The position numbers and the translations under genes are program-made. From Chryseobacterium jejuense (GTDB lineage: Bacteria > Bacteroidota > Bacteroidia > Flavobacteriales > Weeksellaceae): DNA of 64,000 nucleotides. Position 1 is the stretch's first letter. Every line of letters starts with the position of its first letter. This document shows positions 1-64,000 of this stretch, in pieces. Location: positions 124,001 to 188,000 of the forward strand of contig NZ_JAGIPR010000008.1 in NCBI RefSeq assembly GCF_017877355.1, written 5' to 3'. The notes below the pieces were generated by a model that searched no databases, had not been told where the DNA came from, and was given only the letters and a program-made list of their open reading frames with translations.

Positions 1-106
1 TAATATATTTTTCAAAATCTGCGCTAGAAAGTCTTTCCTTAAATGATTTATCATTAAAAACTCTGGCGAACCTCTCTTCAATAGCTATCTGTTGTTCCTG
101 CGGCAT
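1..106 (-). CDS. Probable Crp/Fnr-family regulator, N-terminal 35 codons (partial)
   Basis: An open frame on the minus strand begins with ATG at 106 and runs off the window edge without a stop; it reads MPQEQQIAIEERFARVFND and continues. Only 35 residues are visible, so the family cannot be proven from motifs. The call rests on context: Crp/Fnr-type regulators often sit divergently next to cbb3 oxidase genes in Flavobacteriia, and a perfect TGAT-N4-ATCA box lies 7 bases upstream of this start. If correct, it would control the oxidase genes and itself in response to oxygen or redox state. It could be another short-leader regulator. Confidence 0.5.
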   Translation of the reverse strand, partial: MPQEQQIAIEERFARVFNDKSFKERLSSADFEKYI

Positions 107-111
107 TTTAT

Positions 112-125
112 ATGATATTTATCAC
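112..125. promoter_or_regulatory. FNR-type binding box in the divergent ccoI/regulator promoter region
   Basis: The sequence has TGAT (113-116), four bases, then ATCA (121-124), the exact inner core of the TTGAT-N4-ATCAA site bound by FNR-class proteins. It lies between the divergent partial regulator gene and ccoI, so one site could serve both. Binding by the neighbouring protein is inference. Confidence 0.6.
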
Positions 126-167
126 AAAAATAGAACTTTTTAACTCGATAAACAAAAAAAATTGTTA

Positions 168-175
168 TAATTTTG
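168..175 (+). promoter_or_regulatory. Bacteroidota -7 promoter element for ccoI
   Basis: TAATTTTG matches the TAnnTTTG -7 consensus of Bacteroidota primary sigma factor promoters. It ends 20 bases before the GTG start of ccoI. No convincing -33 TTTG lies at the usual 17-21 base spacing, which fits a promoter that needs an activator; the FNR-type box lies about 43 bases upstream of its start. Confidence 0.4.
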
Positions 176-195
176 TAGTTCAATAATTTAGGGAG

Positions 196-2574
196 GTGAG
201 CGAGAACTGTTTTCATTGTGGTCAAGGGATAGAAAAAGAGAGAATTTTGTTTGATGAAAAGACTTTCTGTTGCAATGGCTGTAAGTCTGTTTATGAAATT
301 CTGAATATAAATAATTTAAGTAATTTCTATGAACTTAATAAAGGGGCAGGAATTCGTCCGAGTGATGAAAGTTCTACCCAATTCGCTTATTTGGACACTC
401 CGGAAATTTTTGAAAAAGTCACCGATTTCTCTGAAGGAAATACCAGCCTTGTTACCTTTAAGATTCCTGTAATTCACTGTTCTTCATGTATCTGGTTATT
501 AGAAAGCCTTCATACCCTTAATCCTTATATTAAATACTCTCAGGTCAACTTCACAAGAAAGACCTTACAGATTTCATTCAACCATAACGATTTGAAATTA
601 AGCGAACTAGCTAATTTTCTAACGAATTTAGGATATAAACCTGTTATCAGCCTTGAAACCGCCGAAAAAAATGTTGACCATCTTGATAAATCTCTTCTTG
701 TAAAATTTGCGATTGCAGGTTTTGCTTTCGGAAACGGAATGTTTTTAGCATTCCCGGAATATGTAGGAGGTGAAGATTACTGGATGGAACATTATAAAGG
801 TCTTTTCAGAGTTCTGATGTTCTTATTGGCATGTCCGGTAGTTTTCTATTCTGCTTCAGACTATTATAAATCTGCATGGTATGGATTAAAAAATAAAATC
901 GTCAATATTGATGTTCCTATTGTATTGGGAATATTAGTTCTTTTCGGAAGAAGTATTTACGAAGTAGCAACAGATTACGGCCCGGGATATTTTGACACGC
1001 TTTGCGGACTTCTGTTCTTCATGTTGATGGGTAAACTGTTCCAGAAAAGAACATACAGCGCTCTTTCTTACGACAGAGATTACAAATCATTCTACCCTAT
1101 TGCTGTAACTAAGGTTGACTTCGAAGGAAAACAGGAAAACATCCTTCTTTCTGAGGTAAAAGTTGGTGACAGAATTTTAGTTAGAAACCAGGAAATCATT
1201 CCGGTAGACGCTATTCTTATCAACGGAGAAGGAAACATCGACAATAGCTTTATTACCGGAGAAAGTGAAAGCATCAGCAAACAACCCGGAGACAAAATTT
1301 TTGCCGGAGGTAAGCAGGTAGGATCATCTTTAGAGCTTGAAGTTATTAAAGATGTAGACCAAAGTTACCTTACTCAACTCTGGAATAAAGAAGCTTTCAA
1401 AAAACACGAGACAGGTCTTGATACGCTGACCAACAACATCAGTAAATATTTCACATTCATTATTTTAGGCATCGCACTTATTTCCGGAATTTATTGGGCA
1501 TTCATCGATTTAGAGAAGATGTTTCAGGTTATTTCAGCAATTCTGATTATTGCATGTCCGTGTGCATTGGCATTGTCCGCACCGTTCACTTTCGGACATA
1601 TTATGAGGATTTTAGGCCGAAATAAGTTTTATGTAAAAGACACTCTAACGATTGAAAAAATCGCAAAATTAGATACGATTGTTTTTGATAAGACCGGAAC
1701 TATTACCCACAGAAAAAAATCAAATATCAAGTATCAGGGTTCCGAAATTAATGAATTCGATCAACTGAACATCAAAACCTTATTAAAAAACTCCAACCAC
1801 CCTCTATCTAAGTCTCTTTATGAATTCATAGAGTTTAACGACAGTTATTTCCCGGTTGAAGACTTCCAGGAAATTTCAGGGAAAGGATATGTAGCCAACA
1901 TAAGAGGAAACGTTTATAAAATTGGTTCTGCCCGTTATAACAATCAGGAACCTAAAAACCTGGAAACTGCTGTTTATATCAGCAAAAATGACGAATTTTT
2001 AGGAAAATTTATCTTTAAGAATGAGTACAGACCTAAACTTAAAGACTTATTTAATAAACTCACCAACTACAAAATATTTATTCTGAGTGGAGATAATTCC
2101 TCAGAAGAAAACCAGCTTAAAGAGCTTATTCCAAACTACAAAGGAATGGCCTTCAACCAAAGCCCGGAAGACAAGCTGAACTACATCAAAAACCTTCAGG
2201 ATCAGCACATGAAAGTGGCTATGCTGGGTGACGGACTGAATGATGCAGGAGCGCTAAAACAGAGTAATGTAGGAATTGCTATTGCAGATGATACCAACAG
2301 CTTTACTCCATCTTCTGATGTTATCATGAACGGTGATAAAGTAGTCACTTTAGACAACTACCTGAACGTCTGCAAAGGCTCCATCACCATTGTGAAAATG
2401 ACATTTATAATCAGTTTTCTTTATAATATCGTCGGGTTAAGTTACGCAGTTACAGGACACATGCATCCGCTTTTCGCGGCTATCATCATGCCGGTAAGCT
2501 CCATCACAGTAGTTACATTTACTACAGTTTCAACTTGGATACTGGGTCGAAAACACTTCAAAAAACAGGCTTAA
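196..2574 (+). CDS. ccoI: CcoI/FixI copper-translocating P1B-type ATPase of cbb3 oxidase assembly
   Basis: A 792-residue inner-membrane copper ATPase that supplies or exports copper needed to mature the cbb3 oxidase. The N-terminus has a cysteine cluster (CFHCG at 5-9, FCCNGC near 24-29) typical of FixI-type proteins, then an HMA-like domain with a C95-S-S-C98 metal site. The membrane core carries the CPC copper motif at 454-456, the actuator TGES loop, the phosphorylated aspartate in DKTGT (D498), and the hinge GDGLND (678-683). The only workable start is GTG at 196, because an in-frame stop lies at 184-186; it sits directly in a GGGAGG stretch. It is the first gene of the cco cluster, with ccoS and ccoNO following. 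Very confident in family; the exact transport direction is known only from homologues. Confidence 0.93.
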   Translation: MSENCFHCGQGIEKERILFDEKTFCCNGCKSVYEILNINNLSNFYELNKGAGIRPSDESSTQFAYLDTPEIFEKVTDFSEGNTSLVTFKIPVIHCSSCIWLLESLHTLNPYIKYSQVNFTRKTLQISFNHNDLKLSELANFLTNLGYKPVISLETAEKNVDHLDKSLLVKFAIAGFAFGNGMFLAFPEYVGGEDYWMEHYKGLFRVLMFLLACPVVFYSASDYYKSAWYGLKNKIVNIDVPIVLGILVLFGRSIYEVATDYGPGYFDTLCGLLFFMLMGKLFQKRTYSALSYDRDYKSFYPIAVTKVDFEGKQENILLSEVKVGDRILVRNQEIIPVDAILINGEGNIDNSFITGESESISKQPGDKIFAGGKQVGSSLELEVIKDVDQSYLTQLWNKEAFKKHETGLDTLTNNISKYFTFIILGIALISGIYWAFIDLEKMFQVISAILIIACPCALALSAPFTFGHIMRILGRNKFYVKDTLTIEKIAKLDTIVFDKTGTITHRKKSNIKYQGSEINEFDQLNIKTLLKNSNHPLSKSLYEFIEFNDSYFPVEDFQEISGKGYVANIRGNVYKIGSARYNNQEPKNLETAVYISKNDEFLGKFIFKNEYRPKLKDLFNKLTNYKIFILSGDNSSEENQLKELIPNYKGMAFNQSPEDKLNYIKNLQDQHMKVAMLGDGLNDAGALKQSNVGIAIADDTNSFTPSSDVIMNGDKVVTLDNYLNVCKGSITIVKMTFIISFLYNIVGLSYAVTGHMHPLFAAIIMPVSSITVVTFTTVSTWILGRKHFKKQA

Positions 2575-2619
2575 ACCCGCTTATTTAGACTGATTTTAAA
2601 TTAGCTGAAATCGGCATTT

Positions 2620-2635
2620 CGTGATGAATGTCATT
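2620..2635. promoter_or_regulatory. Second FNR-like box upstream of ccoS
   Basis: TGAT (2622-2625), four bases, then GTCA (2630-2633): one mismatch from the TGAT-N4-ATCA core found at 112-125. It lies about 56 bases upstream of the likely transcription start for ccoS-ccoNO. This suggests that the second oxidase transcription unit may share the same regulator. Confidence 0.4.
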
Positions 2636-2648
2636 ATTTTTCACTAAA

Positions 2649-2676
2649 TTTGAACCCCGAAAATAGGTTAATTTTG
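2649..2676 (+). promoter_or_regulatory. Candidate promoter for ccoS-ccoNOQP
   Basis: TTTG at 2649-2652 and TAATTTTG at 2669-2676 match the -33 and -7 elements of Bacteroidota promoters, with a rather short 16-base spacer. The -7 element ends only 7 bases before the ccoS start codon, so the transcript would be nearly leaderless. Confidence 0.4.
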
Positions 2677-2683
2677 TTGTCCA

Positions 2684-2893
2684 ATGGATATTCTATATTT
2701 AATGATCGTCTGCAGTGTTTCTTTAGCTGCGATCTTCCTGGTCGTATTTATAGTGTATGCCAAAAAAGGGCAGTTTGAAGATGATGAATCTCCGGCTGTC
2801 AGAATTCTTTTCGATGATGAAGTCAAAGAAAAAAATGAAACTGGCAACAAGGATAAAGACGAAAAAGAAATAGGAGAAAATAATAAAAATTGA
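2684..2893 (+). CDS. ccoS: CcoS, cbb3-type oxidase assembly protein
   Basis: A 69-residue protein with one N-terminal membrane segment (about residues 3-26) followed by the CcoS signature GQFEDDESPAVRILFDDE and a very charged Lys/Glu/Asp tail. CcoS is required to insert heme and copper cofactors into the CcoN subunit. It lies between ccoI and the fused ccoNO gene and ends 21 bases before ccoNO, the usual arrangement. Family length and signature match closely. Confidence 0.92.
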   Translation: MDILYLMIVCSVSLAAIFLVVFIVYAKKGQFEDDESPAVRILFDDEVKEKNETGNKDKDEKEIGENNKN

Positions 2894-2914
2894 GAAAAAT
2901 AGTGAATAGTTGAT

Positions 2915-5176
2915 ATGGAAACACAAAAGTTTAGTTATGACAATAGTATTGTCCGTGCGTTCCTCTATGCAACCATTATCTTTGGTTTCATAGGATTTAC
3001 GTTTGGGCTTACGGCGGCATTAATGCTTTTCTACCCTGAATTACCTGAATTCTTATTCGGTACAGATGATACAACCATTAAAAGTTTAGCATCGGGTAAT
3101 ATTCAAGGGTTAATAAACACTCATGGAGCCTTTGGTTTTGGTAGAATCAGGATGTTGCACACCAATACCGTGATCTTTGCGTTCGTGTGTAATATTGTTT
3201 ATGTAGGGGTATACTACTCTACGCAAAGATTATTGAAGACAAGAATGTACAGTGATACATTATCTTGGATTCACTTCTGGACATGGCAGTTTATGATCGT
3301 TGCTACGTTCATTACGTTCTTTATGGGTATTAATACTTCTAAGGAATATGCTGAACATGAGTGGCCGATCGATATTTTGATTGCGTTCTCATGGATCATT
3401 TTTGGAGTAAACATGATTCTCACTATTTCAAAGAGAAGAGTAAGACACCTTTATGTTGCTATTTGGTTCTATCTTGGAACTTGGGTAGCAGTAGCAATGC
3501 TTCACATCTTCAACAACCTTGAAGTTCCATTATCTTTCTCTGGCTGGAAGTCTTATTCTGCTTATGCAGGAGCAAAAGATGCCATCGTACAATGGTGGTA
3601 TGGTCACAATGCGGTAGCATTCGTATTGACAACTCCGGTTCTAGGTTTAATGTATTACTTCTTACCGAAAGCAGCAGACAGACCTGTATTCTCATATAAA
3701 CTGTCTATTATTCACTTTTGGTCACTAATCTTCGTATATATCTGGGCTGGTCCTCACCACCTTCAGTATACCGCTCTACCAGCATGGGCACAGGCAGTAG
3801 GAACAGGTTTCTCTATCATGCTTATCGCACCATCTTGGGGAGGAATGTTAAATGGTCTTCTTACCTTAAGAGGAGCTTGGGATAAAGTGAGAGAAAATCC
3901 TATCCTTAAGTTCTTCGTAGTAGCTGTTACTTGTTATGGTATGGCAACATTTGAAGGACCGCTTTTAGCAACTAAAAACATCAACAAAATTGGTCACTTT
4001 ACAGACTGGGTTATCGGTCACGTACACTTAGGAGCTCTTGGATGGAATGGTTTCATGGCATTCGGGGTTATCTATTACTTGGTACCTATTATGTGGAGAA
4101 CAAAAATTTGGTCTGTAAAATTAGCTAACTGGCACTTCTGGTTAGGAACATTAGGAATTATTTTCTATGCAGTACCAATGTATATTTCAGGATTCACACA
4201 AGGATTAATGTGGAAACAATTCAACCCGGACGGAACATTATTATGGAAAAACTGGTTGGATACAGTAACTGCAATTATTCCTTACTTTAAAATGAGATTC
4301 TTAGGAGGTATATTCTATATTTCAGGAGCTATCCTAATGATCGTTAACGTAATTGCTACCGTAAGAAAAGGATCGTTCCAGAAAGAAGTTCCTGCTGAAG
4401 CACCTGCATTAGCAAATATCGGAAACAAACGTAAAGAAGGAGAAGGATTCCACCTTTGGTTAGAAAGAATGCCAATGCTTTTAACAGTATTATCATTATG
4501 TACTATTTCCATCGGAAGTATGGTAGAAATTATTCCTACTCTATCACTTAAGAAAAGTGTACCTACCATTTCAGCAGTGAAGCCTTATTCTCCGCTTGAA
4601 CTTGAAGGTAGAGATATTTATATCCGTGAAGGATGTAACGCTTGCCACTCTCAGATGATCAGACCGTTCAGAGATGAGATTACAAGATTTAACGGTAAAA
4701 ACGGACAGTACTCTAAAGCAGGGGAATTCGTATACGACAGACCATTCCTTTGGGGATCTAAGAGAACAGGACCGGATTTACATAGAGAAGGTGGTAAAAA
4801 CCCAAGTTCTTGGCACTACAAGCATATGTATAACCCAAGATCTACATCTGCAGGTTCTATTATGCCTCGTTACCCTTGGTTAATTGCTACTAACTTAGAC
4901 AGATCTAAAATGGTAGATAAGATGAAGCTTATGAAGAATACATTTGATGTACCTTATACAAAAGCTCAAATCGATTCTGCAGATAAGTGGGCAGACAACC
5001 AATCGGCTAAAATTGTAAAAGATATCTTCTCTGAAGCAAATGACTTGAAAGAGGCTTATGCTAAGAAACCTCAGGGAGAATTAGAGAAAAAAGAAATTAT
5101 AGCTCTTATTTCTTACCTACAGAGATTAGGAACAGATATTAAAACAACTGAAATTAAAACAGCAAGTAATAACTAA
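2915..5176 (+). CDS. ccoN: Fused CcoN-CcoO cbb3 cytochrome c oxidase subunits I/II
   Basis: A 753-residue fusion of the catalytic CcoN subunit and the monoheme CcoO subunit of the high-affinity cbb3 terminal oxidase. The CcoN part (about 1-480) is polytopic and shows the metal ligands: H82 and H371 for low-spin heme b, H369 for heme b3, and H231 plus H281-H282 for CuB. The CcoO part (about 500-753) carries one heme c site, C574-N-A-C577-H578, and the region ending in SIMPRYPWL that supplies the axial methionine. In Proteobacteria these are two genes; the fusion is usual in Bacteroidota. It reduces oxygen to water and conserves energy at low oxygen. ccoQ follows 17 bases later. Confidence 0.95.
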   Translation: METQKFSYDNSIVRAFLYATIIFGFIGFTFGLTAALMLFYPELPEFLFGTDDTTIKSLASGNIQGLINTHGAFGFGRIRMLHTNTVIFAFVCNIVYVGVYYSTQRLLKTRMYSDTLSWIHFWTWQFMIVATFITFFMGINTSKEYAEHEWPIDILIAFSWIIFGVNMILTISKRRVRHLYVAIWFYLGTWVAVAMLHIFNNLEVPLSFSGWKSYSAYAGAKDAIVQWWYGHNAVAFVLTTPVLGLMYYFLPKAADRPVFSYKLSIIHFWSLIFVYIWAGPHHLQYTALPAWAQAVGTGFSIMLIAPSWGGMLNGLLTLRGAWDKVRENPILKFFVVAVTCYGMATFEGPLLATKNINKIGHFTDWVIGHVHLGALGWNGFMAFGVIYYLVPIMWRTKIWSVKLANWHFWLGTLGIIFYAVPMYISGFTQGLMWKQFNPDGTLLWKNWLDTVTAIIPYFKMRFLGGIFYISGAILMIVNVIATVRKGSFQKEVPAEAPALANIGNKRKEGEGFHLWLERMPMLLTVLSLCTISIGSMVEIIPTLSLKKSVPTISAVKPYSPLELEGRDIYIREGCNACHSQMIRPFRDEITRFNGKNGQYSKAGEFVYDRPFLWGSKRTGPDLHREGGKNPSSWHYKHMYNPRSTSAGSIMPRYPWLIATNLDRSKMVDKMKLMKNTFDVPYTKAQIDSADKWADNQSAKIVKDIFSEANDLKEAYAKKPQGELEKKEIIALISYLQRLGTDIKTTEIKTASNN

Positions 5177-5193
5177 AACATTAAAAGGTTAGT

Positions 5194-5394
5194 ATGATTC
5201 CTCAGAACTTTAAAGATATATTATCCAATACAGAAAATGCTGGCTTCTACCAGACCCTGGCTCTGATTTTCTTTATGCTGTTCTTCGTAGCTCTGGTAAT
5301 CTATGTTTTTAGCAAGCCTAAGAAATATTACAAAGAGGAAGAAGAAGCTCCCCTTGGAGAGGATGAAGACGACGATTTTAATTTAAAAAATTAA
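5194..5394 (+). CDS. ccoQ: CcoQ-like small cbb3 oxidase subunit
   Basis: A 66-residue protein with one membrane helix (about 22-40, rich in Phe, Leu and Val), then SKPKKYYKEEEEAP and a strongly acidic tail. Size, topology and position between ccoNO and ccoP match CcoQ/FixQ, which stabilises the oxidase complex. Sequence conservation in this family is weak, so the call depends on context as well as topology. It starts 17 bases after ccoNO and ends 10 bases before ccoP. Confidence 0.85.
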   Translation: MIPQNFKDILSNTENAGFYQTLALIFFMLFFVALVIYVFSKPKKYYKEEEEAPLGEDEDDDFNLKN

Positions 5395-5404
5395 ACTATT
5401 TTTT

Positions 5405-6286
5405 ATGAAACAAAGAACACCTGTTGTTGTAAACATCTTGATAATAATCGGACTTTTAATAGTTTTTTATTATTTGTTTGTGCAGAGCTACGCGTTCCTA
5501 GCTTCGCCTTACTTCTGGGGAACTGTTGTTATTGGTAGTATCCTTGCCTTTATCCACAGTGCTATTGGAGACTTGATTGAAAACAACAAATTCAAAAAAT
5601 TATCTCCGGAAGAGAAAGCGGCTTATTTAGCTGAAAAGAAAATTCCTTTCTTCAAAAGAATGTATGAAGCGGCCTTCAAAAAGCAATCTGATACAGAAGA
5701 AAAAGATATCCTTATTGACCATGGATTCGATGGAATCATGGAGTTGGATAACCAATTACCAAAATGGTGGGTAGGTTTATTCTACTTTGGGACTGCTTTT
5801 TGTATTGTATATATTGCAGCATATTCATTTACAGATTTTGCTCACCCGTTAAGCGAGTATGAAAAAGAATATAAAGAGCAATTGGCAAGCATTGCAGCTT
5901 ATGAAGCGAGCCAGCCGCCTGTAACTATTGAAACTGCTAAATATTCAGCAGATAACATTGCAGAAGGTAAAGAATTATTCAAAACAAACTGTGCATCTTG
6001 TCACAAAGAAGATGGTAGTGGAGGTATCGGTCCAAACTTAACGGATAATCACTGGATCAACATGCCAGAGAAGACGTTATTCAAAAACGTATTCCATATG
6101 GACTGGAATGGTTCTCCTACTAACCCTGCGATGAGAGCATTCGGTAAAAACGGAGAAGTTTCTGGAGCTGAAATTGAAAAGATTGCAGCGTATGTATATC
6201 ACATCAACCAGGAATTACCACCAGTAACTCCGGCTCAAGGAGGAGCTGCTCCTCAAGGAACTGAAGCACACTGGGAAAAAGAATAA
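5405..6286 (+). CDS. ccoP: CcoP, cytochrome c subunit III of cbb3 oxidase (single heme)
   Basis: A 293-residue membrane-anchored cytochrome c that passes electrons to CcoO/CcoN. Two hydrophobic segments lie near residues 8-55, followed by a soluble stretch and a CcoP_N-like segment around DNQLPKWWVGLFYFGTAF, then a periplasmic cytochrome c domain. That domain has one heme site, C196-A-S-C199-H200, followed by GGIGPNLTDNHW. Proteobacterial CcoP usually has two heme c sites; I find only one CxxCH in the whole protein. The C-terminal tail is Pro/Gly/Ala rich. It is the last oxidase gene before the hairpin at 6309-6367. Confidence 0.93.
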   Translation: MKQRTPVVVNILIIIGLLIVFYYLFVQSYAFLASPYFWGTVVIGSILAFIHSAIGDLIENNKFKKLSPEEKAAYLAEKKIPFFKRMYEAAFKKQSDTEEKDILIDHGFDGIMELDNQLPKWWVGLFYFGTAFCIVYIAAYSFTDFAHPLSEYEKEYKEQLASIAAYEASQPPVTIETAKYSADNIAEGKELFKTNCASCHKEDGSGGIGPNLTDNHWINMPEKTLFKNVFHMDWNGSPTNPAMRAFGKNGEVSGAEIEKIAAYVYHINQELPPVTPAQGGAAPQGTEAHWEKE

Positions 6287-6308
6287 TCTAAAAAATTAGA
6301 AACATATG

Positions 6309-6367
6309 AAAAAAACATAATTTGTTATTACCTTAAAAATAGTAACGAATTATGTTTTTTCTTTTTT
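6309..6367 (+). terminator. Long hairpin with T-tract after ccoP
   Basis: The arms 6309-6330 and 6340-6360 pair over about 20 bases (AACATAATTTG against its complement), with two G-U wobbles, and are followed by T6-C-T6. This is a strong intrinsic terminator or attenuator between ccoP and ccoG, which starts 15 bases later on the same strand. Confidence 0.75.
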
Positions 6368-6381
6368 AAATATATTACAAT

Positions 6382-7836
6382 ATGTCAGACATAGAAGAAA
6401 TAGAAGTACGAGGCGGACAGGGACAGGTTCTGGACCCTGAAACTTACAGAGATTCTATAGGGACAATGGAGCAATCCGGTAAAAGAAGATGGGTATTTCC
6501 ACGAAAACCAAAAGGAAAATACACTAACTATAGAAACATTGTAAGCTATCTATTACTAATTATTTATTTTTCATTACCATTCATCAAAATCAATGGTAAT
6601 CCATTATTGTTATTCAATGTGATAGACAGAGAGTTTTTCATTTTTGGACAACCTTTCTATCCACAGGACTTTTTTATCCTTACTTTAGGTGCCATCGCAT
6701 CATTAATCTTTATTATCGTTTTTACGATTGCATTCGGAAGAATTTTCTGCGGGTGGATTTGCCCTCAGACAATTTTTATGGAATCTATCTTCCGTAAAAT
6801 CGAATATCTGATTGAAGGTGATCGAAACAAGCAAATGAAGCTGGACAGACAGGAATGGAACAGTGAGAAGATCTGGAAAAGAACTTTAAAATGGTCTGTT
6901 TACATTGTTATTTCATTAATCATTACTCACTTTATGTTCATGTATATTGTGGGCTATGAAGAAGTATTCAAGATTGTGTCTGAAGGGCCATTTGCGCATC
7001 CTACCAATTTTATAGTAATGATTCTCCTTACCGCAGCATTTTACTTTGTATTTGCATGGTTCAGAGAACAAGTATGTACATTGGTTTGTCCATATGGTAG
7101 ACTTCAGGGCGTATTAATTGATAAAGATACCATCAATGTCTTCTATGACTTCAAAAGAGGGGAAGGAAGATCAAAATGGAGAAAGGGAGAAGATCGAAAA
7201 GCTGCAGGTAAAGGAGATTGTATTGATTGTCATCAGTGTGTAGTGGTATGTCCTACCGGAATTGATATTAGAGACGGACAACAGTTGGAATGTATCAACT
7301 GTACAGCATGTATTGATGCCTGCGATGAAGTCATGGAAAAAGTAGGCCTTCCGAAAGGTCTCATCAGATATGCTTCTGAAAATGAAATTGAAAAAGAAAT
7401 TCCATTCAAGTTTACCGGAAGAATGAAAGGATTCAGTATCTTCTTATTCCTTTTGGTAGGATTCTTAGGGTATCTGCTTTACAGCCGTGGAGAAATGGAA
7501 GCTAAATTCATTAAACCGGCAGGAAGTACATTCTTTGTGAAAGAAGGAAAAATTATCAATACCTATAATTATACCTTCCTGAATAAAACCAATGAGAAGA
7601 AAATGGTTACCATCAAGGTAATTGCACCTGCTCATGGAGAGATTACTTATAGTGCTTCAAGTAAAATTCCTGTAGACAGGGATAAAATATCCAAAGGAAC
7701 AATTAATATCAGCTTCCCGGAAGATGAAATGAAGCTTTCTAAACAGAACATCACAATCGGAGTTTATGACATGAAAGGTAAGCTTATCGATTCTTATCAA
7801 ACTTATTTTGAAGGACCATTCAAATTACAATTTTAA
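6382..7836 (+). CDS. ccoG: CcoG/RdxA/FixG, iron-sulfur copper-reducing factor for cbb3 assembly
   Basis: A 484-residue polytopic membrane protein with NapH-like cysteine pairs in membrane segments (CGWICP and CTLVCPYGRLQG) and a classic two-cluster ferredoxin domain (CIDCHQCVVVCPTG, then CINCTACIDACDEVM). The C-terminal third is a periplasmic Ig-like IG_FixG domain. CcoG is a Cu(II)-reducing, Fe-S protein that helps deliver copper to the cbb3 oxidase. It starts after the hairpin that follows ccoP and is followed 9 bases later by the fixH gene, so ccoG, fixH and the SafE gene look like one unit. Confidence 0.94.
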   Translation: MSDIEEIEVRGGQGQVLDPETYRDSIGTMEQSGKRRWVFPRKPKGKYTNYRNIVSYLLLIIYFSLPFIKINGNPLLLFNVIDREFFIFGQPFYPQDFFILTLGAIASLIFIIVFTIAFGRIFCGWICPQTIFMESIFRKIEYLIEGDRNKQMKLDRQEWNSEKIWKRTLKWSVYIVISLIITHFMFMYIVGYEEVFKIVSEGPFAHPTNFIVMILLTAAFYFVFAWFREQVCTLVCPYGRLQGVLIDKDTINVFYDFKRGEGRSKWRKGEDRKAAGKGDCIDCHQCVVVCPTGIDIRDGQQLECINCTACIDACDEVMEKVGLPKGLIRYASENEIEKEIPFKFTGRMKGFSIFLFLLVGFLGYLLYSRGEMEAKFIKPAGSTFFVKEGKIINTYNYTFLNKTNEKKMVTIKVIAPAHGEITYSASSKIPVDRDKISKGTINISFPEDEMKLSKQNITIGVYDMKGKLIDSYQTYFEGPFKLQF

Positions 7837-7845
7837 TTAGACAAA

Positions 7846-8298
7846 ATGAAGAACTTTAGTTGGGGACACGGTGTTGTAATTGCATTATTAGCATTTATTA
7901 TTTTCATATTATCCATGTTGTTTCTTTTCCCGAACGGGCAAAAAAACTCTGAAATGGTAACAGATAATTATTACGAAGAGGAATTGCAGTACCAGGATGT
8001 AATTGATTCTAAGAAAAGAGCTGACGAACTGCAGGAAAAACCTGTATTCAGCCAAGACACCAATGGAATTAAAATCACTTTTCCAAAGGATTATACTCAT
8101 TCAAACACAACGGTAAAATTTGTTTTAAACAGAACCGACGACCAGAATTTAGATATCAAAAAATCTGTAGAACTTGATGCCAACAACACTTTCATTATCC
8201 CTGCACAGGTATTGAAAATGGGTAACTATACCTTAAGACTGAGCTGGACAAAAGATAAAACAGACTATAGAATGGATTATGATGTGATATGGAAATAG
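7846..8298 (+). CDS. FixH/CcoH-family cbb3 oxidase assembly protein
   Basis: A 150-residue protein with one N-terminal membrane helix (about 6-28) and a periplasmic FixH domain: the segment NSEMVTDNYYEEELQYQDVID is typical, followed by a beta-rich domain ending in DYDVIWK. CcoH/FixH binds the assembling oxidase and is needed for its stability. It sits directly between ccoG and the SafE gene and overlaps the latter by 10 bases, which indicates translational coupling. Confidence 0.88.
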   Translation: MKNFSWGHGVVIALLAFIIFILSMLFLFPNGQKNSEMVTDNYYEEELQYQDVIDSKKRADELQEKPVFSQDTNGIKITFPKDYTHSNTTVKFVLNRTDDQNLDIKKSVELDANNTFIIPAQVLKMGNYTLRLSWTKDKTDYRMDYDVIWK

Positions 8299-9014
8299 GA
8301 CTTATTGTATCGGCTATTGCCTTAGGCTTTGCTTCCGGTTTTCACTGTATCGGAATGTGTGGGCCTATTGCTTTATCGATGGGATTAACCAAGAAACAGG
8401 CGGCTAATTTTTATCTTCAAAATCTTACCTATCAGTTCGGAAGAATTTTTACCTATTCATTATTAGGTGCACTTCTTGGAATTATAGGGCAAGGATTTGA
8501 GATGGCTGGTTTTCAGAAATACCTGACCATCACTGCCGGCGTTCTGCTTATTATTATGGCTGTATTCTCATTTGGCGGAAAAGATTTTGCTTCAAAGATT
8601 CCTTTTCTGTCCAAATTTTTATACTCTGTTAAATCTAATTTAGGGCGCTTGCTCCAAAAGGCAGATTACCGTTCAAGATTTACAACCGGAATTCTTAATG
8701 GATTCTTACCATGCGGAATGGTTTATATGGCCCTTACAGCAAGTCTAGCTGGCGGAGGAATATGGCAGGGAGCCTTATATATGGCTTTATTTGGTTTGGG
8801 AACCCTTCCATTCATGTTTGCCATCGTTCTGGCCGGAAATCTTATGAATCAGGCTTTCAGAACAAAGGTTTTAAAGGCAGTTCCTATCATTATGATTATT
8901 CTGGGTGGACTTTTTATTCTCAGAGGTTTAGAACTTGGTATTCCTTATGTTTCTCCAAAAGCCGAATCTATGACTATTTCAAAAGATCCTAACGGGGCTG
9001 TTAACTGCCATTAA
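8289..9014 (+). CDS. SafE/TauE-type membrane protein of the cbb3 assembly cluster
   Basis: A 241-residue polytopic protein that starts with GFASGFHCIGMCGPIALSMG and has LNGFLPCGMVYMAL in the middle. These two cysteine-containing helices are the hallmark of the DsbD/HCMA-like proteins often annotated as sulfite exporter TauE/SafE. About six helices are visible. In cbb3 clusters such proteins are thought to act in metal or redox delivery during oxidase assembly, not sulfite export; that role is inference here. The start overlaps the fixH stop by 10 bases. Confidence 0.82.
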   Translation: MEIGLIVSAIALGFASGFHCIGMCGPIALSMGLTKKQAANFYLQNLTYQFGRIFTYSLLGALLGIIGQGFEMAGFQKYLTITAGVLLIIMAVFSFGGKDFASKIPFLSKFLYSVKSNLGRLLQKADYRSRFTTGILNGFLPCGMVYMALTASLAGGGIWQGALYMALFGLGTLPFMFAIVLAGNLMNQAFRTKVLKAVPIIMIILGGLFILRGLELGIPYVSPKAESMTISKDPNGAVNCH

Positions 9015-9034
9015 TTAAAACTTACCATATACCC

Positions 9035-9772
9035 ATGAAAAAAACGATTGTCTTATTTCTAATAGGCTTATTTATGCTGCACTCCTGTAGTATTAATTCT
9101 GAAATAGTTTATCATACAGATAAGGCTCTTACTTGTATAACAGATATCGATACAAAAGAATTTATGGCTGAAATGATGGCCATGACCCCCGATTCATTAA
9201 AACAAAAGGAATTTGGAGAATTGGATAAACTTCCAACCACCTGGACAAATATGTATGATCTGGCGAAACACGAAGGAAAGCTGAAAACTGAAAATCAGGA
9301 TTCCATCAAGATCATGAAAAAAGTGTTTGTAAAATCCATAAAAGAGGCCAATAAACCAGCTGGTTTCTCTTTTAAAATGGAACATTTTACTCCAGAAGAT
9401 CATCAGTCTTTAAAAAGCTTTACTAAGACAGAAAAATTACCTTTAGATCAGAATGTCTATAACAATTGGGATGGAAAAACGCTGACTATAGATACGGACA
9501 ATTTCAATCTTAAAGCTCTTGAGGCAGCGATCAAAGCCAAAAGTTCAAAAGAAGAATCAGAAAAAATGGAAGGTATGATGATGATGTTTTTCAAAAATAT
9601 TGGTAGTACTTTAAGATTTGATAACAAAATAAAATCCATTTCAGGCTCACATGACTGGCTAAAACAGGTTGACGACCATTCAGTAAGGATAGAATACGAT
9701 ATAAAAACTCTGTACGACAAGGATTCAAAATTTAAAAATGCTGATAAAAAAATTGTTATTGTCACCGAATAA
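9035..9772 (+). CDS. Hypothetical SPII lipoprotein after the cbb3 cluster
   Basis: A 245-residue protein with a signal peptide ending in a lipobox (FMLHSC, C18), so it should be lipid-anchored. The mature part is charged, with a methionine-rich stretch near 180 (EGMMMMFF). I do not recognise a domain. It follows the SafE gene by 20 bases on the same strand and precedes a strong terminator, so it is probably the last gene of the ccoG unit. No link to oxidase assembly can be shown from the sequence. Confidence 0.75.
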   Translation: MKKTIVLFLIGLFMLHSCSINSEIVYHTDKALTCITDIDTKEFMAEMMAMTPDSLKQKEFGELDKLPTTWTNMYDLAKHEGKLKTENQDSIKIMKKVFVKSIKEANKPAGFSFKMEHFTPEDHQSLKSFTKTEKLPLDQNVYNNWDGKTLTIDTDNFNLKALEAAIKAKSSKEESEKMEGMMMMFFKNIGSTLRFDNKIKSISGSHDWLKQVDDHSVRIEYDIKTLYDKDSKFKNADKKIVIVTE

Positions 9773-9777
9773 AAAAT

Positions 9778-9804
9778 ATATCCCACCGAATTCCGGTGGG
9801 ATAT
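9778..9804. terminator. Bidirectional terminator after the lipoprotein gene
   Basis: ATATCCCACCG (9778-9788) pairs perfectly with CGGTGGGATAT (9794-9804) around a five-base loop, flanked by A-rich and T-rich runs. It can end the plus-strand oxidase unit and the minus-strand RiPP operon. Confidence 0.75.
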
Positions 9805-9908
9805 TTATTAAAACATGTCTTGGCATCATCTGAAGTGAAGTATTAATTTCAAGCCATTGGTAATCCAATAAAGCTTTCAGACAGCAAAACTTTAACCTAC
9901 ATCAAACA

Positions 9909-10712
9909 TTAAGGATATTTAATGGCATCCGTAAGTTCAATAGGATTATTCTTCATTTTTATATCTTTCTGTTTAAGTTCTGTAAGTTGATTAAAATTGG
10001 GAGTTACCTGCCTTCCAGATTCATCTACCACCTTTACTACAGCCTTTCCGGCTTTAAGTTCTTTATAAGGATCATTATAGTAATCCAGGTAAGCTTTGGT
10101 TAACTGTTTTCTGGTAACAGGAATAGTTTCTGATATTGTATTCACTGCTCCAACATTTTTCTTGAGCTCAGTCATTGTAAAAATATAATTATTGCCAGAG
10201 TCTCTCATATCTACAATCAAACCAGGCAAAGAATTAAAGATATACGGTCCTTCCTGAAAAGGAATGTCTTTCGCAAACCATGCTTCCCAATTTCTCCCCT
10301 TATAATTCAGGATCGCTTTCTGGCAATTGACATCATGTATTTTTTTAACTTCTTCAGTAATCTTCCAATCAAATATAGCTGCATCTTCTTTTAACGAATA
10401 CTTATCCAGACCTACTGCATAATATTTCTCAGTTTTATTATCCTTTTTGTTTTTGAACACCATAAAATCATAATCAGCCGCCTTCTTTCTAATCTCATTG
10501 GTCCCTAGTGAATCAATATGATATAAATTGTAGGAATAAAATTTAGAAACATCATCTTTTACATCCAAAATCATCTTTTTTTTAATTGCTCCATCCTTAG
10601 TGGAGTCTATTTTATAAGCCATCTGATAATATACCCTGTATGTCTGTGCTTGTAAAAAAGAGATGGATATCAAAACAATTAAAAAGTTTAAAATATTTTT
10701 TTTCATGTGCAT
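9909..10712 (-). CDS. GLPGLI family protein, last gene of the RiPP operon
   Basis: A 267-residue secreted protein with a signal peptide (hydrophobic ILNFLIVLISISFLQAQ) and the core motif NSLPGLIVDM, a variant of the GLPGLI motif that names this Bacteroidota family. The family is beta-rich and of unknown function. Its start overlaps the stop of the upstream lipoprotein gene (shared base 10712), and that gene in turn overlaps the SPASM gene, so it appears to be co-transcribed with the peptide-maturation genes. An in-frame ATG two codons in (10706) is an alternative start. Confidence 0.85.
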   Translation of the reverse strand: MHMKKNILNFLIVLISISFLQAQTYRVYYQMAYKIDSTKDGAIKKKMILDVKDDVSKFYSYNLYHIDSLGTNEIRKKAADYDFMVFKNKKDNKTEKYYAVGLDKYSLKEDAAIFDWKITEEVKKIHDVNCQKAILNYKGRNWEAWFAKDIPFQEGPYIFNSLPGLIVDMRDSGNNYIFTMTELKKNVGAVNTISETIPVTRKQLTKAYLDYYNDPYKELKAGKAVVKVVDESGRQVTPNFNQLTELKQKDIKMKNNPIELTDAIKYP

Positions 10713-11320
10713 TAATTAAGAGGTTCAATATAACCTTCCCATAGAGAATGATTAATATCAAAGAACATGGTGTTAATTTCTCTATTAAACCATTTATAAT
10801 CCGGGTCTTTAGAATAGCCTGGATTATTGACTGCTACAAATCGAATAACTCCTCCTTTTACAGTTTTATAGAAGTCATAGACCTGAAATTTATCGAAATT
10901 GTACCGGGAAAAAACTTGATTTTCATCTTCTTTATGTTTAACTGTAGTATACAATTTTTTTACGTCTTCAATGTTCATATCTTTATAAAAAAAACCTAAA
11001 ATATTTGAAAACGTAGGCTGATTGGTATACATAAACAGAAATTGTTCACCTTTCTTTTTAGGAAGCTTGTAATGCAGTAGTTTGTGCATTTCAGAATTTT
11101 TAAAAAAGATATACTGTTTATCTATTTTTTTAAACCGATAATCTGCATAAGTATAGAATGGTATATTTTGTTTTCCGCCATCAAAGGTTAAAACAAATTT
11201 ATCATACATGTCCGGATGATCGGTCTCCACTTTTTGCTGTCCATTGAAATAATAATAATTTTTACAGCTCATAAGTGATAACAGAGAGAATATTGCTATT
11301 ATTTTAATTAGACCATTCAT
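10712..11320 (-). CDS. Hypothetical lipoprotein in the RiPP operon
   Basis: A 202-residue protein with a short signal peptide and lipobox (LSLMSC, C19), then a Tyr/Phe/Lys-rich region (KNYYYFNGQQ). No domain recognised. It overlaps the upstream SPASM gene by 17 bases and the downstream GLPGLI gene by 1 base, which argues for translational coupling. It may be an envelope partner of the peptide or of the GLPGLI protein, but this is inference from position only. Confidence 0.78.
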   Translation of the reverse strand: MNGLIKIIAIFSLLSLMSCKNYYYFNGQQKVETDHPDMYDKFVLTFDGGKQNIPFYTYADYRFKKIDKQYIFFKNSEMHKLLHYKLPKKKGEQFLFMYTNQPTFSNILGFFYKDMNIEDVKKLYTTVKHKEDENQVFSRYNFDKFQVYDFYKTVKGGVIRFVAVNNPGYSKDPDYKWFNREINTMFFDINHSLWEGYIEPLN

Positions 11321-12305
11321 TAGTATAGGGATTATAGTTACAATTTACAAAATACGTTTTCTTTTCATGATCATATTCTGGAATAAAATTAGCAGTACAT
11401 GCATATTTCAGTTCACATTTTCTGCATGGCATAATTTTATCTCTTTTTAGATTCCATACCTCAGAAAGGAGAAATAAATTATTTTCTATTTCTGAATCTA
11501 AAATATTGCCATACTCTTTCAAGTCAATAGAATTGAGCTGCAACATCCCATTTGCATTCACAAAAACTGTTTTATACAATCCCAGATTAGCATTTCTACC
11601 CGTAAGAAAAGCCCTATGGTTTATTGATATTGTATTGATACCTGCTTTAGGAAGTAGGAAGTCCTGTTCGCTATGTTTTAAAAAGTATAAATTAACTTTA
11701 TAGATTTCTATGCTTTCCGAATAAGGTGAGTTATAGAAATATAGGTTTGTAAGCCTTTGCTCCTTAATTGAATTTGGATTAAAATCTTTTTGATAAGGTA
11801 ATGATATTGAAAGATTAACAACACTGCTATGCTTAAGAACATGAATAAGTTCCAATATTTTTTCCTTATCAGTTTCCAGAGGCCAATGAAGATGCAGGCG
11901 CTTTACTCCTAAATATTCAATTCTTTCCAAAATCATTTTGAAATTATTTACTACGAAATCAGACACTACCAGTGTCATATATTCAATTTTAGAAGTATCA
12001 TCATTAAAGCATTTGTTAGAAAGTTTTGGAAAGTGATCTTCTGAAGAAAAGAAAACAAATTCTTTTTCAATAAGAAGTTCCAAATATTCCCATGCTATTT
12101 CATTATCTCCCCATTCATCTAAAATACTTTGAACGGGCTTCTTATTGATATAGCTGATAAAATCAATTAAAGAATTAGGAACCAACTCAATATCATCTCT
12201 CTGCAAATCATAAATAGCTCCTCTTGCAGAACCTTTAACCGGCATGCAGCATGAAAACAGAAATAGTTTTTTATTACGATTATGGCTTAGGCGGGTTAAT
12301 TCCAT
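11304..12305 (-). CDS. Grasp-with-spasm SPASM-domain peptide maturase
   Basis: A 333-residue protein that matches the SPASM partner of grasp-with-spasm RiPP systems. The first ~80 residues (GAIYDLQRDDIELVPNS and what follows) resemble the PqqD-like peptide-recognition region seen in related maturases. The middle looks like a reduced barrel. The C-terminus has the SPASM cysteines C294, C297, C303 and C322 (CRKCELKYAC), which would hold an auxiliary Fe-S cluster. There is no CX3CX2C radical-SAM motif anywhere; the only early cysteines are an adjacent pair (FSCC). It may therefore bind precursor and cluster without radical chemistry. It overlaps the 65-aa gene upstream by 26 bases. Confidence 0.85.
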   Translation of the reverse strand: MELTRLSHNRNKKLFLFSCCMPVKGSARGAIYDLQRDDIELVPNSLIDFISYINKKPVQSILDEWGDNEIAWEYLELLIEKEFVFFSSEDHFPKLSNKCFNDDTSKIEYMTLVVSDFVVNNFKMILERIEYLGVKRLHLHWPLETDKEKILELIHVLKHSSVVNLSISLPYQKDFNPNSIKEQRLTNLYFYNSPYSESIEIYKVNLYFLKHSEQDFLLPKAGINTISINHRAFLTGRNANLGLYKTVFVNANGMLQLNSIDLKEYGNILDSEIENNLFLLSEVWNLKRDKIMPCRKCELKYACTANFIPEYDHEKKTYFVNCNYNPYTNEWSN

Positions 12306-12477
12306 CTTTAAAAGTTCTTAAACACAATATTTCTGATTGATACTTCTTAGCTTCAATTTTTCTGAGTAAGGGTTCATGAGTAGAAGATTTTGTGCCAGTT
12401 TCTACCACTTGTGAAAAAATCGGAGGTAATAGTTTTTTCTTTGCTGGGTTAATTTCTTGAAGAAGAGTTTTTTCCAT
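12280..12477 (-). CDS. 65-aa small protein between the ATP-grasp and SPASM genes
   Basis: A 65-residue open frame that overlaps the end of the ATP-grasp gene by 29 bases and the start of the SPASM gene by 26 bases, exactly bridging the two. It begins MEKTLLQEINPAKKKLLPP and ends DGINPPKP; it has one cysteine and no membrane segment or double glycine. The tight tiling argues that it is a translated gene rather than chance. I do not recognise the family. It could be an accessory peptide-recognition factor or a second, atypical precursor; neither is shown. Confidence 0.6.
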   Translation of the reverse strand: MEKTLLQEINPAKKKLLPPIFSQVVETGTKSSTHEPLLRKIEAKKYQSEILCLRTFKDGINPPKP

Positions 12478-13420
12478 GATTCATTTTCTTTAATAACAAA
12501 GCCATTTCATAGTGTAAATTATAATTACAGCGGTAGGATGTCATTCTAAACTGTCCAAAAGGATTTACTTCTAAAAAGTAATATTCTCCGTCACTTCCTT
12601 TTATAATATCTATTGATCCTGTTTGTAAATTCAGTGCTTTCATTAGCTTTGTAACTTTACGGTCAAGATCTTTGGGCATCTGATAACGGATAAACCGATT
12701 GGGTTTCTCTTGGTTATAATTCCTGAAATCAACAGATGTTTTAGAGTCATTTTGAGAAAATATTGCCATCGAATAATTTTTCCCTTTAAGATGGAAGACT
12801 CTTAGTTCATATTCCTTAATAATCTGTTCCTGAAATAATCCCGGAAAAAAAGACTCTGTAGGAGTATTATATTCCAACGTCATTACAGGAAAATTCTTAT
12901 TTTTATAATTAATCATCTTTCCATCGTTTACAGACTTAGTAATCCATAATCGATCTTCTTGCTCAAATTGATTGGTAATGATTGTAAAAGGAATTTTAAG
13001 CCCCGCTATTTCAGCTTTTGTAAGCATTTCTATCTTACTTAAACCCACAACAGATGTATAATGATTAACCCATTTCTTATTCCTTAAAGCAAAAAGGATT
13101 ATGTTCAAAACCCCTGAATATTCTGAATATAGATATTGTAGCATGTCTAAAGAAAGATCTTCTTCAAACATTTCCTTATACTTATCAAAATTTCCCCATT
13201 TGCGATACCATACAGTTGTTATCTCTGAAACATCTATTTTGCCGAAAAATTCATTTTGAATGATTAACTGCCCATGAGAGTTCACCGCATAATACATCTG
13301 TGTTTTTCCATTAAACAGATCTATATCATTTAAACGGATATACGGCTCACCCATATTATTTAGGTGTTCTATAACAACATTCGTATCATCATCCCATGAA
13401 GTAGATAAAATTAAAATCAT
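12449..13420 (-). CDS. Grasp-with-spasm ATP-grasp peptide maturase
   Basis: A 323-residue ATP-grasp enzyme of the microviridin/graspetide ligase type. Such enzymes activate side-chain carboxylates of a precursor peptide with ATP and join them to Ser/Thr hydroxyls or Lys amines. Visible signs are the N-terminal MILILSTSWDDDTNVVIEHL, the FQEQIIKEYELRVF segment (ATP/Mg binding), and FLEVNPFGQF near the C-terminus, the typical ATP-grasp metal-binding end. It follows the 59-aa precursor gene after a hairpin and overlaps the small 65-aa gene. The reaction type is inferred from the family. Confidence 0.88.
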   Translation of the reverse strand: MILILSTSWDDDTNVVIEHLNNMGEPYIRLNDIDLFNGKTQMYYAVNSHGQLIIQNEFFGKIDVSEITTVWYRKWGNFDKYKEMFEEDLSLDMLQYLYSEYSGVLNIILFALRNKKWVNHYTSVVGLSKIEMLTKAEIAGLKIPFTIITNQFEQEDRLWITKSVNDGKMINYKNKNFPVMTLEYNTPTESFFPGLFQEQIIKEYELRVFHLKGKNYSMAIFSQNDSKTSVDFRNYNQEKPNRFIRYQMPKDLDRKVTKLMKALNLQTGSIDIIKGSDGEYYFLEVNPFGQFRMTSYRCNYNLHYEMALLLKKMNHGKNSSSRN

Positions 13421-13423
13421 AAT

Positions 13424-13459
13424 AAAAAAAGGGTTGATTCTTATTTCTGAAACAACCCT
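13424..13459 (-). terminator. Intra-operon hairpin between RiPP precursor and maturase genes
   Basis: On the minus strand AGGGTTG pairs with CAACCCT (13453-13459 with 13430-13436) and is followed directly by seven T. It lies between the precursor stop and the ATP-grasp start. Partial termination here would give more precursor transcript than enzyme transcript, a common RiPP design. Confidence 0.75.
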
Positions 13460-13474
13460 GATAAGTTTTTTAAA

Positions 13475-13654
13475 TTAACATCCGTCAGATGCACCAGAAG
13501 GTATTACAACACTTTCAAGTACGTAAGGGTCATTCGCAGTTCCTGAACCACTGCATACTCCTTCAGGAAGCAACTTTCTTAATCCTCCGTGGATTAGTTT
13601 CAGACTACCTGTTTCAAGGACTTTCCCATTTTTTAATGATTTTAATTTTTTCAT
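13475..13654 (-). CDS. Grasp-with-spasm RiPP precursor peptide (59 aa)
   Basis: A short gene starting with ATG at 13654. The leader is Lys/Leu rich (MKKLKSLKNGKVLETGSLKL) and contains a double glycine at 23-24. The probable core (31-59) carries C34, Ser/Thr at 35, 37, 39, 48, 53 and 56, carboxylates at D42, E47 and D57, and a terminal C59. Hydroxyl and carboxyl side chains in this layout suit ester crosslinks by the adjacent ATP-grasp enzyme. It is the first gene of the operon, has its own candidate promoter, and is followed by the hairpin at 13424-13459. Leader/core boundary and crosslinks are inference. No C39-type exporter is encoded nearby. Confidence 0.85.
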   Translation of the reverse strand: MKKLKSLKNGKVLETGSLKLIHGGLRKLLPEGVCSGSGTANDPYVLESVVIPSGASDGC

Positions 13655-13709
13655 AGTAATTAATTTTGTTTTGGTCCTACTCTATAAGCTTTTCGGATTT
13701 CGCTTATGA

Positions 13710-13740
13710 CGAATATATAAAAATCATAACTCTCCACAAA
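13710..13740 (-). promoter_or_regulatory. Candidate promoter of the RiPP operon
   Basis: Reading the minus strand, TTTG (13737-13740) is followed after 19 bases by TATATTCG (13710-13717), one mismatch from TAnnTTTG. It would start transcription about 50 bases before the precursor ATG. Confidence 0.45.
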
Positions 13741-13831
13741 AGGAATAATAATGAAATTTCATATTTTTTATTATGTTAATAACCTTTTCTTAAAAAAAAC
13801 AGAATAAAAATATCAAAAAAGTATTAAAAAA

Positions 13832-13862
13832 TAAAAATCCCCTCTCATTACTGAAAGGGGAT
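13832..13862 (-). terminator. Terminator of serS
   Basis: On the minus strand ATCCCCT (13856-13862) pairs with AGGGGAT (13837-13843) and is followed by TTTTTATTTTTT, 23 bases after the serS stop. Confidence 0.75.
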
Positions 13863-13884
13863 CTATTTATATAAAAAATTTCTT

Positions 13885-15153
13885 CTAGTTGATGATATCG
13901 AATCTCGCGTATTCAGCAATCTTCTTAGGAAGTTTAATTCCTTCTGCGGTTTGATTGTTCTCCAATAACGCGGCCATAATTCTTGGCAACGCCATCGCAG
14001 ATCCGTTCAGGGTGTGAACCAGCTGAGATTTACCATCTGCTTTGTAACGGCACTTCAGTCTGTTAGCCTGGAATGTCTCAAAATTTGAAACAGAACTCAC
14101 TTCTAACCACATTTCCTGTGCAGCACTCCATACTTCGAAGTCATATGTCATTGCAGATGCAAAACCTGTATCTCCACCACAAAGTCTTAATACTCTGAAT
14201 GGAAGCTCAAGATCTGTAAGAATTTCCTTGATATGTTCTACCATTTCTTCCAATACAGCATAAGAGTTTTCAGGTTTTTCAATTCTTACAATTTCTACTT
14301 TTTCAAACTGATGAAGACGGTTCAGACCTCTTACATGAGCTCCGTAGCTTCCTGCTTCTCTTCTGTAGCATTGTGAGAAAGCCGTATTTTTAATCGGAAG
14401 ATCTTTTTCATCCAGTAATACATCACGATAAAGGTTTGTTACAGGAACTTCAGCTGTAGGAATCAGATATAATTTATCTTCGTTGATATAATACATCTGC
14501 CCTTCTTTATCAGGCAGCTGTCCTGTTCCAAAACCAGAAGCTTCATTCACTACGTGAGGCGGGTTTACTTCTGTATACCCTTTCTCTACGTTTTTATCTA
14601 GGAAATACTGAACTAAAGCTCTTTGCAGTCTTGCTCCTTTTCCTAAATAAACAGGGAAACCTGCTCCAGCGATTTTTACTCCTAATTCAAAATCGATAAG
14701 GTTATATTTTTTTGCCAGCTCCCAGTGAGGAATGGCTCCTTCACCAAGACCTTCTACCGTATGAGACTGGAAAATAATTTCATTGTCATCAGCAGAAGCG
14801 CCGCTTTTTACCAATTCATTTGGAATGTTTGGAAGCTGATACAGAATATTTAATAATTCAGTTTCTTTTACTTCCAGCTGGGATTTCAATTCTGAACTCG
14901 ACTCTTTATACTGTGCTGTTTTAGATTTTGCCGATTCCGCTTCTTCTTTCTTTCCTTCCTTCATTAAAAGTCCAATTTCCTTGGAGATTTTATTGATCTC
15001 GGAAAGCTGGGAATCTAATTCAAATTGGATTCTTTTTCTTTCATCGTCAGTAGCAATAGCTTCGTCTACCAACTCAAGATTCTTGAATTGTCTCTTTTGA
15101 AGACCTTCTAAAACGCGTTCTTTGTTGTCGCGTAAAAAATTGACTTGTAACAT
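13885..15153 (-). CDS. serS: Seryl-tRNA synthetase
   Basis: A 422-residue class II aminoacyl-tRNA synthetase that charges tRNA-Ser. The N-terminal ~110 residues form the long coiled-coil arm that binds the tRNA (heptad-rich Lys/Glu stretch ISKEIGLLMKEGKKEEAES). The catalytic domain shows TAEVPVTNLYRD, motif 2 around FSQCYRREAGSYG, and motif 3 NGSAMALPRIMAALLE. Length and order match the family. A terminator follows and a -7 promoter element lies upstream at 15206-15213, so it is probably monocistronic. Confidence 0.97.
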   Translation of the reverse strand: MLQVNFLRDNKERVLEGLQKRQFKNLELVDEAIATDDERKRIQFELDSQLSEINKISKEIGLLMKEGKKEEAESAKSKTAQYKESSSELKSQLEVKETELLNILYQLPNIPNELVKSGASADDNEIIFQSHTVEGLGEGAIPHWELAKKYNLIDFELGVKIAGAGFPVYLGKGARLQRALVQYFLDKNVEKGYTEVNPPHVVNEASGFGTGQLPDKEGQMYYINEDKLYLIPTAEVPVTNLYRDVLLDEKDLPIKNTAFSQCYRREAGSYGAHVRGLNRLHQFEKVEIVRIEKPENSYAVLEEMVEHIKEILTDLELPFRVLRLCGGDTGFASAMTYDFEVWSAAQEMWLEVSSVSNFETFQANRLKCRYKADGKSQLVHTLNGSAMALPRIMAALLENNQTAEGIKLPKKIAEYARFDIIN

Positions 15154-15205
15154 TTTATTTAGATGTTAAATATTAAATTCAGCCTAATATAAGCTAATAA
15201 TTTTA

Positions 15206-15213
15206 CAAATTTA
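15206..15213 (-). promoter_or_regulatory. -7 promoter element for serS
   Basis: The minus strand reads TAAATTTG, an exact TAnnTTTG match, ending 52 bases upstream of the serS ATG. No clear -33 TTTG at standard spacing. Confidence 0.4.
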
Positions 15214-15216
15214 AAA

Positions 15217-15720
15217 CTATTTTGTGATAGTCACGTTATTTATCGAATTAGGGGTACCCGCATCTTTTGAAAATACAGATTTATTATTGTATAAAACTTC
15301 AGAAACCTGGAATACTTCCGGTGTGTTCCTATAACGGATTTCAAGAATATCTTTAACTGACTGAGTCGTATTATTAACAGTCTTGTTTAAGGTAAGTTCC
15401 ATTCTCGAATAATAAGTGGTACCGGCAGAATCAAATTTCTTTCTTTGGGCTCCACCAACATATTCTATATAAAAAACAGAATCCTGTCTCATTCTCAGAG
15501 GAATAGAGGTAACAGGAGAGATATCTTTAGCTCCCAACATATCATTTACTGAAAAACTTGTAAAAGATCCACTCTTTTTAGCATTCAATAAATCCGGATT
15601 GGTATCAGACTTCATATAGATATTCAGGATCTGATCAATTCTTTGTAAAGAATCGTCATCACTTCCACAGCTGATAACCACACCGCTTAATAATAAAATA
15701 TAAAGAAAGATATTTTTCAT
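15217..15720 (-). CDS. Hypothetical SPII lipoprotein
   Basis: A 167-residue protein with a signal peptide and lipobox (GVVISC, C18) followed directly by GSDDDS, a common start of Bacteroidota surface lipoproteins. No domain recognised; the mature part is beta-prone with many Thr/Asn/Ser. It lies 27 bases downstream of the flippase gene and may belong to that transcript. An acidic stretch right after the +1 cysteine resembles the lipoprotein export signal reported for surface lipoproteins in Bacteroidota; surface location is therefore possible. Confidence 0.75.
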   Translation of the reverse strand: MKNIFLYILLLSGVVISCGSDDDSLQRIDQILNIYMKSDTNPDLLNAKKSGSFTSFSVNDMLGAKDISPVTSIPLRMRQDSVFYIEYVGGAQRKKFDSAGTTYYSRMELTLNKTVNNTTQSVKDILEIRYRNTPEVFQVSEVLYNNKSVFSKDAGTPNSINNVTITK

Positions 15721-15747
15721 TCCAGCAAAGATAAAAAGATTTTGTTA

Positions 15748-16992
15748 TTAAGGCAGTTTCCTTAAGTAGGAAAAGAAAAAAAACAGAAAACCCAACCCTG
15801 AAATAAGCAGTGTTGCGGTCATTGCAATTCCCATCCCAATAGCACCATAAGCAGGAACCAATAGATAGGCAAGCACCGCCAAAAATATAAGAGAACCACT
15901 GCTGAGCCATGTATTAATCTCAACCTTCCCTACTGCAGGTAAAAGGTTTCCATACAAATTTCTGGTTAGCATTCCTAATGTAAAGCCCACTGATAAAATC
16001 ATAAATAGTGTCGTGTTCTCTACATAAGCGTCTCCAAAAAAGAGAATAATAATGTACTTTTTAAATAGATAAAAGAAAAGCAGGATGCCCAGGCAAATGG
16101 GAATGAAAAATTTATTAAAATTCACCACATAGGACTGCAGGAACTTCTTATCCTTAAAATTCTTTGAAAGAACCGGGAAGTCACTCTGTAAAAAACTGGT
16201 CGCTAAAAATATGATATTAGAAGGAATCAGGATAGCTGTTCTGTAATTGGCAACAGCATTCTCATTCATCATAAATCCAAGTAACAGGATATCCAACGAA
16301 TACAGAGCATCAGATGTAAGTGATGTAAGTGCTGTAAAAATTCCATATCTCCACATTTCTTTATAATTCTTAAGCTTAAATGCCTCATGAGAATAAATAT
16401 CTTTCTTTAGCCATAGTAAAGATAAATACGGTGCAATACTGATGGCGATAAGATAACCGTAAAATTTAAAGAAGTAAGTAAGAACTAAAATCAACAATAA
16501 TCCGCCGATATTTACAACATTATTGATTCTCGCGAATATCTGATTACTCCCCATAATTCTATAAAAAACCTGAATATGATTGAGGAAATAAAACCCTCCA
16601 AGCCTTACAGCACAGGCAATAAAAATAATGAATATATCTTCATACTTATGAAAATAGAAGATAGAAGCACTCAGAAACAGGATAATAAGGATCAGCTCGA
16701 AAAGAATTCCTTTGAAAAAAAAGTAAGATGAGATTTTTAATTTCTCTTCTTTATCGGATGAAATAGATCCGAAACGCATTAAACTCTGGCTGCTTCCAAA
16801 ACCAGTAAACGGAGCAAAAATAGTGAGAACAGAAAGAACAATACTTAAAATCCCAAACTCGTTTTCAGGCAACATCCTGATAATCAATAAAGATCCTAGA
16901 AAACTACTGATTTTAGCAATAAGAAACGAAAAGAAAACATGATGTCCACTATTACTGAAAAAATTTCTTAAAAAATCTCTCAGGCTTTTCAC
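15748..16992 (-). CDS. Polysaccharide flippase (MOP superfamily, Wzx-like)
   Basis: A 414-residue inner-membrane protein with about 12 hydrophobic helices. The start (HHVFFSFLIAKISSFLGSLL and MLPENEFGILSIVLS) is typical of oligosaccharide flippases, which move lipid-linked sugar units across the inner membrane. It overlaps the upstream glycosyltransferase gene by 4 bases, so the two are coupled. The substrate cannot be told from sequence. Together with the GT4 enzyme and the nearby FkbM methyltransferase it suggests a small surface-glycan locus. Confidence 0.88.
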   Translation of the reverse strand: MKSLRDFLRNFFSNSGHHVFFSFLIAKISSFLGSLLIIRMLPENEFGILSIVLSVLTIFAPFTGFGSSQSLMRFGSISSDKEEKLKISSYFFFKGILFELILIILFLSASIFYFHKYEDIFIIFIACAVRLGGFYFLNHIQVFYRIMGSNQIFARINNVVNIGGLLLILVLTYFFKFYGYLIAISIAPYLSLLWLKKDIYSHEAFKLKNYKEMWRYGIFTALTSLTSDALYSLDILLLGFMMNENAVANYRTAILIPSNIIFLATSFLQSDFPVLSKNFKDKKFLQSYVVNFNKFFIPICLGILLFFYLFKKYIIILFFGDAYVENTTLFMILSVGFTLGMLTRNLYGNLLPAVGKVEINTWLSSGSLIFLAVLAYLLVPAYGAIGMGIAMTATLLISGLGFLFFFFSYLRKLP

Positions 16993-18137
16993 AGGATACT
17001 ATTTTTAGAAATAACTTCATCATAAACTGCTGTAAACTGTTCGGCTATAGCCTTTCGGGAATATTTATCAACACAAAAATTCCTGATTTCTATTTCACTT
17101 TTAAAGACATATTCCTGTTGGCAAACTTTCTCCAAAATATGGTAAAGCTGATCAGTATTATCTTTTTCAACTCCAATTCCTAAGCCTTTTATGATAAATT
17201 CTGCGGCTCCTCCCACCATGGTTGAGATCACAGGCTTTCCACACGCATAGGATTCCAGAATGACACATCCCTGAGTTTCATTTTCACTGAATAAGATAAA
17301 ATAATCTGAGTTTTGCATTTTTTCAGCAACTTCAGCATAACTTATGGCGCCAAAAACGTGTATATATTCTTCTGCAGATAGGCTTCTAACTAATGCCAGT
17401 AAAGATTCAGAATCTCCATCTCCTCCTATTTCCAAACTTACCTGATATCCGTTTTTGCGTAACAAATGGACAGCATTAATGATATCTTTAGGTCTTTTAC
17501 GGGGAATCAAACTTGATACATGAAGAAACTTTATCTGTTCTGAATCCTTATTTTTAGGCCTAATGGTAAAAATATCAGTATCTACCACATTCGAAATAAC
17601 TTTCATTGGTGTGGTGATTCCCAGGTGTGTCAGGCTGTCTTTTAGGTTGTAGCTAACCGGTAAAATATATCCGGCGTGTTTTGCAATATATTTTGCAATA
17701 CGTTTAATATTACCTGATGTTTCGGACAGATTCTGCTTCTGTAAAGCTGTCCAGTGCTCTGTAACTACAAATGGAATTTTAAATTTCTTTTTCAGATAAA
17801 CAGCAAACAACATATTGTTATGCAATACATTAGCATGAACAAGATCCGGCATATTCAGTTTAGCAAACCCATTTAAATAGGCTCTCATTCTTCTTAAAAA
17901 GTTCTGAACCGGATTTTTTGAGTTTTTATAATAAATGATTAAGGTTCTGATATCATTAATCATTCTGTCATCATAAACATATAGCTCTTCCTGCTCAAAA
18001 TTACCAATAGCATGCAGTATTTCAACATCACATGATAATGAAACGGCTTCCGCGTGCCGTTGCACAAAATTGCCATTGGTAGGCTCTAATCTGTTAGGAA
18101 ACCATGACGAGATGAAGAGTATCTTTTTTCTTTTCAA
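16989..18137 (-). CDS. Glycosyltransferase family 4
   Basis: A 382-residue GT-B fold enzyme. The N-terminal domain begins KKILFISSWFPNRLEPTNGNFVQRHAEAVS, typical of GT4; the C-terminal domain holds the nucleotide-sugar site with LHVSSLIPRKRPKDI and the E-x7-E-type segment SENETQGCVILESYACGKPV. It would add a sugar from an NDP-sugar to a lipid-linked acceptor on the cytosolic side. It overlaps the flippase gene by 4 bases. Donor and acceptor are unknown. Confidence 0.92.
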   Translation of the reverse strand: MKRKKILFISSWFPNRLEPTNGNFVQRHAEAVSLSCDVEILHAIGNFEQEELYVYDDRMINDIRTLIIYYKNSKNPVQNFLRRMRAYLNGFAKLNMPDLVHANVLHNNMLFAVYLKKKFKIPFVVTEHWTALQKQNLSETSGNIKRIAKYIAKHAGYILPVSYNLKDSLTHLGITTPMKVISNVVDTDIFTIRPKNKDSEQIKFLHVSSLIPRKRPKDIINAVHLLRKNGYQVSLEIGGDGDSESLLALVRSLSAEEYIHVFGAISYAEVAEKMQNSDYFILFSENETQGCVILESYACGKPVISTMVGGAAEFIIKGLGIGVEKDNTDQLYHILEKVCQQEYVFKSEIEIRNFCVDKYSRKAIAEQFTAVYDEVISKNSIL

Positions 18138-18267
18138 AATGTTATTAAGTTGTATCTGTGTTTGGCTATTAATGCAAACAACATCGCTGCAAACAATGGT
18201 TAAAGGTAATAAATTTCCCTCTTTTATCCGAACTGTTCAGAATATCAAAATATCTATACTTCCGGGC

Positions 18268-18296
18268 ATAAAAAAAGGACGAAATATATCATCCTT
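18268..18296 (-). terminator. Terminator after the 162-aa conserved gene
   Basis: On the minus strand AAGGATG (18290-18296) pairs with CGTCCTT (18275-18281) and is followed by a T-run, 25 bases after the stop of the gene at 18321-18809. Confidence 0.6.
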
Positions 18297-18320
18297 ATGT
18301 TATTGTTGATTATAAAATAC

Positions 18321-18809
18321 TTAACTGATACCTCCAGCCCAGCTTTTCTCCAATGGAAGAAGAAAATGGCTTAAAAAATCAAGATAGGTATTTTTAGAAA
18401 AGTCAAAAACTTCAATATCTTTAGACAATTCACCATTTCTTAATTTGTTCTTGAAATCAAGAAGTTTTAATGTTTTCACTTCTCCGTTTTCTACAAAGCT
18501 GGCTTTCATTCTGTCAAATAATCCCAACTGATACTCTTCATCAATTTCTCTCATCACCTTTCCTAAAGCATCAATACTGCATCCTGATGCCATTTCTTTC
18601 TCTTCATCAACACATACAATAATGAATTGATTTTTTTCAATTTTAAATGATGAAGAAAGTGGCTTTCCATGAGCAGCCCAAGTGGCCAGGAAATCAAATA
18701 GTCTTTCCGTGATGGCCTTTGCTTCTTTAGTTTCAAATGGTCTTGAAGCCGGATATATAATGACTCTGTAGTCGTTTGTTTCTACAACGTTTGATTCTTC
18801 AATTTTCAT
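18321..18809 (-). CDS. Conserved Bacteroidota protein often mislabelled ABC transporter ATPase
   Basis: A 162-residue soluble protein. Motifs such as RVIIYPASRPF, FLATWAAHGKPLSSSF and SGCSIDALGKVMREI match a widespread Bacteroidota family commonly labelled ABC transporter ATPase. No Walker A, Walker B or ABC signature is present, so that label should not be trusted. Function unknown. It stands alone between two terminator-like regions, not clearly in an operon with the glycan genes. Confidence 0.82.
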   Translation of the reverse strand: MKIEESNVVETNDYRVIIYPASRPFETKEAKAITERLFDFLATWAAHGKPLSSSFKIEKNQFIIVCVDEEKEMASGCSIDALGKVMREIDEEYQLGLFDRMKASFVENGEVKTLKLLDFKNKLRNGELSKDIEVFDFSKNTYLDFLSHFLLPLEKSWAGGIS

Positions 18810-18891
18810 ATCTAATCAATTTAGAGGATAAAATTACGATTTTTTATTCAGACAGAATGTGACTTATATCCTATAACTGTATTCTTCCCTG

Positions 18892-19707
18892 TTAAAGACA
18901 TTCAAATACGGCATTGTAAGAGTTCTCATTCCTACTCAATACTTTTGTCTGGGAATAGCCCTTATCAAGCAGTAAACGAATTAGTTCCTCTTCACTGTGA
19001 TCTGAGTTTTTCAACGCAATATTGTTTATTTCTATGATAATTTTAGGTTGATAATGAGCAAGAATTTCCTGCATTCCTTGTAATGCTGAAAACTCACCGC
19101 CTTCAATATCTATTTTAATAAGATCAATCTTTGTAATCTGTTGATTTTTCACATATTCATCCAGAATAATACTTTTTACCTTCTCTTTTGCAGTGAAATT
19201 CTTAAGATAAGACGAAGCCATTCCTACATTCCCATAACTTTCGTTGTATAAAATTTCAATATAATCATTGTTATCCGAAACAGCCAGATGCTCCAGAATC
19301 ACATTGTTGAAATGATTAATAGAAAGATGCTGAAAGAATTTTTCATAATTAGGTTTAAAGGCTTCAAAAGCATACACTCTGCCCTCTTTTCCAACAATTG
19401 TAGATGCATTTAATGAAAATATGCCAATATTTCCTCCTACATCTATGAAGGTATCTCCATCCTTCAAAACAGAATACACATAGTCTATCTCATTCTTTTC
19501 ATAATCTCCTATAAAATAAAGCTGCTGTTGAATCCAATCACCGAGATCTAAATTAAGTTGTATAGAATCTCTATAAACAATATTTTTCTGTACTCCATCA
19601 AAAAGATGGTATGGATTGAAAATATACTTGTGAAAAGTAAAATATTTTTGTCTGAAAAAAGGGATGCTTAAAATAATTTTAAAAAATGAAGCTAGAAGAC
19701 TTCTCAT
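18892..19707 (-). CDS. FkbM family methyltransferase
   Basis: An SAM-dependent methyltransferase of 272 residues from the start chosen. It shows the SAM-binding FIDVGGNIGIFSLNAS, the acidic loop YAFEAFKPN, and the FkbM signature IDLIKIDIEGGEFSALQGM. FkbM enzymes O-methylate sugars or polyketides; next to flippase and glycosyltransferase genes a sugar substrate is likely. I chose ATG at 19707 (MRSLLASFFK) because the 41 codons before it, up to 19830, look like untranslated DNA (Cys/Lys/Tyr-rich, no domain). The longer start remains possible. Confidence 0.87.
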   Translation of the reverse strand: MRSLLASFFKIILSIPFFRQKYFTFHKYIFNPYHLFDGVQKNIVYRDSIQLNLDLGDWIQQQLYFIGDYEKNEIDYVYSVLKDGDTFIDVGGNIGIFSLNASTIVGKEGRVYAFEAFKPNYEKFFQHLSINHFNNVILEHLAVSDNNDYIEILYNESYGNVGMASSYLKNFTAKEKVKSIILDEYVKNQQITKIDLIKIDIEGGEFSALQGMQEILAHYQPKIIIEINNIALKNSDHSEEELIRLLLDKGYSQTKVLSRNENSYNAVFECL

Positions 19708-19851
19708 ACTAGTTTTATCTGTCTGCAATATACAGCATTTTGAATAAAAAAACCGGGATTGTTTTTGAAGTTTATAATTCGATATTATACATTTGCTTTT
19801 ACAATAAATAGTAACCAATAATAACTTCAACTCCTTTTCTTAAAGATAAAA

Positions 19852-20988
19852 TTACGCAATTTTTGAGAGTCTAGAATTATTATATTTTTGACTCAATACA
19901 TAAAGAATCATAATAAAAATAGGGAAGATAAACGGAAAGAAAAGTCTTAAGTCTGCCGATTGCGGAAAGAAAAAGAATTTGATGTACACATTCCCAAGAA
20001 AAAGAACCGAAATCATTCTTACCCAAGCCTCTTTCGACATCCAAAAAATCAAGCCTATCATGACAGAAACGGCAAGAGTTACTTTTTTAAAAGCAATAAC
20101 TTTACTGTAAACAACCTGTAAATAAGTAGATAAGCTTACATGGGCCGGCTGGGCCGAGATGATAGGTCTTCTATGAATAAATGAGTCATAAAAAAGGTCT
20201 ATCCAACCCGGATAATTATAAAATCTCATGATGAATACATACATTGATAAGATCACAATGCCTTGTACCATAAGAACAATATCAATTTTCTTTTCTGTAA
20301 AGTACTCAAATAAAAAAACGGCACCAAGGTAGGTTAAGGCAAATGTAATATAGTCAGGACGGGTAAAGGTCATGATCAGAAGAAGTAAGAACATACTCCA
20401 TTGTCCCCATTTTTTTATGAGTCCTATCACAAACATTAATATAAACAGAAAAATAAACATATCCGGAGTAGACTCTCCTGACATAAAAGTAATTGTAGGC
20501 ATAAGCATAATCCCAACTGTTAAAAGGGCTGCAAGAATATACTTTTCCGGAAAAAGGATTCTTAAGATATAGAAGATTAATAATCCTGAAATAAAGTAAG
20601 AAATAAGACTGGTAAACAACACAGACATTGGTGGTGAAAGCCCCAGCTTATAAAAAAGGGTAATCACAAGGACATACCCTATTTTTATCTGAAAATAAGG
20701 TAACTGTTCTGTGAAAGACTGTGTATTTTTTGCAAAATATTGTCTGGTTATGACCCAGGGTTTAATCCCTATAAGGTTGTTGTACTGCTCTGCAGAAGCC
20801 TCTTTTTTTATAGATGAGTATGTAAGTTCACGAACTTTATCCGGTGAATCCGGAAGCTCAGTTGTGAACATACTCCCCAGGTATCCCGGCATATCCCAAT
20901 CATATACTCTGTTGTTATAATTCCGATAGGTCAGAAACGCTAGTATGGATATTATGAACAAAAGGGATATACCCCATTTAACCTTCAT
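19852..20988 (-). CDS. Polytopic membrane protein, probable glycan-related (unknown family)
   Basis: A 378-residue protein with an N-terminal anchor, a periplasmic segment of about 80 residues, then eight or nine hydrophobic helices. The layout (early periplasmic loop with YDWDMPGYLG, then repeated helices with charged motifs such as FTRPDY) recalls membrane glycosyltransferases of the GT-C/EpsG type, but I find no diagnostic motif. It lies upstream of the FkbM gene on the same strand. Role in glycan assembly is inference from context. Confidence 0.7.
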   Translation of the reverse strand: MKVKWGISLLFIISILAFLTYRNYNNRVYDWDMPGYLGSMFTTELPDSPDKVRELTYSSIKKEASAEQYNNLIGIKPWVITRQYFAKNTQSFTEQLPYFQIKIGYVLVITLFYKLGLSPPMSVLFTSLISYFISGLLIFYILRILFPEKYILAALLTVGIMLMPTITFMSGESTPDMFIFLFILMFVIGLIKKWGQWSMFLLLLIMTFTRPDYITFALTYLGAVFLFEYFTEKKIDIVLMVQGIVILSMYVFIMRFYNYPGWIDLFYDSFIHRRPIISAQPAHVSLSTYLQVVYSKVIAFKKVTLAVSVMIGLIFWMSKEAWVRMISVLFLGNVYIKFFFFPQSADLRLFFPFIFPIFIMILYVLSQKYNNSRLSKIA

Positions 20989-21020
20989 ACAACAATATTA
21001 CAGTCTGGTGACTGGTAAGA

Positions 21021-21806
21021 TTATAGATCGTCTGCTTCAGCAAGAAGCTCAACGATATCTTTTACTGCAACTTCAGTATTTTTGTTGAAATGTTTTACCC
21101 CATCTGTCATCATCGTATTACAGAACGGACATCCGGTCGCAATCACTTTAGGTTCAAAAGATAAAGCTTCTTCAGTTCTTTCAATATTGATGTCTTTATT
21201 TCCTTTTTCAGGCTCTTTAAACATCTGTGCACCACCAGCTCCACAACAAAGACCATTTGTTCTGCAACGCTTCATCTCTACAAGCTCTGCATCAAGCTTT
21301 TCAAGTAAGATTCTTGGTGCTTCATATTCATCATTTGCACGTCCAAGATAACAAGGATCATGGAAGGTAATCTTTTTACCTTTGAATGCTCCGCCTTCAA
21401 TTTTAAGCCTTCCTTCTTCCATTAAGGTTTTAAGGAATTGAGTGTGATGAACTACTTCAAAGTGACCTCCAAGGCTTGGGTATTCATTTTTAAGGGTATT
21501 GAAACAGTGTGGGCATGCTGTTACAATTTTTTTCACTTCGTAAGCATTCAGAACTTCAATATTGGTAAGGGCCATCATCTGGAAAACGAATTCATTTCCG
21601 GCTCTTTTCGCAGGATCTCCGGTACAGCTTTCTTCCTGTCCCAGCACTGCAAATTCCACCCCTATTTTATTCAATATCTTGCAAAATGCTTTTGTAATTT
21701 TTTTGGCACGGTCGTCAAAACTGCCCGCACATCCAACCCAAAATAAAACTTCCGGTGATTTTCCTTCGGCAGCATATTCTGCCATTGTTTTTATATTGAA
21801 ATCCAT
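21021..21806 (-). CDS. Heterodisulfide-reductase-like Fe-S protein with two CCG domains
   Basis: A 261-residue soluble protein with two cysteine-rich CCG repeats: the first around VGCAGSFDDRA with ESCTGDPAKRAG and TACPHCFNTL, the second around HDPCYLGRANDEYEAPR, LCCGAGGAQMF and TGCPFCNTM. Such domains bind a non-cubane 4Fe-4S cluster in HdrB, GlpC and LldE relatives. It lies just after the gene for a membrane ferredoxin protein on the same strand (90 bases between), and the pair likely forms one membrane-bound electron-transfer complex. Donor and acceptor are unknown. Confidence 0.87.
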   Translation of the reverse strand: MDFNIKTMAEYAAEGKSPEVLFWVGCAGSFDDRAKKITKAFCKILNKIGVEFAVLGQEESCTGDPAKRAGNEFVFQMMALTNIEVLNAYEVKKIVTACPHCFNTLKNEYPSLGGHFEVVHHTQFLKTLMEEGRLKIEGGAFKGKKITFHDPCYLGRANDEYEAPRILLEKLDAELVEMKRCRTNGLCCGAGGAQMFKEPEKGNKDINIERTEEALSFEPKVIATGCPFCNTMMTDGVKHFNKNTEVAVKDIVELLAEADDL

Positions 21807-21822
21807 TTCTTTTAAATTAAAT

Positions 21823-21860
21823 AATGTAACAATCTAGCAATATATCAATGTAACAATCTA
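21823..21860. repeat. Short direct repeat between the two Fe-S genes
   Basis: The 14-base unit AATGTAACAATCTA occurs at 21823-21836 and 21847-21860, period 24, followed by similar degenerate pieces (GATACATTGGTACATT). Similar AT-rich strings look like dispersed intergenic repeats in Flavobacteriia, from memory only. No hairpin strong enough for a terminator. Confidence 0.6.
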
Positions 21861-21896
21861 TTGGTCAATTTTTAAATTGATACATTGGTACATTTA

Positions 21897-23225
21897 TTAA
21901 TCATTGGCCCAGTTAAGGCGGTCTGCCTGGTTATACTGCCAAGGAGCAGCATTGTTCTCCACATTGGTCATCATCAGATTCAGTTCCTGTGGAGCAGCTG
22001 ACTGTTCCATTACCAGGAATCTTCTCATTTCGAAGATAATAGAAAGCGGATCTAACAATACCGGACAAGCCTCGGTACATGCATTACATGTAGTACAAGC
22101 CCAAAGTTCTTCCTTAGTGATATAGTCGTTCAACAGCTTTTTGCCGTCGTCTACAAATTTTCCGTTTTTATCAATGTTTCTTCCTACTTCTTCCAATCTG
22201 TCTCTTGTCTTCATTAAGATCAATCTCGGAGACAGTTTTTTACCTGTAATATTAGCAGGACAAACAGAAGTACAACGTCCACATTCTGTACAGGAATAGG
22301 CATTAAGCAATTGTACCTGATTAAGATCAAAGATATCCTCCGCTCCAAATTTAGAAGGGGCATCTGCTTCAGCTCCTTCTGCCGGCGCAGCATATGGGTC
22401 TGCATTAGGATCCATCATCAACTTGATTTCTTTTGTTACAGATTCAAGATTATTGAATTTTCCTTTTTTATCAAGATTAGCATACCAAGTACTTGGGAAA
22501 GCTAAAATAATGTGTAAATGCTTTGAATAATACAGATAATTCATGAAGAACAGAATTCCTACAAAGTGGAACCACCAGGCTCCTTTTTCTGTAAAATGTA
22601 AAAATCCGTCCCCAAAACCACTGAAAATAGGGCCTAAGATCGTAGAACTAATCGGGAAACTTCCCAATGCAGGCATTACCCCTCTTTGCTGTAGCACCCA
22701 ATCAGCAGCGTTCATTTTAAAGAAAGCCATCATTAAAGCAAATTCAATGATAAGAATCCAATTGGCATCCTGTTTTGGCCATCCGAAAAGTTCTTTCATG
22801 GTTAATCTCTTCACTCCATAGAAGTTTCTTCTGATGAAAAACACCACCACTCCTATCACAACAAGAAGAGCAAGAATTTCTAATGTTGCTGTAAAGAAAC
22901 TGTAGAATCCGTTTCCGAAAACTGAGGCCAGGAAACGATGTGTCCCAAACAGTCCATCAACAATAATTTCAATAAGTTCTATATTGATAATAACAAAACC
23001 AACATACACGAAAAGGTGTAAAATCCCAGCAACAGGACGTTTCACCATCTTACTCTGCCCCATAGCTACTCTAGCCATGGTACTCCAGCGTTCAGATTTT
23101 CTATCGTTTCTGTTGATCTCGTGACCAAGTCTGACATTTCTATAGATCTTTAGCAGGCTTTTGGCAAACAGTCCAAATCCGGCCACTAATAAAATCAGGA
23201 AAATAATGTTATCGATGTACTGCAT
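21897..23225 (-). CDS. Membrane (Fe-S)-binding protein, HdrD/GlpC-like with heme-b-type membrane domain
   Basis: A 442-residue protein. The first ~250 residues contain six or so membrane helices resembling the nitrate-reductase gamma-like cytochrome b domain. The C-terminal part has two 4Fe-4S motifs, CTECGRCTSVCPANITG and CTTCNACTEACPVLLDP. It likely exchanges electrons between a soluble donor and quinone together with the CCG-domain protein downstream. The pair is conserved in Flavobacteria, where the physiological partner is not settled (an ETF-linked role is often assumed). Confidence 0.87.
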   Translation of the reverse strand: MQYIDNIIFLILLVAGFGLFAKSLLKIYRNVRLGHEINRNDRKSERWSTMARVAMGQSKMVKRPVAGILHLFVYVGFVIINIELIEIIVDGLFGTHRFLASVFGNGFYSFFTATLEILALLVVIGVVVFFIRRNFYGVKRLTMKELFGWPKQDANWILIIEFALMMAFFKMNAADWVLQQRGVMPALGSFPISSTILGPIFSGFGDGFLHFTEKGAWWFHFVGILFFMNYLYYSKHLHIILAFPSTWYANLDKKGKFNNLESVTKEIKLMMDPNADPYAAPAEGAEADAPSKFGAEDIFDLNQVQLLNAYSCTECGRCTSVCPANITGKKLSPRLILMKTRDRLEEVGRNIDKNGKFVDDGKKLLNDYITKEELWACTTCNACTEACPVLLDPLSIIFEMRRFLVMEQSAAPQELNLMMTNVENNAAPWQYNQADRLNWAND

Positions 23226-23233
23226 AAGGCGTA

Positions 23234-24184
23234 TTAGTCTTTATTGTTTTTACCGAAAACTGAGAAATTGATATATCTCTTAGGGTTCGCTTTCATATCT
23301 TCAATCAATGAATTCAAGTTAGAAGATGCTGAATTCAGGTTGTTGTATAATTTATCATCCTTCATCAGCTTTCCTAAGCTTCCCTCTCCTTTGTCTATTC
23401 CGCCAATCACCTGATTCAGTTTTCCTACAGTAGCATCAAGGTTGGCAATTGTTGCATTCAATTGCTTTGTATCAATGCTTTGTGCAAGATTTCCGTATTT
23501 ATCCAAGGTTGTCTTGCCACTTTGCATGGTAAGGCTTGCATCGTCCAATACTTTCTGTAGTTTAGGATCATTATGACCTACAAGGCTGTTTACACTTCCT
23601 GCAGTGGTTTCCAATGCTCCTACTGTCTTATTAAGGTTGGATAATAATGCTTTGATTTCTGCTCTGTTCTGAGCATCTACAAGCTGGTTGGCATTCGCCA
23701 TTAAAGAGTCTACTCTATGTAAAACAACCTGTAACTGGTCTTTTACCGGACCTACCTGAGAAGATAAACTTCCCATCATTCCAAGTTTGAAAGCCCCTTT
23801 CAGAGTGTCTCCATCTTTTGCTGTAACTCCACCATAAACCAGATTTACTCTCATTTCTTTACCGGACATTAATCCCGGTTCGAAAATCTCCAGTGATGAG
23901 TTTTTTGAAAATTCGAATTTGTTATCAACTGTAATTTTTACCACAAAACTGATTTTACCATCCTTTGCTGTCTGAGGAATGATCTTATCAACCTGGCCTA
24001 CTTTAAGACCATTAATAGAGACTGCTGAAGATTGCGCGAGGCCTTCTACATTGTCATATTTTGCATAAAAGATATTGTCGGTAGTAAAAAGGCTCTTTCC
24101 TTTCATAAATTGAAACAACACCACAAAGCCTACGATAGCTAGAAGTGCAATCACACCCGCTTTTAATTCTTTACTGAACTTCAC
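23234..24184 (-). CDS. MlaD-family (MCE domain) lipid transport protein
   Basis: A 316-residue protein with one N-terminal membrane helix (about 10-27) and an MCE domain (GLAQSSAVSINGLKVGQVDKI, then FEPGLMSGKEMRVNLVYGG). After the MCE domain comes a long helical tail rich in Asn/Leu/Ser heptads (about 130-300). MlaD proteins form hexameric tunnels that carry phospholipids across the periplasm with the MlaEF ABC transporter. Here mlaEF lies 18 kb away at 41.7-43.3 kb. The gene ends 9 bases upstream of the ferredoxin gene start, so they may be co-transcribed. Confidence 0.88.
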   Translation of the reverse strand: MKFSKELKAGVIALLAIVGFVVLFQFMKGKSLFTTDNIFYAKYDNVEGLAQSSAVSINGLKVGQVDKIIPQTAKDGKISFVVKITVDNKFEFSKNSSLEIFEPGLMSGKEMRVNLVYGGVTAKDGDTLKGAFKLGMMGSLSSQVGPVKDQLQVVLHRVDSLMANANQLVDAQNRAEIKALLSNLNKTVGALETTAGSVNSLVGHNDPKLQKVLDDASLTMQSGKTTLDKYGNLAQSIDTKQLNATIANLDATVGKLNQVIGGIDKGEGSLGKLMKDDKLYNNLNSASSNLNSLIEDMKANPKRYINFSVFGKNNKD

Positions 24185-24263
24185 TTGCTAATTTTTTTCT
24201 AATAAGCAAATATAATACATTTTAAATAAATCTTTTCCTTTATTATTCTGCGTTAAATACAAA

Positions 24264-24290
24264 AAAAGCGACAAAAAAATTGTCGCTTTT
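24264..24290. terminator. Terminator after the PpiD-like gene
   Basis: AAAAGCGACA (24264-24273) pairs perfectly with TGTCGCTTTT (24281-24290) around a seven-base A/T loop. It lies 22 bases past the PpiD stop, flanked by A and T runs in both directions. Confidence 0.75.
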
Positions 24291-24311
24291 ATATTGATAA
24301 ATATGAACCTC

Positions 24312-26465
24312 TTATTGTTGCTGATTTCCCAGCTTGTTCCAGATCTCGATTCTGTAGTCCTGGATATCTGCGTTATCCTGAAGACTCTTCAACCAAGCCT
24401 GTCCGAACATTCCTGCATTTCTCTGAGAAATAGACTCTGTAAATTGCTTAACATCACCTGGCTGTTTGTTTACAGTCTCTGATTTTTTAATCAGTACATA
24501 AACACCTGTTCCACCTTCAACCGGGTTAGAAAGTTTACCTTTTGCAACACCAAAGGCTGCACCGGCAACTTTAGGCTCCATAGCTCCATTAACTGAAGGG
24601 TTTAATAGGTTCACCTGAGCGGTTTGTTTCGTAGTAGCAAACAATGCAGCAATCTGATCTAAACCTGAAGCTTTCGCTCCTGCAATTTTATCAGAAATTT
24701 GTTTTGCAGCTAATTTGTTTTTAACTATCACTTCAATCTGATCTCTTACAGATTCAGGATCAGCAAGACCAGCGTCTTGTTTTCCGTTCATGAATACAAC
24801 AATTTTGTCTCCTGTTCCTTCTACATTGAATAATTCTGTATCTCCTTTAGATCTTTTCTTATCAAAAGCCCAAGTAAGGATCTCACCGTCTTTTTCAGTA
24901 CCTAATCCCTGAAGTTGTCCTTCGAATCTCTTCGCTGTTTTAGGGTTAGTGAACTGGAAGTTTCCTTTCTTAGCAATGTTCACGAAATCGTTGAAAGATT
25001 TCCCTTGAACCTGCTGAATGAATTTTCTAGCGTTTTTATCTGTTTCAGCTTCTGTAGCATCTGAAGGCTTGATTTCTTTTACAAGATTGGCCACCTTATA
25101 CCCCATTGATCCAGATTTTTTATCTTCGATATTGATAATGTGGTAACCAAACTGAGTTTCCACAACCCCTGTTGCTCCTTTAGGATTGTTTGCAAGATAA
25201 GTAAGGAACTCTGGAACGAAAGGCGTTTCCGGAGTTGTCCAACCAAGGCTACCTCCTTGTGCAGCAGAGTTTGGATCATTTGAAAGCTTAAGGAACTCTG
25301 TAAATTTAGCAGGTGTTGCTTTTACGATAGCTCCAATAGAGTCTGCTAATTTCTTAGCTTGCTCTTTAGATCTTGCTACTCCTTCTCCTGCAGGGCTTCC
25401 TTTGAAAGCAATCAGAATATGTCTTGACAATGTAGAATCTGAAGTCTTCTTACCTACAAGCTTAGAAACTACGTAGAAATTTTGTTCTTTATATGGACCA
25501 AATGTCTGTCCTACCGCAGCTGTTGCGATCTGACCTTGTATAGTAGCAGGCAATTGTGCAGGCTTAACATACTGAGGATTGAAAGGTGAATCTGAGTTTG
25601 CCATTACAAACATAGAATCATTCTTTGTATTCTGGAAGTTTTCAGCACCTCCACTAGCATCTGTACCTCCTGAGTATAATTTTGTAATTTCCTTTAAAGC
25701 GGCTGCATCATCTGCTGCACTTGGCTTAGAAGGGAAAAACACAATACCTAAGTTTCTGCTAGGCTCAGCTTTGAACATTACCGGGTGCTGCTTGATGTAG
25801 TTCGCAAGATCTTCTGTAGTAACATTGATCTTTGTTTTTTGAAGGTAAGCTGCATAGTCTACCTTTACAAAGTCGATGTCAGCAAGCTGATCTCTTTCTT
25901 TCATCAATTCTTCAGCTTCTTTCTTACCGGTAGTAATTCCTGCTGAAATATTGGTAAACACTTGTCTCGCCATCAGTCTGTACTCAATTGATTTTCTAGT
26001 TTTCAACCATTGAGCATATCCCTGAGGGTTAGTGTTCTGTAATGTTTCAATTTCTTTTTTAAGCTCTTGAGTTTTAAAGTTCCCTTTCTCATCAAAAAAC
26101 TGTTGATTTTGAGCGAACATCTGATCGTACTGGATTTGATTCCAGAAATAATCATCAGTCATTTCAAAGCCCAATTTCTCAAACTGTTGCTTGATAAGTT
26201 TAGATTGAACAAGTAACTGCCAAGCCTGCTCTTCAAGACCATTCTTTGGACGACCTTGTTGTTCAGCCTGTTGCTGCAGCACGAAAAGTTGATCATTGAA
26301 CTCTTCGCGGGTGATTTTCTCACCGTTTACTTTTCCTAAAACGTCAGGATTCTTACCAAAAACCTTGTCGATACTATCTGGGTTCACCAAGAACGCCAAA
26401 AGCGCTAAGGCTATTACTCCCATTAAAAGCCAAGGCTTACTCCTAATCTGTCCTAAAATTGCCAT
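24312..26465 (-). CDS. PpiD-like periplasmic peptidyl-prolyl isomerase (SurA N-terminal domain)
   Basis: A 717-residue membrane-anchored foldase. One N-terminal helix (WLLMGVIALALLAFLV) is followed by a SurA-N/PpiD chaperone domain (VLGKVNGEKITREEFNDQL), then at least one parvulin domain around SRHILIAFKGSPAGEG and GGSLGWTTPETPFVPEF, with FGYHIINIED at its end. PpiD assists folding of proteins emerging from the Sec translocon. It is divergent from lon; a joint stress response is plausible but not shown. A terminator follows at 24264-24290. Confidence 0.9.
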   Translation of the reverse strand: MAILGQIRSKPWLLMGVIALALLAFLVNPDSIDKVFGKNPDVLGKVNGEKITREEFNDQLFVLQQQAEQQGRPKNGLEEQAWQLLVQSKLIKQQFEKLGFEMTDDYFWNQIQYDQMFAQNQQFFDEKGNFKTQELKKEIETLQNTNPQGYAQWLKTRKSIEYRLMARQVFTNISAGITTGKKEAEELMKERDQLADIDFVKVDYAAYLQKTKINVTTEDLANYIKQHPVMFKAEPSRNLGIVFFPSKPSAADDAAALKEITKLYSGGTDASGGAENFQNTKNDSMFVMANSDSPFNPQYVKPAQLPATIQGQIATAAVGQTFGPYKEQNFYVVSKLVGKKTSDSTLSRHILIAFKGSPAGEGVARSKEQAKKLADSIGAIVKATPAKFTEFLKLSNDPNSAAQGGSLGWTTPETPFVPEFLTYLANNPKGATGVVETQFGYHIINIEDKKSGSMGYKVANLVKEIKPSDATEAETDKNARKFIQQVQGKSFNDFVNIAKKGNFQFTNPKTAKRFEGQLQGLGTEKDGEILTWAFDKKRSKGDTELFNVEGTGDKIVVFMNGKQDAGLADPESVRDQIEVIVKNKLAAKQISDKIAGAKASGLDQIAALFATTKQTAQVNLLNPSVNGAMEPKVAGAAFGVAKGKLSNPVEGGTGVYVLIKKSETVNKQPGDVKQFTESISQRNAGMFGQAWLKSLQDNADIQDYRIEIWNKLGNQQQ

Positions 26466-26700
26466 TTTATAAATTATAGTTTTTATATCAGTTTGCGAAA
26501 ATACACATTTTTAAGAAATTAGAGAAGCAGAAGTTCTTTATTTTCATTTTAATTCCTAAAGATTATCTAAAAAAGGAAATTTTGACCATATTTTTTAGCA
26601 AAAAACAAATGGCATAAGTATTGTGCATTCTAGTACATTATAATATAGCACACGTTTTCAGGGCTTATTATAAAAAATCCATTTAACGATTAAAAACGAA

Positions 26701-26717
26701 AATGACAATTTGTCATT
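26701..26717. promoter_or_regulatory. Perfect 17-bp palindrome before lon (candidate operator)
   Basis: AATGACAA-T-TTGTCATT is a perfect inverted repeat ending 9 bases before the lon ATG. It is too short of GC for a terminator and has no T-tract after it, so an operator or a 5'-UTR element is more likely. It does not match CIRCE. Confidence 0.45.
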
Positions 26718-26726
26718 CGATCCATT

Positions 26727-29132
26727 ATGACAGAATTTGAAGATATAAGTTTAGAAGAAATGATCAGCGACGGTTTTGATATCGTCACTGAAGAAATCAA
26801 TCTTTCCGACTTTGGGGAGACTGAAAAAAATTCCGAACAGAAAATATTCCCAATACTTCCGGTAAGAAATATGGTCATGTTCCCGAATGTGGTAATTCCT
26901 ATTACTGCAGGAAGAAAAACATCTATACAACTCCTTGAGGAAGCGCAGAAAAACGGAGATTTCATCGGAATTGTAAGCCAGAAGAATTCTGATCTTGAGC
27001 AACCTACCGAAAAGGACATCTATACAACCGGTACATTAGCAAAGATTATTAAGATTATAAAACTTCCTGAAGGTAACATTACTGCTATCACCAAAGGTTT
27101 CCATAGATTTAAAATCAAAAAAATTGTTGAAAACCAACCTTATTTCAGAGCCGAAATAACCAAACTAAAGGACAGTAAACCTAAAAATCAGGAAGAATAC
27201 GAAGCATTACTGGAAAACATTAAAGATCTCGCTTTAAAAATTATTGAGCTGGATCCTAATATTCCTAATGCTGCTAATTTTGCGATCAAAAACATCAACA
27301 ACAATGATGATCTGCTGAACTTCATCTGTACCAATGCCAGCTTCCCGTCTTTAGAAAAGCAAAGACTGCTTGAAGAAAAAAGCATGATGGAAAGAGCTAA
27401 TAAATGCTATGAAATGATGCATGAGGACTTCAGAAAACTGGAATTGAGAAGTCAGATCCATCAGAAAACCTCAAAAGATCTTGATAAACAGCAAAGAGAA
27501 TATTTCCTGAACCAACAGATCAGAACAATCCAGGAAGAATTGGGCGGTGGACCTGAAAGCGATGTAGCAGATCTTATTGCTAAGGCGAAAACAAAGAAAT
27601 GGAACCAGGAAGTTGAGGATCATTTCCAAAAGGAAATCGGAAGATTACAAAGACAGAATCCTAATTCTCCGGACTACAATGTACAGAGAAATTATCTGGA
27701 TTTCTTCACAGATCTTCCATGGGAAACTTACACCAAAGATATTTTTGATATTGCTAAGGCTGAAAAAGTGTTAGATAAAGCCCATTTCGGACTTGAAGAT
27801 ATTAAGAAAAGAATTCTGGAACACATGGCTGTTTTAAAATTAAAAAACAACATGAAGTCTCCTATCCTATTATTGGTAGGGCCTCCGGGAGTAGGTAAAA
27901 CTTCCCTGGGAAAATCTATTGCGGATGCTTTAGGCAGAAAATACGTAAGACTATCTTTAGGAGGTCTTCATGATGAAAGTGAAATCCGTGGACACAGAAA
28001 GACTTATATTGGTGCGATGGCCGGAAGAATTCTTCAGTCTATTAAAAAGGCTGGAACTTCTAATCCGGTAATTGTTTTGGATGAGATTGATAAAATTGCG
28101 CAGGGACTTCACGGAGACCCAAGTTCTGCACTTTTAGAAGTGCTTGATCCTGAACAAAATAAATCTTTCTATGACAACTTCCTTGAAATGGGATATGATC
28201 TGTCGAAAGTAATGTTTATTGCCACAGCAAACTCGCTTTCAACCATTCAGACTCCGCTTTTGGACAGAACAGAAATTATTCAGATTGCAGGATATACTCT
28301 TGAAGAAAAAATTGAGATTGCTAAGAGACACTTAATCAAAAAACAGCAGGAAGAGAACGGTTTGGATACCAAATCTTTCAAACTTGGAAATGCTGAACTT
28401 AAACATATTATTGAGGCACATACTTCTGAAAGCGGTGTAAGAACCCTAGAGAAAAGAATTGCTTCTGTTGCAAGATGGGTAGCATTACAAACTGCTTTGG
28501 TAAAAGAGTATGATCCAAAGATTTCATTGGAAAAAGTAGATGAAATTCTTGGAGTTCCAAGACCAAGAAGTTTATCTGAAATTACAGATGCCCCAGGTGT
28601 AGTAACAGGTCTTGCCTGGACAAGCGTAGGTGGTGATATTTTATATATTGAAAGCATTTTAAGCAATGGAAAAGGAGCTTTAACCATGACCGGAAATCTG
28701 GGAACTGTTATGAAAGAATCCGCTACTATTGCATTGGAATATATTAAGGCTAAACATAATGAATTAGGGATTGCTCAGGAAGATCTGGACAAGAAAAACA
28801 TCCACGTTCACGTTCCTGAAGGAGCTACTCCTAAAGACGGACCTTCTGCCGGTATTGCCATGTTGACTTCAATGGTTTCTTCTTTTAAAAATAAAAAGAT
28901 CAAACCTCACCTTGCGATGACAGGAGAGATTACTTTAAGAGGAAAAGTACTTCCTGTAGGAGGAATTAAGGAAAAACTTCTTGCTGCAACCAGAGCGGGA
29001 GTAAAAGATGTTATTCTTTGTGAGGCCAATAGAAAAGATGTAGAAGAAATTAAGAAGGATTATTTAAAAAATCTGAAAGTACACTACGTCAACAGAATGG
29101 AAGAGGTCATAGACATCGCCATTGAAAAATAA
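26727..29132 (+). CDS. lon: ATP-dependent Lon protease
   Basis: An 801-residue endopeptidase La that degrades misfolded and regulatory proteins. It has the N-terminal substrate-binding LON domain (FPILPVRNMVMFPNVVIPI), a coiled-coil linker (HQKTSKDLDKQQREYFLNQ), an AAA+ module with Walker A GPPGVGKTS (about 383-391) and Walker B VIVLDEIDKI, and a C-terminal serine protease domain with catalytic S707 in KDGPSAGIAM and the lysine in GGIKEKLLAA. Length matches bacterial LonA. A palindrome lies just upstream of the start and a strong terminator follows at 29165. Confidence 0.97.
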   Translation: MTEFEDISLEEMISDGFDIVTEEINLSDFGETEKNSEQKIFPILPVRNMVMFPNVVIPITAGRKTSIQLLEEAQKNGDFIGIVSQKNSDLEQPTEKDIYTTGTLAKIIKIIKLPEGNITAITKGFHRFKIKKIVENQPYFRAEITKLKDSKPKNQEEYEALLENIKDLALKIIELDPNIPNAANFAIKNINNNDDLLNFICTNASFPSLEKQRLLEEKSMMERANKCYEMMHEDFRKLELRSQIHQKTSKDLDKQQREYFLNQQIRTIQEELGGGPESDVADLIAKAKTKKWNQEVEDHFQKEIGRLQRQNPNSPDYNVQRNYLDFFTDLPWETYTKDIFDIAKAEKVLDKAHFGLEDIKKRILEHMAVLKLKNNMKSPILLLVGPPGVGKTSLGKSIADALGRKYVRLSLGGLHDESEIRGHRKTYIGAMAGRILQSIKKAGTSNPVIVLDEIDKIAQGLHGDPSSALLEVLDPEQNKSFYDNFLEMGYDLSKVMFIATANSLSTIQTPLLDRTEIIQIAGYTLEEKIEIAKRHLIKKQQEENGLDTKSFKLGNAELKHIIEAHTSESGVRTLEKRIASVARWVALQTALVKEYDPKISLEKVDEILGVPRPRSLSEITDAPGVVTGLAWTSVGGDILYIESILSNGKGALTMTGNLGTVMKESATIALEYIKAKHNELGIAQEDLDKKNIHVHVPEGATPKDGPSAGIAMLTSMVSSFKNKKIKPHLAMTGEITLRGKVLPVGGIKEKLLAATRAGVKDVILCEANRKDVEEIKKDYLKNLKVHYVNRMEEVIDIAIEK

Positions 29133-29164
29133 AAACAACTTATTTACATATTAACGTCTCAATA

Positions 29165-29203
29165 AGAAACACGCTCTGAAATTCAGGCGTGTTTCTCTTT
29201 TTA
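29165..29203 (+). terminator. Terminator of lon
   Basis: AGAAACACGC (29165-29174) pairs perfectly with GCGTGTTTCT (29187-29196), followed by CTTTTT. Confidence 0.8.
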
Positions 29204-29322
29204 CAGGTGATTTTAGGAATGAATTTTGATATGCAGAAATAAAAATCCACAGTGTTTGAATAAAAAATTCTTAAGTTCGATGGGTTTTTCTTATTTTTAT
29301 TCCTTACTGCAGATTTTAGATT

Positions 29323-30435
29323 ATGAATTTTCTCAGACTTCCTTTCATTGTTAAGCTTACCCTTGTTGTTATCTCGATTATAGGAATCGGGTATCTTTTA
29401 GCATTAGGCCAGACCATTTTAGCTCCTTTTTTCTTTGCATTCCTGATGGCTATGCTGTTTTTACCGGCAGCCACTTTCATGGAAAAAACACTAAGATTTC
29501 CGAGATCTGTATCAACGATGACTTCCGTATTCATTATGTTGATGATTTTAGCAGGAATCATCTATTTTTTCACCAATCAATTATCTGATTTCAGCAAGGA
29601 TCTTCCTCACCTGAGAGAGCAGCTTACTACCGTTTTTAATAATGCTCAACATTGGGTTTCCAAAACCTTCAATGTAAAGGTAGATGAGCAGGTAGATTAC
29701 ATCAACCAGGGGCTGAATAAGCTTTTATCATCTTCCGGTGCTATTTTAGGCTTTACTTTCGGTATTTTTTCAACAGGATTTGGGTTTATCACATTCTTTA
29801 CCCTATTTTTCATATTCATCTTAAATTACAGAAGACTGTTAAACAATTTTATTGTTACCGTTTTCAAAGAGAGACATAAATCAAGTGTGCAGGCTGCTGT
29901 AAATGAAATTCGTGTCATGACCAAGAAATACATCTTCGGACTTTGCCTTCAGGTTATTATTGTGTCTATCCTAACCTCTATTGTACTTACCGTTTTAGGA
30001 GTAAAATATGCTATTCTTTTAGCGGTTTTAACAGGTTTATTAAATGTAATTCCCTATTTGGGTATTTTCATATCGCTTCTTATATCCTGCTTTATCGCAT
30101 TTGCTACCGGCAGCCCTTCAACATGTATCTATGCAGCTATCGGATATATTGGTATTCATGCTATAGATGGAAATATTGTACTTCCATTTGTTGTAGGCTC
30201 CAGAGTGAAAATCAATGCATTATTTTCTTTTATAGGCATTCTTTTAGGAGAACACCTTTGGGGAATTGCCGGAATGTTCCTTTGTATTCCCGCCATTGCC
30301 ATTATTAAGATTATCTGCGAAAAAGTTGAAGATTTAAAGCCTTGGGGAAAACTACTTGGAGAAGAAGAAAGACCTAACAAAAAGAAGAAAAGCTATAAGA
30401 TTTCAAAGAATATTACTTTGAAAGAAATGGACTGA
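29323..30435 (+). CDS. AI-2E family transporter (PerM/YhhT-type membrane protein)
   Basis: A 370-residue polytopic protein with about eight hydrophobic helices and a central periplasmic-loop region. The segments LLNVIPYLGIFISLLISC and IDGNIVLPFVVGSRVKINAL match the conserved C-terminal part of the AI-2E/PerM family. Members include exporters and Na+/H+ antiporters; the AI-2 label is historical and the substrate here is unknown. It stands alone between the lon terminator and the terminator at 30480. Confidence 0.87.
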   Translation: MNFLRLPFIVKLTLVVISIIGIGYLLALGQTILAPFFFAFLMAMLFLPAATFMEKTLRFPRSVSTMTSVFIMLMILAGIIYFFTNQLSDFSKDLPHLREQLTTVFNNAQHWVSKTFNVKVDEQVDYINQGLNKLLSSSGAILGFTFGIFSTGFGFITFFTLFFIFILNYRRLLNNFIVTVFKERHKSSVQAAVNEIRVMTKKYIFGLCLQVIIVSILTSIVLTVLGVKYAILLAVLTGLLNVIPYLGIFISLLISCFIAFATGSPSTCIYAAIGYIGIHAIDGNIVLPFVVGSRVKINALFSFIGILLGEHLWGIAGMFLCIPAIAIIKIICEKVEDLKPWGKLLGEEERPNKKKKSYKISKNITLKEMD

Positions 30436-30479
30436 TATTATGAGTAGTAAGTGATGAGTAGTAAAAAACAATCTCAATA

Positions 30480-30512
30480 AAAAAGGCTGCCCTTAAACAG
30501 GACAGCCTTTTT
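30480..30512. terminator. Bidirectional terminator between AI-2E transporter and bacteriocin-like gene
   Basis: AAAAAGGCTG (30480-30489) pairs with CAGCCTTTTT (30503-30512); inner CCT/AGG pairs extend the stem. It serves the plus-strand transporter and the minus-strand peptide gene, which converge here. Confidence 0.75.
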
Positions 30513-30523
30513 TATTATTCGAT

Positions 30524-30766
30524 TTATGGAAGAGCACAATATGGGTGCATTCCATTTGGACAGGTTTCTGTACAAAGAATATTAGATTGTATATCCGGAC
30601 AATATCCATAATCTTGCCCTCCTCCTCCAGGACCACCCAAACAAGGATCACCAGGAGGTATTTTACATGGGCATCCTATAGGACCAATATCACATTTGCC
30701 AATACCAGCTCCACCCTGAATTTCTCTTAAGTTTGTTCGATTTAGTTTTTTAAGATTTTTCAACAT
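30524..30766 (-). CDS. Bacteriocin-like precursor with double-glycine leader, cysteine-rich
   Basis: An 80-residue peptide. The leader MLKNLKKLNRTNLREIQGG (double glycine at 18-19) is the type seen on Bacteroidota bacteriocin-like and natural-product precursors processed by C39-peptidase ABC exporters. The mature part has eight cysteines (25, 32, 34, 42, 56, 65, 69, 77), a Gly/Pro-rich centre and ends YCALP. Disulfides or other crosslinks are likely. No maturation or export gene lies nearby, so it is an orphan that must use enzymes encoded elsewhere. A terminator follows and a -7 element precedes it. Confidence 0.75.
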   Translation of the reverse strand: MLKNLKKLNRTNLREIQGGAGIGKCDIGPIGCPCKIPPGDPCLGGPGGGGQDYGYCPDIQSNILCTETCPNGMHPYCALP

Positions 30767-30790
30767 AATATTATTAGTTTAGTTTGTTTT

Positions 30791-30798
30791 CAAATATA
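30791..30798 (-). promoter_or_regulatory. -7 promoter element for the bacteriocin-like gene
   Basis: The minus strand reads TATATTTG, exact TAnnTTTG, 24 bases before the ATG. No clear -33 TTTG. Confidence 0.4.
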
Positions 30799-30895
30799 AA
30801 TAATAAAATGATATAAAAGCCCATACCAACCAATTATTAACACAAATAATCTTACTTTTTATTAAAAAAATCATAATAGAATTATATTTTTATTC

Positions 30896-30903
30896 TACAT
30901 TTG
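30896..30903 (+). promoter_or_regulatory. -7 promoter element for the DoxX gene
   Basis: TACATTTG matches TAnnTTTG and ends 15 bases before the ATG at 30919. The rest of this AT-rich gap (30767-30918) shows nothing else I can name. Confidence 0.4.
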
Positions 30904-30918
30904 ATATAAAATATTATT

Positions 30919-31296
30919 ATGAAAATCATTAAACTCATCATCTGCATTTTATTTGGGGTTATGTTTATTAATGCAGGGTTAGACAAGTTCTTTCATTACA
31001 ACCCGGTTCCTCCACTCACTGATGCGCAAATGAAGCTATATGCAGCATTTGGAGAAATAGGATGGCTATTGCCACTCGTAGGAACTGTAGAAGTAATTGG
31101 TGGACTTTTATTTATTTTTCCAAAAACAAGAGCACTGGGTGCTCTCATTATTCTGCCGGTTTTGACAGGAATTTTAATCCATAACGTTTACAGAGACCCT
31201 TCTACCACAGGAATCTGTATTTCCGGAATACTATTTCTGATTAATATCTGGATATTGATTGATAACAGAGAAAAGTATAAAAATCTGGTTGGATAG
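30919..31296 (+). CDS. DoxX family membrane protein
   Basis: A 125-residue protein with four hydrophobic helices; it starts LIICILFGVMFINAGLDKF, typical of DoxX/DoxD-like small membrane proteins, with the helix-2 motif VEVIGGLLFIFPKTRALGAL. The family has been tied to redox and stress functions; the role here is unknown. It appears monocistronic and is convergent with the acyl-CoA dehydrogenase gene. Confidence 0.82.
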   Translation: MKIIKLIICILFGVMFINAGLDKFFHYNPVPPLTDAQMKLYAAFGEIGWLLPLVGTVEVIGGLLFIFPKTRALGALIILPVLTGILIHNVYRDPSTTGICISGILFLINIWILIDNREKYKNLVG

Positions 31297-31349
31297 CAAT
31301 TGAAACTTATACTTAGCTGATGAAACCAAATATCATCAGCTATCTTCCA

Positions 31350-32708
31350 CTATATAAAAGCACTGAATCCCGTAATCGATCGTCCTACGATGAGCGAATT
31401 AATTTCTTTTGTTCCTTCATAAGAATAAATAGCTTCTGCATCTGCTACAAAACGAGCTACATCATATTCCAGGAGAATACCATTCCCCCCCATCACTTCT
31501 CTCGCTCTGGAAACAATATCCCGGGTTCTTAATGTACAAAAAACCTTAGCCAATGAAGCATGTTCATCCTTTAAAATTCCCTCATCCTGCATTTCAGACA
31601 ATCTGAAAACCATAGTCTGCATGGCGGTAAGATTGGATAACATTTCCACCAAATGCCCCTGAATCATCTGAAAGGAAGCAATCGGCTTTCCAAACTGTTC
31701 TCTTGTTCTGGTATATGCCAAAGCGCTTTCATACGCTCCTCTTGCACATCCTGTTGCCATCCAGGCTACTCCTGCTCTCGTCATCCTCAGCACTTTTCCG
31801 GTATCTTTGAATGAATTGGCATTCTGCAGGCGATTTTCTTCTGTAACCAGGCAGTCTTTAAGCGTAATCAATCCATTCTGGACAATCCTCAAAGCCATTT
31901 TTCCTTTGATTTTCTCTACAGAATATCCCGGATTATCCTTTTCAACAATAAATCCTTTTACTTCTCCGCTATCCAAATCTCTCGCCCAGATAATAATAAG
32001 ATCTGCAAAGGTGGCGTTTCCTATCCATTTTTTCTGACCATTTAAAATCCAGCCCTCTTCTGTTTTCTTGCATGTAACAGTAAGCCCACCTGCAGCTCCG
32101 GAGCCAACCTCCGGTTCAGTTAATCCAAAAGCTCCTATTTTTTCAAACTTCTGCATCTGCGGAAGCCATTTCTGTTTTTGTTCTTCTGAACCGCAGATAT
32201 AAATAGAACCCATTGCCAACCCTGACTGTACCCCAAAAAACGTAGCAATAGAAGCATCAATTCTTGCCATTTCCATAGCGATAACGCCTTCCATCAAAAA
32301 AGGCATTCCCGGACAACCGTACCCTTCATAAGTAACTCCACAAATATCCAGCTTTTGAAATTTTGGAATCAACTCGAAAGGAAATTCATCTCTGAGCCAG
32401 TAATGATTGACTAAAGGTTTCACTTCTTTTTCCATAAAAGCTCTTACTTTAAGCTGTATTTCCCGTTGCTCAGGCGTTAGAGTGTGGTAAATATCATAAA
32501 AATCACCATCAATGGGAGGAAGTTCTTTTTTTTTCTTATCGGGATCAAGCATTTTCATAAGCCCGGTAAGCTGCTTATCGTCAAGCTTTGAAAAATTATG
32601 CATCAGTTTGGGCAGATCTACTTTTTGTGAAATAGCACTTAGCTGATCAAAATCTATGGCTGTGAATAACCCTATTGCATTTCTGATTTTAGAAAAGGTA
32701 TTTGACAT
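31350..32708 (-). CDS. Acyl-CoA dehydrogenase (glutaryl-CoA dehydrogenase-like)
   Basis: A 452-residue flavoenzyme of the acyl-CoA dehydrogenase superfamily. After an N-terminal extension of about 70 residues it shows the FAD-binding FGLTEPEVGSGAAG, WILNGQKKWIGNA, the TREQFGKPIASFQ segment, and the catalytic glutamate region YSYEGTKEINSLIVGRSITGF. The YEGT..IN..GR..TG pattern is close to glutaryl-CoA dehydrogenases, but the oxidised substrate cannot be fixed from sequence. Electrons would go to ETF. It stands alone. Confidence 0.88.
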   Translation of the reverse strand: MSNTFSKIRNAIGLFTAIDFDQLSAISQKVDLPKLMHNFSKLDDKQLTGLMKMLDPDKKKKELPPIDGDFYDIYHTLTPEQREIQLKVRAFMEKEVKPLVNHYWLRDEFPFELIPKFQKLDICGVTYEGYGCPGMPFLMEGVIAMEMARIDASIATFFGVQSGLAMGSIYICGSEEQKQKWLPQMQKFEKIGAFGLTEPEVGSGAAGGLTVTCKKTEEGWILNGQKKWIGNATFADLIIIWARDLDSGEVKGFIVEKDNPGYSVEKIKGKMALRIVQNGLITLKDCLVTEENRLQNANSFKDTGKVLRMTRAGVAWMATGCARGAYESALAYTRTREQFGKPIASFQMIQGHLVEMLSNLTAMQTMVFRLSEMQDEGILKDEHASLAKVFCTLRTRDIVSRAREVMGGNGILLEYDVARFVADAEAIYSYEGTKEINSLIVGRSITGFSAFI

Positions 32709-32918
32709 AATGATATATTGTGATTTTGGTTTGTAAAAAGATAAGCAAAAATTACTCCGAAAACAATGCTCAATTCTTTAACTTGTTTTACAAATAACTA
32801 ATATTCAACTAATTAAAACAGAATATTCTCTTTACAAGTTTTTTACTTCCCATTTTCAAGGATTACAAAGAATCCTGACTGAACTTTGACTCAAGCAAAA
32901 TCTCAAAAATCTTACACT

Positions 32919-33830
32919 ATGAAAACGAATTACATTACATTATCATTATCAGCCGTCCTTTTACTGGGAATTTATTCATGTAAAAAAGGAGAAGCAACCA
33001 CCAGCGAACTTAAAAGTTATGAAGCTTCAGCAGATTCTGCGTCCGTTGTGGCAGACAGTGTTTCATCTGTTGCCAGCATGGAAGTTAAGGATAAAAAGTT
33101 TATCAAAACGGCAGATGTCAATATGGAAGTGAAAGATGTTTATAATGCTACTATTGCCATTGAAAAATCTGTACAGGAGCTTGGAGGTTTTGTTACCAAA
33201 AGTAATCTTCAGAGCAATGTTGCTTATGAAGATACTTACAATACTTCTGACACTGAAGCCATGCTGATCAAAAAATACAAGACCGAAAATACAATGCAGG
33301 TAAGAGTCCCTACTGAAAAACTAGGAGAACTCCTGACATCTATCAATAATAACAAGTTATTTTTGAATTCAAGATCCATCAATGCGGAAGATGTTACTGC
33401 CAATATCAAATATTCGGAACTGGAAGCGAAAAGAAATCAAAAGACTTCAGAAAATATAGAGACGATAAAAACCAATAAAGACAAAGTAACCTTAGATGAC
33501 AATAACATGTCTGAAGGAAATCTTCAAAAACTGAATACCATGAGTATGGCTGATAACCTGAAATACAGCACAGTTGACATCTACATCAAAGAACCAAAAC
33601 TTCGCATCGCTGAAATTGCTGTAACCAATACAGACCGCATTGACAATAAATATAAATACAATTTTATCTATGATGCAAAAGACGGTTTCGTCTACGGATT
33701 TTATCTGATTCAGAGAATTATTGTAGGACTTATCAACATATGGCCCATCGTATTAATCGCAGCCGGAGTGGTTTATTTCTTAAGAAAAAGAAAATCAAAA
33801 AAATCTGAACTGCCTAAATCTTCAGAATAA
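32919..33830 (+). CDS. DUF4349 lipoprotein
   Basis: A 303-residue lipoprotein. I take ATG at 32919 (MKTNYITLSL) because it opens a clean signal peptide with lipobox GIYSC (C20 from this start); an upstream TTG at 32886 would add 11 polar residues. The middle part (KFIKTADVNMEVKDVYNA and VRVPTEKLGELL) is the DUF4349 domain. One C-terminal membrane helix (LINIWPIVLIAAGVVYF) and a Lys/Arg-rich tail follow. Function of the family is unknown. Confidence 0.83.
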   Translation: MKTNYITLSLSAVLLLGIYSCKKGEATTSELKSYEASADSASVVADSVSSVASMEVKDKKFIKTADVNMEVKDVYNATIAIEKSVQELGGFVTKSNLQSNVAYEDTYNTSDTEAMLIKKYKTENTMQVRVPTEKLGELLTSINNNKLFLNSRSINAEDVTANIKYSELEAKRNQKTSENIETIKTNKDKVTLDDNNMSEGNLQKLNTMSMADNLKYSTVDIYIKEPKLRIAEIAVTNTDRIDNKYKYNFIYDAKDGFVYGFYLIQRIIVGLINIWPIVLIAAGVVYFLRKRKSKKSELPKSSE

Positions 33831-33874
33831 AACTCCTAACCTATAGGTTATCATCATAATTTTAGATTTTACAG

Positions 33875-33899
33875 CCTCCTGTTTTCGGGAGGTTTTTAT
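33875..33899 (+). terminator. Terminator of the DUF4349 gene
   Basis: CCTCC (33875-33879) and GGAGG (33888-33892) form a short hairpin followed by TTTTTATT. Confidence 0.6.
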
Positions 33900-33982
33900 T
33901 TTTTTGAAAAAAAACTGTAACGATTGCAATGCACCTCTTACCTACTGTTTAAAAGAACAGAAAATCAAAAAAAATAAATACT

Positions 33983-34858
33983 ATGAAAAATTTAATGAAA
34001 CTTGGATTCGCAGCATTACTATCAATACATTTCACGACTACAAATGCACAGCATAAGAACACAGAGAATGAAAATAGTCTGCTATGGGAAGTTTCCGGAA
34101 ACGGACTTTCTAAGCCATCTTATATTGCCGGAACATTTCATATCTTATGCAACAAAGATTTTGAGATAAAACCTAAAACCTGGAATGCCCTTAATAAAAC
34201 TGAAAACTTTGTAATGGAAATCAATTACACAGATCAAAATGAAGTGCTTGCGATGCAGAAAATGATGGCTACCGATAAAAAAATATCCGAGCAATTGACT
34301 TCTGAAGAAGCAAAAGAGCTGGATAAAATACTTGCTGATTACGGAACCAACCTGAAAAACGTTGACAACCACAGCCCACAAGCCCTTTATACTCTTGTAG
34401 CCACAAAAGCCATTCCATGCCCTCCGAATGAAGTGAAGATGTATGAAATTGAACTGCTAAAAGAGGTTTTGAAAAACAAGAAAAGCGTGAATGGGCTGGA
34501 AAAGGTTGAAGACCAAATTAATGCAATTGGCCAGTCATACAATCTGAAAGAAGTAATATCTCAACTGAAATTAAGTAATGAATACACCATCGCTTCACAA
34601 AAAATGACGGAAGCCTTTAAAAATGAAAATTTAAAAAGTTTGGATCAGCTCATTAAGAACCCAAAATTCATGAATAAAAAGCAGGAACAATTAATGCTGA
34701 CTGACCGAAATACAAAATGGGTAGAAAAAATGCCCGAAATCATGAAAAAACAAAGTACATTCTTTGCAGTAGGAAGCGGTCATTTATGGGGTAATAAGGG
34801 TCTCATCACTCTCCTTAAAGCAAAAGGATATACCGTAAAGCCTGTATCAAGCTTGTAA
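33983..34858 (+). CDS. TraB/GumN family protein
   Basis: A 291-residue secreted protein (signal peptide ending TTTNAQ). It carries the family motifs LWEVSGNGLSKPSYIAGTFHIL near the N-terminus and FFAVGSGHLWGNKGLITLLK near the C-terminus, including the GTFH and GSGH histidines typical of the erythromycin-esterase/TraB-like fold. Proposed to be metal-dependent proteases or hydrolases; function here unknown. It lies 26 bases before the sigma-factor gene and may share its transcript. Confidence 0.85.
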   Translation: MKNLMKLGFAALLSIHFTTTNAQHKNTENENSLLWEVSGNGLSKPSYIAGTFHILCNKDFEIKPKTWNALNKTENFVMEINYTDQNEVLAMQKMMATDKKISEQLTSEEAKELDKILADYGTNLKNVDNHSPQALYTLVATKAIPCPPNEVKMYEIELLKEVLKNKKSVNGLEKVEDQINAIGQSYNLKEVISQLKLSNEYTIASQKMTEAFKNENLKSLDQLIKNPKFMNKKQEQLMLTDRNTKWVEKMPEIMKKQSTFFAVGSGHLWGNKGLITLLKAKGYTVKPVSSL

Positions 34859-34884
34859 CAATAACCCCCAACCATGAAACTATT

Positions 34885-35394
34885 GTGAGTACTTCAACTG
34901 AAACAGCCTTTTTACAGCTTGTTAATCAGCACAAAGGCATCTTATATAAAGCATCCCGGATCTATGCCGATTCTATCGAAGACCGGGAAGATCTTCAGCA
35001 GGAAATCCTTATCCAGCTGTGGAAATCCTATCAAAACTTCAAAGGGAACAGTGAGTTTTCTACATGGATGTATCGCGTCGCCATTAATACTGCGATCACT
35101 TATTTAAAGAAAGAAAAGCAGAGAGCGAAAAACCATACAGACTCACCCCATCATTTTGAGGTACAACAGGAGGATTATAATCCAACAAAAGATAAACAGC
35201 TGGAAGTTTTTTATCGTGCCGTTCAGGAATTAAGTTCATTGGAGAAAGCCGTCATTTTTTATTTCATGGAAGGAATGTCACATAAAGAAATTGGAAGCAA
35301 CCTCGGGCTCAGTGAAGGCAATGCCCGTGTAAAACTTAACAGAACAAAAGAAAAAATACAGCAAATCATAAAAAAATCAGGTTATGAATTTTGA
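34885..35394 (+). CDS. ECF-type RNA polymerase sigma factor
   Basis: A 169-residue sigma-70 family protein with region 2 (EDLQQEILIQLWKSYQNF, then STWMYRVAINTAITYLKK) and region 4 (LEKAVIFYFMEGMSHKEIGSNLGLSEGNARVKLNRTKEK, helix-turn-helix). It directs polymerase to stress-type promoters. The start is GTG at 34885; a four-codon ATG frame (34874-34888) ends in a TGA that overlaps this GTG. Its stop region overlaps the next gene by 11 bases, the usual link between an ECF sigma factor and its anti-sigma. Confidence 0.9.
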   Translation: MSTSTETAFLQLVNQHKGILYKASRIYADSIEDREDLQQEILIQLWKSYQNFKGNSEFSTWMYRVAINTAITYLKKEKQRAKNHTDSPHHFEVQQEDYNPTKDKQLEVFYRAVQELSSLEKAVIFYFMEGMSHKEIGSNLGLSEGNARVKLNRTKEKIQQIIKKSGYEF

Positions 35395-35989
35395 TCAACT
35401 AAAAGAACAGTGGAATAATGAGGACAACAACGTCCATATTCCTGACACTATAGAACAATTAAAGGAAAGCAAACACCCTATCGAAAAAATTCAGAAAAGT
35501 ATGAAAAAGGAATTCCCAATGCAGGTCTTTGCTATTATTCTTTTAGCATTCTTTCCTCAAATACTGAATTTTCCCATTTCACAATATGTTATTTACTACA
35601 CCTCTTATGTTATGCTTGTCGCTATATCTTCTTATTATTCATTTGGATTTTACAAATTTTACAAGCAGACTGAACTTTATACAGGCAATACTAAGAACAG
35701 TCTCTGGAAAATCTACCACGAATTAAAACTTAATATGGAAAGATACCAATCTTTTGGCTTCCTACTTCTTCCTCACTTTATGATTACACTGGGTCTTGAA
35801 TTTTATAAGGTGTTGGCAAAAAAAGGAATGACCTTTGAAAATGTAACCAATTCTTATCAGCACACTCTTATTATCTCTGTTCTGATTGGAACAATCGCAA
35901 TGATCCTGAATATTGTTTTATGGACAAAGTATATTTATGGCCGCCACGCTAAGCAATTGGAAAACATTTTGAATGAGATGGAAGAATAA
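35384..35989 (+). CDS. Membrane protein, probable anti-sigma partner
   Basis: A 201-residue protein with a cytosolic N-terminus of about 45 residues (MNFDQLKEQWNNEDNN, IEKIQKSMKKEF) and four hydrophobic helices. It overlaps the sigma-factor gene by 11 bases. That overlap and the short cytosolic head suggest an anti-sigma role, but it has no zinc-binding anti-sigma (ZAS) HxxxCxxC motif and no FecR or RseA domain, so the function is inference from position. Confidence 0.75.
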   Translation: MNFDQLKEQWNNEDNNVHIPDTIEQLKESKHPIEKIQKSMKKEFPMQVFAIILLAFFPQILNFPISQYVIYYTSYVMLVAISSYYSFGFYKFYKQTELYTGNTKNSLWKIYHELKLNMERYQSFGFLLLPHFMITLGLEFYKVLAKKGMTFENVTNSYQHTLIISVLIGTIAMILNIVLWTKYIYGRHAKQLENILNEMEE

Positions 35990-36022
35990 CATTCAGAAAA
36001 AGTCATTAATCTCATAAAAAGT

Positions 36023-36056
36023 AAACCTCAGATCAATTCTGGGGTTTTGTTTTTTA
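36023..36056 (+). terminator. Terminator of the sigma-factor unit
   Basis: AAACCTCAGA (36023-36032) pairs with TCTGGGGTTT (36038-36047; one G-U) and is followed by TGTTTTTT. Confidence 0.65.
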
Positions 36057-36086
36057 AAAAATCGTTATTTATCATCTTCAAATTTA

Positions 36087-36114
36087 TTTGAGGTTTTATT
36101 TTTCCTTAAATTTG
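36087..36114 (+). promoter_or_regulatory. Candidate pgi promoter
   Basis: TTTG (36087-36090) and TAAATTTG (36107-36114, exact TAnnTTTG) with a 16-base spacer, about 80 bases before the pgi start. Confidence 0.35.
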
Positions 36115-36194
36115 CAAATCAGAAATAAATCGTTATGGATTTATAAAGATTTTGATCCGGTACATTATTTTCTGAATTATAAATTCTCAACAAC

Positions 36195-37835
36195 ATGCTA
36201 TCAAAAATAAATCCTCTACAAACCAACAGCTGGAAAGCCCTTGATGAACATTTTGCTTCTAATGATCTTGAGCTAAGAAGTCTTTTCCAGTATAACCCGA
36301 ACCGTTTTGAAGAATTCTCTCTACAAAAGGATAACTATCTTTTCGATTATTCTAAAAACCTTATTGATTCCAGAACAAAAGAACTTTTATTACAACTGGC
36401 AGAAGAATGTCAGTTAAAAGACGCTATTTCTAAAATGTTCTCTGGGGATAAAATCAATGAAACAGAAGGAAGAGCTGTTTTACATACTGCTTTGAGGGAT
36501 TTTTCTGATCGTGAAATACTAGTAGACGGTGAAAATATCAAGCCTCAGATCAAAAGAGTATTAAACCACATGAAAGCTTTTTCTGAAAAAATCATTTCAG
36601 GAGAACATAAGGGTTTCAGCGGAAAAGAAATCACAGATGTAGTAAACATCGGAATCGGAGGTTCAGACCTGGGGCCTGTAATGGTTTGTTCGGCCTTAAA
36701 GCATTTTAAAACAAGGCTGGATGTTCATTTTGTTTCCAATGTGGATGGCAATCATATTGCAGAGGTTGTTAAAAACCTAAACCCGGAAACTACTCTATTC
36801 ATTATTGCTTCTAAAACGTTTACCACTCAGGAAACAATGACGAATGCTAACTCAGCAAAAGACTGGTTCCTTAAAGCTGGAAAACAGGAAGATGTAGCAA
36901 AGCATTTCGTAGCTTTATCCACTAATATTGAAGCTGTTAAGCAGTTCGGAATCGCAGAAGAGAACATTTTCGAATTCTGGGATTGGGTAGGTGGAAGATA
37001 CTCACTTTGGAGCGCTATCGGATTAAGCATTGTATTGGCTGTAGGCTATGAAAACTTTGAACAGCTTTTAAAAGGAGCTTTTGATACAGACCAACATTTC
37101 CAGGCAGAAGATTTCTCAGAAAACGTTCCTGTATTAATGGGACTTTTAGGTATCTGGTATCGTAACTTCTATGCAGCAACCAGCTATGCAATTCTTCCTT
37201 ACTCACAATATCTGGACAGATTTGCAGCTTATCTTCAGCAGGGAGATATGGAAAGTAACGGAAAATGTGTGGATAGAAGCGGTGAATTCGTAGAATACGA
37301 AACAGGGCCAATCATTTGGGGTGAACCCGGAACCAATGGACAGCATGCATTCTATCAACTGATCCACCAAGGTACAGAATTGATTCCTGCAGATTTTATT
37401 GCTTACGCTAAAAGCTGTAATGAGGTTTCTGACCATCAAGATAAATTATTAGCCAACTTCTTTGCACAAACAGAAGCCCTTGCTTTCGGAAAAACAGAAG
37501 AAGAAGTGGAAGAAGAACTTCAAAATGCAGGAAAATCTGATGAGGAAATAGATAGATTATTAAATTTTAAGGTTTTCCACGGAAACACCCCTACTAACTC
37601 AATATTATTCAAGGAATTAACTCCTTTCTCATTAGGTCAGTTAATTGCCATGTATGAACACAAAATCTTCGTTCAGGGTGTTATCTGGAATATTTTCAGC
37701 TTCGATCAGTTCGGAGTGGAATTAGGTAAAGTACTTGCTAACAAAATCTTACCAGAGCTTGAAAGCAACGAGATTATTACTTCACACGACAGCTCTACGA
37801 ACGGATTGATTAATTATTATAAAGGAAATAAATAG
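36195..37835 (+). CDS. pgi: Glucose-6-phosphate isomerase
   Basis: A 546-residue enzyme interconverting glucose 6-phosphate and fructose 6-phosphate. It shows [29 protein letters not shown] (phosphate binding), the PGI signature region [13 protein letters not shown], and [18 protein letters not shown]. Length matches the long bacterial/eukaryotic type. A methyltransferase gene follows 3 bases after the stop, so the two are likely co-transcribed. Confidence 0.97.
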
Positions 37836-37838
37836 CAG

Positions 37839-38663
37839 ATGTCTGCATTACGATCATATTATTATAAACTGCCCCCCGGTTTTAGACTTTTGGGAAGAAA
37901 ACTATATTATTTTCCTATAGACCTCTATGAAGGGATCACCGGAAAAAGAGCTGAAAATGAGCCTAAAAAGGGAGACATTTATGTGGGGAGCAGCGATTTT
38001 ATTCCCCATGGGATCCGTCAGATGAATGTTCTAAAAAAACATATCGCCCTTAAAAACACAGACCATGTTCTGGATATTGGCTGCGGAATCGGAAGAACAG
38101 CTGTTGCCCTGTCCGGATTTATAGATAAGGGAACTTACGATGGTTTTGATGCAGTAGAAAAAGGAATTAAATGGTGTGACAAACACATTCATAGAAAATA
38201 TCCGAATTTCAACTTTAAGTTTACACCGATTTATAATGATCTGTATAATACTTTCAGTCAGAAAGCAGAAAATTTCACCTTCCCTTATGATGATGCTCAG
38301 TTTGATAAAGCATTTCTATTCTCTGTATTCACTCACATGCAGATTCCCGAAATCAGACAATATCTGAATGAGATCAGCAGGGTTTTAAAAAGCGGCGGAC
38401 AATGTCTGGCTACCTTCTTTCTGTATGATGAGTCTAAAAAAGAAGGGGGAAGCATGCATTTCCCACATCAATATGAGGGCTACAGATTAATGGATGATAA
38501 AGTAACGGCTGCCAATATTGCCGTGAGTGTTCCATTACTGAATCAAATGGTTCATGAGGCAGGTCTGAAAGTGAAAACAATACAAGGAGGTTTCTGGAGA
38601 AATGATGTAGAAAAGGAAGGCGCCGATGAATTTCAGGATATTGTAGTATTTGAAAAAATCTAA
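37839..38663 (+). CDS. Class I SAM-dependent methyltransferase
   Basis: A 274-residue protein with the SAM-binding motif VLDIGCGIGRTAVAL, an acidic motif DGFDAVEKGIKWC, and the post-motif FDKAFLFSVFTHMQ and ISRVLKSGGQCLATFF. An N-terminal 50 residues (YYKLPPGFRLLGRKLYYFP) precede the domain. The substrate is unknown; the pattern resembles small-molecule or lipid/sugar methyltransferases. It starts 3 bases after pgi and ends 26 bases before folD. Confidence 0.85.
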   Translation: MSALRSYYYKLPPGFRLLGRKLYYFPIDLYEGITGKRAENEPKKGDIYVGSSDFIPHGIRQMNVLKKHIALKNTDHVLDIGCGIGRTAVALSGFIDKGTYDGFDAVEKGIKWCDKHIHRKYPNFNFKFTPIYNDLYNTFSQKAENFTFPYDDAQFDKAFLFSVFTHMQIPEIRQYLNEISRVLKSGGQCLATFFLYDESKKEGGSMHFPHQYEGYRLMDDKVTAANIAVSVPLLNQMVHEAGLKVKTIQGGFWRNDVEKEGADEFQDIVVFEKI

Positions 38664-38689
38664 ATCTAAATAAAAGTAAAAAGTAAAAA

Positions 38690-39574
38690 ATGGCAGAAAT
38701 TCTTGACGGACTTAAAGTATCCAAGGAAATTAAAGCAGAGATTAAGGCTGAAGTAGAAAAAATCCTTGCAAGCAAAAGAAGAGCACCTCATTTGGTAGCA
38801 ATTCTTGTAGGAAACAACGGAGCTAGCAAAGCTTATGTAAATGCTAAAGTAAAAGACTGTGAAGAAGTAGGATTTCAATCCAGCTTAATCAAATTCCCTA
38901 GCACTGTTTCGGAATCTGAATTATTGGAGACAATTGACGAACTGAATAAATCTAAAGCTGTTGATGGCTTTATCGTTCAGTTACCTTTACCGGATCAGGT
39001 TGACCAGGAGAAGATTATCAATGCTATTGACCCAAGAAAAGACGTGGATGGATTCCACCCTGAAAACTTCGGAAAAATGGCTCTTGAGATGGATACTTTC
39101 TTACCGGCAACTCCTTTCGGGATCTTAACATTATTGGAAAGATATAATATTGAGACTAAAGGAAAAGACTGTGTAATCATCGGAAGAAGTAAAATTGTAG
39201 GTAGACCAATGAGTATCTTAATGGGAAGAAAAGATTTCCCTGGAAACTCAACGGTGACTCTTACACACTCATACACAAAAGACATTGAAGAATATACTAA
39301 AAAGGCAGACATCGTTATTACAGCACTGGGAGATCCACATTTCTTAAAAGGAGAAATGATTAAGGATGGTGCTGTAATTGTTGACGTGGGCATCACAAGA
39401 GTAGACGATGATTCTCCAAAAGGATATTACCTTGCTGGTGATGTAGATTTTGACAGCTGTGCAGCAAAAGCAAGCTGGATTACCCCGGTTCCTGGAGGAG
39501 TAGGCCCAATGACAAGAGCGATGTTGATGAAAAACACCATCATTGCTTATAAAACTTCGGTCTATAACGACTAA
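38690..39574 (+). CDS. folD: Bifunctional methylenetetrahydrofolate dehydrogenase/cyclohydrolase
   Basis: A 294-residue enzyme converting 5,10-methylene-THF to 10-formyl-THF in one-carbon metabolism. Seen motifs: KAYVNAKVKDCEEVG (catalytic lysine region), DGFIVQLPLPDQV, PATPFGILTLLERY, the NADP-binding VIIGRSKIVGRPM, and the C-terminal PGGVGPMTRAMLMKN. Length matches FolD. queE starts 7 bases after its stop and may be coupled. Confidence 0.97.
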   Translation: MAEILDGLKVSKEIKAEIKAEVEKILASKRRAPHLVAILVGNNGASKAYVNAKVKDCEEVGFQSSLIKFPSTVSESELLETIDELNKSKAVDGFIVQLPLPDQVDQEKIINAIDPRKDVDGFHPENFGKMALEMDTFLPATPFGILTLLERYNIETKGKDCVIIGRSKIVGRPMSILMGRKDFPGNSTVTLTHSYTKDIEEYTKKADIVITALGDPHFLKGEMIKDGAVIVDVGITRVDDDSPKGYYLAGDVDFDSCAAKASWITPVPGGVGPMTRAMLMKNTIIAYKTSVYND

Positions 39575-39581
39575 TTTTAAA

Positions 39582-40211
39582 ATGAATAAAGAACAAGATA
39601 TTTTATTAAAAGAAGGTAAAATGCTCCCTGTAATGGAGCATTTTTACACTTTACAAGGAGAAGGAGCACACACAGGAAAAGCCGCTTATTTTATCAGATT
39701 AGGAGGTTGCGATGTGGGTTGCCACTGGTGTGATGTAAAGGAAAGCTGGGATCCGGAGCTTCATCCGTTGATGGATGCTGTGGAAATTGCAGAAACAGCT
39801 GCTAAGCATTGTAAAACCATCGTTCTTACAGGAGGTGAACCTCTTACATGGAATCTGGAGATCCTGACGTCTAAATTAAAGGAACTTGGTTGTACTATTC
39901 ACATTGAAACTTCAGGAGCATATCCTATGAGTGGACATCTGGACTGGATTACCCTTTCTCCGAAGAAAACAGGATTACCGAAAGAAGAGATTTATCAAAA
40001 GGCTCACGAGCTTAAGGTCATCGTTTTCAACAATCATGATTTTGCATTTGCACAGGAACAGGCTGCCAAAGTTTCTGAAAACTGTAAGCTTTATCTTCAA
40101 AGTGAATGGAGCAAAAGAGATGATATGTATCCTAAGATTACAGATTTTATTCTGGAACATCCGGAATGGCAGGCTTCAGTACAAACCCATAAATATCTGA
40201 ATATACCTTAA
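39582..40211 (+). CDS. queE: 7-carboxy-7-deazaguanine synthase QueE
   Basis: A 209-residue radical-SAM enzyme that makes 7-carboxy-7-deazaguanine for queuosine synthesis. It shows FYTLQGEGAHTGKAAYFIR, the cluster-binding C-x3-C-x2-C (GGCDVGCHWCD) and IVLTGGEPLTWNL. I chose ATG at 39582 (MNKEQDILLK); an earlier in-frame start at 39543 lies inside folD and adds residues unlike the family. No other queuosine gene is in the window. Confidence 0.92.
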   Translation: MNKEQDILLKEGKMLPVMEHFYTLQGEGAHTGKAAYFIRLGGCDVGCHWCDVKESWDPELHPLMDAVEIAETAAKHCKTIVLTGGEPLTWNLEILTSKLKELGCTIHIETSGAYPMSGHLDWITLSPKKTGLPKEEIYQKAHELKVIVFNNHDFAFAQEQAAKVSENCKLYLQSEWSKRDDMYPKITDFILEHPEWQASVQTHKYLNIP

Positions 40212-40254
40212 AAATACGTACATTAGCTGGCCGTTCCTGTAATAATACCGATAG

Positions 40255-41625
40255 ATGCAGAGAATTCGATACTCTAGATACCTGAAATCGATCATTATTT
40301 TGCTTGACCTCATGGTTATTGCATCTATCTTCATATTCTTTTTTATAAGCAGAAACGAAAATCTGAAGTATCATAAGGAAACCTGGTACCAGAACACTTT
40401 TTCCCTGGTTTTGCTGTTTTTGTTCTGGGTGCTTCTCAGCGGTAGGACAAAAATATACAATATTCCGAGGAACCTTACGTATACGCTCTTTCTGGAAAGG
40501 CTTTTGATCCATTTCATCTCCTTTATACTTGGTGTTCTGCTCATTGGGAAGGTCAGTAATAATGTATTCTTCAGTTCAGATATTTATTGGCTGTCATTTT
40601 ATCTGCTTATATTTATCTTTTTAGCAAAATCATTTATCTACTTCTCTATTAAATACTTACGATCTTTAGGGGTTAACTACCGAAATATCATGTTTTTAGG
40701 AGATGGTGATTCTACTGAGATCCTTAAAAATATTTTTAAGGAACGTAAAGATTATGGATACAGGATATTCGAATATGAGAATGCAGATGCCAATACAGCA
40801 GAACTTGTTAATTTCTGGAAAAAAAATGGAATACACACCCTGTTTTTCTCTACAGAAAACTCTTATAGTGAAAGCATAGAATCGGAGATTTTCAAACTGG
40901 CAGAAGACAATAAGGTTCATATTTCATTGATCCCGAGTATTACTCAGAGTGACTTTTTCCTGTATGACCTTGCTTATATACAAACTCAACCAATTCTTAA
41001 TCAGGCAAGGTACCCATTGGATTATTATTCCAATTTCCTGATGAAGAGAGCTTTTGACATCTTTTTTTCCATATTCGTATTGGCCTTCGTCTGTACCTGG
41101 CTATTCCCGATTATTGCTATTTTAATCCGGGTAAGTTCTAAAGGACCTGTTTTTTTCTTGCAGAAAAGATATGGTTTCCATGAAGAGGTATTCAGCTGCA
41201 TAAAATTCAGGACCATGGTGGTGAATGATGAATCTACAACCAGTACAACCAAAGAAAATGATACAAGAATCACCAAGGTGGGTAAATTTCTAAGAAAAAC
41301 CAGCCTTGATGAGCTTCCGCAATTCATCAACGTACTGAAAGGCGAAATGTCTGTGGTAGGACCACGTCCTCACATGTTAGCTGTTGATAATTACTACAAA
41401 CCAAAAATCGGAAGATATAGCTTAAGAAGTATGGTAACCCCGGGAATTACAGGGCTTGCACAGGTAAGCGGATTACGCGGTGATCTGGGAGATGTGGAAG
41501 TAGAAATGAAAAAAAGGGTTCTCGCAGATGCATTCTATGTAAGGAACTGGAGTTTTGTTCTGGATCTGATTATCATATTAAAAACCATTTTACTGGTTAT
41601 CGGCGGGGACAAAAATGCAAAATAA
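40255..41625 (+). CDS. Polyprenyl-phosphate sugar transferase (undecaprenyl-phosphate glucose phosphotransferase type)
   Basis: A 456-residue initiating enzyme for polysaccharide synthesis, which moves a sugar-1-phosphate from an NDP-sugar to undecaprenyl phosphate. Four hydrophobic helices and a CoA-binding-like domain (NIMFLGDGDSTEIL) precede a fifth helix and the bacterial sugar-transferase domain: FSCIKFRTMVVND, LRKTSLDELPQFINVLKGEMSVVGPRPH and GITGLAQVSGLRG. This WcaJ-like layout is complete. It could feed the flippase at 15.7-17 kb; the two are 23 kb apart, so this is inference. Confidence 0.92.
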   Translation: MQRIRYSRYLKSIIILLDLMVIASIFIFFFISRNENLKYHKETWYQNTFSLVLLFLFWVLLSGRTKIYNIPRNLTYTLFLERLLIHFISFILGVLLIGKVSNNVFFSSDIYWLSFYLLIFIFLAKSFIYFSIKYLRSLGVNYRNIMFLGDGDSTEILKNIFKERKDYGYRIFEYENADANTAELVNFWKKNGIHTLFFSTENSYSESIESEIFKLAEDNKVHISLIPSITQSDFFLYDLAYIQTQPILNQARYPLDYYSNFLMKRAFDIFFSIFVLAFVCTWLFPIIAILIRVSSKGPVFFLQKRYGFHEEVFSCIKFRTMVVNDESTTSTTKENDTRITKVGKFLRKTSLDELPQFINVLKGEMSVVGPRPHMLAVDNYYKPKIGRYSLRSMVTPGITGLAQVSGLRGDLGDVEVEMKKRVLADAFYVRNWSFVLDLIIILKTILLVIGGDKNAK

Positions 41626-41632
41626 AGCAATC

Positions 41633-41690
41633 GCTAAGGTTAGGATAATTTTAACATTTTCCAGACTTCTGTCTTCATTTCAACCTTAGC
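41633..41690. repeat. 9-bp inverted repeat between sugar transferase and mlaE
   Basis: GCTAAGGTT (41633-41641) and AACCTTAGC (41682-41690) form a perfect inverted repeat with a 40-base loop. No T-tract follows, so it is not a typical terminator. Role unknown. Confidence 0.4.
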
Positions 41691-41721
41691 CTAATTCAAT
41701 AAAAAAGTCTAATTTAGCGGT

Positions 41722-42474
41722 ATGTTAAAAAAGTTTTTCACAGCAATAGGGGAATATATTATTCTTTTAGGAAAATCCCTGCAGAAACCCCAGAAAATGA
41801 GGGTTTTTTGGAAGCTGTTCATGAGAGAAATTAATGATTTGGGAGTAAATTCTTTCGGACTTGTAGTCTTCACATCAATCTTCGTGGGGGCTGTAGTGGC
41901 TATTCAGATGTTCAACAACTTTGATGCCTCTTCGTTTCCCATCCCACCTTCATTTGTAGGATATGCAACAAAAGCTGTACTTGTATTGGAATTTGCTCCT
42001 ACCATCATCAGTTTAATTTTAGCAGGCAAAGTAGGTTCATACATTGCCTCCAGTATCGGAACAATGAGAGTTTCTGAGCAGATTGATGCTTTGGATATCA
42101 TGGGAGTAAATTCACCCAACTTTTTGATATTTCCAAAGATCATTGCCTGCATGATTTTTAATCCTCTTTTGATTGCCATCAGTATAGTATTTGGTATTTG
42201 CGGAGGTTATATTGCCGGGCTTTTGACAGGAAACTGGACGGCAAACGATTATATCACCGGTATTCAAATGTACATGCCTAATTTATTCATTTATTATGCA
42301 TTTACCAAAACCGCTGTTTTCGCTTTCATCATTGCAACAGTTCCGGCTTATTTCGGATACTTTGTAAAGGGAGGCTCACTGGAAGTAGGTAGAGCCAGTA
42401 CACAGGCTGTGGTATGGACAATGGTATTCATTATCATCTCTGAATTAATTTTAACCCAATTAATATTAAGCTAA
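41722..42474 (+). CDS. MlaE-family ABC transporter permease
   Basis: A 250-residue inner-membrane permease with about five helices and the family motifs FTSIFVGAVVAIQMF, FAPTIISLILAGKVGSYIASSIGTMRVSEQIDALDIMG. MlaE works with MlaF and MlaD to move phospholipids between inner and outer membranes. Its stop overlaps the start of the MlaF gene by one base (TAATG). mlaD lies far away at 23.2 kb. Confidence 0.93.
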   Translation: MLKKFFTAIGEYIILLGKSLQKPQKMRVFWKLFMREINDLGVNSFGLVVFTSIFVGAVVAIQMFNNFDASSFPIPPSFVGYATKAVLVLEFAPTIISLILAGKVGSYIASSIGTMRVSEQIDALDIMGVNSPNFLIFPKIIACMIFNPLLIAISIVFGICGGYIAGLLTGNWTANDYITGIQMYMPNLFIYYAFTKTAVFAFIIATVPAYFGYFVKGGSLEVGRASTQAVVWTMVFIIISELILTQLILS

Positions 42475-43283
42475 TGATTGAGGTAAAAGATCTTAAGAAA
42501 AGTTTTGGCGATGTTGAAGTGCTTAAGGGAATTTCAACTTCATTTGATAAAGGAAAGGTAAACCTGATTATTGGACAAAGTGGTTCCGGAAAAACAGTTT
42601 TTCTGAAAAGTCTGTTGAATGTTTATATGCCGTCTTCCGGAGAAATATTATTTGATGGTCGTAATGTTAATACCATGACCCGTGATCAAAAACAGCATCT
42701 TCGTTCAGAGATTGGAACAGTATTCCAGGGAAGTGCGCTGTTTGACTCTTTAACAGTGGAGGAAAATATTATGTTTCCGTTGGATATGTTCACTAACCTT
42801 ACTTATAGAGAAAAAAAGAAAAGGGTTTTTGAAGTAATAGGCAGAGTACACCTTGACAAGGCTGATAAAAAATATCCTTCTGAAATTTCCGGTGGAATGC
42901 AGAAAAGGGTTGCCATTGCAAGAGCAATTGTGAACAATCCTAAATATTTGTTCTGTGATGAACCTAACTCAGGGCTGGATCCATATACCTCAAAAATCAT
43001 TGATGATCTTCTATATGAAATCACCAAAGAATATAATACTACAACAATCATCAATACCCATGATATGAACTCTGTAATGACGATTGGCGAGAAAATTGTA
43101 TACCTAAGACTTGGAATCAAGGAATGGGAAGGGAATAAAGACATCCTGATTACAGCAGGCAATAAAAACCTGATTGACTTCGTTTATTCTTCAGAACTAT
43201 TTAAAGAGCTGAGAGAATATTTACTTGAGAATAACAAAACAATTGAGAATACAAAATTAGACGATAATGAAAAAGGTACTTAG
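42474..43283 (+). CDS. MlaF-family ABC transporter ATP-binding protein
   Basis: A 269-residue ABC ATPase with Walker A GQSGSGKT, signature ISGGMQKRVAIARAI, Walker B YLFCDEPNSGLDP and the switch histidine in INTHDMNSV. It energises the lipid transporter with the MlaE permease. The start overlaps mlaE and the end overlaps the outer-membrane protein gene by 17 bases. Confidence 0.93.
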   Translation: MIEVKDLKKSFGDVEVLKGISTSFDKGKVNLIIGQSGSGKTVFLKSLLNVYMPSSGEILFDGRNVNTMTRDQKQHLRSEIGTVFQGSALFDSLTVEENIMFPLDMFTNLTYREKKKRVFEVIGRVHLDKADKKYPSEISGGMQKRVAIARAIVNNPKYLFCDEPNSGLDPYTSKIIDDLLYEITKEYNTTTIINTHDMNSVMTIGEKIVYLRLGIKEWEGNKDILITAGNKNLIDFVYSSELFKELREYLLENNKTIENTKLDDNEKGT

Positions 43284-43878
43284 TATAGCGTTAATAGGGT
43301 TTTCAATGTGGGCTTCTGCACAAATTTCACTGGCAGGTAAGGCCAACTTAATATTTCCTACAGGCTCACCATCATGGTCCAATATCAAAGGAACAGTGAA
43401 TGATGCTATTGAAGGGACAGGAAAAAACAATGTAGGGTTCAATGTAGGACTTTCATTAAAGGTAGCGTTACCTACTTCACTTTTCTTAATGCCAGAGGTA
43501 TATTATACTCACTTTAAGAATGAATTCACAACAGAGAATACTACTTTTGATGTGAAGAGCAACCGTATTGATGTTCCGGTTCTTTTAGGATATAACGTTT
43601 TAGGTAATATGTTAGGCGTTTTCGTAGGTCCGGTAGGAAGCTTTAACCTAAGCAAAGACAATACTTACAACGATTTTAAAGAAAATGCAAAAAATAACTT
43701 TACAGTAGGCTACCAGTTCGGCGCACAGCTTGAAATTAAAAAGCTTATTGTAAATGCAAAATACGAGGGAGCTTTCAGTAAAGACGAAAGAAACTTCATC
43801 AACAAAGTTTCCGGTTCGGAGATCAGATATGATAACAGACCTAACTTATTTATGGTTGGTTTGGGATATAAATTTTAA
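43267..43878 (+). CDS. Outer-membrane beta-barrel (porin family) protein
   Basis: A 203-residue protein with a signal peptide (MKKVLSIALIGFSMWASAQ) and alternating beta-strand pattern, ending with aromatic YKF as in outer-membrane barrels (FMVGLGYKF). It matches the small OmpA-like/porin-family barrels of Bacteroidota. It overlaps the MlaF gene by 17 bases, which suggests a link to lipid transport or simply translational coupling. Confidence 0.83.
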   Translation: MKKVLSIALIGFSMWASAQISLAGKANLIFPTGSPSWSNIKGTVNDAIEGTGKNNVGFNVGLSLKVALPTSLFLMPEVYYTHFKNEFTTENTTFDVKSNRIDVPVLLGYNVLGNMLGVFVGPVGSFNLSKDNTYNDFKENAKNNFTVGYQFGAQLEIKKLIVNAKYEGAFSKDERNFINKVSGSEIRYDNRPNLFMVGLGYKF

Positions 43879-43902
43879 TCAACAATCGAAAATAACAACT
43901 TT

Positions 43903-43931
43903 AAATCCTCAAATTTTAAATTTGAGGATTT
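43903..43931. terminator. 29-bp perfect inverted repeat, bidirectional terminator
   Basis: Fourteen bases (AAATCCTCAAATTT, 43903-43916) pair with 43918-43931 around a single T. It ends the mlaEF-OMP unit and contains the stop codon of the minus-strand gene at 43916. Confidence 0.7.
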
Positions 43932-44227
43932 TTATTTTGATTTTCAAGCTCAGCCTGACGCTTTGCAATTTCTGCCGCCTGTTTTTCTAAGTCTTCTTTT
44001 TCTTTCTGAAGCTGCTTGAATTCTTTTTTCTTCTGTTCAGCCTTTATAGCGCTTCCTTTACTGAGATATCCAACCATTCCGCCAATAATAAGACCAATTC
44101 CTACTCCAGCCATGATACCCATGATGTGAGAAATTTTAATCTGCTCTACGGCAAAATCAGTGGTAAGATAAAATAATAAAGCAGAAACTGCTAAGAGGAT
44201 AAGTCCGGTAATTGATAAACTCTTCAT
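43916..44227 (-). CDS. Small membrane protein with C-terminal coiled coil
   Basis: A 103-residue protein with two membrane helices (about 5-23 and 33-55; GIMAGVGIGLIIGGMVGYL) followed by a charged heptad region (KAEQKKKEFKQLQKEKEDLEKQAAEIAKRQ) that should form a coiled coil. No family recognised. Its stop codon lies inside the terminator shared with the convergent outer-membrane protein gene. Confidence 0.72.
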   Translation of the reverse strand: MKSLSITGLILLAVSALLFYLTTDFAVEQIKISHIMGIMAGVGIGLIIGGMVGYLSKGSAIKAEQKKKEFKQLQKEKEDLEKQAAEIAKRQAELENQNKNPQI

Positions 44228-44265
44228 AATATTGTGTTTAATTGATTATGTTATAAAAGCTATAC

Positions 44266-44273
44266 CAAATTTA
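44266..44273 (-). promoter_or_regulatory. -7 promoter element for the coiled-coil membrane protein
   Basis: The minus strand reads TAAATTTG, exact TAnnTTTG, 38 bases before the ATG at 44227. Confidence 0.38.
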
Positions 44274-44383
44274 CTAAAAAATTAATAAGCCTTTATACTG
44301 GATAAGCACTTTAATTGGTATTTCCAATAATCAATATGCCATAATTATTCCAAATCTTGTGAAAAGAAAAAATATTATCAAAC

Positions 44384-44420
44384 AAAAAACGGACTCATTT
44401 CAGAAATAAGTCCGTTTTTT
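44384..44420. terminator. Terminator of the M48 peptidase gene
   Basis: AAAAAACGGACT (44384-44395) pairs perfectly with AGTCCGTTTTTT (44409-44420). Confidence 0.78.
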
Positions 44421-44436
44421 ATAATAAGTTAATAGA

Positions 44437-45243
44437 TTACATTTTTCCTCCCGCAGCCTTGTAATACTCCAAAGCCTTCGGTAAGTCTTTATTAATATCT
44501 GAAATTCTTGTATCCGGGCTCGGGTGAGTAGATAAGAATTCCGGTTGTCTTGCTCCTGAAGAAGCGGCTTCCATTCTGTTCCAGAAAGGAATAGCTGCTC
44601 TTGGGTCATAACCTGCCATAGACATCAGATACAATCCCATTTCATCAGCTTCAGATTCCTGGCCTCTGCCATACTTTAGCAATGCAACTTGTGATCCAAT
44701 AGGGTATACTTTCTGGAAAACACTTGCCCATTGTGCATTTGAAATAGCTCCGCCAAGAATAGCTCCTCCATACTGAGCCATCATAGCCTGAGAAATTCTT
44801 TCATTTCCATGACCTGCCAATGCGTGAGAAACTTCATGTCCCATTACTACAGCAAGTCCGTTATCATCCTTGGTAACCGGTAAAATTCCTGTATAAACAG
44901 CTACTTTACCTCCAGGCATACACCATGCATTCAATTCATTGCTTTGCAGTAGAGCAAACTCCCAGCTATAATTGGCAAGATCCGCTGATCTTCCAATACT
45001 CTGATAATATCTCTCTGCTGCACTTTTAATTCTGTTTCCTACATTTACCACTCTCTTTGCATCTGCTGTTCCGGTAATAAGCTTACCTTTAGACAATGTC
45101 GTTTTGTATTCCTGTGCAGACATTGTTAAAATTTCTGAATTATTGGCCAGCTGTAAAGACGATCTTCCTGTAATTGGATTTGTAGTACAGGCAGCAACCA
45201 ATAGAGCAAATGCTCCCATTCCTAATAGATGTGTAACTTTCAT
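44437..45243 (-). CDS. M48 family metallopeptidase, lipoprotein (LoiP/BepA-like)
   Basis: A 268-residue lipoprotein with lipobox LLVAAC (C19) followed by TTNPITGRSSLQLA, the typical start of LoiP/YcaL-type proteases. The zinc motif HEVSHALAGH is present, and the third ligand glutamate lies in QESEADEMGL. Such proteases act in the periplasm on damaged outer-membrane proteins. Length and order match the family. A strong terminator follows. Confidence 0.93.
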   Translation of the reverse strand: MKVTHLLGMGAFALLVAACTTNPITGRSSLQLANNSEILTMSAQEYKTTLSKGKLITGTADAKRVVNVGNRIKSAAERYYQSIGRSADLANYSWEFALLQSNELNAWCMPGGKVAVYTGILPVTKDDNGLAVVMGHEVSHALAGHGNERISQAMMAQYGGAILGGAISNAQWASVFQKVYPIGSQVALLKYGRGQESEADEMGLYLMSMAGYDPRAAIPFWNRMEAASSGARQPEFLSTHPSPDTRISDINKDLPKALEYYKAAGGKM

Positions 45244-45349
45244 AGTTTGAGTGTTAATAATTCAACCTTAACAATTTTTATTCCAAAATATTTTTGATAT
45301 GAAATTTTTGCATACATTTTGCTATTTAAATTTAATAATTATCTCAATC

Positions 45350-45901
45350 ATGAAAAAGTATATTTATATTCTGATGATATTTGGGTTTCTGTTCAGCTTT
45401 CAGAGTTGTGCATCACAGGGTTCATCAGATCCAACAATAGTAAATGCATTAGTGGATTCTCAGGAATTTACTTTTTATGCACAAAGAGCCAATCCTACCA
45501 ATTATGATGTTATCAATGTTATGAACTCCATGCCCAATTCTACTTCAACCAGAATCTTGAATCTGAACACAGGAGATTATACTATTGACGTCAATAAGAA
45601 TACCGTAGATGTAGTGCTTCCGTATTTTGGAAGATTATTTACACCCTCTTTTGGAAATACTGATAAAAATGGGTACAGATTTACCTCAAAGGATTTTGTT
45701 ATCAATAAATCTCAGAATAAAAAAGGAACCTGGACTGTAAAAATCCAGCCTAAGGATGTGAGTACTGTTGAAGAGATCAACATTGAGATCTTTAAAAATG
45801 GTAAGGCATTCGTTTCTATGAAAAGTAATGACAGACAACCTATTACCTATGATGGATATGTTTCTAAAAGTGAAGTAAAGCAGGAAAAGGAAAAACTTTA
45901 A
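45350..45901 (+). CDS. DUF4251 lipoprotein
   Basis: A 183-residue protein from ATG at 45350 (MKKYIYILMI), with lipobox SFQSC (C19). An in-frame start at 45299 would put 17 residues in front of the signal peptide, so I use the later one. The mature part (VDSQEFTFYAQRANP, DVVLPYFGRLFTPSFG) matches DUF4251, a Bacteroidota beta-rich family of unknown function. Its stop codon overlaps that of convergent meaB. Confidence 0.85.
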   Translation: MKKYIYILMIFGFLFSFQSCASQGSSDPTIVNALVDSQEFTFYAQRANPTNYDVINVMNSMPNSTSTRILNLNTGDYTIDVNKNTVDVVLPYFGRLFTPSFGNTDKNGYRFTSKDFVINKSQNKKGTWTVKIQPKDVSTVEEINIEIFKNGKAFVSMKSNDRQPITYDGYVSKSEVKQEKEKL

Positions 45902-46890
45902 TTTCTGTTTTCTCCCGATAAAAATTTTTCAACAAATAATTTTGCTTCAGTGCTTGGATTAGAAACCATCTCTGAAGCATTTTTTTTGTGCCACTGATAG
46001 GCTTCTTCTACCACATTACTTTTTTTCATCAAGGATAAAATATATTCCTGAACCCAATATTCAAAGCGCTTTTCTGCCTGTTGGGTACGGATTTCTTCAA
46101 AACGTCCGGATTTCTTTTTCAAATCAATAAACTCCGATATTTTGTCATAGATTTCCTGAAGCCCTTCATTGTGTAAAGCAGAACCTAGTAACACCGGGAT
46201 TTTCCATCCTTTTTCTTTTGGAGGAATAAAATCCAAAGCTCTTTTTAATTCTAGTCTTGTATTTTTGGCTTTCTGAAGATTATCCTGATCTACTTTATTA
46301 ATGAAAACAACGTCCACCATTTCCATAATTCCCCGTTTTATTCCCTGCAGTTCATCACCACCACCAATGATTTTAAGGAAAAGAAAAACGTCAGTAATAT
46401 CTGCGACTAAAACCTCTGATTGCCCTACTCCAACGGTTTCAATTAAAATATAATCATAACCTGCTGCTTCACAGATCATCATGGTTTCAAAGGTGGTATT
46501 GGCTACTCCGCCTAAAAATCCTGAACTTGGGGAAGGCCGTATGAACGCATTCTCTTCTTTTGCAAGCTCTTCCATACGGGTTTTATCTCCCAGAATACTT
46601 CCTTTATTGATTGAAGAACTGGGATCAATGGCAAGAACTGCTACCTTTTTTCCCTGAGCAATAGCCAATCTACCGAAACTTTCAATAAAAGTAGATTTTC
46701 CGGCACCGGGCACTCCAGTTACTCCTATTCTTATGGAGTTTCCTGCGAAAGGCATAATTCTTTTCAGAAGGTCTTCTGCCTGTACTCTATGCTCAGCTTT
46801 TTTACTTTCAACTAAAGTAATAGCCTTTGCAATCAGACGTTTATTACCTGACTGTATTCCCTCAATAAGTTCTTCTGTAGAAAATTTCAT
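45898..46890 (-). CDS. meaB: MeaB, methylmalonyl-CoA mutase-associated GTPase
   Basis: A 330-residue G3E-type GTPase from ATG at 46890 (MKFSTEELIEGI); an earlier in-frame start at 46926 is less typical. It shows Walker A GVTGVPGAGKSTFIES, SSGFLGGVANTT, the ETVGVGQSE switch, and the GTP-specific NKVD. MeaB guards methylmalonyl-CoA mutase by controlling B12 cofactor loading. The mutase is encoded 8 kb away on the same strand (54946-57066). The last base pairs overlap the stop of the convergent DUF4251 gene. Confidence 0.92.
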   Translation of the reverse strand: MKFSTEELIEGIQSGNKRLIAKAITLVESKKAEHRVQAEDLLKRIMPFAGNSIRIGVTGVPGAGKSTFIESFGRLAIAQGKKVAVLAIDPSSSINKGSILGDKTRMEELAKEENAFIRPSPSSGFLGGVANTTFETMMICEAAGYDYILIETVGVGQSEVLVADITDVFLFLKIIGGGDELQGIKRGIMEMVDVVFINKVDQDNLQKAKNTRLELKRALDFIPPKEKGWKIPVLLGSALHNEGLQEIYDKISEFIDLKKKSGRFEEIRTQQAEKRFEYWVQEYILSLMKKSNVVEEAYQWHKKNASEMVSNPSTEAKLFVEKFLSGENRN

Positions 46891-47058
46891 TGATTCAAAA
46901 TTAACAATTAAAAAGCGAATGGTCAAGAGTTCAGAGTCAATGACTGAATAAAAGAATGATAATAAAAATTTTCACTTTGCATTATTCGTATTATATTAAT
47001 TTTTATTTCTTCTAAATCAAAACTACAACACACAGTATCAACAGGTTTTGGAATTTAT

Positions 47059-47066
47059 TACATTTG
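47059..47066 (+). promoter_or_regulatory. -7 promoter element for the cytochrome c pair
   Basis: TACATTTG matches TAnnTTTG and ends 21 bases before the ATG at 47088. Confidence 0.4.
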
Positions 47067-47087
47067 TTATATATCAAAATAAGAAAC

Positions 47088-47381
47088 ATGAAAAAAATCA
47101 TTGCTGCGGCATCATTCACTGGGATTCTATTAGTTTCCTGTACTCCTAAAGCTTCAACTTCTGCAGCTACAGCAGGAACTTCAACTTCTACTGCTGAGGA
47201 GATTGCCCAGGGAAAAACTATTTTTGAAAACTCTTGTGGAAAGTGCCATAAACTGCCTGATCCTACGTCACATAATTCTGTACAATGGGTAGGAATTATG
47301 AATGCTATGGCTCCTAAGGCTAAACTAACGGATGAGCAGCACAAATGGGTTTATGATTATATTGTTTCTGTGAAAAAGTAA
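47088..47381 (+). CDS. Small cytochrome c lipoprotein, copy 1
   Basis: A 97-residue monoheme cytochrome c with lipobox LLVSC (C18) and a Ser/Thr/Ala linker, then a heme site C-G-K-C-H and a likely methionine ligand in MNAMAPKAKL. It is probably anchored in the membrane facing the periplasm and carries single electrons. I use ATG at 47088; an upstream TTG at 47064 has no support. The next gene is a paralogue 24 bases downstream with the same QGKTIFENSC start of the domain. Electron partners are unknown. Confidence 0.83.
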   Translation: MKKIIAAASFTGILLVSCTPKASTSAATAGTSTSTAEEIAQGKTIFENSCGKCHKLPDPTSHNSVQWVGIMNAMAPKAKLTDEQHKWVYDYIVSVKK

Positions 47382-47405
47382 TTCACCCAACAAAATAATA
47401 AAGGT

Positions 47406-47693
47406 ATGAAAAAGTTAATCTTAAGCGGTATTGCAGCATCAGCATTCCTGGTATCCTGCGGACCTAAAAGTACGGCCGTAACAGGCCCTAAGTATACCTC
47501 ATCTGAGCAGTTGGCTCAAGGAAAAACCATTTTTGAAAATTCCTGTGCAAAATGCCATAAGCTGCCTGAACCTACCAAGCACGACAATCAGGGCTGGATC
47601 AATACTTTAAGCAGAATGGCTCCTAAAGCCAAGCTTAGTGATGACCAACATCAAATGGTTTATGACTATCTGATCTCTGCCAATAAAAAATAA
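47406..47693 (+). CDS. Small cytochrome c lipoprotein, copy 2
   Basis: A 95-residue paralogue of the preceding gene: lipobox FLVSC (C18), AQGKTIFENSCAKCHKLPEP with the heme site CAKCH, and RMAPKAKLSDDQHQMVYDY. The two proteins share almost the whole cytochrome domain and differ mainly in the linker, so the pair arose by tandem duplication. It lacks the Ser/Ala-rich linker of copy 1. A strong terminator overlaps the stop. Confidence 0.85.
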   Translation: MKKLILSGIAASAFLVSCGPKSTAVTGPKYTSSEQLAQGKTIFENSCAKCHKLPEPTKHDNQGWINTLSRMAPKAKLSDDQHQMVYDYLISANKK

Positions 47694-47720
47694 GCTTTCA
47701 TCTGAAAGCTTATTTTTTTT
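47689..47720 (+). terminator. Terminator after the cytochrome c pair
   Basis: AATAAGCTTTCA pairs perfectly with TGAAAGCTTATT around a two-base gap, followed by a T-run. The stem includes the stop codon of the second cytochrome gene. Confidence 0.75.
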
Positions 47721-47760
47721 ATATAATATCATATTCTTATCAGACATTAAAATGCCTGAA

Positions 47761-48207
47761 TCAGCTTTTACCTAACCATACGGAATCTCTCTCCAAAGGG
47801 AAAGCCAATATCCGAAATGTAGAAGTATTTCCATGGTTACTGAAACGGGTAATTATATTTTCCAATTCGGAAACTTTTTTAGCTACCAGATGAACAATAA
47901 GGCAAAAATCGCCTGTAGATTTCATCACCTTTAGAATACCGTTTATATTCTCAATCTCTTTTAAGAATGGGGGGATATCACAATATGGAATATCGATTCC
48001 TATAATAACATTTTCATTAAATCCAAGCTGCTCATAGTCCAGATTTACAGTAAATGATTTTATTACCTGAGCTTCTTCCATTTTTCTAATTCTTTCAGCT
48101 ACCGCTGGTGCAGTAAGTCCTATTATGCGTCCAATATCGGTATTGGACAGACGGGAATTTTTCTGCAGTTCATTCAAAATAGCATAATGTAATGAGTCTA
48201 ATTGCAT
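47761..48207 (-). CDS. Lrp/AsnC family transcriptional regulator
   Basis: A 148-residue regulator with an N-terminal helix-turn-helix (LHYAILNELQKNSRLSNTDIGRIIGLTAPAVAERIRKMEE region) and a C-terminal AsnC/RAM ligand-binding domain (VKSTGDFCLIVHLVAKKV). These proteins sense amino acids and often control a divergent exporter. It is divergent from an EamA transporter gene with 95 bases between, and a 17-bp palindrome lies in that gap. Control of the transporter is inference from context. Confidence 0.9.
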   Translation of the reverse strand: MQLDSLHYAILNELQKNSRLSNTDIGRIIGLTAPAVAERIRKMEEAQVIKSFTVNLDYEQLGFNENVIIGIDIPYCDIPPFLKEIENINGILKVMKSTGDFCLIVHLVAKKVSELENIITRFSNHGNTSTFRILAFPLERDSVWLGKS

Positions 48208-48258
48208 AATTATTTAGAAATGAAAGTTTTTTGATTAAAATCTTTAGTTACAAAAGTA

Positions 48259-48275
48259 ATTTGTTTTCAACAAAT
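48259..48275. promoter_or_regulatory. Palindrome in the Lrp-EamA divergent promoter region
   Basis: ATTTGTT-ttc-AACAAAT, a perfect 7-base inverted repeat, overlaps a CAAATATA that reads TATATTFG-like TATATTTG on the minus strand. A good candidate operator for the Lrp-type regulator. Confidence 0.45.
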
Positions 48276-48302
48276 ATAGAGATTTGCAACACAAAAAAAC
48301 AT

Positions 48303-49181
48303 ATGATGAAATCGAATATCAATATACTTTTGGCTTTTTTAGCCGTCATGAGTCTTGCTACCGGCGGAATTTTTGTGAAGCTGAGCAGCCTGTCTCCTAT
48401 CAACACTGCTTTGTACAGAATTCTGTTTTCCCTACTCTTTTTATTTCCTTTTGTATATAAAAAAATACAGACTATTGACAGAAAATCCTGGATCATTATT
48501 TTGTTCAGTGGAGTGTTTCTTGCTATAGACCTTATTCTTTGGAACACCTCCTTTCAGTTCACCTCTGTAGCGAATGCCAACCTTTTTGTAAATTTGGTCC
48601 CTTTCACTACCGTTCCTTTATCTTATTTTCTCTTTAAAGAAAAGCCTGGGAAAAATTTTCTGATAGGTCTGAGTATATCTGTTATAGGGATCGTTGTTTT
48701 GATGTGGGGAAAATTTAGTCTTTCCGGTGGTAGCAGTTATAAAGGAGATCTGCTCGCCTTTCTGGCATCAGTTTTTTACGGATTGTTCTTATTAAGTGTT
48801 TACAAGGTAAGATTAAAAGTGGATGCGGCTTCCATTATGTTTATCAGCGGGCTTGGGTCAATTCCTGTATTGTTCCTTACAGCGGGAGTATCTGAAGGAA
48901 TTATGTATCCTCAGACCTTTAGAGAAGTAGGAATATTGCTTGGTCTTGCTTTATGTTCTCAAATATTAGGACAGGGATTACTAAGTTATTGTCTGGGAAA
49001 AATAAGTATTCTGCTTTCTTCTGTTATTATTCTGAGCCAGCCTGTCTTCGCTGCAATTTATGCATACTTCCTGTTTTCAGAAACATTAACTATTAAAGAA
49101 ATATTGGGAATCATCATAATATTAGCTGGAGTATACCGAGCCAAACAAATACCCACCAAGCCTGTAGCTTCCTATGAATAA
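48303..49181 (+). CDS. EamA/DMT family transporter
   Basis: A 292-residue membrane protein with ten hydrophobic helices in two EamA repeats (LLAFLAVMSLATGGIFVKL, and DLLAFLASVFYGLFLLSV). DMT proteins of this type export amino acids or other metabolites. I use ATG at 48303 (MMKSNINILL) because the 24 codons before it are AT-rich intergenic DNA. It is divergent from an Lrp regulator; an amino acid substrate is plausible. Confidence 0.87.
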   Translation: MMKSNINILLAFLAVMSLATGGIFVKLSSLSPINTALYRILFSLLFLFPFVYKKIQTIDRKSWIIILFSGVFLAIDLILWNTSFQFTSVANANLFVNLVPFTTVPLSYFLFKEKPGKNFLIGLSISVIGIVVLMWGKFSLSGGSSYKGDLLAFLASVFYGLFLLSVYKVRLKVDAASIMFISGLGSIPVLFLTAGVSEGIMYPQTFREVGILLGLALCSQILGQGLLSYCLGKISILLSSVIILSQPVFAAIYAYFLFSETLTIKEILGIIIILAGVYRAKQIPTKPVASYE

Positions 49182-49227
49182 CTGCATTTATTTTTAAAAA
49201 ACACAATTTCATATATTCAAAACCATT

Positions 49228-49259
49228 AAAAGAGAGACCTTCAAAGATCTCTCTTTTTT
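49228..49259 (+). terminator. Terminator of the EamA gene
   Basis: AAAAGAGAGA (49228-49237) pairs with TCTCTCTTTT (49248-49257) and is followed by T-rich sequence. Confidence 0.7.
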
Positions 49260-49383
49260 AAGTTACCATCACTTTTTAGTTTGTAAATGTCTTTTACAAC
49301 TATCTAATAATAAGCTTCTCGACCTGAGTTTTATATCCCTGTTGGATATGCACTATAGATCTTATTGGGTATATTCAATGTGA

Positions 49384-49890
49384 TTACTCCGTTTTTTTCC
49401 TTGGCCTTGTTTTAGGCATTTTGTTCTGAACCAATTTCTCTCTGTCCTCCAACATGTCAAGTGAGCTTCTGCAAAAGCTGAATTTTTTTGCCTCTTTAAG
49501 TTGTTCTATGGCTTGTTTATATTCTCCTTTTCTTTCCAGTAAGAGAGATTTACCATTCAGAATTTCTGCTTTATCTATTCCCTTGATTTTTAGAGCATAT
49601 TCAATGAGCTTTTCTGCTTCATCATAATCTTCATTGCTCAAAAGGCATTCAATATAATATTTAGGAGTGTTCACATTTGCAATATTACTTTGCATGGCTT
49701 CCTCAAAGTATTTTTTTCCTGTTCCATAATCTTTTAAAACCTCTGAATACACTCTTCCCATCAGGCAAAGACTGTCTGCATCTTCTGGTTCATAGGAAAG
49801 GGCATAGTTGAGGGCATCCAGACATTCGGACATATTGTAAGGAAAATAATCCAGTGCTTCAAAATAGTATTTATTTTTAGTTAAGGTCAT
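49384..49890 (-). CDS. TPR-like protein, last gene of the RNA-repair operon
   Basis: A 168-residue helical protein with tetratricopeptide-like repeats (CLDALNYALSYEPEDADSL, GRVYSEVLKDYGTGKKYFEEAM, DYDEAEKLIEYALKIKGID, RKGEYKQAIEQLKEAKKF) and a Lys/Arg-rich end (KTRPRKKTE). It overlaps the end of prfH by 14 bases, so it is translated from the same transcript. TPR proteins act as protein-binding platforms; its link to RNA repair is inference from context. Confidence 0.78.
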   Translation of the reverse strand: MTLTKNKYYFEALDYFPYNMSECLDALNYALSYEPEDADSLCLMGRVYSEVLKDYGTGKKYFEEAMQSNIANVNTPKYYIECLLSNEDYDEAEKLIEYALKIKGIDKAEILNGKSLLLERKGEYKQAIEQLKEAKKFSFCRSSLDMLEDREKLVQNKMPKTRPRKKTE

Positions 49891-50575
49891 TGCTGTAGTT
49901 TTTTAAGTTCTGCTTAAGGATATTCCTTTGTTTTTTATAGGATTTATCCTGATAATTGCTTTTAAAATCAGTTCCGGAGAATATGCGGACCGGATTTCCA
50001 CGTTCTACCTGAAGATGATGGTTCCAGGTTTCCTTCATCCTATTTTCCAGCTGCTGAATGTAAATTCCCATTACTCTTTCTTTTAATCTGGTAATGGATA
50101 ACTTTTTATTGTTCAGTTGTGATCGTGTATCCTGTACAAATACGGATTCATTGGTAGGAATATGAGTGGCACGGACAGCCGTATTTACTTTATTGACATT
50201 CTGCCCACCACTTCCCTGGCTTCTGGCGGTCTGAAACCTGATATCTTTTTCATTGAAATTTGCAGTTTCCAGATTTTCCAATTCAAAAATACCGATGAAC
50301 CACTTGCTTCTTTTATGCAGTTTTCTGAATGTACTTTTCCCTTCCCAGCAGATGCTCCCCAGCCAGGTTTTTAAAAATTCTTTGATGTTCTTTCCTTTTA
50401 AAAGTACAGTTACTGACTTTATGGTCATATTTACATCTCCATTTTCACGATGAATGATCTCGTAATCTATATTATTTTGGTTTACTTCTTCCAAAAAGGT
50501 TTTTAATACCTTGGATACTACCCACTGGCATTCTAAAGGCCCTCTTCCGGAAGTTATCTGTATTAATTTTTCCAT
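49877..50575 (-). CDS. prfH: Peptide chain release factor H (PrfH)
   Basis: A 232-residue release-factor homologue from ATG at 50575 (MEKLIQITSGRGPLECQWVV). It has the catalytic GGQ (residues 123-125, in QGSGGQNVNK) that hydrolyses peptidyl-tRNA, but is much shorter than RF1/RF2 and lacks their full codon-recognition domain. PrfH is known to pair with RtcB2 and to release ribosomes damaged in the 16S decoding centre so the ligase can repair them. It starts 2 bases after the nucleotidyltransferase-like gene and lies downstream of rtcB, as in that module. Confidence 0.93.
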   Translation of the reverse strand: MEKLIQITSGRGPLECQWVVSKVLKTFLEEVNQNNIDYEIIHRENGDVNMTIKSVTVLLKGKNIKEFLKTWLGSICWEGKSTFRKLHKRSKWFIGIFELENLETANFNEKDIRFQTARSQGSGGQNVNKVNTAVRATHIPTNESVFVQDTRSQLNNKKLSITRLKERVMGIYIQQLENRMKETWNHHLQVERGNPVRIFSGTDFKSNYQDKSYKKQRNILKQNLKNYSNDLN

Positions 50576-50577
50576 TG

Positions 50578-51123
50578 TTATTTTGGCATTTTGCTTAATA
50601 AGGGACTTCCAACAGGATCTGTCCCTTTTTGTAATAATTGTTTTGCAGCCATTACTGCCCAGCATTTATCGCTGGAGTGAATATTTCTGTAGAATGAAAG
50701 TAAAAGATCAGGTTTCACCACCGTAAATCCGTTGGCTTCGATTGTTTCAAGATCGTTTCTTTCAAAAAAATCGATGGTAATCCTATGATACTTTTCGTTT
50801 TCTAATTCTACCGTTTTTTCATAGCGTCTAAAGTTTTCTTCGCTTGGAAGATTGTCGTAACGGGTCCAGACTTTCTGAAACCCTTCCTGTTGAAGAATGA
50901 TCACAACTTCAGCTACGTTTTCTTTCTTTACAAAGACATCAATATCCTTGTGGTCATGAGCATGCTTATATTCTGTATGTCCTATTTCAGACATAAAATG
51001 CCATGCCCATCCACCGGATATAATGACTTTATCCTTTAGTTTTTCTAATATTTCAAGCCCTAACCGGATTCTGAATTCTGGCCAGAGTTCTCCATATCTT
51101 TTTATATTATGAGGTGCTCCCAT
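50578..51123 (-). CDS. Nucleotidyltransferase-fold protein within the RtcB-PrfH operon
   Basis: A 181-residue protein with a nucleotidyltransferase-type core: ISGGWAWHFMSEIG followed by D60-I-D62 in DHKDIDVFV and a later acid in ITIDFFERND. This glycine-rich loop plus DxD spacing resembles minimal nucleotidyltransferases that add nucleotides to RNA or protein. It is 2 bases upstream of prfH and downstream of rtcB, so it is part of the RNA-repair operon. A role in tailing or trimming damaged RNA ends is an attractive inference; an antitoxin-like role is the main alternative. Confidence 0.8.
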   Translation of the reverse strand: MGAPHNIKRYGELWPEFRIRLGLEILEKLKDKVIISGGWAWHFMSEIGHTEYKHAHDHKDIDVFVKKENVAEVVIILQQEGFQKVWTRYDNLPSEENFRRYEKTVELENEKYHRITIDFFERNDLETIEANGFTVVKPDLLLSFYRNIHSSDKCWAVMAAKQLLQKGTDPVGSPLLSKMPK

Positions 51124-51249
51124 TTTTTTGTTTTTTGTGGTTTGTATTTGTCATTGGTCTGCAATTTCTGACGAAGGAAGAATCTCTTTTTATATGATAG
51201 GATTCTTCGCTTCGTTTTGAAACTGTATTCAGAATGGCTGAACTTGTTA

Positions 51250-51333
51250 TTAGCCCCGATTGCAGCAATTGTCTGAGCTCATTTTTCTTTTGCAAAAAAG
51301 AAAAATAGCGAGTGCGGAAAGCGGGATTAAGCT
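51250..51333. repeat. 84-bp hairpin element between rtcB and the nucleotidyltransferase gene
   Basis: Imperfect ends TTAGCCCCGATTGCAGC (51250-51266) and GCGGAAAGCGGGATTAA (51314-51330) match in 12 of 17 positions as an inverted repeat. The centre is a perfect 11-base inverted repeat (ATTTTTCTTTT, 51281-51291, with 51296-51306). It resembles the AGCCCCGAT...GCGGGA intergenic elements I recall as common in Flavobacteriia. It is probably a non-coding repeat, and it interrupts the operon. Confidence 0.55.
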
Positions 51334-51350
51334 CCTGAATATTTAATTGA

Positions 51351-52742
51351 TTATCTGTCCATTCTCACAATTCTTGGCTGGAATGTTCCCAGAATATCTA
51401 CCAATTCGCTTTGTGCATTCATTACTTCGTGAATATCTTTATAAGCCATTGGTGCTTCTTCTGTATTTCCACCCATCAGCGTAACATCTTTAAGCTTCAG
51501 CTCTTTTTTAATATCATTCTGAGTGAAAAGGCTTCTGCATTCTCCTCTTGAGTGTGCTCTACCTGCACCGTGCGAAGCTGAATTCAAGGAGTCCGGATTT
51601 CCTTTTCCACGGACGATAAATCCTTTGGCAGTCATAGATCCCGGAATCATTCCTAATTCATTTTCATTGGCTGGAGTTGCTCCTTTTCTGTGAACAATCA
51701 CTTCTTTTCCGTTATGAATTTCTTTCCAAGCGAAATTGTGATGGTTCTCAATTCTGGCTTTTACTCTTCCGCCTACTGCTTTTACCAATCTTCTGTGAAT
51801 ATCGTCATGACAGGCTGAAGCATAATCTCCCGCAAGGTTCATTGCAGTCCAGTATTCCAAACCAAGATGAGTACTCAAGTCCAGCCACGCAAATTGCTGC
51901 GCCTCTTTAGGCAGCGGACATTGTTCTACTGCTACTCTTGAATAATATTGGGCAATTTCAGCTCCTAACCCACGTGAACCACTGTGTGAAAGGATTCCCA
52001 GATATTTTCCTTTTGGCAACCCGATTTGTTCATCTTCCTCAGTGATTTCCACTTCACCAAATTCCACAAAGTGATTTCCGCCTCCTGAAGATCCCATCTG
52101 TTTGATGGCTTTTCCTTTTAATCTTCTCAGAATAGGAATCAGATCAAAGGTATCTCTCTCGAAGATTTCATGATCTATATGAGATTTATGAGTCTCATAC
52201 ATTCCAAATTTTGTATGTTCGGCAAGGGCTTTTTCATATTTATCCCTTGCTCCGTTCAGATATGAAACGGGTGTATCCAAAATACTGAGGCTCATTCTGC
52301 AACCGATATCCATTCCTACTCCGTAAGGAATCACTGCATTTTCTACAGCTAAAACGCCTCCGATCGGAAGCCCGTAGCCGCTATGAGCATCAGGCATCAA
52401 TGCTCCCTGAACAGAAACCGGAAGTTTCAAAGCTGTGTACAACTGGTTTTTCGCTTCTTCTGAGATATTATTCCCGAAGATCTGAAAGTCTGCACGCTGT
52501 GAATTCAGCATCCTTTTTTCTGTTTTTTTGGATGAAAGTAAGGTTTCTGCAATCTGCCCGAATGTCAAATCTTTTTCGAATTGCTCCGGATGAATTAGAA
52601 TTTCCTTTAAAAGAGATTTCACATAATGGATATTTTTAGTTGCAAAATTTCTCTTCATTACTTCCAGGGCTACATTTACGCTTTGATTGTTTGGATAGCC
52701 CAGTTTTAATATATCTTTTCCTTTTAGTTTTAAATTTCCCAT
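51351..52742 (-). CDS. rtcB: RtcB-type RNA ligase (RtcB2 of the PrfH module)
   Basis: A 463-residue GTP-dependent RNA ligase from ATG at 52742 (MGNLKLKGKDIL). It joins 2',3'-cyclic phosphate or 3'-phosphate ends to 5'-OH ends. Metal and catalytic residues are visible: GVGMDIGCRM (D145, C148), the histidines in GGGNHFVEFGE and LSHSGSRGLG, and the guanylylated histidine region SHGAGRAHSR. With prfH downstream it fits the RtcB2-PrfH system that repairs cleaved rRNA in ribosomes. A start at 52787 would overlap the upstream gene and is less likely. Confidence 0.95.
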   Translation of the reverse strand: MGNLKLKGKDILKLGYPNNQSVNVALEVMKRNFATKNIHYVKSLLKEILIHPEQFEKDLTFGQIAETLLSSKKTEKRMLNSQRADFQIFGNNISEEAKNQLYTALKLPVSVQGALMPDAHSGYGLPIGGVLAVENAVIPYGVGMDIGCRMSLSILDTPVSYLNGARDKYEKALAEHTKFGMYETHKSHIDHEIFERDTFDLIPILRRLKGKAIKQMGSSGGGNHFVEFGEVEITEEDEQIGLPKGKYLGILSHSGSRGLGAEIAQYYSRVAVEQCPLPKEAQQFAWLDLSTHLGLEYWTAMNLAGDYASACHDDIHRRLVKAVGGRVKARIENHHNFAWKEIHNGKEVIVHRKGATPANENELGMIPGSMTAKGFIVRGKGNPDSLNSASHGAGRAHSRGECRSLFTQNDIKKELKLKDVTLMGGNTEEAPMAYKDIHEVMNAQSELVDILGTFQPRIVRMDR

Positions 52743-52768
52743 TGTTTTTGTTTTAAAAATCATCAGAA

Positions 52769-53503
52769 CTATAAGTCCTGAAAGCAATCTGCAATCTCTG
52801 TTGCAGACATTGTGCAGGTAACATATTTCCTGCTTTTGATAAGATCTGTTTCATATTCCATTTTCCATGGATTAGATTTTCCGTGAATTTTTTTCTGGAT
52901 AATTCCTACCATTTTATGCTGTCCCAAATACGCATCCAGTTCTGCCTCTTCTTTTTTCAGCTCTGCATCTATAGGTTTGTGATGGGTAATCATATGGGGT
53001 CTTGTCCTCAGGGTAAATCTCCACGGTTCAGTAAATTCGTAATAAGTATCATAGCACTTCCGAAAGGGACAATATTCTTCTTTTTTCAGAAAGTATTGCC
53101 TTTCTCTTGGGGTAAGCCCAAATTTCGGACTGCTCCAGGAGTATGAAGAAACACGGTTGAGCTTCTGCTCTCTTTCTACATATATTCTTCGGCCAAATTT
53201 TCTTTTCTTTTTTAAAAACTGGCGGCTTCCGGAATACATGTATGTATTGATTTTCTTCAAAAGTCCTTCAAAGAGCTCTCCATCACTACTCCGCATGACA
53301 TCATCCCTTACTACAAAGAATCTTACGAATCCTAATTGGTAAGGTTTATCCAAGGGTATCAATGGAATATTTTTTATGATATGCCCGACTTCCTTACTAC
53401 GTTTATACTTTTTTCTTATCTGTTTTTCTACATCTTTTTTTATTGTTCTTTTTCTGCTTCTCAGGCTTCTGAGCCGGTAAGACAGAAGGTTGTCATTTTC
53501 CAT
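52769..53503 (-). CDS. Basic conserved protein of unknown function, first gene of the RNA-repair operon
   Basis: A 244-residue, strongly basic protein (KKDVEKQIRKKYKRSK; QFLKKKRKFGRRIYVERE) with an acidic helix near the C-terminus (ELKKEEAELDAYLGQH). I find no known domain. Charge suggests nucleic-acid or ribosome binding. It ends 26 bases upstream of rtcB and heads the operon. ATG at 53503 is preferred over GTG at 53512. The promoter region carries an inverted repeat at 53569-53588 and, further upstream, a leader ORF with a terminator. Confidence 0.75.
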   Translation of the reverse strand: MENDNLLSYRLRSLRSRKRTIKKDVEKQIRKKYKRSKEVGHIIKNIPLIPLDKPYQLGFVRFFVVRDDVMRSSDGELFEGLLKKINTYMYSGSRQFLKKKRKFGRRIYVEREQKLNRVSSYSWSSPKFGLTPRERQYFLKKEEYCPFRKCYDTYYEFTEPWRFTLRTRPHMITHHKPIDAELKKEEAELDAYLGQHKMVGIIQKKIHGKSNPWKMEYETDLIKSRKYVTCTMSATEIADCFQDL

Positions 53504-53568
53504 GTAAGACACAAGAGATCAGATGCAAGACCCGGAATATCGGATTTGCTCTTAGTCTATTTCCTTAA

Positions 53569-53588
53569 TCAACTAAAATACTAGTTGA
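53569..53588. promoter_or_regulatory. Inverted repeat upstream of the RNA-repair operon
   Basis: TCAACTA (53569-53575), six bases, then TAGTTGA (53582-53588): a perfect 7-base inverted repeat about 65 bases before the first start codon. Possible operator. Confidence 0.4.
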
Positions 53589-53704
53589 ATGAATTAATAA
53601 TGATGAACAGGTATAGTTTTGAGGGCAAAACCTCAACTATTTTGTTCTTAAAAAACACTTAAAAAGATTTCGGGGAAACGTGAGTTTGAAATATTGCGCA
53701 ATAA

Positions 53705-53735
53705 AAAACCCGAAATCTCTACGACTTCGGGTTTT
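53705..53735 (-). terminator. Intrinsic terminator after the short leader ORF
   Basis: On the minus strand AAAACCCGAA (53726-53735) pairs with TTCGGGTTTT (53705-53714) and is followed by a run of T. It comes 23 bases after the leader ORF stop and about 200 bases before the RNA-repair operon start. Confidence 0.75.
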
Positions 53736-53757
53736 GATATTGTATTGTACTATTATT

Positions 53758-53835
53758 CTAAGAATGTACCAAACCGCGAAGCCTTACCACCATAAGGGGT
53801 AATCCAACTGTAGAATTCTGATTAGTTCTGAACAT
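53758..53835 (-). CDS. 25-codon leader-like ORF upstream of the RNA-repair operon
   Basis: An ATG at 53835 opens a 25-residue frame beginning MFRTNQNSTVGLPLMVV and ending RLRGLVHS before TAG at 53758. It is preceded by a consensus promoter (53877-53906) with a 35-base leader and followed by an intrinsic terminator, the classic layout of an attenuator peptide or of a small independent mRNA. It is rich in Leu, Val and Arg. I do not recognise it; translation is not proven. Confidence 0.5.
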   Translation of the reverse strand: MFRTNQNSTVGLPLMVVRLRGLVHS

Positions 53836-53876
53836 TGCTTCGTTGTTTTTAAATGGTTAAACTTGATTTTCAGGTG

Positions 53877-53906
53877 CAAATATATTAATTTTTCTGATAA
53901 TCCAAA
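53877..53906 (-). promoter_or_regulatory. Consensus promoter for the leader ORF
   Basis: On the minus strand TTTG (53903-53906) is followed after 18 bases by TATATTTG (53877-53884), an exact match to both Bacteroidota promoter elements. Of the promoters I could find here this is the best. Confidence 0.6.
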
Positions 53907-53914
53907 TATTTTTT

Positions 53915-54901
53915 TCACTTAAGGTGAATAATGCTTAGAAAAATGGCGTCAATAACTTTTGTCATTCTCTTTATATCCAGCGTTTCCAAAGTATCTGTAG
54001 TTTTGTGATAATTTTTATTTCTAAAGAAGGAAGTATCAGTAATCATAAGAGCAGGGAAATCAAATTTCCAGTAGTTCAAATGATCTGAAAAGTCGACACC
54101 GTGTACAAATCCCGGTGCTGGAAATGTTTCTGTTTTTATCTGATTGGTGTCTTTAAATTGATCTATAAAGTTTCCAACAAATGGTCCTGCTCCACTGAAT
54201 TTTTTCACCAACGTAATAAAATCACCTTTATTACCATAAATCCATGAAAGCACACCTATGGGAAACTCTTGAGATCCTTTTTCATCTTTAAAATAGCCAA
54301 TCATTTCAACACTGGCCATTCCATACACATCAATATTGTTGTCTTTTAAATATTTTGCATGGATATAACTGCCCATATTTTCAGTTCTGAAATGTGGTGG
54401 CTCTTCTAAGGTGTATGCTACAAGATCTACTCTATAATTGAGCTTTTGATTTTGCAGCATTCTTGCCAGTTCCAGAAGGGCCGTAACTCCGGTGGCATTA
54501 TCATCTGCTCCCTGTTGATCTCCACATACGTCATAATGGGCTCCTATTACAATTCTTTTGCTATTTCCCATACCAAAGGAGCAGATTACATTTTTGTACA
54601 CTTCTCCATTCACTTTATACTCCTGAAAGCCCGTACTGTCTCCATAAGTATTGAAGGTTTGATGAATATAGTCTGCAACGGCATTGAGTTGATCTATATT
54701 TTTATGATTTCTGAACCGTGGAGTCTGAGTAAGTTCTACCAAATGTTTCTTAACCTGTGCACTATCTGCAGGAACAGGAGACTTGTGTTCAATTCGTTCC
54801 TTTTCTCCGCCTGAAACAAATAATAGAATACCTATAAAGAGAAAGCCTACAAAGAAAATCAGCTTTTTCTTCGTAGGCTTTAGTCTATTTTTTAAACCCA
54901 T
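53915..54901 (-). CDS. M28 family zinc aminopeptidase-like protein
   Basis: A 328-residue protein from ATG at 54901 (MGLKNRLKPTKKKLIFFVG) with one N-terminal membrane helix. The M28 metal-binding pattern is visible: IVIGAHYDVCGDQQGADDNATGVTALLE (His and bridging Asp), YTLEEPPHFR (Glu), and later SVEMIGYF and DFSDHLNYW (His). It would remove N-terminal residues from peptides in the periplasm. It is the last gene before the leader ORF promoter, 45 bases after the mutase gene start side, and reads the same way as scpA. Confidence 0.87.
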   Translation of the reverse strand: MGLKNRLKPTKKKLIFFVGFLFIGILLFVSGGEKERIEHKSPVPADSAQVKKHLVELTQTPRFRNHKNIDQLNAVADYIHQTFNTYGDSTGFQEYKVNGEVYKNVICSFGMGNSKRIVIGAHYDVCGDQQGADDNATGVTALLELARMLQNQKLNYRVDLVAYTLEEPPHFRTENMGSYIHAKYLKDNNIDVYGMASVEMIGYFKDEKGSQEFPIGVLSWIYGNKGDFITLVKKFSGAGPFVGNFIDQFKDTNQIKTETFPAPGFVHGVDFSDHLNYWKFDFPALMITDTSFFRNKNYHKTTDTLETLDIKRMTKVIDAIFLSIIHLK

Positions 54902-54945
54902 AGATGTGCTTTTAATTTCTTTTTGGAAATTACAGCTTTTTGGGA

Positions 54946-57066
54946 TTAGTTTTCTAAAAATCTTTCCAGGATCTCCACCGCACATTTGGGAAGATTGGTT
55001 CCTGGACCGAAAATGAAATCTGCTCCATTCGCGTAAAGGAATTCATAATCCTGTTGTGGAATAACGCCTCCTACTACAATGGTGATATCATCCGCTCCCA
55101 GTTTTTTCAATTCTCCTACTACCTGTGGAACTAATGTTTTGTGTCCTGCAGCTAATGAAGACACTCCCAAAATATGAATGTCATTTTCTACAGCCTGTTT
55201 TGCTACTTCTTCCGGTGTTTGGAATAATGGAGCTACGTCAACATCAAATCCCATATCAGCAAATGCAGTTGCTACTACTTTTGCACCTCTGTCGTGACCG
55301 TCCTGACCCATTTTAGCCACCATAATTCTTGGACGACGTCCTTCTTCCTCTTCAAACTTTTGAGTCAGATTAAGGGCTTTTTCAAAGTATTCGTTTTTAC
55401 CTGCATTCATAGCATATACTCCAGAGATTGTTTTAATGTTGGCTTTATATCTTCCGAAGGTTTCTTCCATGGCATCACTCATTTCACCAAGGGTAACTCT
55501 TCTTCTCGCCGCTTCAATACAAAGTGCCAGCAGGTTTCCTTTTCCTGTTTTTGCACTTTCACGGATTTCATTCAGAATTTCCGTTACGGCTTCAGCACTT
55601 CTTTCTGCTTTGATGGTATTGAGTCGTTCAATCTGCTTTCTTCGAACTTCGGTATTATCAATATCAAGAATCTCAATTTCATCTTGTTTTAACGAGGATT
55701 TAAAGGAGTTTACTCCAATGATGAATTCTTCCCCACTATCGATCTTGGCCTGCTTTTTAGCAGCCGCTTCTTCAATTCTCATTTTTGGAATCCCGGCTTC
55801 AATGGCTTTGGTCATTCCGCCTTCCTGCTCTACCTCATCAATATACCTCATCGCTTCTTCAATCATCTGTTGGGTAAGACTTTCTACAAGGTTACTTCCT
55901 CCCATCGGATCTACTACATCACATATTCCGCTTTCCTGCTGAAGAATGATCTGCGTATTTCTTGCAATTTTAGCTGAATAATCCGTAGGAAGAGCGATGG
56001 CTTCATCCAATGCATTGGTGTGTAACGATTGTGTTCCGCCTAATGCTGAAGATAATGCTTCAATGGCAGTTCTTGTGATATTATTGAAAGGCTCCTGTTC
56101 TGTTAATGACCATCCTGAAGTTTGAGAATGGGTTCTTAATGCTAAAGATTTTGGATTCTTAGGATCAAACTGCTTTAAAAGCGTTGCCCAGATATATCTT
56201 GCAGCACGCATTTTAGCAATTTCCATGAAGTGATTCATCCCGATTGCCCAGAAGAATGATAAACGTGGAGCAAAATCATCTACGTTCATTCCTGCTTTGA
56301 TTCCTGTTCTTACATATTCAAGACCGTCTGCTAAGGTATAAGCCATTTCCAGTACCGGAGTGGCTCCTGCTTCCTGCATATGGTAACCTGAAATGGAGAT
56401 AGAGTTGAATTTCGGAATGTTCTGAGAAGTATATTCAAAAATATCTGCAATGATCTTCATGGATGGTGCAGGTGGATAAATATAGGTATTTCTTACCATG
56501 AACTCTTTAAGAATATCATTCTGGATAGTTCCTGAAAGCAGTTCCTGCTTTACTCCCTGTTCTTCTGCTGCTACGATATAGAAAGACAGGATCGGAAGTA
56601 CAGCACCATTCATTGTCATGGAAACGGAGATCTGGTCTAGCGGAATTTCGTTAAATAAGATCTTCATATCTTCCACCGAGTCAATAGCCACACCTGCTTT
56701 CCCTACGTCTCCTACCACTCTTGCGTGGTCAGAATCATATCCTCTGTGCGTAGCAAGATCAAAGGCTACAGAAAGTCCTTTTTGTCCTGCTGCAAGATTT
56801 CTTCTGTAAAAGGCATTGGATTCTTCAGCGGTGGAGAAACCGGCATACTGGCGGATCGTCCATGGTTTTTGAACATACATGGTGGAATACGGTCCTCTCA
56901 GGTAAGGTTCAATTCCTGGAGAAGTCTGTGTTAATGATTCATCTTTTACATCCTTTTTTTCATAGGATGACTTAAGTTCCAGCCCATCTTTTTCAAAGTT
57001 GTAAATTTCTCTTTCCTGAGGAGATACACTAAAATCGGGCTTTTTCACAGAAATTGTTTTTCGCAT
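54946..57066 (-). CDS. scpA: Methylmalonyl-CoA mutase, large catalytic subunit
   Basis: A 706-residue B12 enzyme that interconverts methylmalonyl-CoA and succinyl-CoA. The N-terminal TIM-barrel domain has [22 protein letters not shown] and [16 protein letters not shown]; the C-terminal cobalamin domain has the [22 protein letters not shown] segment, with the cobalt-coordinating histidine in DGHDRG, plus [13 protein letters not shown]. It is a full-length MutB/ScpA-type subunit. meaB lies 8 kb away on the same strand. It precedes the M28 peptidase gene by 45 bases. Confidence 0.95.
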
Positions 57067-57154
57067 TCCAATAATTTTTGTCTCCGTAAAGTTAATTTTT
57101 TTGAACGAAACATGAAACTTCTGTTAACATTCAGTTTTTCTGAAGTTTATCTAA

Positions 57155-57182
57155 AGAAAAAGGCCGGACAAACGCCCGGCCT
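57155..57182 (-). terminator. Terminator of the T9SS protease gene
   Basis: On the minus strand AGGCCGG (57176-57182) pairs with CCGGCCT (57161-57167) and is followed by TTTTTCTTT. Confidence 0.75.
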
Positions 57183-57204
57183 ATATGCAAATTATCTTAT
57201 CTTA

Positions 57205-60200
57205 TTATTTTTTAATAAGCTTAGTATTGTAAGTATTTTTATCGTCTTTGATAGTTACTACATACATACCTTTAATTAATGAAGCAACATTAATTCTTTG
57301 TCCGTCAATCTGACCTTCCTGAACTAATCTTCCGTCAGCAGAGTAGATTTTGTAATCTGCCTTACCTTTAAGATTTTTAACCTCTACGAAAGTATCTGCA
57401 GGGTTAGGATAGATAGATATTTCCGATGATTTTGTGCCTCTTACTTCGTCTGTTCCTAATGTTTCTGAAATTTTAACTGAGAAGTCTCTGAATCCTCCCG
57501 CTGAAACAATACTGTTAGGGCCAGAAGCAACAGATGGGAACCCACATGGACTTGATGAAGGATTGAAGAAAGTGCTAGCCACCCTCATTCTAAGTGTTTT
57601 ATCTCCTGAATATGCAGTAGTCGGCACTGTAAATGTTACTGCCCCATCATGATAATCAAATTCAGATACATCATCATAAACCGGTACGATACCATCAGAT
57701 ACTATTTTCTCTGAATCCTCAAAAATACCGTTTCTGTTGTAATCAATCCATACTTGAAGCCAGTCTGGATATCCAGCAGCATTACCTAAAGTTCTGAACG
57801 TAGCTGTATATTGTGTCCCTTTAGTTAAATTAACTATCTTAGTTATATCTTCACTATAATCTAAATAAGTTCTTGATAACGCAGCTATACTCGTTTGTGA
57901 AAAGTTTAAGTTCGCTAATTTAAATCCAATTATTCCACTATAGTAATATCCATTCATGTTATTTCCTCCAGTAGTCATTAAACAATAGTCATAACCTGTT
58001 CTTAAACCTTTTGTTTTAAAAGTATAGTTAGAAGAATATGCTCCTGGAACACTGTTTACAACTGCTGCCACCTGAGCTTCATAATTAGTCTCATCCTCAA
58101 GGTTTGCTAATGTTACTGAACTTGTAGTACTAGTAGTATTTTGCCAGTTTGTCTCTCCGACCTTTCTATAATTTATTAAATATGTTGCTCCCGGGAAGTT
58201 ATTCCAAGATAATCTAGCTGAAGTTTTTAAAATTTCTGTATCTAATGCAAAAATACCTGTAGGTGCTGCAGTAGAGGAAGTAGGTGCTGTCTCAACTTTT
58301 ACAGTTGGAGATACTGCAAAAAATACATTTCCTATAGCAGAGATTCTAAGTTTTATATTTCCTGTTAAATCAGCTGGCATTTGCCCGGTATAACTTCCTG
58401 TATTAGGAGTAGAGGCGACAAGTTCTGTCCATGCTGCCCCGTTTACAAGATCTGTCGTATATTCAATTTTAACATTTGAAGTATTATACGGAGCCATATT
58501 AGTATTAGCAACATCCCATAAAATAGTGTTGGCGGCATTATTATAAAGCGATGTAGAGCCTGTGATACCACTAAACTTAAATGGTCCATCATTACCTACT
58601 GTTACTGTTGTTTCTAAAGAAGAAAGCATTGGTCTTACTGCGTTTGCATCCCTTGCTGTTACAGCATAATGAAGCACTCTAGGAACATAAGAAACGGTCT
58701 CCCAAGTTGCCTTATTAGTAAGCTTACCAGCCATTACAAGTGGTAAACTTGGGAAGTATCTTTTTCCGCTGGCAGTACCAGTAAAAGATCTTGCAATAGA
58801 ACCTTCTGTAATGAAGCCCCAACCACTGTCTCCTGAAATAGAGCTTTTGCTACTTGCCGTATCATATTGCTCCCATGTATAGTTAATAGCATCGCCTTGT
58901 GCATCAGTTGCTGTTGCATCTAGGGAATAAGCTGTTCCTTTAGGAATAGTATATGCTGTAAGAGGGGAAATAACAGGTGCCGTATTATCAGTAATGGTTT
59001 CTGCAGTTCCACATGTCGGCTTACTATCCAAGTTATTTAAAATCTGATTAATAGAAGCATAATGGAAGTAAGGGTTAGATACCATCTGTACATTATCTTG
59101 CGTAATTCCTGCATAGGCCATGATTGTAGTACCTCCACCTGGCTCAATATTAACTCCAGATCCCTCTGAAGCATGAGAGAATGTATGGTTTCCTCCTAAT
59201 TGGTGCCCCATTTCATGAGCTACATAATCAATATCGAAAGCATCACCTGTTGGAATTGCCATTTGAGTAAATGCAGCTCCTTTTGCTAAAGAGTTATTAT
59301 TTGCAGGGTTAAGACATATTATTCCTATTCCTCCCGCATTTCCATTACCTCCTGCTGCATTAAATACGTGCCCTATATCATAATTATCATTTCCGACATT
59401 CTGAGTAAGCATTCTCTGAAGCTGAAGATTTAATGAAGGATCACCTTGAACCGCTGGCGGAATATAGAAGTCCATATTAGGATCTGTAAATATAATATTA
59501 GGAAGATCCTGAATAACTAGCTTAATTCCAAAGTCTTTCTGGAAAATACCATTTACACGGTTCATTGTAGCATTCATTTGTGCTACCGTATTGGTTGTCC
59601 CTCCATTAGGGTCAAACTTTTTCGTGTATTCACCCGTAACTGCTAAAGCTAACCTATAGGTTCTGAATTTTGTAATTGCAGGTCTATTTGTATTTACTGC
59701 ATTTATGTTAGAAAGATTCTTCTTCCCATGAGCCTCTAATGTTTTGATCTCAAACCCTTTTTCATCTGTACCACATTCAAAGCCATGTATTCCTTCTGTT
59801 CTTTTTGTTTTATAAAAAACACCGTATGTTTGCTTATCAGTAGTAATTGGCTCTATAAATTGAAATACCCCATCTTTAATAATCATAGATTGCAGCTCTG
59901 TTGGAGAAGTACTGAATCTTAAATATTTAGAAGGATCATCTACGCCAATTCCTACATAAGAACCCAACTGGTATCTATCTGCCATAGACTTCTCCATTAC
60001 AGGATCACTGTATACAGCAAATTTTTCAATCTTTCCCTCTGCTGTAGGTAAAGAAATGACAACAGCCTGAGCGCCTTTTCCTGTTTCTACAGCATCTTTT
60101 AAAGTATTTCTAAGAGACTGTAAATCCAATCTATAAGAATACTGAACTTCTACTTCTTTTCTTACTTCAGACGTTTTTTGTGAGGCTGGCGTCCACCTCT

Positions 60201-60261
60201 GTGCATTAAAGCTAGACAGTCCTGCTGCCAATGCACAAACTAGTAAAATTCTTTTTTTCAT
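57205..60261 (-). CDS. Secreted reprolysin-like metalloprotease with T9SS sorting domain
   Basis: A 1018-residue secreted protein. A signal peptide (LLVCALAAGLSSFNAQ) is followed by a propeptide of about 190 residues, then a reprolysin-type metalloprotease domain with the zinc site H349-E-M-G-H353 and third ligand H359 (HEMGHQLGGNHTF). Next come Ig-like/cadherin-like regions, a fibronectin type III domain (about 695-785), a GEVED domain (VWIDYNRNGIFEDSEKI), and a C-terminal type IX secretion sorting domain ending in DGRLVQEGQIDG and YNTKLIKK. It should be exported by T9SS to the surface or medium and degrade protein. Confidence 0.93.
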   Translation of the reverse strand: MKKRILLVCALAAGLSSFNAQRWTPASQKTSEVRKEVEVQYSYRLDLQSLRNTLKDAVETGKGAQAVVISLPTAEGKIEKFAVYSDPVMEKSMADRYQLGSYVGIGVDDPSKYLRFSTSPTELQSMIIKDGVFQFIEPITTDKQTYGVFYKTKRTEGIHGFECGTDEKGFEIKTLEAHGKKNLSNINAVNTNRPAITKFRTYRLALAVTGEYTKKFDPNGGTTNTVAQMNATMNRVNGIFQKDFGIKLVIQDLPNIIFTDPNMDFYIPPAVQGDPSLNLQLQRMLTQNVGNDNYDIGHVFNAAGGNGNAGGIGIICLNPANNNSLAKGAAFTQMAIPTGDAFDIDYVAHEMGHQLGGNHTFSHASEGSGVNIEPGGGTTIMAYAGITQDNVQMVSNPYFHYASINQILNNLDSKPTCGTAETITDNTAPVISPLTAYTIPKGTAYSLDATATDAQGDAINYTWEQYDTASSKSSISGDSGWGFITEGSIARSFTGTASGKRYFPSLPLVMAGKLTNKATWETVSYVPRVLHYAVTARDANAVRPMLSSLETTVTVGNDGPFKFSGITGSTSLYNNAANTILWDVANTNMAPYNTSNVKIEYTTDLVNGAAWTELVASTPNTGSYTGQMPADLTGNIKLRISAIGNVFFAVSPTVKVETAPTSSTAAPTGIFALDTEILKTSARLSWNNFPGATYLINYRKVGETNWQNTTSTTSSVTLANLEDETNYEAQVAAVVNSVPGAYSSNYTFKTKGLRTGYDYCLMTTGGNNMNGYYYSGIIGFKLANLNFSQTSIAALSRTYLDYSEDITKIVNLTKGTQYTATFRTLGNAAGYPDWLQVWIDYNRNGIFEDSEKIVSDGIVPVYDDVSEFDYHDGAVTFTVPTTAYSGDKTLRMRVASTFFNPSSSPCGFPSVASGPNSIVSAGGFRDFSVKISETLGTDEVRGTKSSEISIYPNPADTFVEVKNLKGKADYKIYSADGRLVQEGQIDGQRINVASLIKGMYVVTIKDDKNTYNTKLIKK

Positions 60262-60339
60262 AATTACTTGATTAATCTAAGATTAATAAACTTTAAATAT
60301 CCGCGATAAAAATAAGAATTATAAACATAACTAAGTATA

Positions 60340-60377
60340 AAAAAACGACTAACTTTTAATAAAATTAGCCGTTTTTT
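60340..60377 (-). terminator. Terminator of the prolyl oligopeptidase gene
   Basis: AAAACG-a-CTAA and TTAG-c-CGTTTT form an imperfect stem (one A/C mismatch) with T-runs on the outer side, 22 bases after the stop. Confidence 0.65.
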
Positions 60378-60398
60378 AAATATTTTGCTTTTTATAAA

Positions 60399-62501
60399 CT
60401 ATTTACTTATTCCCATCTCATACAAAGCAAATGATATCAGATCTGCATTTTCGCCGATTACCTGATCTGTTGATCTTCCGGCACCGTGTCCTGCATTTTT
60501 CTCAATTCTTAACAAAATAGGGTTCTTACAAGCCTGCTTTTCCTGAAGCTCTGCTCCAAACTTGAAAGAGTGAGCCGGAACTACTCTGTCATCATGGTCA
60601 CTGGTGATGATCATTGTAGACGGATAACATGTTTTCGCTTTTACGTTGTGTACCGGAGAATATGATTTCAGATATTCAAACATTTCTTTGTTGTCTTCTG
60701 CGGTTCCGTAATCGTAAGCCCATCCTGCACCAGCTGTAAACTTGTTATATCTTAACATATCCAATACTCCAACCCCCGGGAATGCTACTCTTGCTAAGTC
60801 TGGACGTAAAGTCATTGTTGCTCCTACCAATAAGCCTCCGTTTGACCTTCCGGAAAGTGCCATATATTCTTTTGAAGTATAGCCTTTGCTCTGTAAATAT
60901 TCTCCTGCAGCGATAAAGTCTTCAAAAACGTTTCTTTTCTGCATCTTTGTTCCTGCATCATGCCATTTTTTTCCATATTCACCTCCTCCACGGATGTTTG
61001 GAACGGCATAGATACCACCATTTTCCATCCAGATTGCATTTACTACTGAGAAAGACGGCTGTAAGCTGATATTGAAACCTCCGTAAGAATATAGAATGGT
61101 TGGATTTTTACCATCAAGCTTAGTTCCTTTCTTGTAGTTAATCATCATAGGAACTTTTGTTCCGTCTTTGGATGTATAGAATACCTGTTCAGAGACGTAA
61201 TCATCCGGATTGAATTTCACTTTTGGCTTTTGGTATACTTCAGATTTCCCTGAATCTACATTAAATTTATAAGTAGTTCCCGGTGTAATATAATTGCTGA
61301 AAGAATAATACAGTTCTTTCTCTTTTTCTTTTCCACCAAAACCTGAAATATTTCCTTTGCCCGGAAGGGTAATTTCTCTGATCAGTTTTCCGGTTTTATC
61401 GTATTGTTTTACCTGATCTATAGCATCCACCATATAAGTTGCAAAGAAATATCCGCCTCCAGTAGAGATTCCCAACACATTTTCCGTTTGTGGAATGACA
61501 TCTTTCCATGTTTCCGGAGCCGGGTTGCTGATTGTTGTTTTTACAAGACGCATATTAGGAGCATCTTTATCTGTAGAAATGAAAAGATCATCTCCCTGAG
61601 TATCTACAATATGTGCATTGATATCAAATCCTTTATTAATCTGTACAAAGTCACCTCCTTTTTTCAAGTCTTTGATAAATAGTTCATTCCCGTTGGTTGC
61701 ATTGGCTGCTGAGATGATTAAATATCTCTGATCATCTGAAACACTAGCTCCCAGATATCTTCTTGGTGTTTTTTCTCCACCGAAGATCAACTTATCTTCA
61801 GACTGCTTTGTTCCCAGTTTGTGAAAATATACCTTATGCTTGTCGGTCATTCCGGAAAGCACAGTTCCTTCTTTCGGTTTGTCGTAGCTTGAATAATAGA
61901 AACCTTCGTCTCCCTGCCATGAAATCCCGCTGAACTTTACATCTACTAAGGTTTCATCAATCTGCTTTTTGGTAACAGCATCAATGATGATGATCTTATT
62001 CCAGTCACTTCCGCCTTCAGAAATAGAATATGCGGCAAGTGTTCCTTTTTTGTTGAAAGAAAGATTAGATAATGAAGTAGTTCCTTTTTCTGAAAATTTA
62101 TTAGGATCTAAAAATACTTCTGTAGCCTTAGTCTTATTGTTTGTTCTGTATAAAACAGACTGTGCCTGCAAGCCATCATTTTTAGAATAATATGTATATT
62201 CTCCTTCTTTGAAAGGTGCTGAAATTTTTTCATAATTCCAGATATCCTTCAACTGGTTTTTAATTTTATCCCTGAATGGAATTTTTGAAAGATAATTCTG
62301 GCTGTATGCTACTTCTTCATCTACCCACTTTTTGGTAGCATCAGAATCATTTTCCAGATCTCTGTACGGATCAGAAACTGCAGTTCCAAAATAGGTATCG
62401 GTTTGGACCCCCTTTAATGCTTTTGGATAATTCATTGTTTGAGAATAAAAAGATGCTGAAAACAGAACTCCAGCAGTTAATAACATAGGTTTAAAATTCA
62501 T
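60399..62501 (-). CDS. Secreted prolyl oligopeptidase family serine peptidase (S9)
   Basis: A 700-residue protein from ATG at 62501 (MNFKPMLLTAGVLFSASFYSQ, signal peptide). An N-terminal seven-bladed beta-propeller is followed by the alpha/beta-hydrolase domain with the catalytic serine in ALSGRSNGGLLVGA, the aspartate in ITSDHDDRVVP and the histidine in KNAGHGAGR. It hydrolyses short peptides after proline in the periplasm. Length and layout match the family. An in-frame TTG at 62519 is a less likely start. Confidence 0.93.
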   Translation of the reverse strand: MNFKPMLLTAGVLFSASFYSQTMNYPKALKGVQTDTYFGTAVSDPYRDLENDSDATKKWVDEEVAYSQNYLSKIPFRDKIKNQLKDIWNYEKISAPFKEGEYTYYSKNDGLQAQSVLYRTNNKTKATEVFLDPNKFSEKGTTSLSNLSFNKKGTLAAYSISEGGSDWNKIIIIDAVTKKQIDETLVDVKFSGISWQGDEGFYYSSYDKPKEGTVLSGMTDKHKVYFHKLGTKQSEDKLIFGGEKTPRRYLGASVSDDQRYLIISAANATNGNELFIKDLKKGGDFVQINKGFDINAHIVDTQGDDLFISTDKDAPNMRLVKTTISNPAPETWKDVIPQTENVLGISTGGGYFFATYMVDAIDQVKQYDKTGKLIREITLPGKGNISGFGGKEKEKELYYSFSNYITPGTTYKFNVDSGKSEVYQKPKVKFNPDDYVSEQVFYTSKDGTKVPMMINYKKGTKLDGKNPTILYSYGGFNISLQPSFSVVNAIWMENGGIYAVPNIRGGGEYGKKWHDAGTKMQKRNVFEDFIAAGEYLQSKGYTSKEYMALSGRSNGGLLVGATMTLRPDLARVAFPGVGVLDMLRYNKFTAGAGWAYDYGTAEDNKEMFEYLKSYSPVHNVKAKTCYPSTMIITSDHDDRVVPAHSFKFGAELQEKQACKNPILLRIEKNAGHGAGRSTDQVIGENADLISFALYEMGISK

Positions 62502-62516
62502 ACTGAACGGTTTTCT

Positions 62517-62524
62517 CAAAAATA
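62517..62524 (-). promoter_or_regulatory. -7 promoter element for the prolyl oligopeptidase gene
   Basis: The minus strand reads TATTTTTG, exact TAnnTTTG, 15 bases before the ATG at 62501; this also argues against a start at 62519. Confidence 0.4.
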
Positions 62525-62540
62525 CATAAAGTATGTGAAA

Positions 62541-62567
62541 TAAAAAAAGCCCCGGATTTCGGGACTT
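62541..62567 (-). terminator. Terminator after the 221-aa secreted protein
   Basis: On the minus strand AAG-T-CCCG pairs with CGGG-G-CTT around a short loop and is followed by TTTTTTT. Confidence 0.65.
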
Positions 62568-62605
62568 CTACTTATTCAATAAGCTATTAATCAGTTCTCC
62601 GCCAA

Positions 62606-63271
62606 TTAAAAGCTGTCAAAATAGAACTCGGTAAGATTGGTAACAATCTGATCCGGGCTCCCGTTCCAATAGTATATTTTGCCTCCTTCTTTCAGTTCAT
62701 ACAGGCTAAAGCTCTGGTCTGTGGTTACTGTTTTATCTGCATTTTTAAAATCTTCAACGACCTGAATTAAATATTTTTTTAACTCTTCAGCCTTTACTTT
62801 CTTCGTGTCACCTTCGGGACCATGTGTCAATTTTGAAGGCAGCTGAAAACTTACGGTATAGCTTATTTCTGCAATTTTTTCTCCTTCAAGGTATTCATTA
62901 GGAATAATTTTTACGTCATTAACGGTTACTTTTGCTTTTTTAAAGTTTCCGATCATTGCAATGAAATAGTCTTCCGCTTCTTTTTTACATGCTGAAGCCG
63001 TGGCTTTAGGAAAAGCAGAAAGGAAGTTCTCTACACTGCTGTTGATCATTTCCTGCGAAGATTCTTTGAAATTGATCTGGTAAGCATCCTGTCCTTCTAC
63101 TGTAGGTCTTAAATAATCATTAAGCTTATTTAAAGATGCTTCATCGTTATTCACTAAAGTCCGGAAGAACAGATCAAAGACTTCATTGGGCTTCTTTACT
63201 TCTGTTTGTGCCATAAATTGCTGTCCCATCATTGTCAGTAACAGCAAAAAGATCATTTTGTAATTTTTCAT
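62606..63271 (-). CDS. Hypothetical secreted protein
   Basis: A 221-residue protein with a signal peptide (IFLLLLTMMGQQFMAQ). The mature part is helical and charged in the first half (ASLNKLNDYLRPT, EMINSSVENFLSAFPKA) and beta-rich later (AEISYTVSFQLPS). It looks like a SnoaL/DUF4878-type fold but no motif proves it. It lies between prfA and the prolyl oligopeptidase gene with its own terminator. Confidence 0.72.
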   Translation of the reverse strand: MKNYKMIFLLLLTMMGQQFMAQTEVKKPNEVFDLFFRTLVNNDEASLNKLNDYLRPTVEGQDAYQINFKESSQEMINSSVENFLSAFPKATASACKKEAEDYFIAMIGNFKKAKVTVNDVKIIPNEYLEGEKIAEISYTVSFQLPSKLTHGPEGDTKKVKAEELKKYLIQVVEDFKNADKTVTTDQSFSLYELKEGGKIYYWNGSPDQIVTNLTEFYFDSF

Positions 63272-63307
63272 AGTTAATATTTTGAATTCATTGTTCTGTT
63301 TAAAAGA

Positions 63308-63334
63308 AAAGCCCCTGAAAAAATCAGAGGCTTT
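63308..63334 (-). terminator. Terminator of prfA
   Basis: AAAGCC-c-CTGA (63308-63318) pairs with TCAG-a-GGCTTT (63324-63334), with T-rich sequence on the outer minus-strand side. Confidence 0.7.
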
Positions 63335-63353
63335 ATTTTATTTTTTGAAACTT

Positions 63354-64000
63354 TTAGTAGTTTTCTTCTTCTCCCTTCATTTTTTCTGCATTCTCTGCCA
63401 TAATTACGGCATCAATCATTTCAGAAATATCACCATTCATGTAAGCATCCAGATTATACATCGATTTATTGATTCTGTGATCTGTTACTCTTCCCTGTGG
63501 GTAGTTATATGTTTTGATTTTTGCAGAACGGTCACCTGTAGAAACCATAGATTTACGCTGTGCTGCAATATCTCCCTGTACTTTCTGTAACTCGATATCG
63601 TATAGCTTAGTTCTTAGCATTTCCATTGCCAATTCACGGTTTGCCAGCTGAGAACGGGCCTGTTGACAAACGACTACCATCCCTGAAGGTTTGTGAGTCA
63701 ACTGTACTTTAGTTTCAACCTTGTTTACGTTCTGACCTCCGGCACCTCCTGAACGGGAAGTCTGCATTTCAATATCAGCCGGGTTCAGTTCGAAGTCTAC
63801 TTCTTCAGCTTCCGGTAAAACCGCTATTGTAATGGCAGATGTATGAACTCTTCCCTGAGATTCTGTTTCAGGAACACGTTGTACACGGTGAACTCCGGAT
63901 TCGAATTTCATGATGCCATATACGCCTTCTCCTTCCACCTTCATGATCAATTCCTTGTATCCTTTTGCAGCTTCATTGGAATCGGTTACTTCATGTCTCC
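63354..64000 (-). CDS. prfA: Peptide chain release factor 1, C-terminal part (partial)
   Basis: The frame runs to the window edge without a stop; about 215 codons of the 3' part are present. It shows [24 protein letters not shown], the catalytic GGQ in [16 protein letters not shown], and [10 protein letters not shown]-like [14 protein letters not shown] near the end. RF1 terminates translation at UAA/UAG. The codon-recognition and N-terminal domains lie outside the window. It is distinct from PrfH at 49.9 kb. Confidence 0.95.

What the first reader, a model, noticed from the sequence alone, without database searches (positions are those of the whole stretch)
9909..13654. Complete grasp-with-spasm RiPP operon joined to a lipoprotein and a GLPGLI protein
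Precursor, ATP-grasp enzyme, small protein, SPASM protein, lipoprotein and GLPGLI protein are on one strand, and every junction after the ATP-grasp start overlaps. GLPGLI proteins have no known function; their overlap-coupled place here suggests an envelope role in export, anchoring, immunity or sensing of the peptide.
Basis: partly seen in the sequence, partly recalled or inferred. Interest (0 to 1): 0.75.

Follow-up and report, generated by a model that had tools for sequence, protein, structure and literature searches.

The report
GLPGLI protein guards a modified peptide
A Chryseobacterium-type bacterium carries a six-gene cassette that makes a small chemically modified peptide, and its last gene, from a large family of unknown function, looks like the cell's own protection against (or receiver for) that peptide.

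Summary
The six genes are as described, on the minus strand between two terminator-like sites. Caveats: the last overlap (1 nt) depends on start choice, the SPASM protein scores below its curated cut-off, and the locus has no exporter. The GLPGLI link is real: within 3 kb of the ATP-grasp in 14 of 41 loci (1.16 genes expected) and 0 of 20 control ATP-grasp loci. Among 17 named relatives of this operon, the 16 with an unsplit SPASM gene all carry GLPGLI, at several chromosomal sites; the lipoprotein is dispensable. In three cases, judged separate, the biosynthetic genes are gone or truncated and GLPGLI is intact; in the clearest, three sister species, it stays under purifying selection. An immunity or receiver gene would do this; an export or maturation factor hardly would. 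The GLPGLI model is a LolA/RseB-like half-barrel. Elsewhere some GLPGLI genes directly follow small exported cysteine peptides (14 of 59 versus 5 of 158 other genes). Best reading: a periplasmic peptide-binding protein, most likely for immunity. No paper found in the held library links GLPGLI to RiPPs. New variant of grasp-with-spasm clusters; function inferred, not shown.

The parts
13475..13654 (-). precursor peptide, 59 aa; double-glycine-type leader (..LETGSLKLIHGG) and core LRKLLPEGVCSGSGTANDPYVLESVVIPSGASDGC
   Evidence: aligned with the precursors of related operons; L-12/L-7/I-4/GG pattern read from sequence
12449..13420 (-). ATP-grasp peptide maturase (graspetide synthetase type)
   Evidence: TIGR04192 257 bits, over cut-off
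12280..12477 (-). small 65-aa protein directly upstream of the SPASM gene, in the position of the 'LPL' family
   Evidence: position and KKLLPPIF stretch; conserved in the related operons; LPL family described in PMC8939145 (passages)
11304..12305 (-). divergent SPASM-domain protein without CX3CX2C; of the SPASM-region cysteines only C294, C297, C303, C322
   Evidence: TIGR04193 140 bits, below cut-off 175; cysteine survey
10712..11320 (-). 202-aa predicted lipoprotein (LMSC by my reading), optional member; model tentatively DcrB/PsbP-like
   Evidence: no family; in 12 of 17 named relatives; model pLDDT 68, Z about 8
9909..10712 (-). GLPGLI family protein, signal peptide (my reading), one cysteine in the mature part (C130), LolA/RseB-like half-barrel model; proposed immunity or peptide-binding protein
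   Evidence: TIGR01200 160 bits; in 16 of 17 named relatives; retained where biosynthetic genes are gone; fold; Cys count
13710..13741 (-). possible Bacteroidota-type promoter TTTTG-N19-TATATTCG, one mismatch to TAnnTTTG
   Evidence: read from sequence; the consensus is recalled, not from a call
13835..13864 (-). terminator-like hairpin after the upstream same-strand gene (my reading: serS)
9778..9804 (-). terminator-like hairpin after the GLPGLI gene

Best explanation
The locus is a divergent grasp-with-spasm RiPP (graspetide-type) cassette. The ATP-grasp enzyme, with the small LPL-position protein and a degenerate SPASM protein, modifies the double-glycine-leader precursor (inferred from the families). 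The peptide is probably exported by a C39-type transporter encoded elsewhere, such as the one beside the genome's own cluster on contig C11 (inferred). The GLPGLI protein is secreted to the periplasm, folds as a LolA/RseB-like half-barrel, and most likely binds the mature peptide there and protects the producer (immunity). The lipoprotein may assist. Shown here: linkage, conservation, retention without the biosynthetic genes, purifying selection in the clearest retained lineage, and a predicted fold. Inferred: peptide binding, toxicity of the peptide, protection.
For: (1) Linkage: 14 of 41 loci within 3 kb, 13 of them same strand, 1.16 genes expected, P 3e-11; 0 of 20 chryseoviridin-like ATP-grasp pair loci. 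(2) Of 17 named relatives GLPGLI is in 16; the one without it (L193) has a split SPASM gene. The operon sits at several chromosomal sites and brings GLPGLI to each. (3) Retention: (a) L311, L314, L317: GLPGLI alone between the two genes that flank the operon in nine named relatives, one clade nested among operon bearers (fork with L200 100/100), dN/dS among the three 0.18-0.23; (b) L297: about 53 residues of SPASM left, no ATP-grasp of the family on that contig, lipoprotein and GLPGLI intact, pairwise dN/dS of GLPGLI to four operon-bearing relatives 0.10-0.15; (c) L301: 41 SPASM residues left, GLPGLI intact, no ATP-grasp of the family at E<=1e-42 in the genome. (4) Model: best PDB hit the N-terminal domain of PNGF-II (Z 16.6), then among others LolA, RseB, MucB (Z about 10). 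(5) Away from gws loci GLPGLI genes follow small exported peptide genes: 14 of 59 versus 5 of 158 other genes with a frozen classifier, P 1.3e-5; 8 of 80 curated NF047798 peptides versus 0.09 expected, 4 of the 8 in one array; similarities of 27 chosen peptides and their partners correlate, r 0.645, 0 of 2000 permutations. (6) GLPGLI and cluster-23-like lipoproteins tend to exclude each other (both 2, GLPGLI only 15, lipoprotein only 18, neither 6; P 9e-5), as if filling one role.
Against: Nothing in these calls shows that the peptide is toxic. 24 of 41 gws loci have no GLPGLI within 5 kb, nor have 9 of 9 regions from other bacterial families. 72 of 80 NF047798 peptides have no GLPGLI start within 500 bp downstream; most GLPGLI genes (56 of 72; 45 of 59) have no detected peptide upstream. 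GLPGLI is often the 3'-most gene, so deletions from the 5' side would spare it by position. Selection after the loss is shown only in (a), and there only if the loss preceded the split of the three species; in (b) much of the divergence may be older than the loss, and in (c) it was not computed. The half-barrel also matches VioE, ependymin-related proteins and 2yzy as well as or better than LolA (Z 10-12), and suits a carrier equally. Against secreted controls alone (3 of 44) the independent peptide test is weak (P 0.03).
Confidence: 0.43

Rival explanations
1. GLPGLI is a periplasmic receiver or sensor (RseB-like) that binds the peptide as a signal; strains that lost the biosynthetic genes still listen.
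For: RseB/MucB are among the fold matches; retention without biosynthesis fits a receiver as well as immunity; peptides and GLPGLI partners co-diverge.
Against: I noticed no sensor kinase or anti-sigma gene in the mapped operons, but did not search for them.
Confidence: 0.22
2. GLPGLI is a LolA-like periplasmic carrier or maturation chaperone that takes the exported peptide across the periplasm or helps to fold or oxidise it.
For: LolA is among the fold matches; VKOR-like and thioredoxin-like genes stand directly before GLPGLI in 10 of 17 named relatives (Pfam VKOR 25.7 bits under its cut-off 27.5, Thioredoxin_4 25.0 over 23.2); Cys at position 130 in 17 of 24 gws-linked and 22 of 29 peptide-paired GLPGLI proteins versus 29 of 90 others.
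Against: GLPGLI is kept intact where precursor and enzymes are gone, which a dedicated export or maturation factor would not explain.
Confidence: 0.18
3. Surface or periplasmic anchoring: C130 forms a mixed disulfide with a peptide cysteine, displaying or storing the peptide.
For: The window's mature GLPGLI has one cysteine, C130, and the core has two (sequence); C130 is commoner in peptide contexts (no correction for kinship).
Against: 7 of 24 gws-linked GLPGLI proteins lack Cys at that place; GLPGLI is kept without a precursor gene.
Confidence: 0.07
4. Hitchhiking: GLPGLI genes are abundant in these genomes and the neighbourhood is incidental.
For: 2 to 34 GLPGLI genes per genome in 26 genomes; many are not near any detected peptide.
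Against: Frequency far above chance, presence across insertion sites, at least 13 changes of state on a quick tree.
Confidence: 0.05

Closest known systems
Grasp-with-spasm clusters / graspetide 'branch 5' of PMC8939145 (passages and section 7 read; supplements not seen)
   Same: Precursor with GG motif, ATP-grasp, small LPL-position protein directly upstream of SPASM; usually an exported partner protein (there 'cluster 23').
   Different: SPASM protein is divergent and below the curated cut-off; no cluster-23-like lipoprotein, a GLPGLI protein instead; the paper's Table 1 (families in more than 20 loci) names no GLPGLI family.
GLPGLI family TIGR01200 / Pfam PF09697 Porph_ging
   Same: Match over cut-off.
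   Different: Pfam calls it of unknown function and I found no function in the held papers; here it has a specific operon partner and a loss pattern.
LolA / RseB / MucB periplasmic half-barrels
   Same: Predicted fold of residues about 22-200 (Z about 10).
   Different: About 10% identity; other half-barrels (VioE, ependymin-related proteins, 2yzy) match as well; no LolCDE- or RseA-like partner was examined; function not shown.
PNGF-II (PNGase F-II) N-terminal domain, PF22252
   Same: Sequence (E 6.7e-7; Pfam 27.6 bits, equal to the cut-off) and structure (Z 16.6).
   Different: The window's protein is 267 aa and stands alone, without the rest of the enzyme.
Class II bacteriocin with its immunity gene (recalled general knowledge)
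   Same: Small GG-leader peptide gene followed by one partner gene; tandem peptide-partner pairs in L154 (GG leaders) and L243 (Sec leaders).
   Different: Partner is a secreted protein of another fold; no killing shown.

Membership tests
grasp-with-spasm RiPP cluster | ATP-grasp maturase TIGR04192 over curated cut-off | tested here: met
   257.4 bits, cut-off 230
grasp-with-spasm RiPP cluster | SPASM maturase TIGR04193 over curated cut-off | tested here: not met
   140 bits, cut-off 175, E 1.2e-40; so filed as a divergent variant, not a plain member
grasp-with-spasm RiPP cluster | GG-leader precursor just upstream of the ATP-grasp | tested here: met
   54 nt upstream, leader aligned with relatives; Pfam Bacteroid_pep only 13.4 of 25 bits
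grasp-with-spasm RiPP cluster | ester or amide cross-links in the product | not testable with these tools
   needs mass spectrometry
radical SAM enzyme | CX3CX2C SAM-cluster motif (recalled) | tested here: not met
   absent in 39 of 39 SPASM proteins of at least 300 aa, the window's included
GLPGLI family (TIGR01200) | score over cut-off and (G/S)LPGLI motif | tested here: met
   160.3 bits, cut-off 50; SLPGLI in the window
LolA/RseB-like fold | open beta half-barrel matching solved members | tested here: met
   model pLDDT 73; LolA E 1.2e-5, RseB E 2.7e-5, Z about 10; similar half-barrels of other functions score alike
bacteriocin immunity protein | gene kept where biosynthetic genes are lost | tested here: met
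   three cases, judged separate; not specific, a receiver would show it too
bacteriocin immunity protein | protects against the cognate peptide | not testable with these tools
   needs deletion and challenge
leader_Chryseo bacteriocin-like peptides (NF047798) | leader score over 23.5 bits | tested here: not met
   window precursor matches no NCBIfam model at E<=1; three GG-type peptides upstream of GLPGLI genes in L154 and L175 do match (26.0-37.6 bits)

The most novel reading that the evidence does not exclude
A large part of the GLPGLI family in Chryseobacterium and its kin is a system of dedicated periplasmic LolA/RseB-like partners, one per exported cysteine peptide. The peptide may be Sec-exported, double-glycine-exported or grasp-with-spasm modified, and GLPGLI gives immunity to it or reception of it, perhaps through thiol chemistry at C130.
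Probability: 0.33. Interest if true: 0.85.

Novelty: new variant of a known kind. Interest (0 to 1): 0.72.

Why it matters
GLPGLI proteins occur in 2 to 34 copies per genome in the 26 genomes counted, and Pfam calls them of unknown function. A predicted fold, a defined peptide partner and a loss pattern of the kind expected of immunity genes make the function directly testable, and give a handle for finding new exported peptides: look upstream of GLPGLI genes. The work also shows that 39 of 39 grasp-with-spasm SPASM proteins examined lack the radical-SAM motif, which bears on what chemistry these clusters do.

Tried and rejected
Chance neighbourhood of GLPGLI: rejected. 'Every GLPGLI has a peptide': rejected. 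'Every grasp-with-spasm locus has GLPGLI': rejected. Homology of the lipoprotein (c20) to cluster-23-like lipoproteins or to GLPGLI by profile comparison: not found. Calling c3/c55/c89 'DUF6624': Pfam gave no hit for one protein of each, so I call them cluster-23-like; c3 matches c55 and c89 by hhalign, and identity with the published cluster 23 rests on its description. Lipoprotein fold: Z about 8 to PsbP/DcrB/Eag with no Foldseek hit at E<=0.001, so tentative.

Limits of the counts. The expectation uses per-genome GLPGLI counts and rounded genome sizes. The peptide classifier was written after seeing the same data; one search repeats it unchanged on other genomes, where tandem pairs in one genome (L243, L235) are not independent. 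One search counted 72 of the 77 GLPGLI ORFs, and of G098 only part of its GLPGLI genes had been fetched. In one search, 80 over-cut-off peptides of six genomes (G011 had none) were set against 118 GLPGLI places; the fragment G043:2820892 and sub-cut-off rows were left out. The 27 pairs were chosen by hand (33 were in my list, which adds pairs seen by eye to the classifier's), and some are orthologues, so common descent alone could give the correlation. The peptide-paired group uses that hand-made list (29 of 33 are rows of the tree). One search scored at most 8 candidates per genome and gave loci only to the best match of each of the 30 best genomes (the window's own included). One search printed a wrong tally (plus strand only, 16 of 30); one search corrects it: 27 of 30 with a related operon gene upstream on the same strand, 22 with SPASM, these 22 including the remnants in L297 and L301. 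Of 56 GLPGLI relatives at E<=1.1e-55, 41 have an ATP-grasp within 5 kb and 15 do not; of those 15 I read five neighbourhoods (L297, L301, L311, L314, L317), G118's was seen in L154, and nine were not read. That the three loss cases are separate is judged from their different relatives and breakpoints; no tree holds all three. dN/dS is pairwise Nei-Gojobori, not a lineage test.
Full report
What is there. The window (G000:C8:124001-188000) holds six minus-strand genes at 9909-13654. NCBIfam names the ATP-grasp (TIGR04192, 257 bits, cut-off 230), the SPASM protein (TIGR04193, 140 bits, under its cut-off of 175) and the GLPGLI protein (TIGR01200, 160 bits, cut-off 50); the precursor, the 65-aa protein and the lipoprotein match nothing at E<=1. 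Overlaps are 29, 26, 17 and 1 nt; the last depends on the start codon chosen, and the two nearest relatives have a 5-nt gap there. Terminator-like hairpins bound the unit on both sides and none lies inside it on that strand. The unit is plausibly one transcript, but that was not tested. The genome belongs to the genus of Chryseobacterium: genome G072, marked 'same genus', holds a contig of the length and place of C. contaminans L200.

The modifying enzymes. The order precursor, ATP-grasp, small protein, SPASM is that of the Bacteroidetes graspetide 'branch 5' of PMC8939145 (passages and section 7 read), whose small LPL protein always stands directly upstream of SPASM. None of 39 SPASM proteins of at least 300 aa in the loci I compared has CX3CX2C, so a canonical radical-SAM reaction is doubtful, although that paper calls them radical SAM enzymes. 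The window's protein also keeps only C294, C297, C303 and C322, where the class of L043 and others has eight cysteines in that region. In 18 of 22 aligned precursor rows (not all independent) the core has the same Cys, Thr/Ser and Asp/Glu pattern; four (L197, L199, L205, L207) have another core. This is a divergent variant, not a textbook member.

Is GLPGLI linked? A search of 148 genomes of the bacterial family gave 33 with an ATP-grasp match, 19 over the cut-off. I took all matches of at least 150 bits: 43 rows, merged into 41 loci including the window. GLPGLI lies within 3 kb of the ATP-grasp in 14 of 41 (13 on the same strand) against 1.16 genes expected, P 3e-11, and in 0 of 20 chryseoviridin-like ATP-grasp pair loci from the same search. 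Within 5 kb it is 17 of 41. Places vary: after SPASM, after VKOR-like and thioredoxin-like genes, upstream of the precursor, or between precursor and ATP-grasp, where other loci have a cluster-23-like lipoprotein. The two partner types tend to exclude each other: both 2, GLPGLI only 15, lipoprotein only 18, neither 6 (P 9e-5). On a quick tree of 143 GLPGLI proteins the 24 gws-linked ones need at least 13 changes of state (gains or losses); 11 of them, the window's included, are in one set of 13 tips with support 88. Of 11 further regions fetched from the order, 9 from other bacterial families have an ATP-grasp gene and none has GLPGLI; one of the two from the window's genus has GLPGLI after SPASM, the other is a SPASM remnant. 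In this sample the link is confined to the window's bacterial family; how many GLPGLI genes those other genomes have was not counted.

The window's own subtype. A scan of named genomes gave 17 loci, 16 Chryseobacterium and one Flavobacteriaceae MAG; some are the same records as loci above (for example L195 and L052). GLPGLI is in 16 of 17; the exception, L193, has a split SPASM gene. The lipoprotein is in only 12 of 17. Nine operons sit between the same two genes (my reading: a malic enzyme gene and ruvA), the window's, L048's and C. panacisoli's beside serS (my reading), others elsewhere; GLPGLI comes along at each site.

Loss pattern. The best GLPGLI match of each of the 30 best of 296 genomes was given a locus; 27 have a gene of this operon upstream on the same strand (22 SPASM) and 3 do not. 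Those 3 (L311, L314, L317) have GLPGLI alone between the same malic enzyme and ruvA genes. Their genomes have TIGR04192 matches only of other classes, the nearest about 17 kb away. They form one clade whose sister is C. contaminans with the operon (fork 100/100), have open reading frames and pairwise dN/dS of 0.18-0.23, and within the 1.5 kb held on either side show no remnant of the operon better than E 0.19. Two further cases look separate. In L297 (71% identical to the window's GLPGLI) only about 53 residues of SPASM remain, no TIGR04192 match is on that contig (one of another class elsewhere in the genome), and lipoprotein and GLPGLI are intact, with pairwise dN/dS to L293-L296 of 0.10-0.15 and, for the lipoprotein, 0.18-0.24; part of that divergence may predate the loss. 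In L301 41 residues of SPASM remain beside an intact GLPGLI (no dN/dS computed), and the genome has no TIGR04192 match at E<=1e-42. Overall 41 of 56 relatives at E<=1.1e-55 have an ATP-grasp within 5 kb; of the 15 others nine neighbourhoods were not read. Biosynthesis lost with the partner kept is what one expects of immunity or of a receiver, not of export or maturation. The caveat is that GLPGLI is often the last gene and so easily spared.

Fold. The AlphaFold2 model of the window's GLPGLI (18 sequences, pLDDT 73) matches the N-terminal domain of PNGF-II best (E 1.3e-10; Z 16.6, 169 residues, 2.8 A), then a set of half-barrels: 2yzy (Z 12.3), VioE and ependymin-related proteins (Z 10-11), and LolA, RseB and MucB (Z about 10; Foldseek E 1e-5 to 1e-2). 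The fold thus fits a ligand binder but does not single out a role. The PNGF-II link is also seen by sequence (E 6.7e-7). The lipoprotein model is weaker (pLDDT 68) and tentatively DcrB/PsbP-like.

A wider pattern. In 60 regions around GLPGLI genes of five genomes, 16 of 72 GLPGLI genes have directly upstream a small exported peptide gene, either Sec-type with at least two Cys or of the double-glycine bacteriocin-like type, versus 5 of 391 other genes (rule written on these data). With the rule frozen, 40 regions of two other genera gave 14 of 59 versus 5 of 158 (P 1.3e-5; against secreted controls only, 3 of 44, P 0.03). With the curated leader NF047798, 8 of 80 over-cut-off peptides are followed within 500 bp by GLPGLI, 0.09 expected, 4 of the 8 in one array beside a gws locus; so most such peptides have none. 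Similarities of 27 hand-chosen peptides and their GLPGLI partners correlate (r 0.645, 0 of 2000 permutations; 0.42 without close pairs), which common descent of linked genes could also give; cores of some double-glycine and Sec peptides are alike (z 9.4 for L209/L235, 7.0 for L175/L231). The Cys at position 130 is in 17 of 24 gws-linked and 22 of 29 peptide-paired GLPGLI proteins, versus 29 of 90 others, without correction for kinship.

Literature. In the held library 'grasp-with-spasm' is in no paper and 'GLPGLI' in three, none on RiPPs by title (listing seen for all three, passages of PMC9603813 only, which lists GLPGLI genes among those changed in a phoP mutant). PF09697, Porph_ging and TIGR01200 are in none. 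PMC8939145 Table 1 lists cluster 23 but no GLPGLI family (its supplements were not seen). PMC13097080 (passages) reports DUF6624 with some graspetide groups. PMC10352776 (passages) covers Bacteroidales RiPPs and reports no known immunity proteins in its clusters. Subscription papers and preprints were not searched.

Verdict. The most likely role of GLPGLI is a periplasmic peptide-binding immunity protein (0.43, lowered from 0.45 on re-checking because selection after the loss is shown in one case only), then a receiver (0.22) or a carrier (0.18). The biosynthetic cassette is a variant of a known kind; the GLPGLI assignment is the new and testable part.

Noticed in passing
L042 (G000:C11:33000-50000), L043 (G000:C15), L112 (G000:C3): The window's genome has two more grasp-with-spasm loci and one chryseoviridin-like ATP-grasp pair. 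The C11 locus also has a VKOR/thioredoxin-like gene, a C39-type ABC transporter and an HlyD-like gene (my readings), which could export the window's peptide in trans.
   Followed up: partly
L042-L081 and window: None of 39 grasp-with-spasm SPASM proteins of at least 300 aa has CX3CX2C, although PMC8939145 treats the family as radical SAM enzymes.
   Followed up: partly
L192 (C. panacisoli), about 7769-15352: Two grasp-with-spasm operons stand close together, separated by one opposite-strand gene: the window's type and a second of another class.
   Followed up: no
L243 (G011:C15), 4463-7833: Three tandem peptide-GLPGLI pairs whose peptides share an identical signal peptide and differ in the core.
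   Followed up: partly
L154 (G118), 5805-13957: An array of double-glycine Cys-rich peptides alternating with GLPGLI genes runs straight into a grasp-with-spasm locus whose partner slot between precursor and ATP-grasp is filled by GLPGLI.
   Followed up: partly
L175:13869-14753, L148:13022-13798 and L231:1403-2164: Peptides with alike cores upstream of GLPGLI genes carry a double-glycine-type leader in L175 and a Sec signal in L148 and L231.
   Followed up: partly
L193 (Chryseobacterium sp. ERMR1:04): Operon with a split SPASM gene and no GLPGLI.
   Followed up: no
window 6382-9014: CcoG/FixH-like cytochrome oxidase assembly genes (my reading) lie on the opposite strand beyond the operon's 3' end.
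   Followed up: no
L135, L165, L172, L181: Some GLPGLI genes without peptides are kept at what looks like the same place in four genomes (opposite-strand gene of about 283 aa, 51-60 nt downstream), suggesting a second, housekeeping-like branch. Their high profile scores mean little, as the profile was built from such proteins.
   Followed up: no
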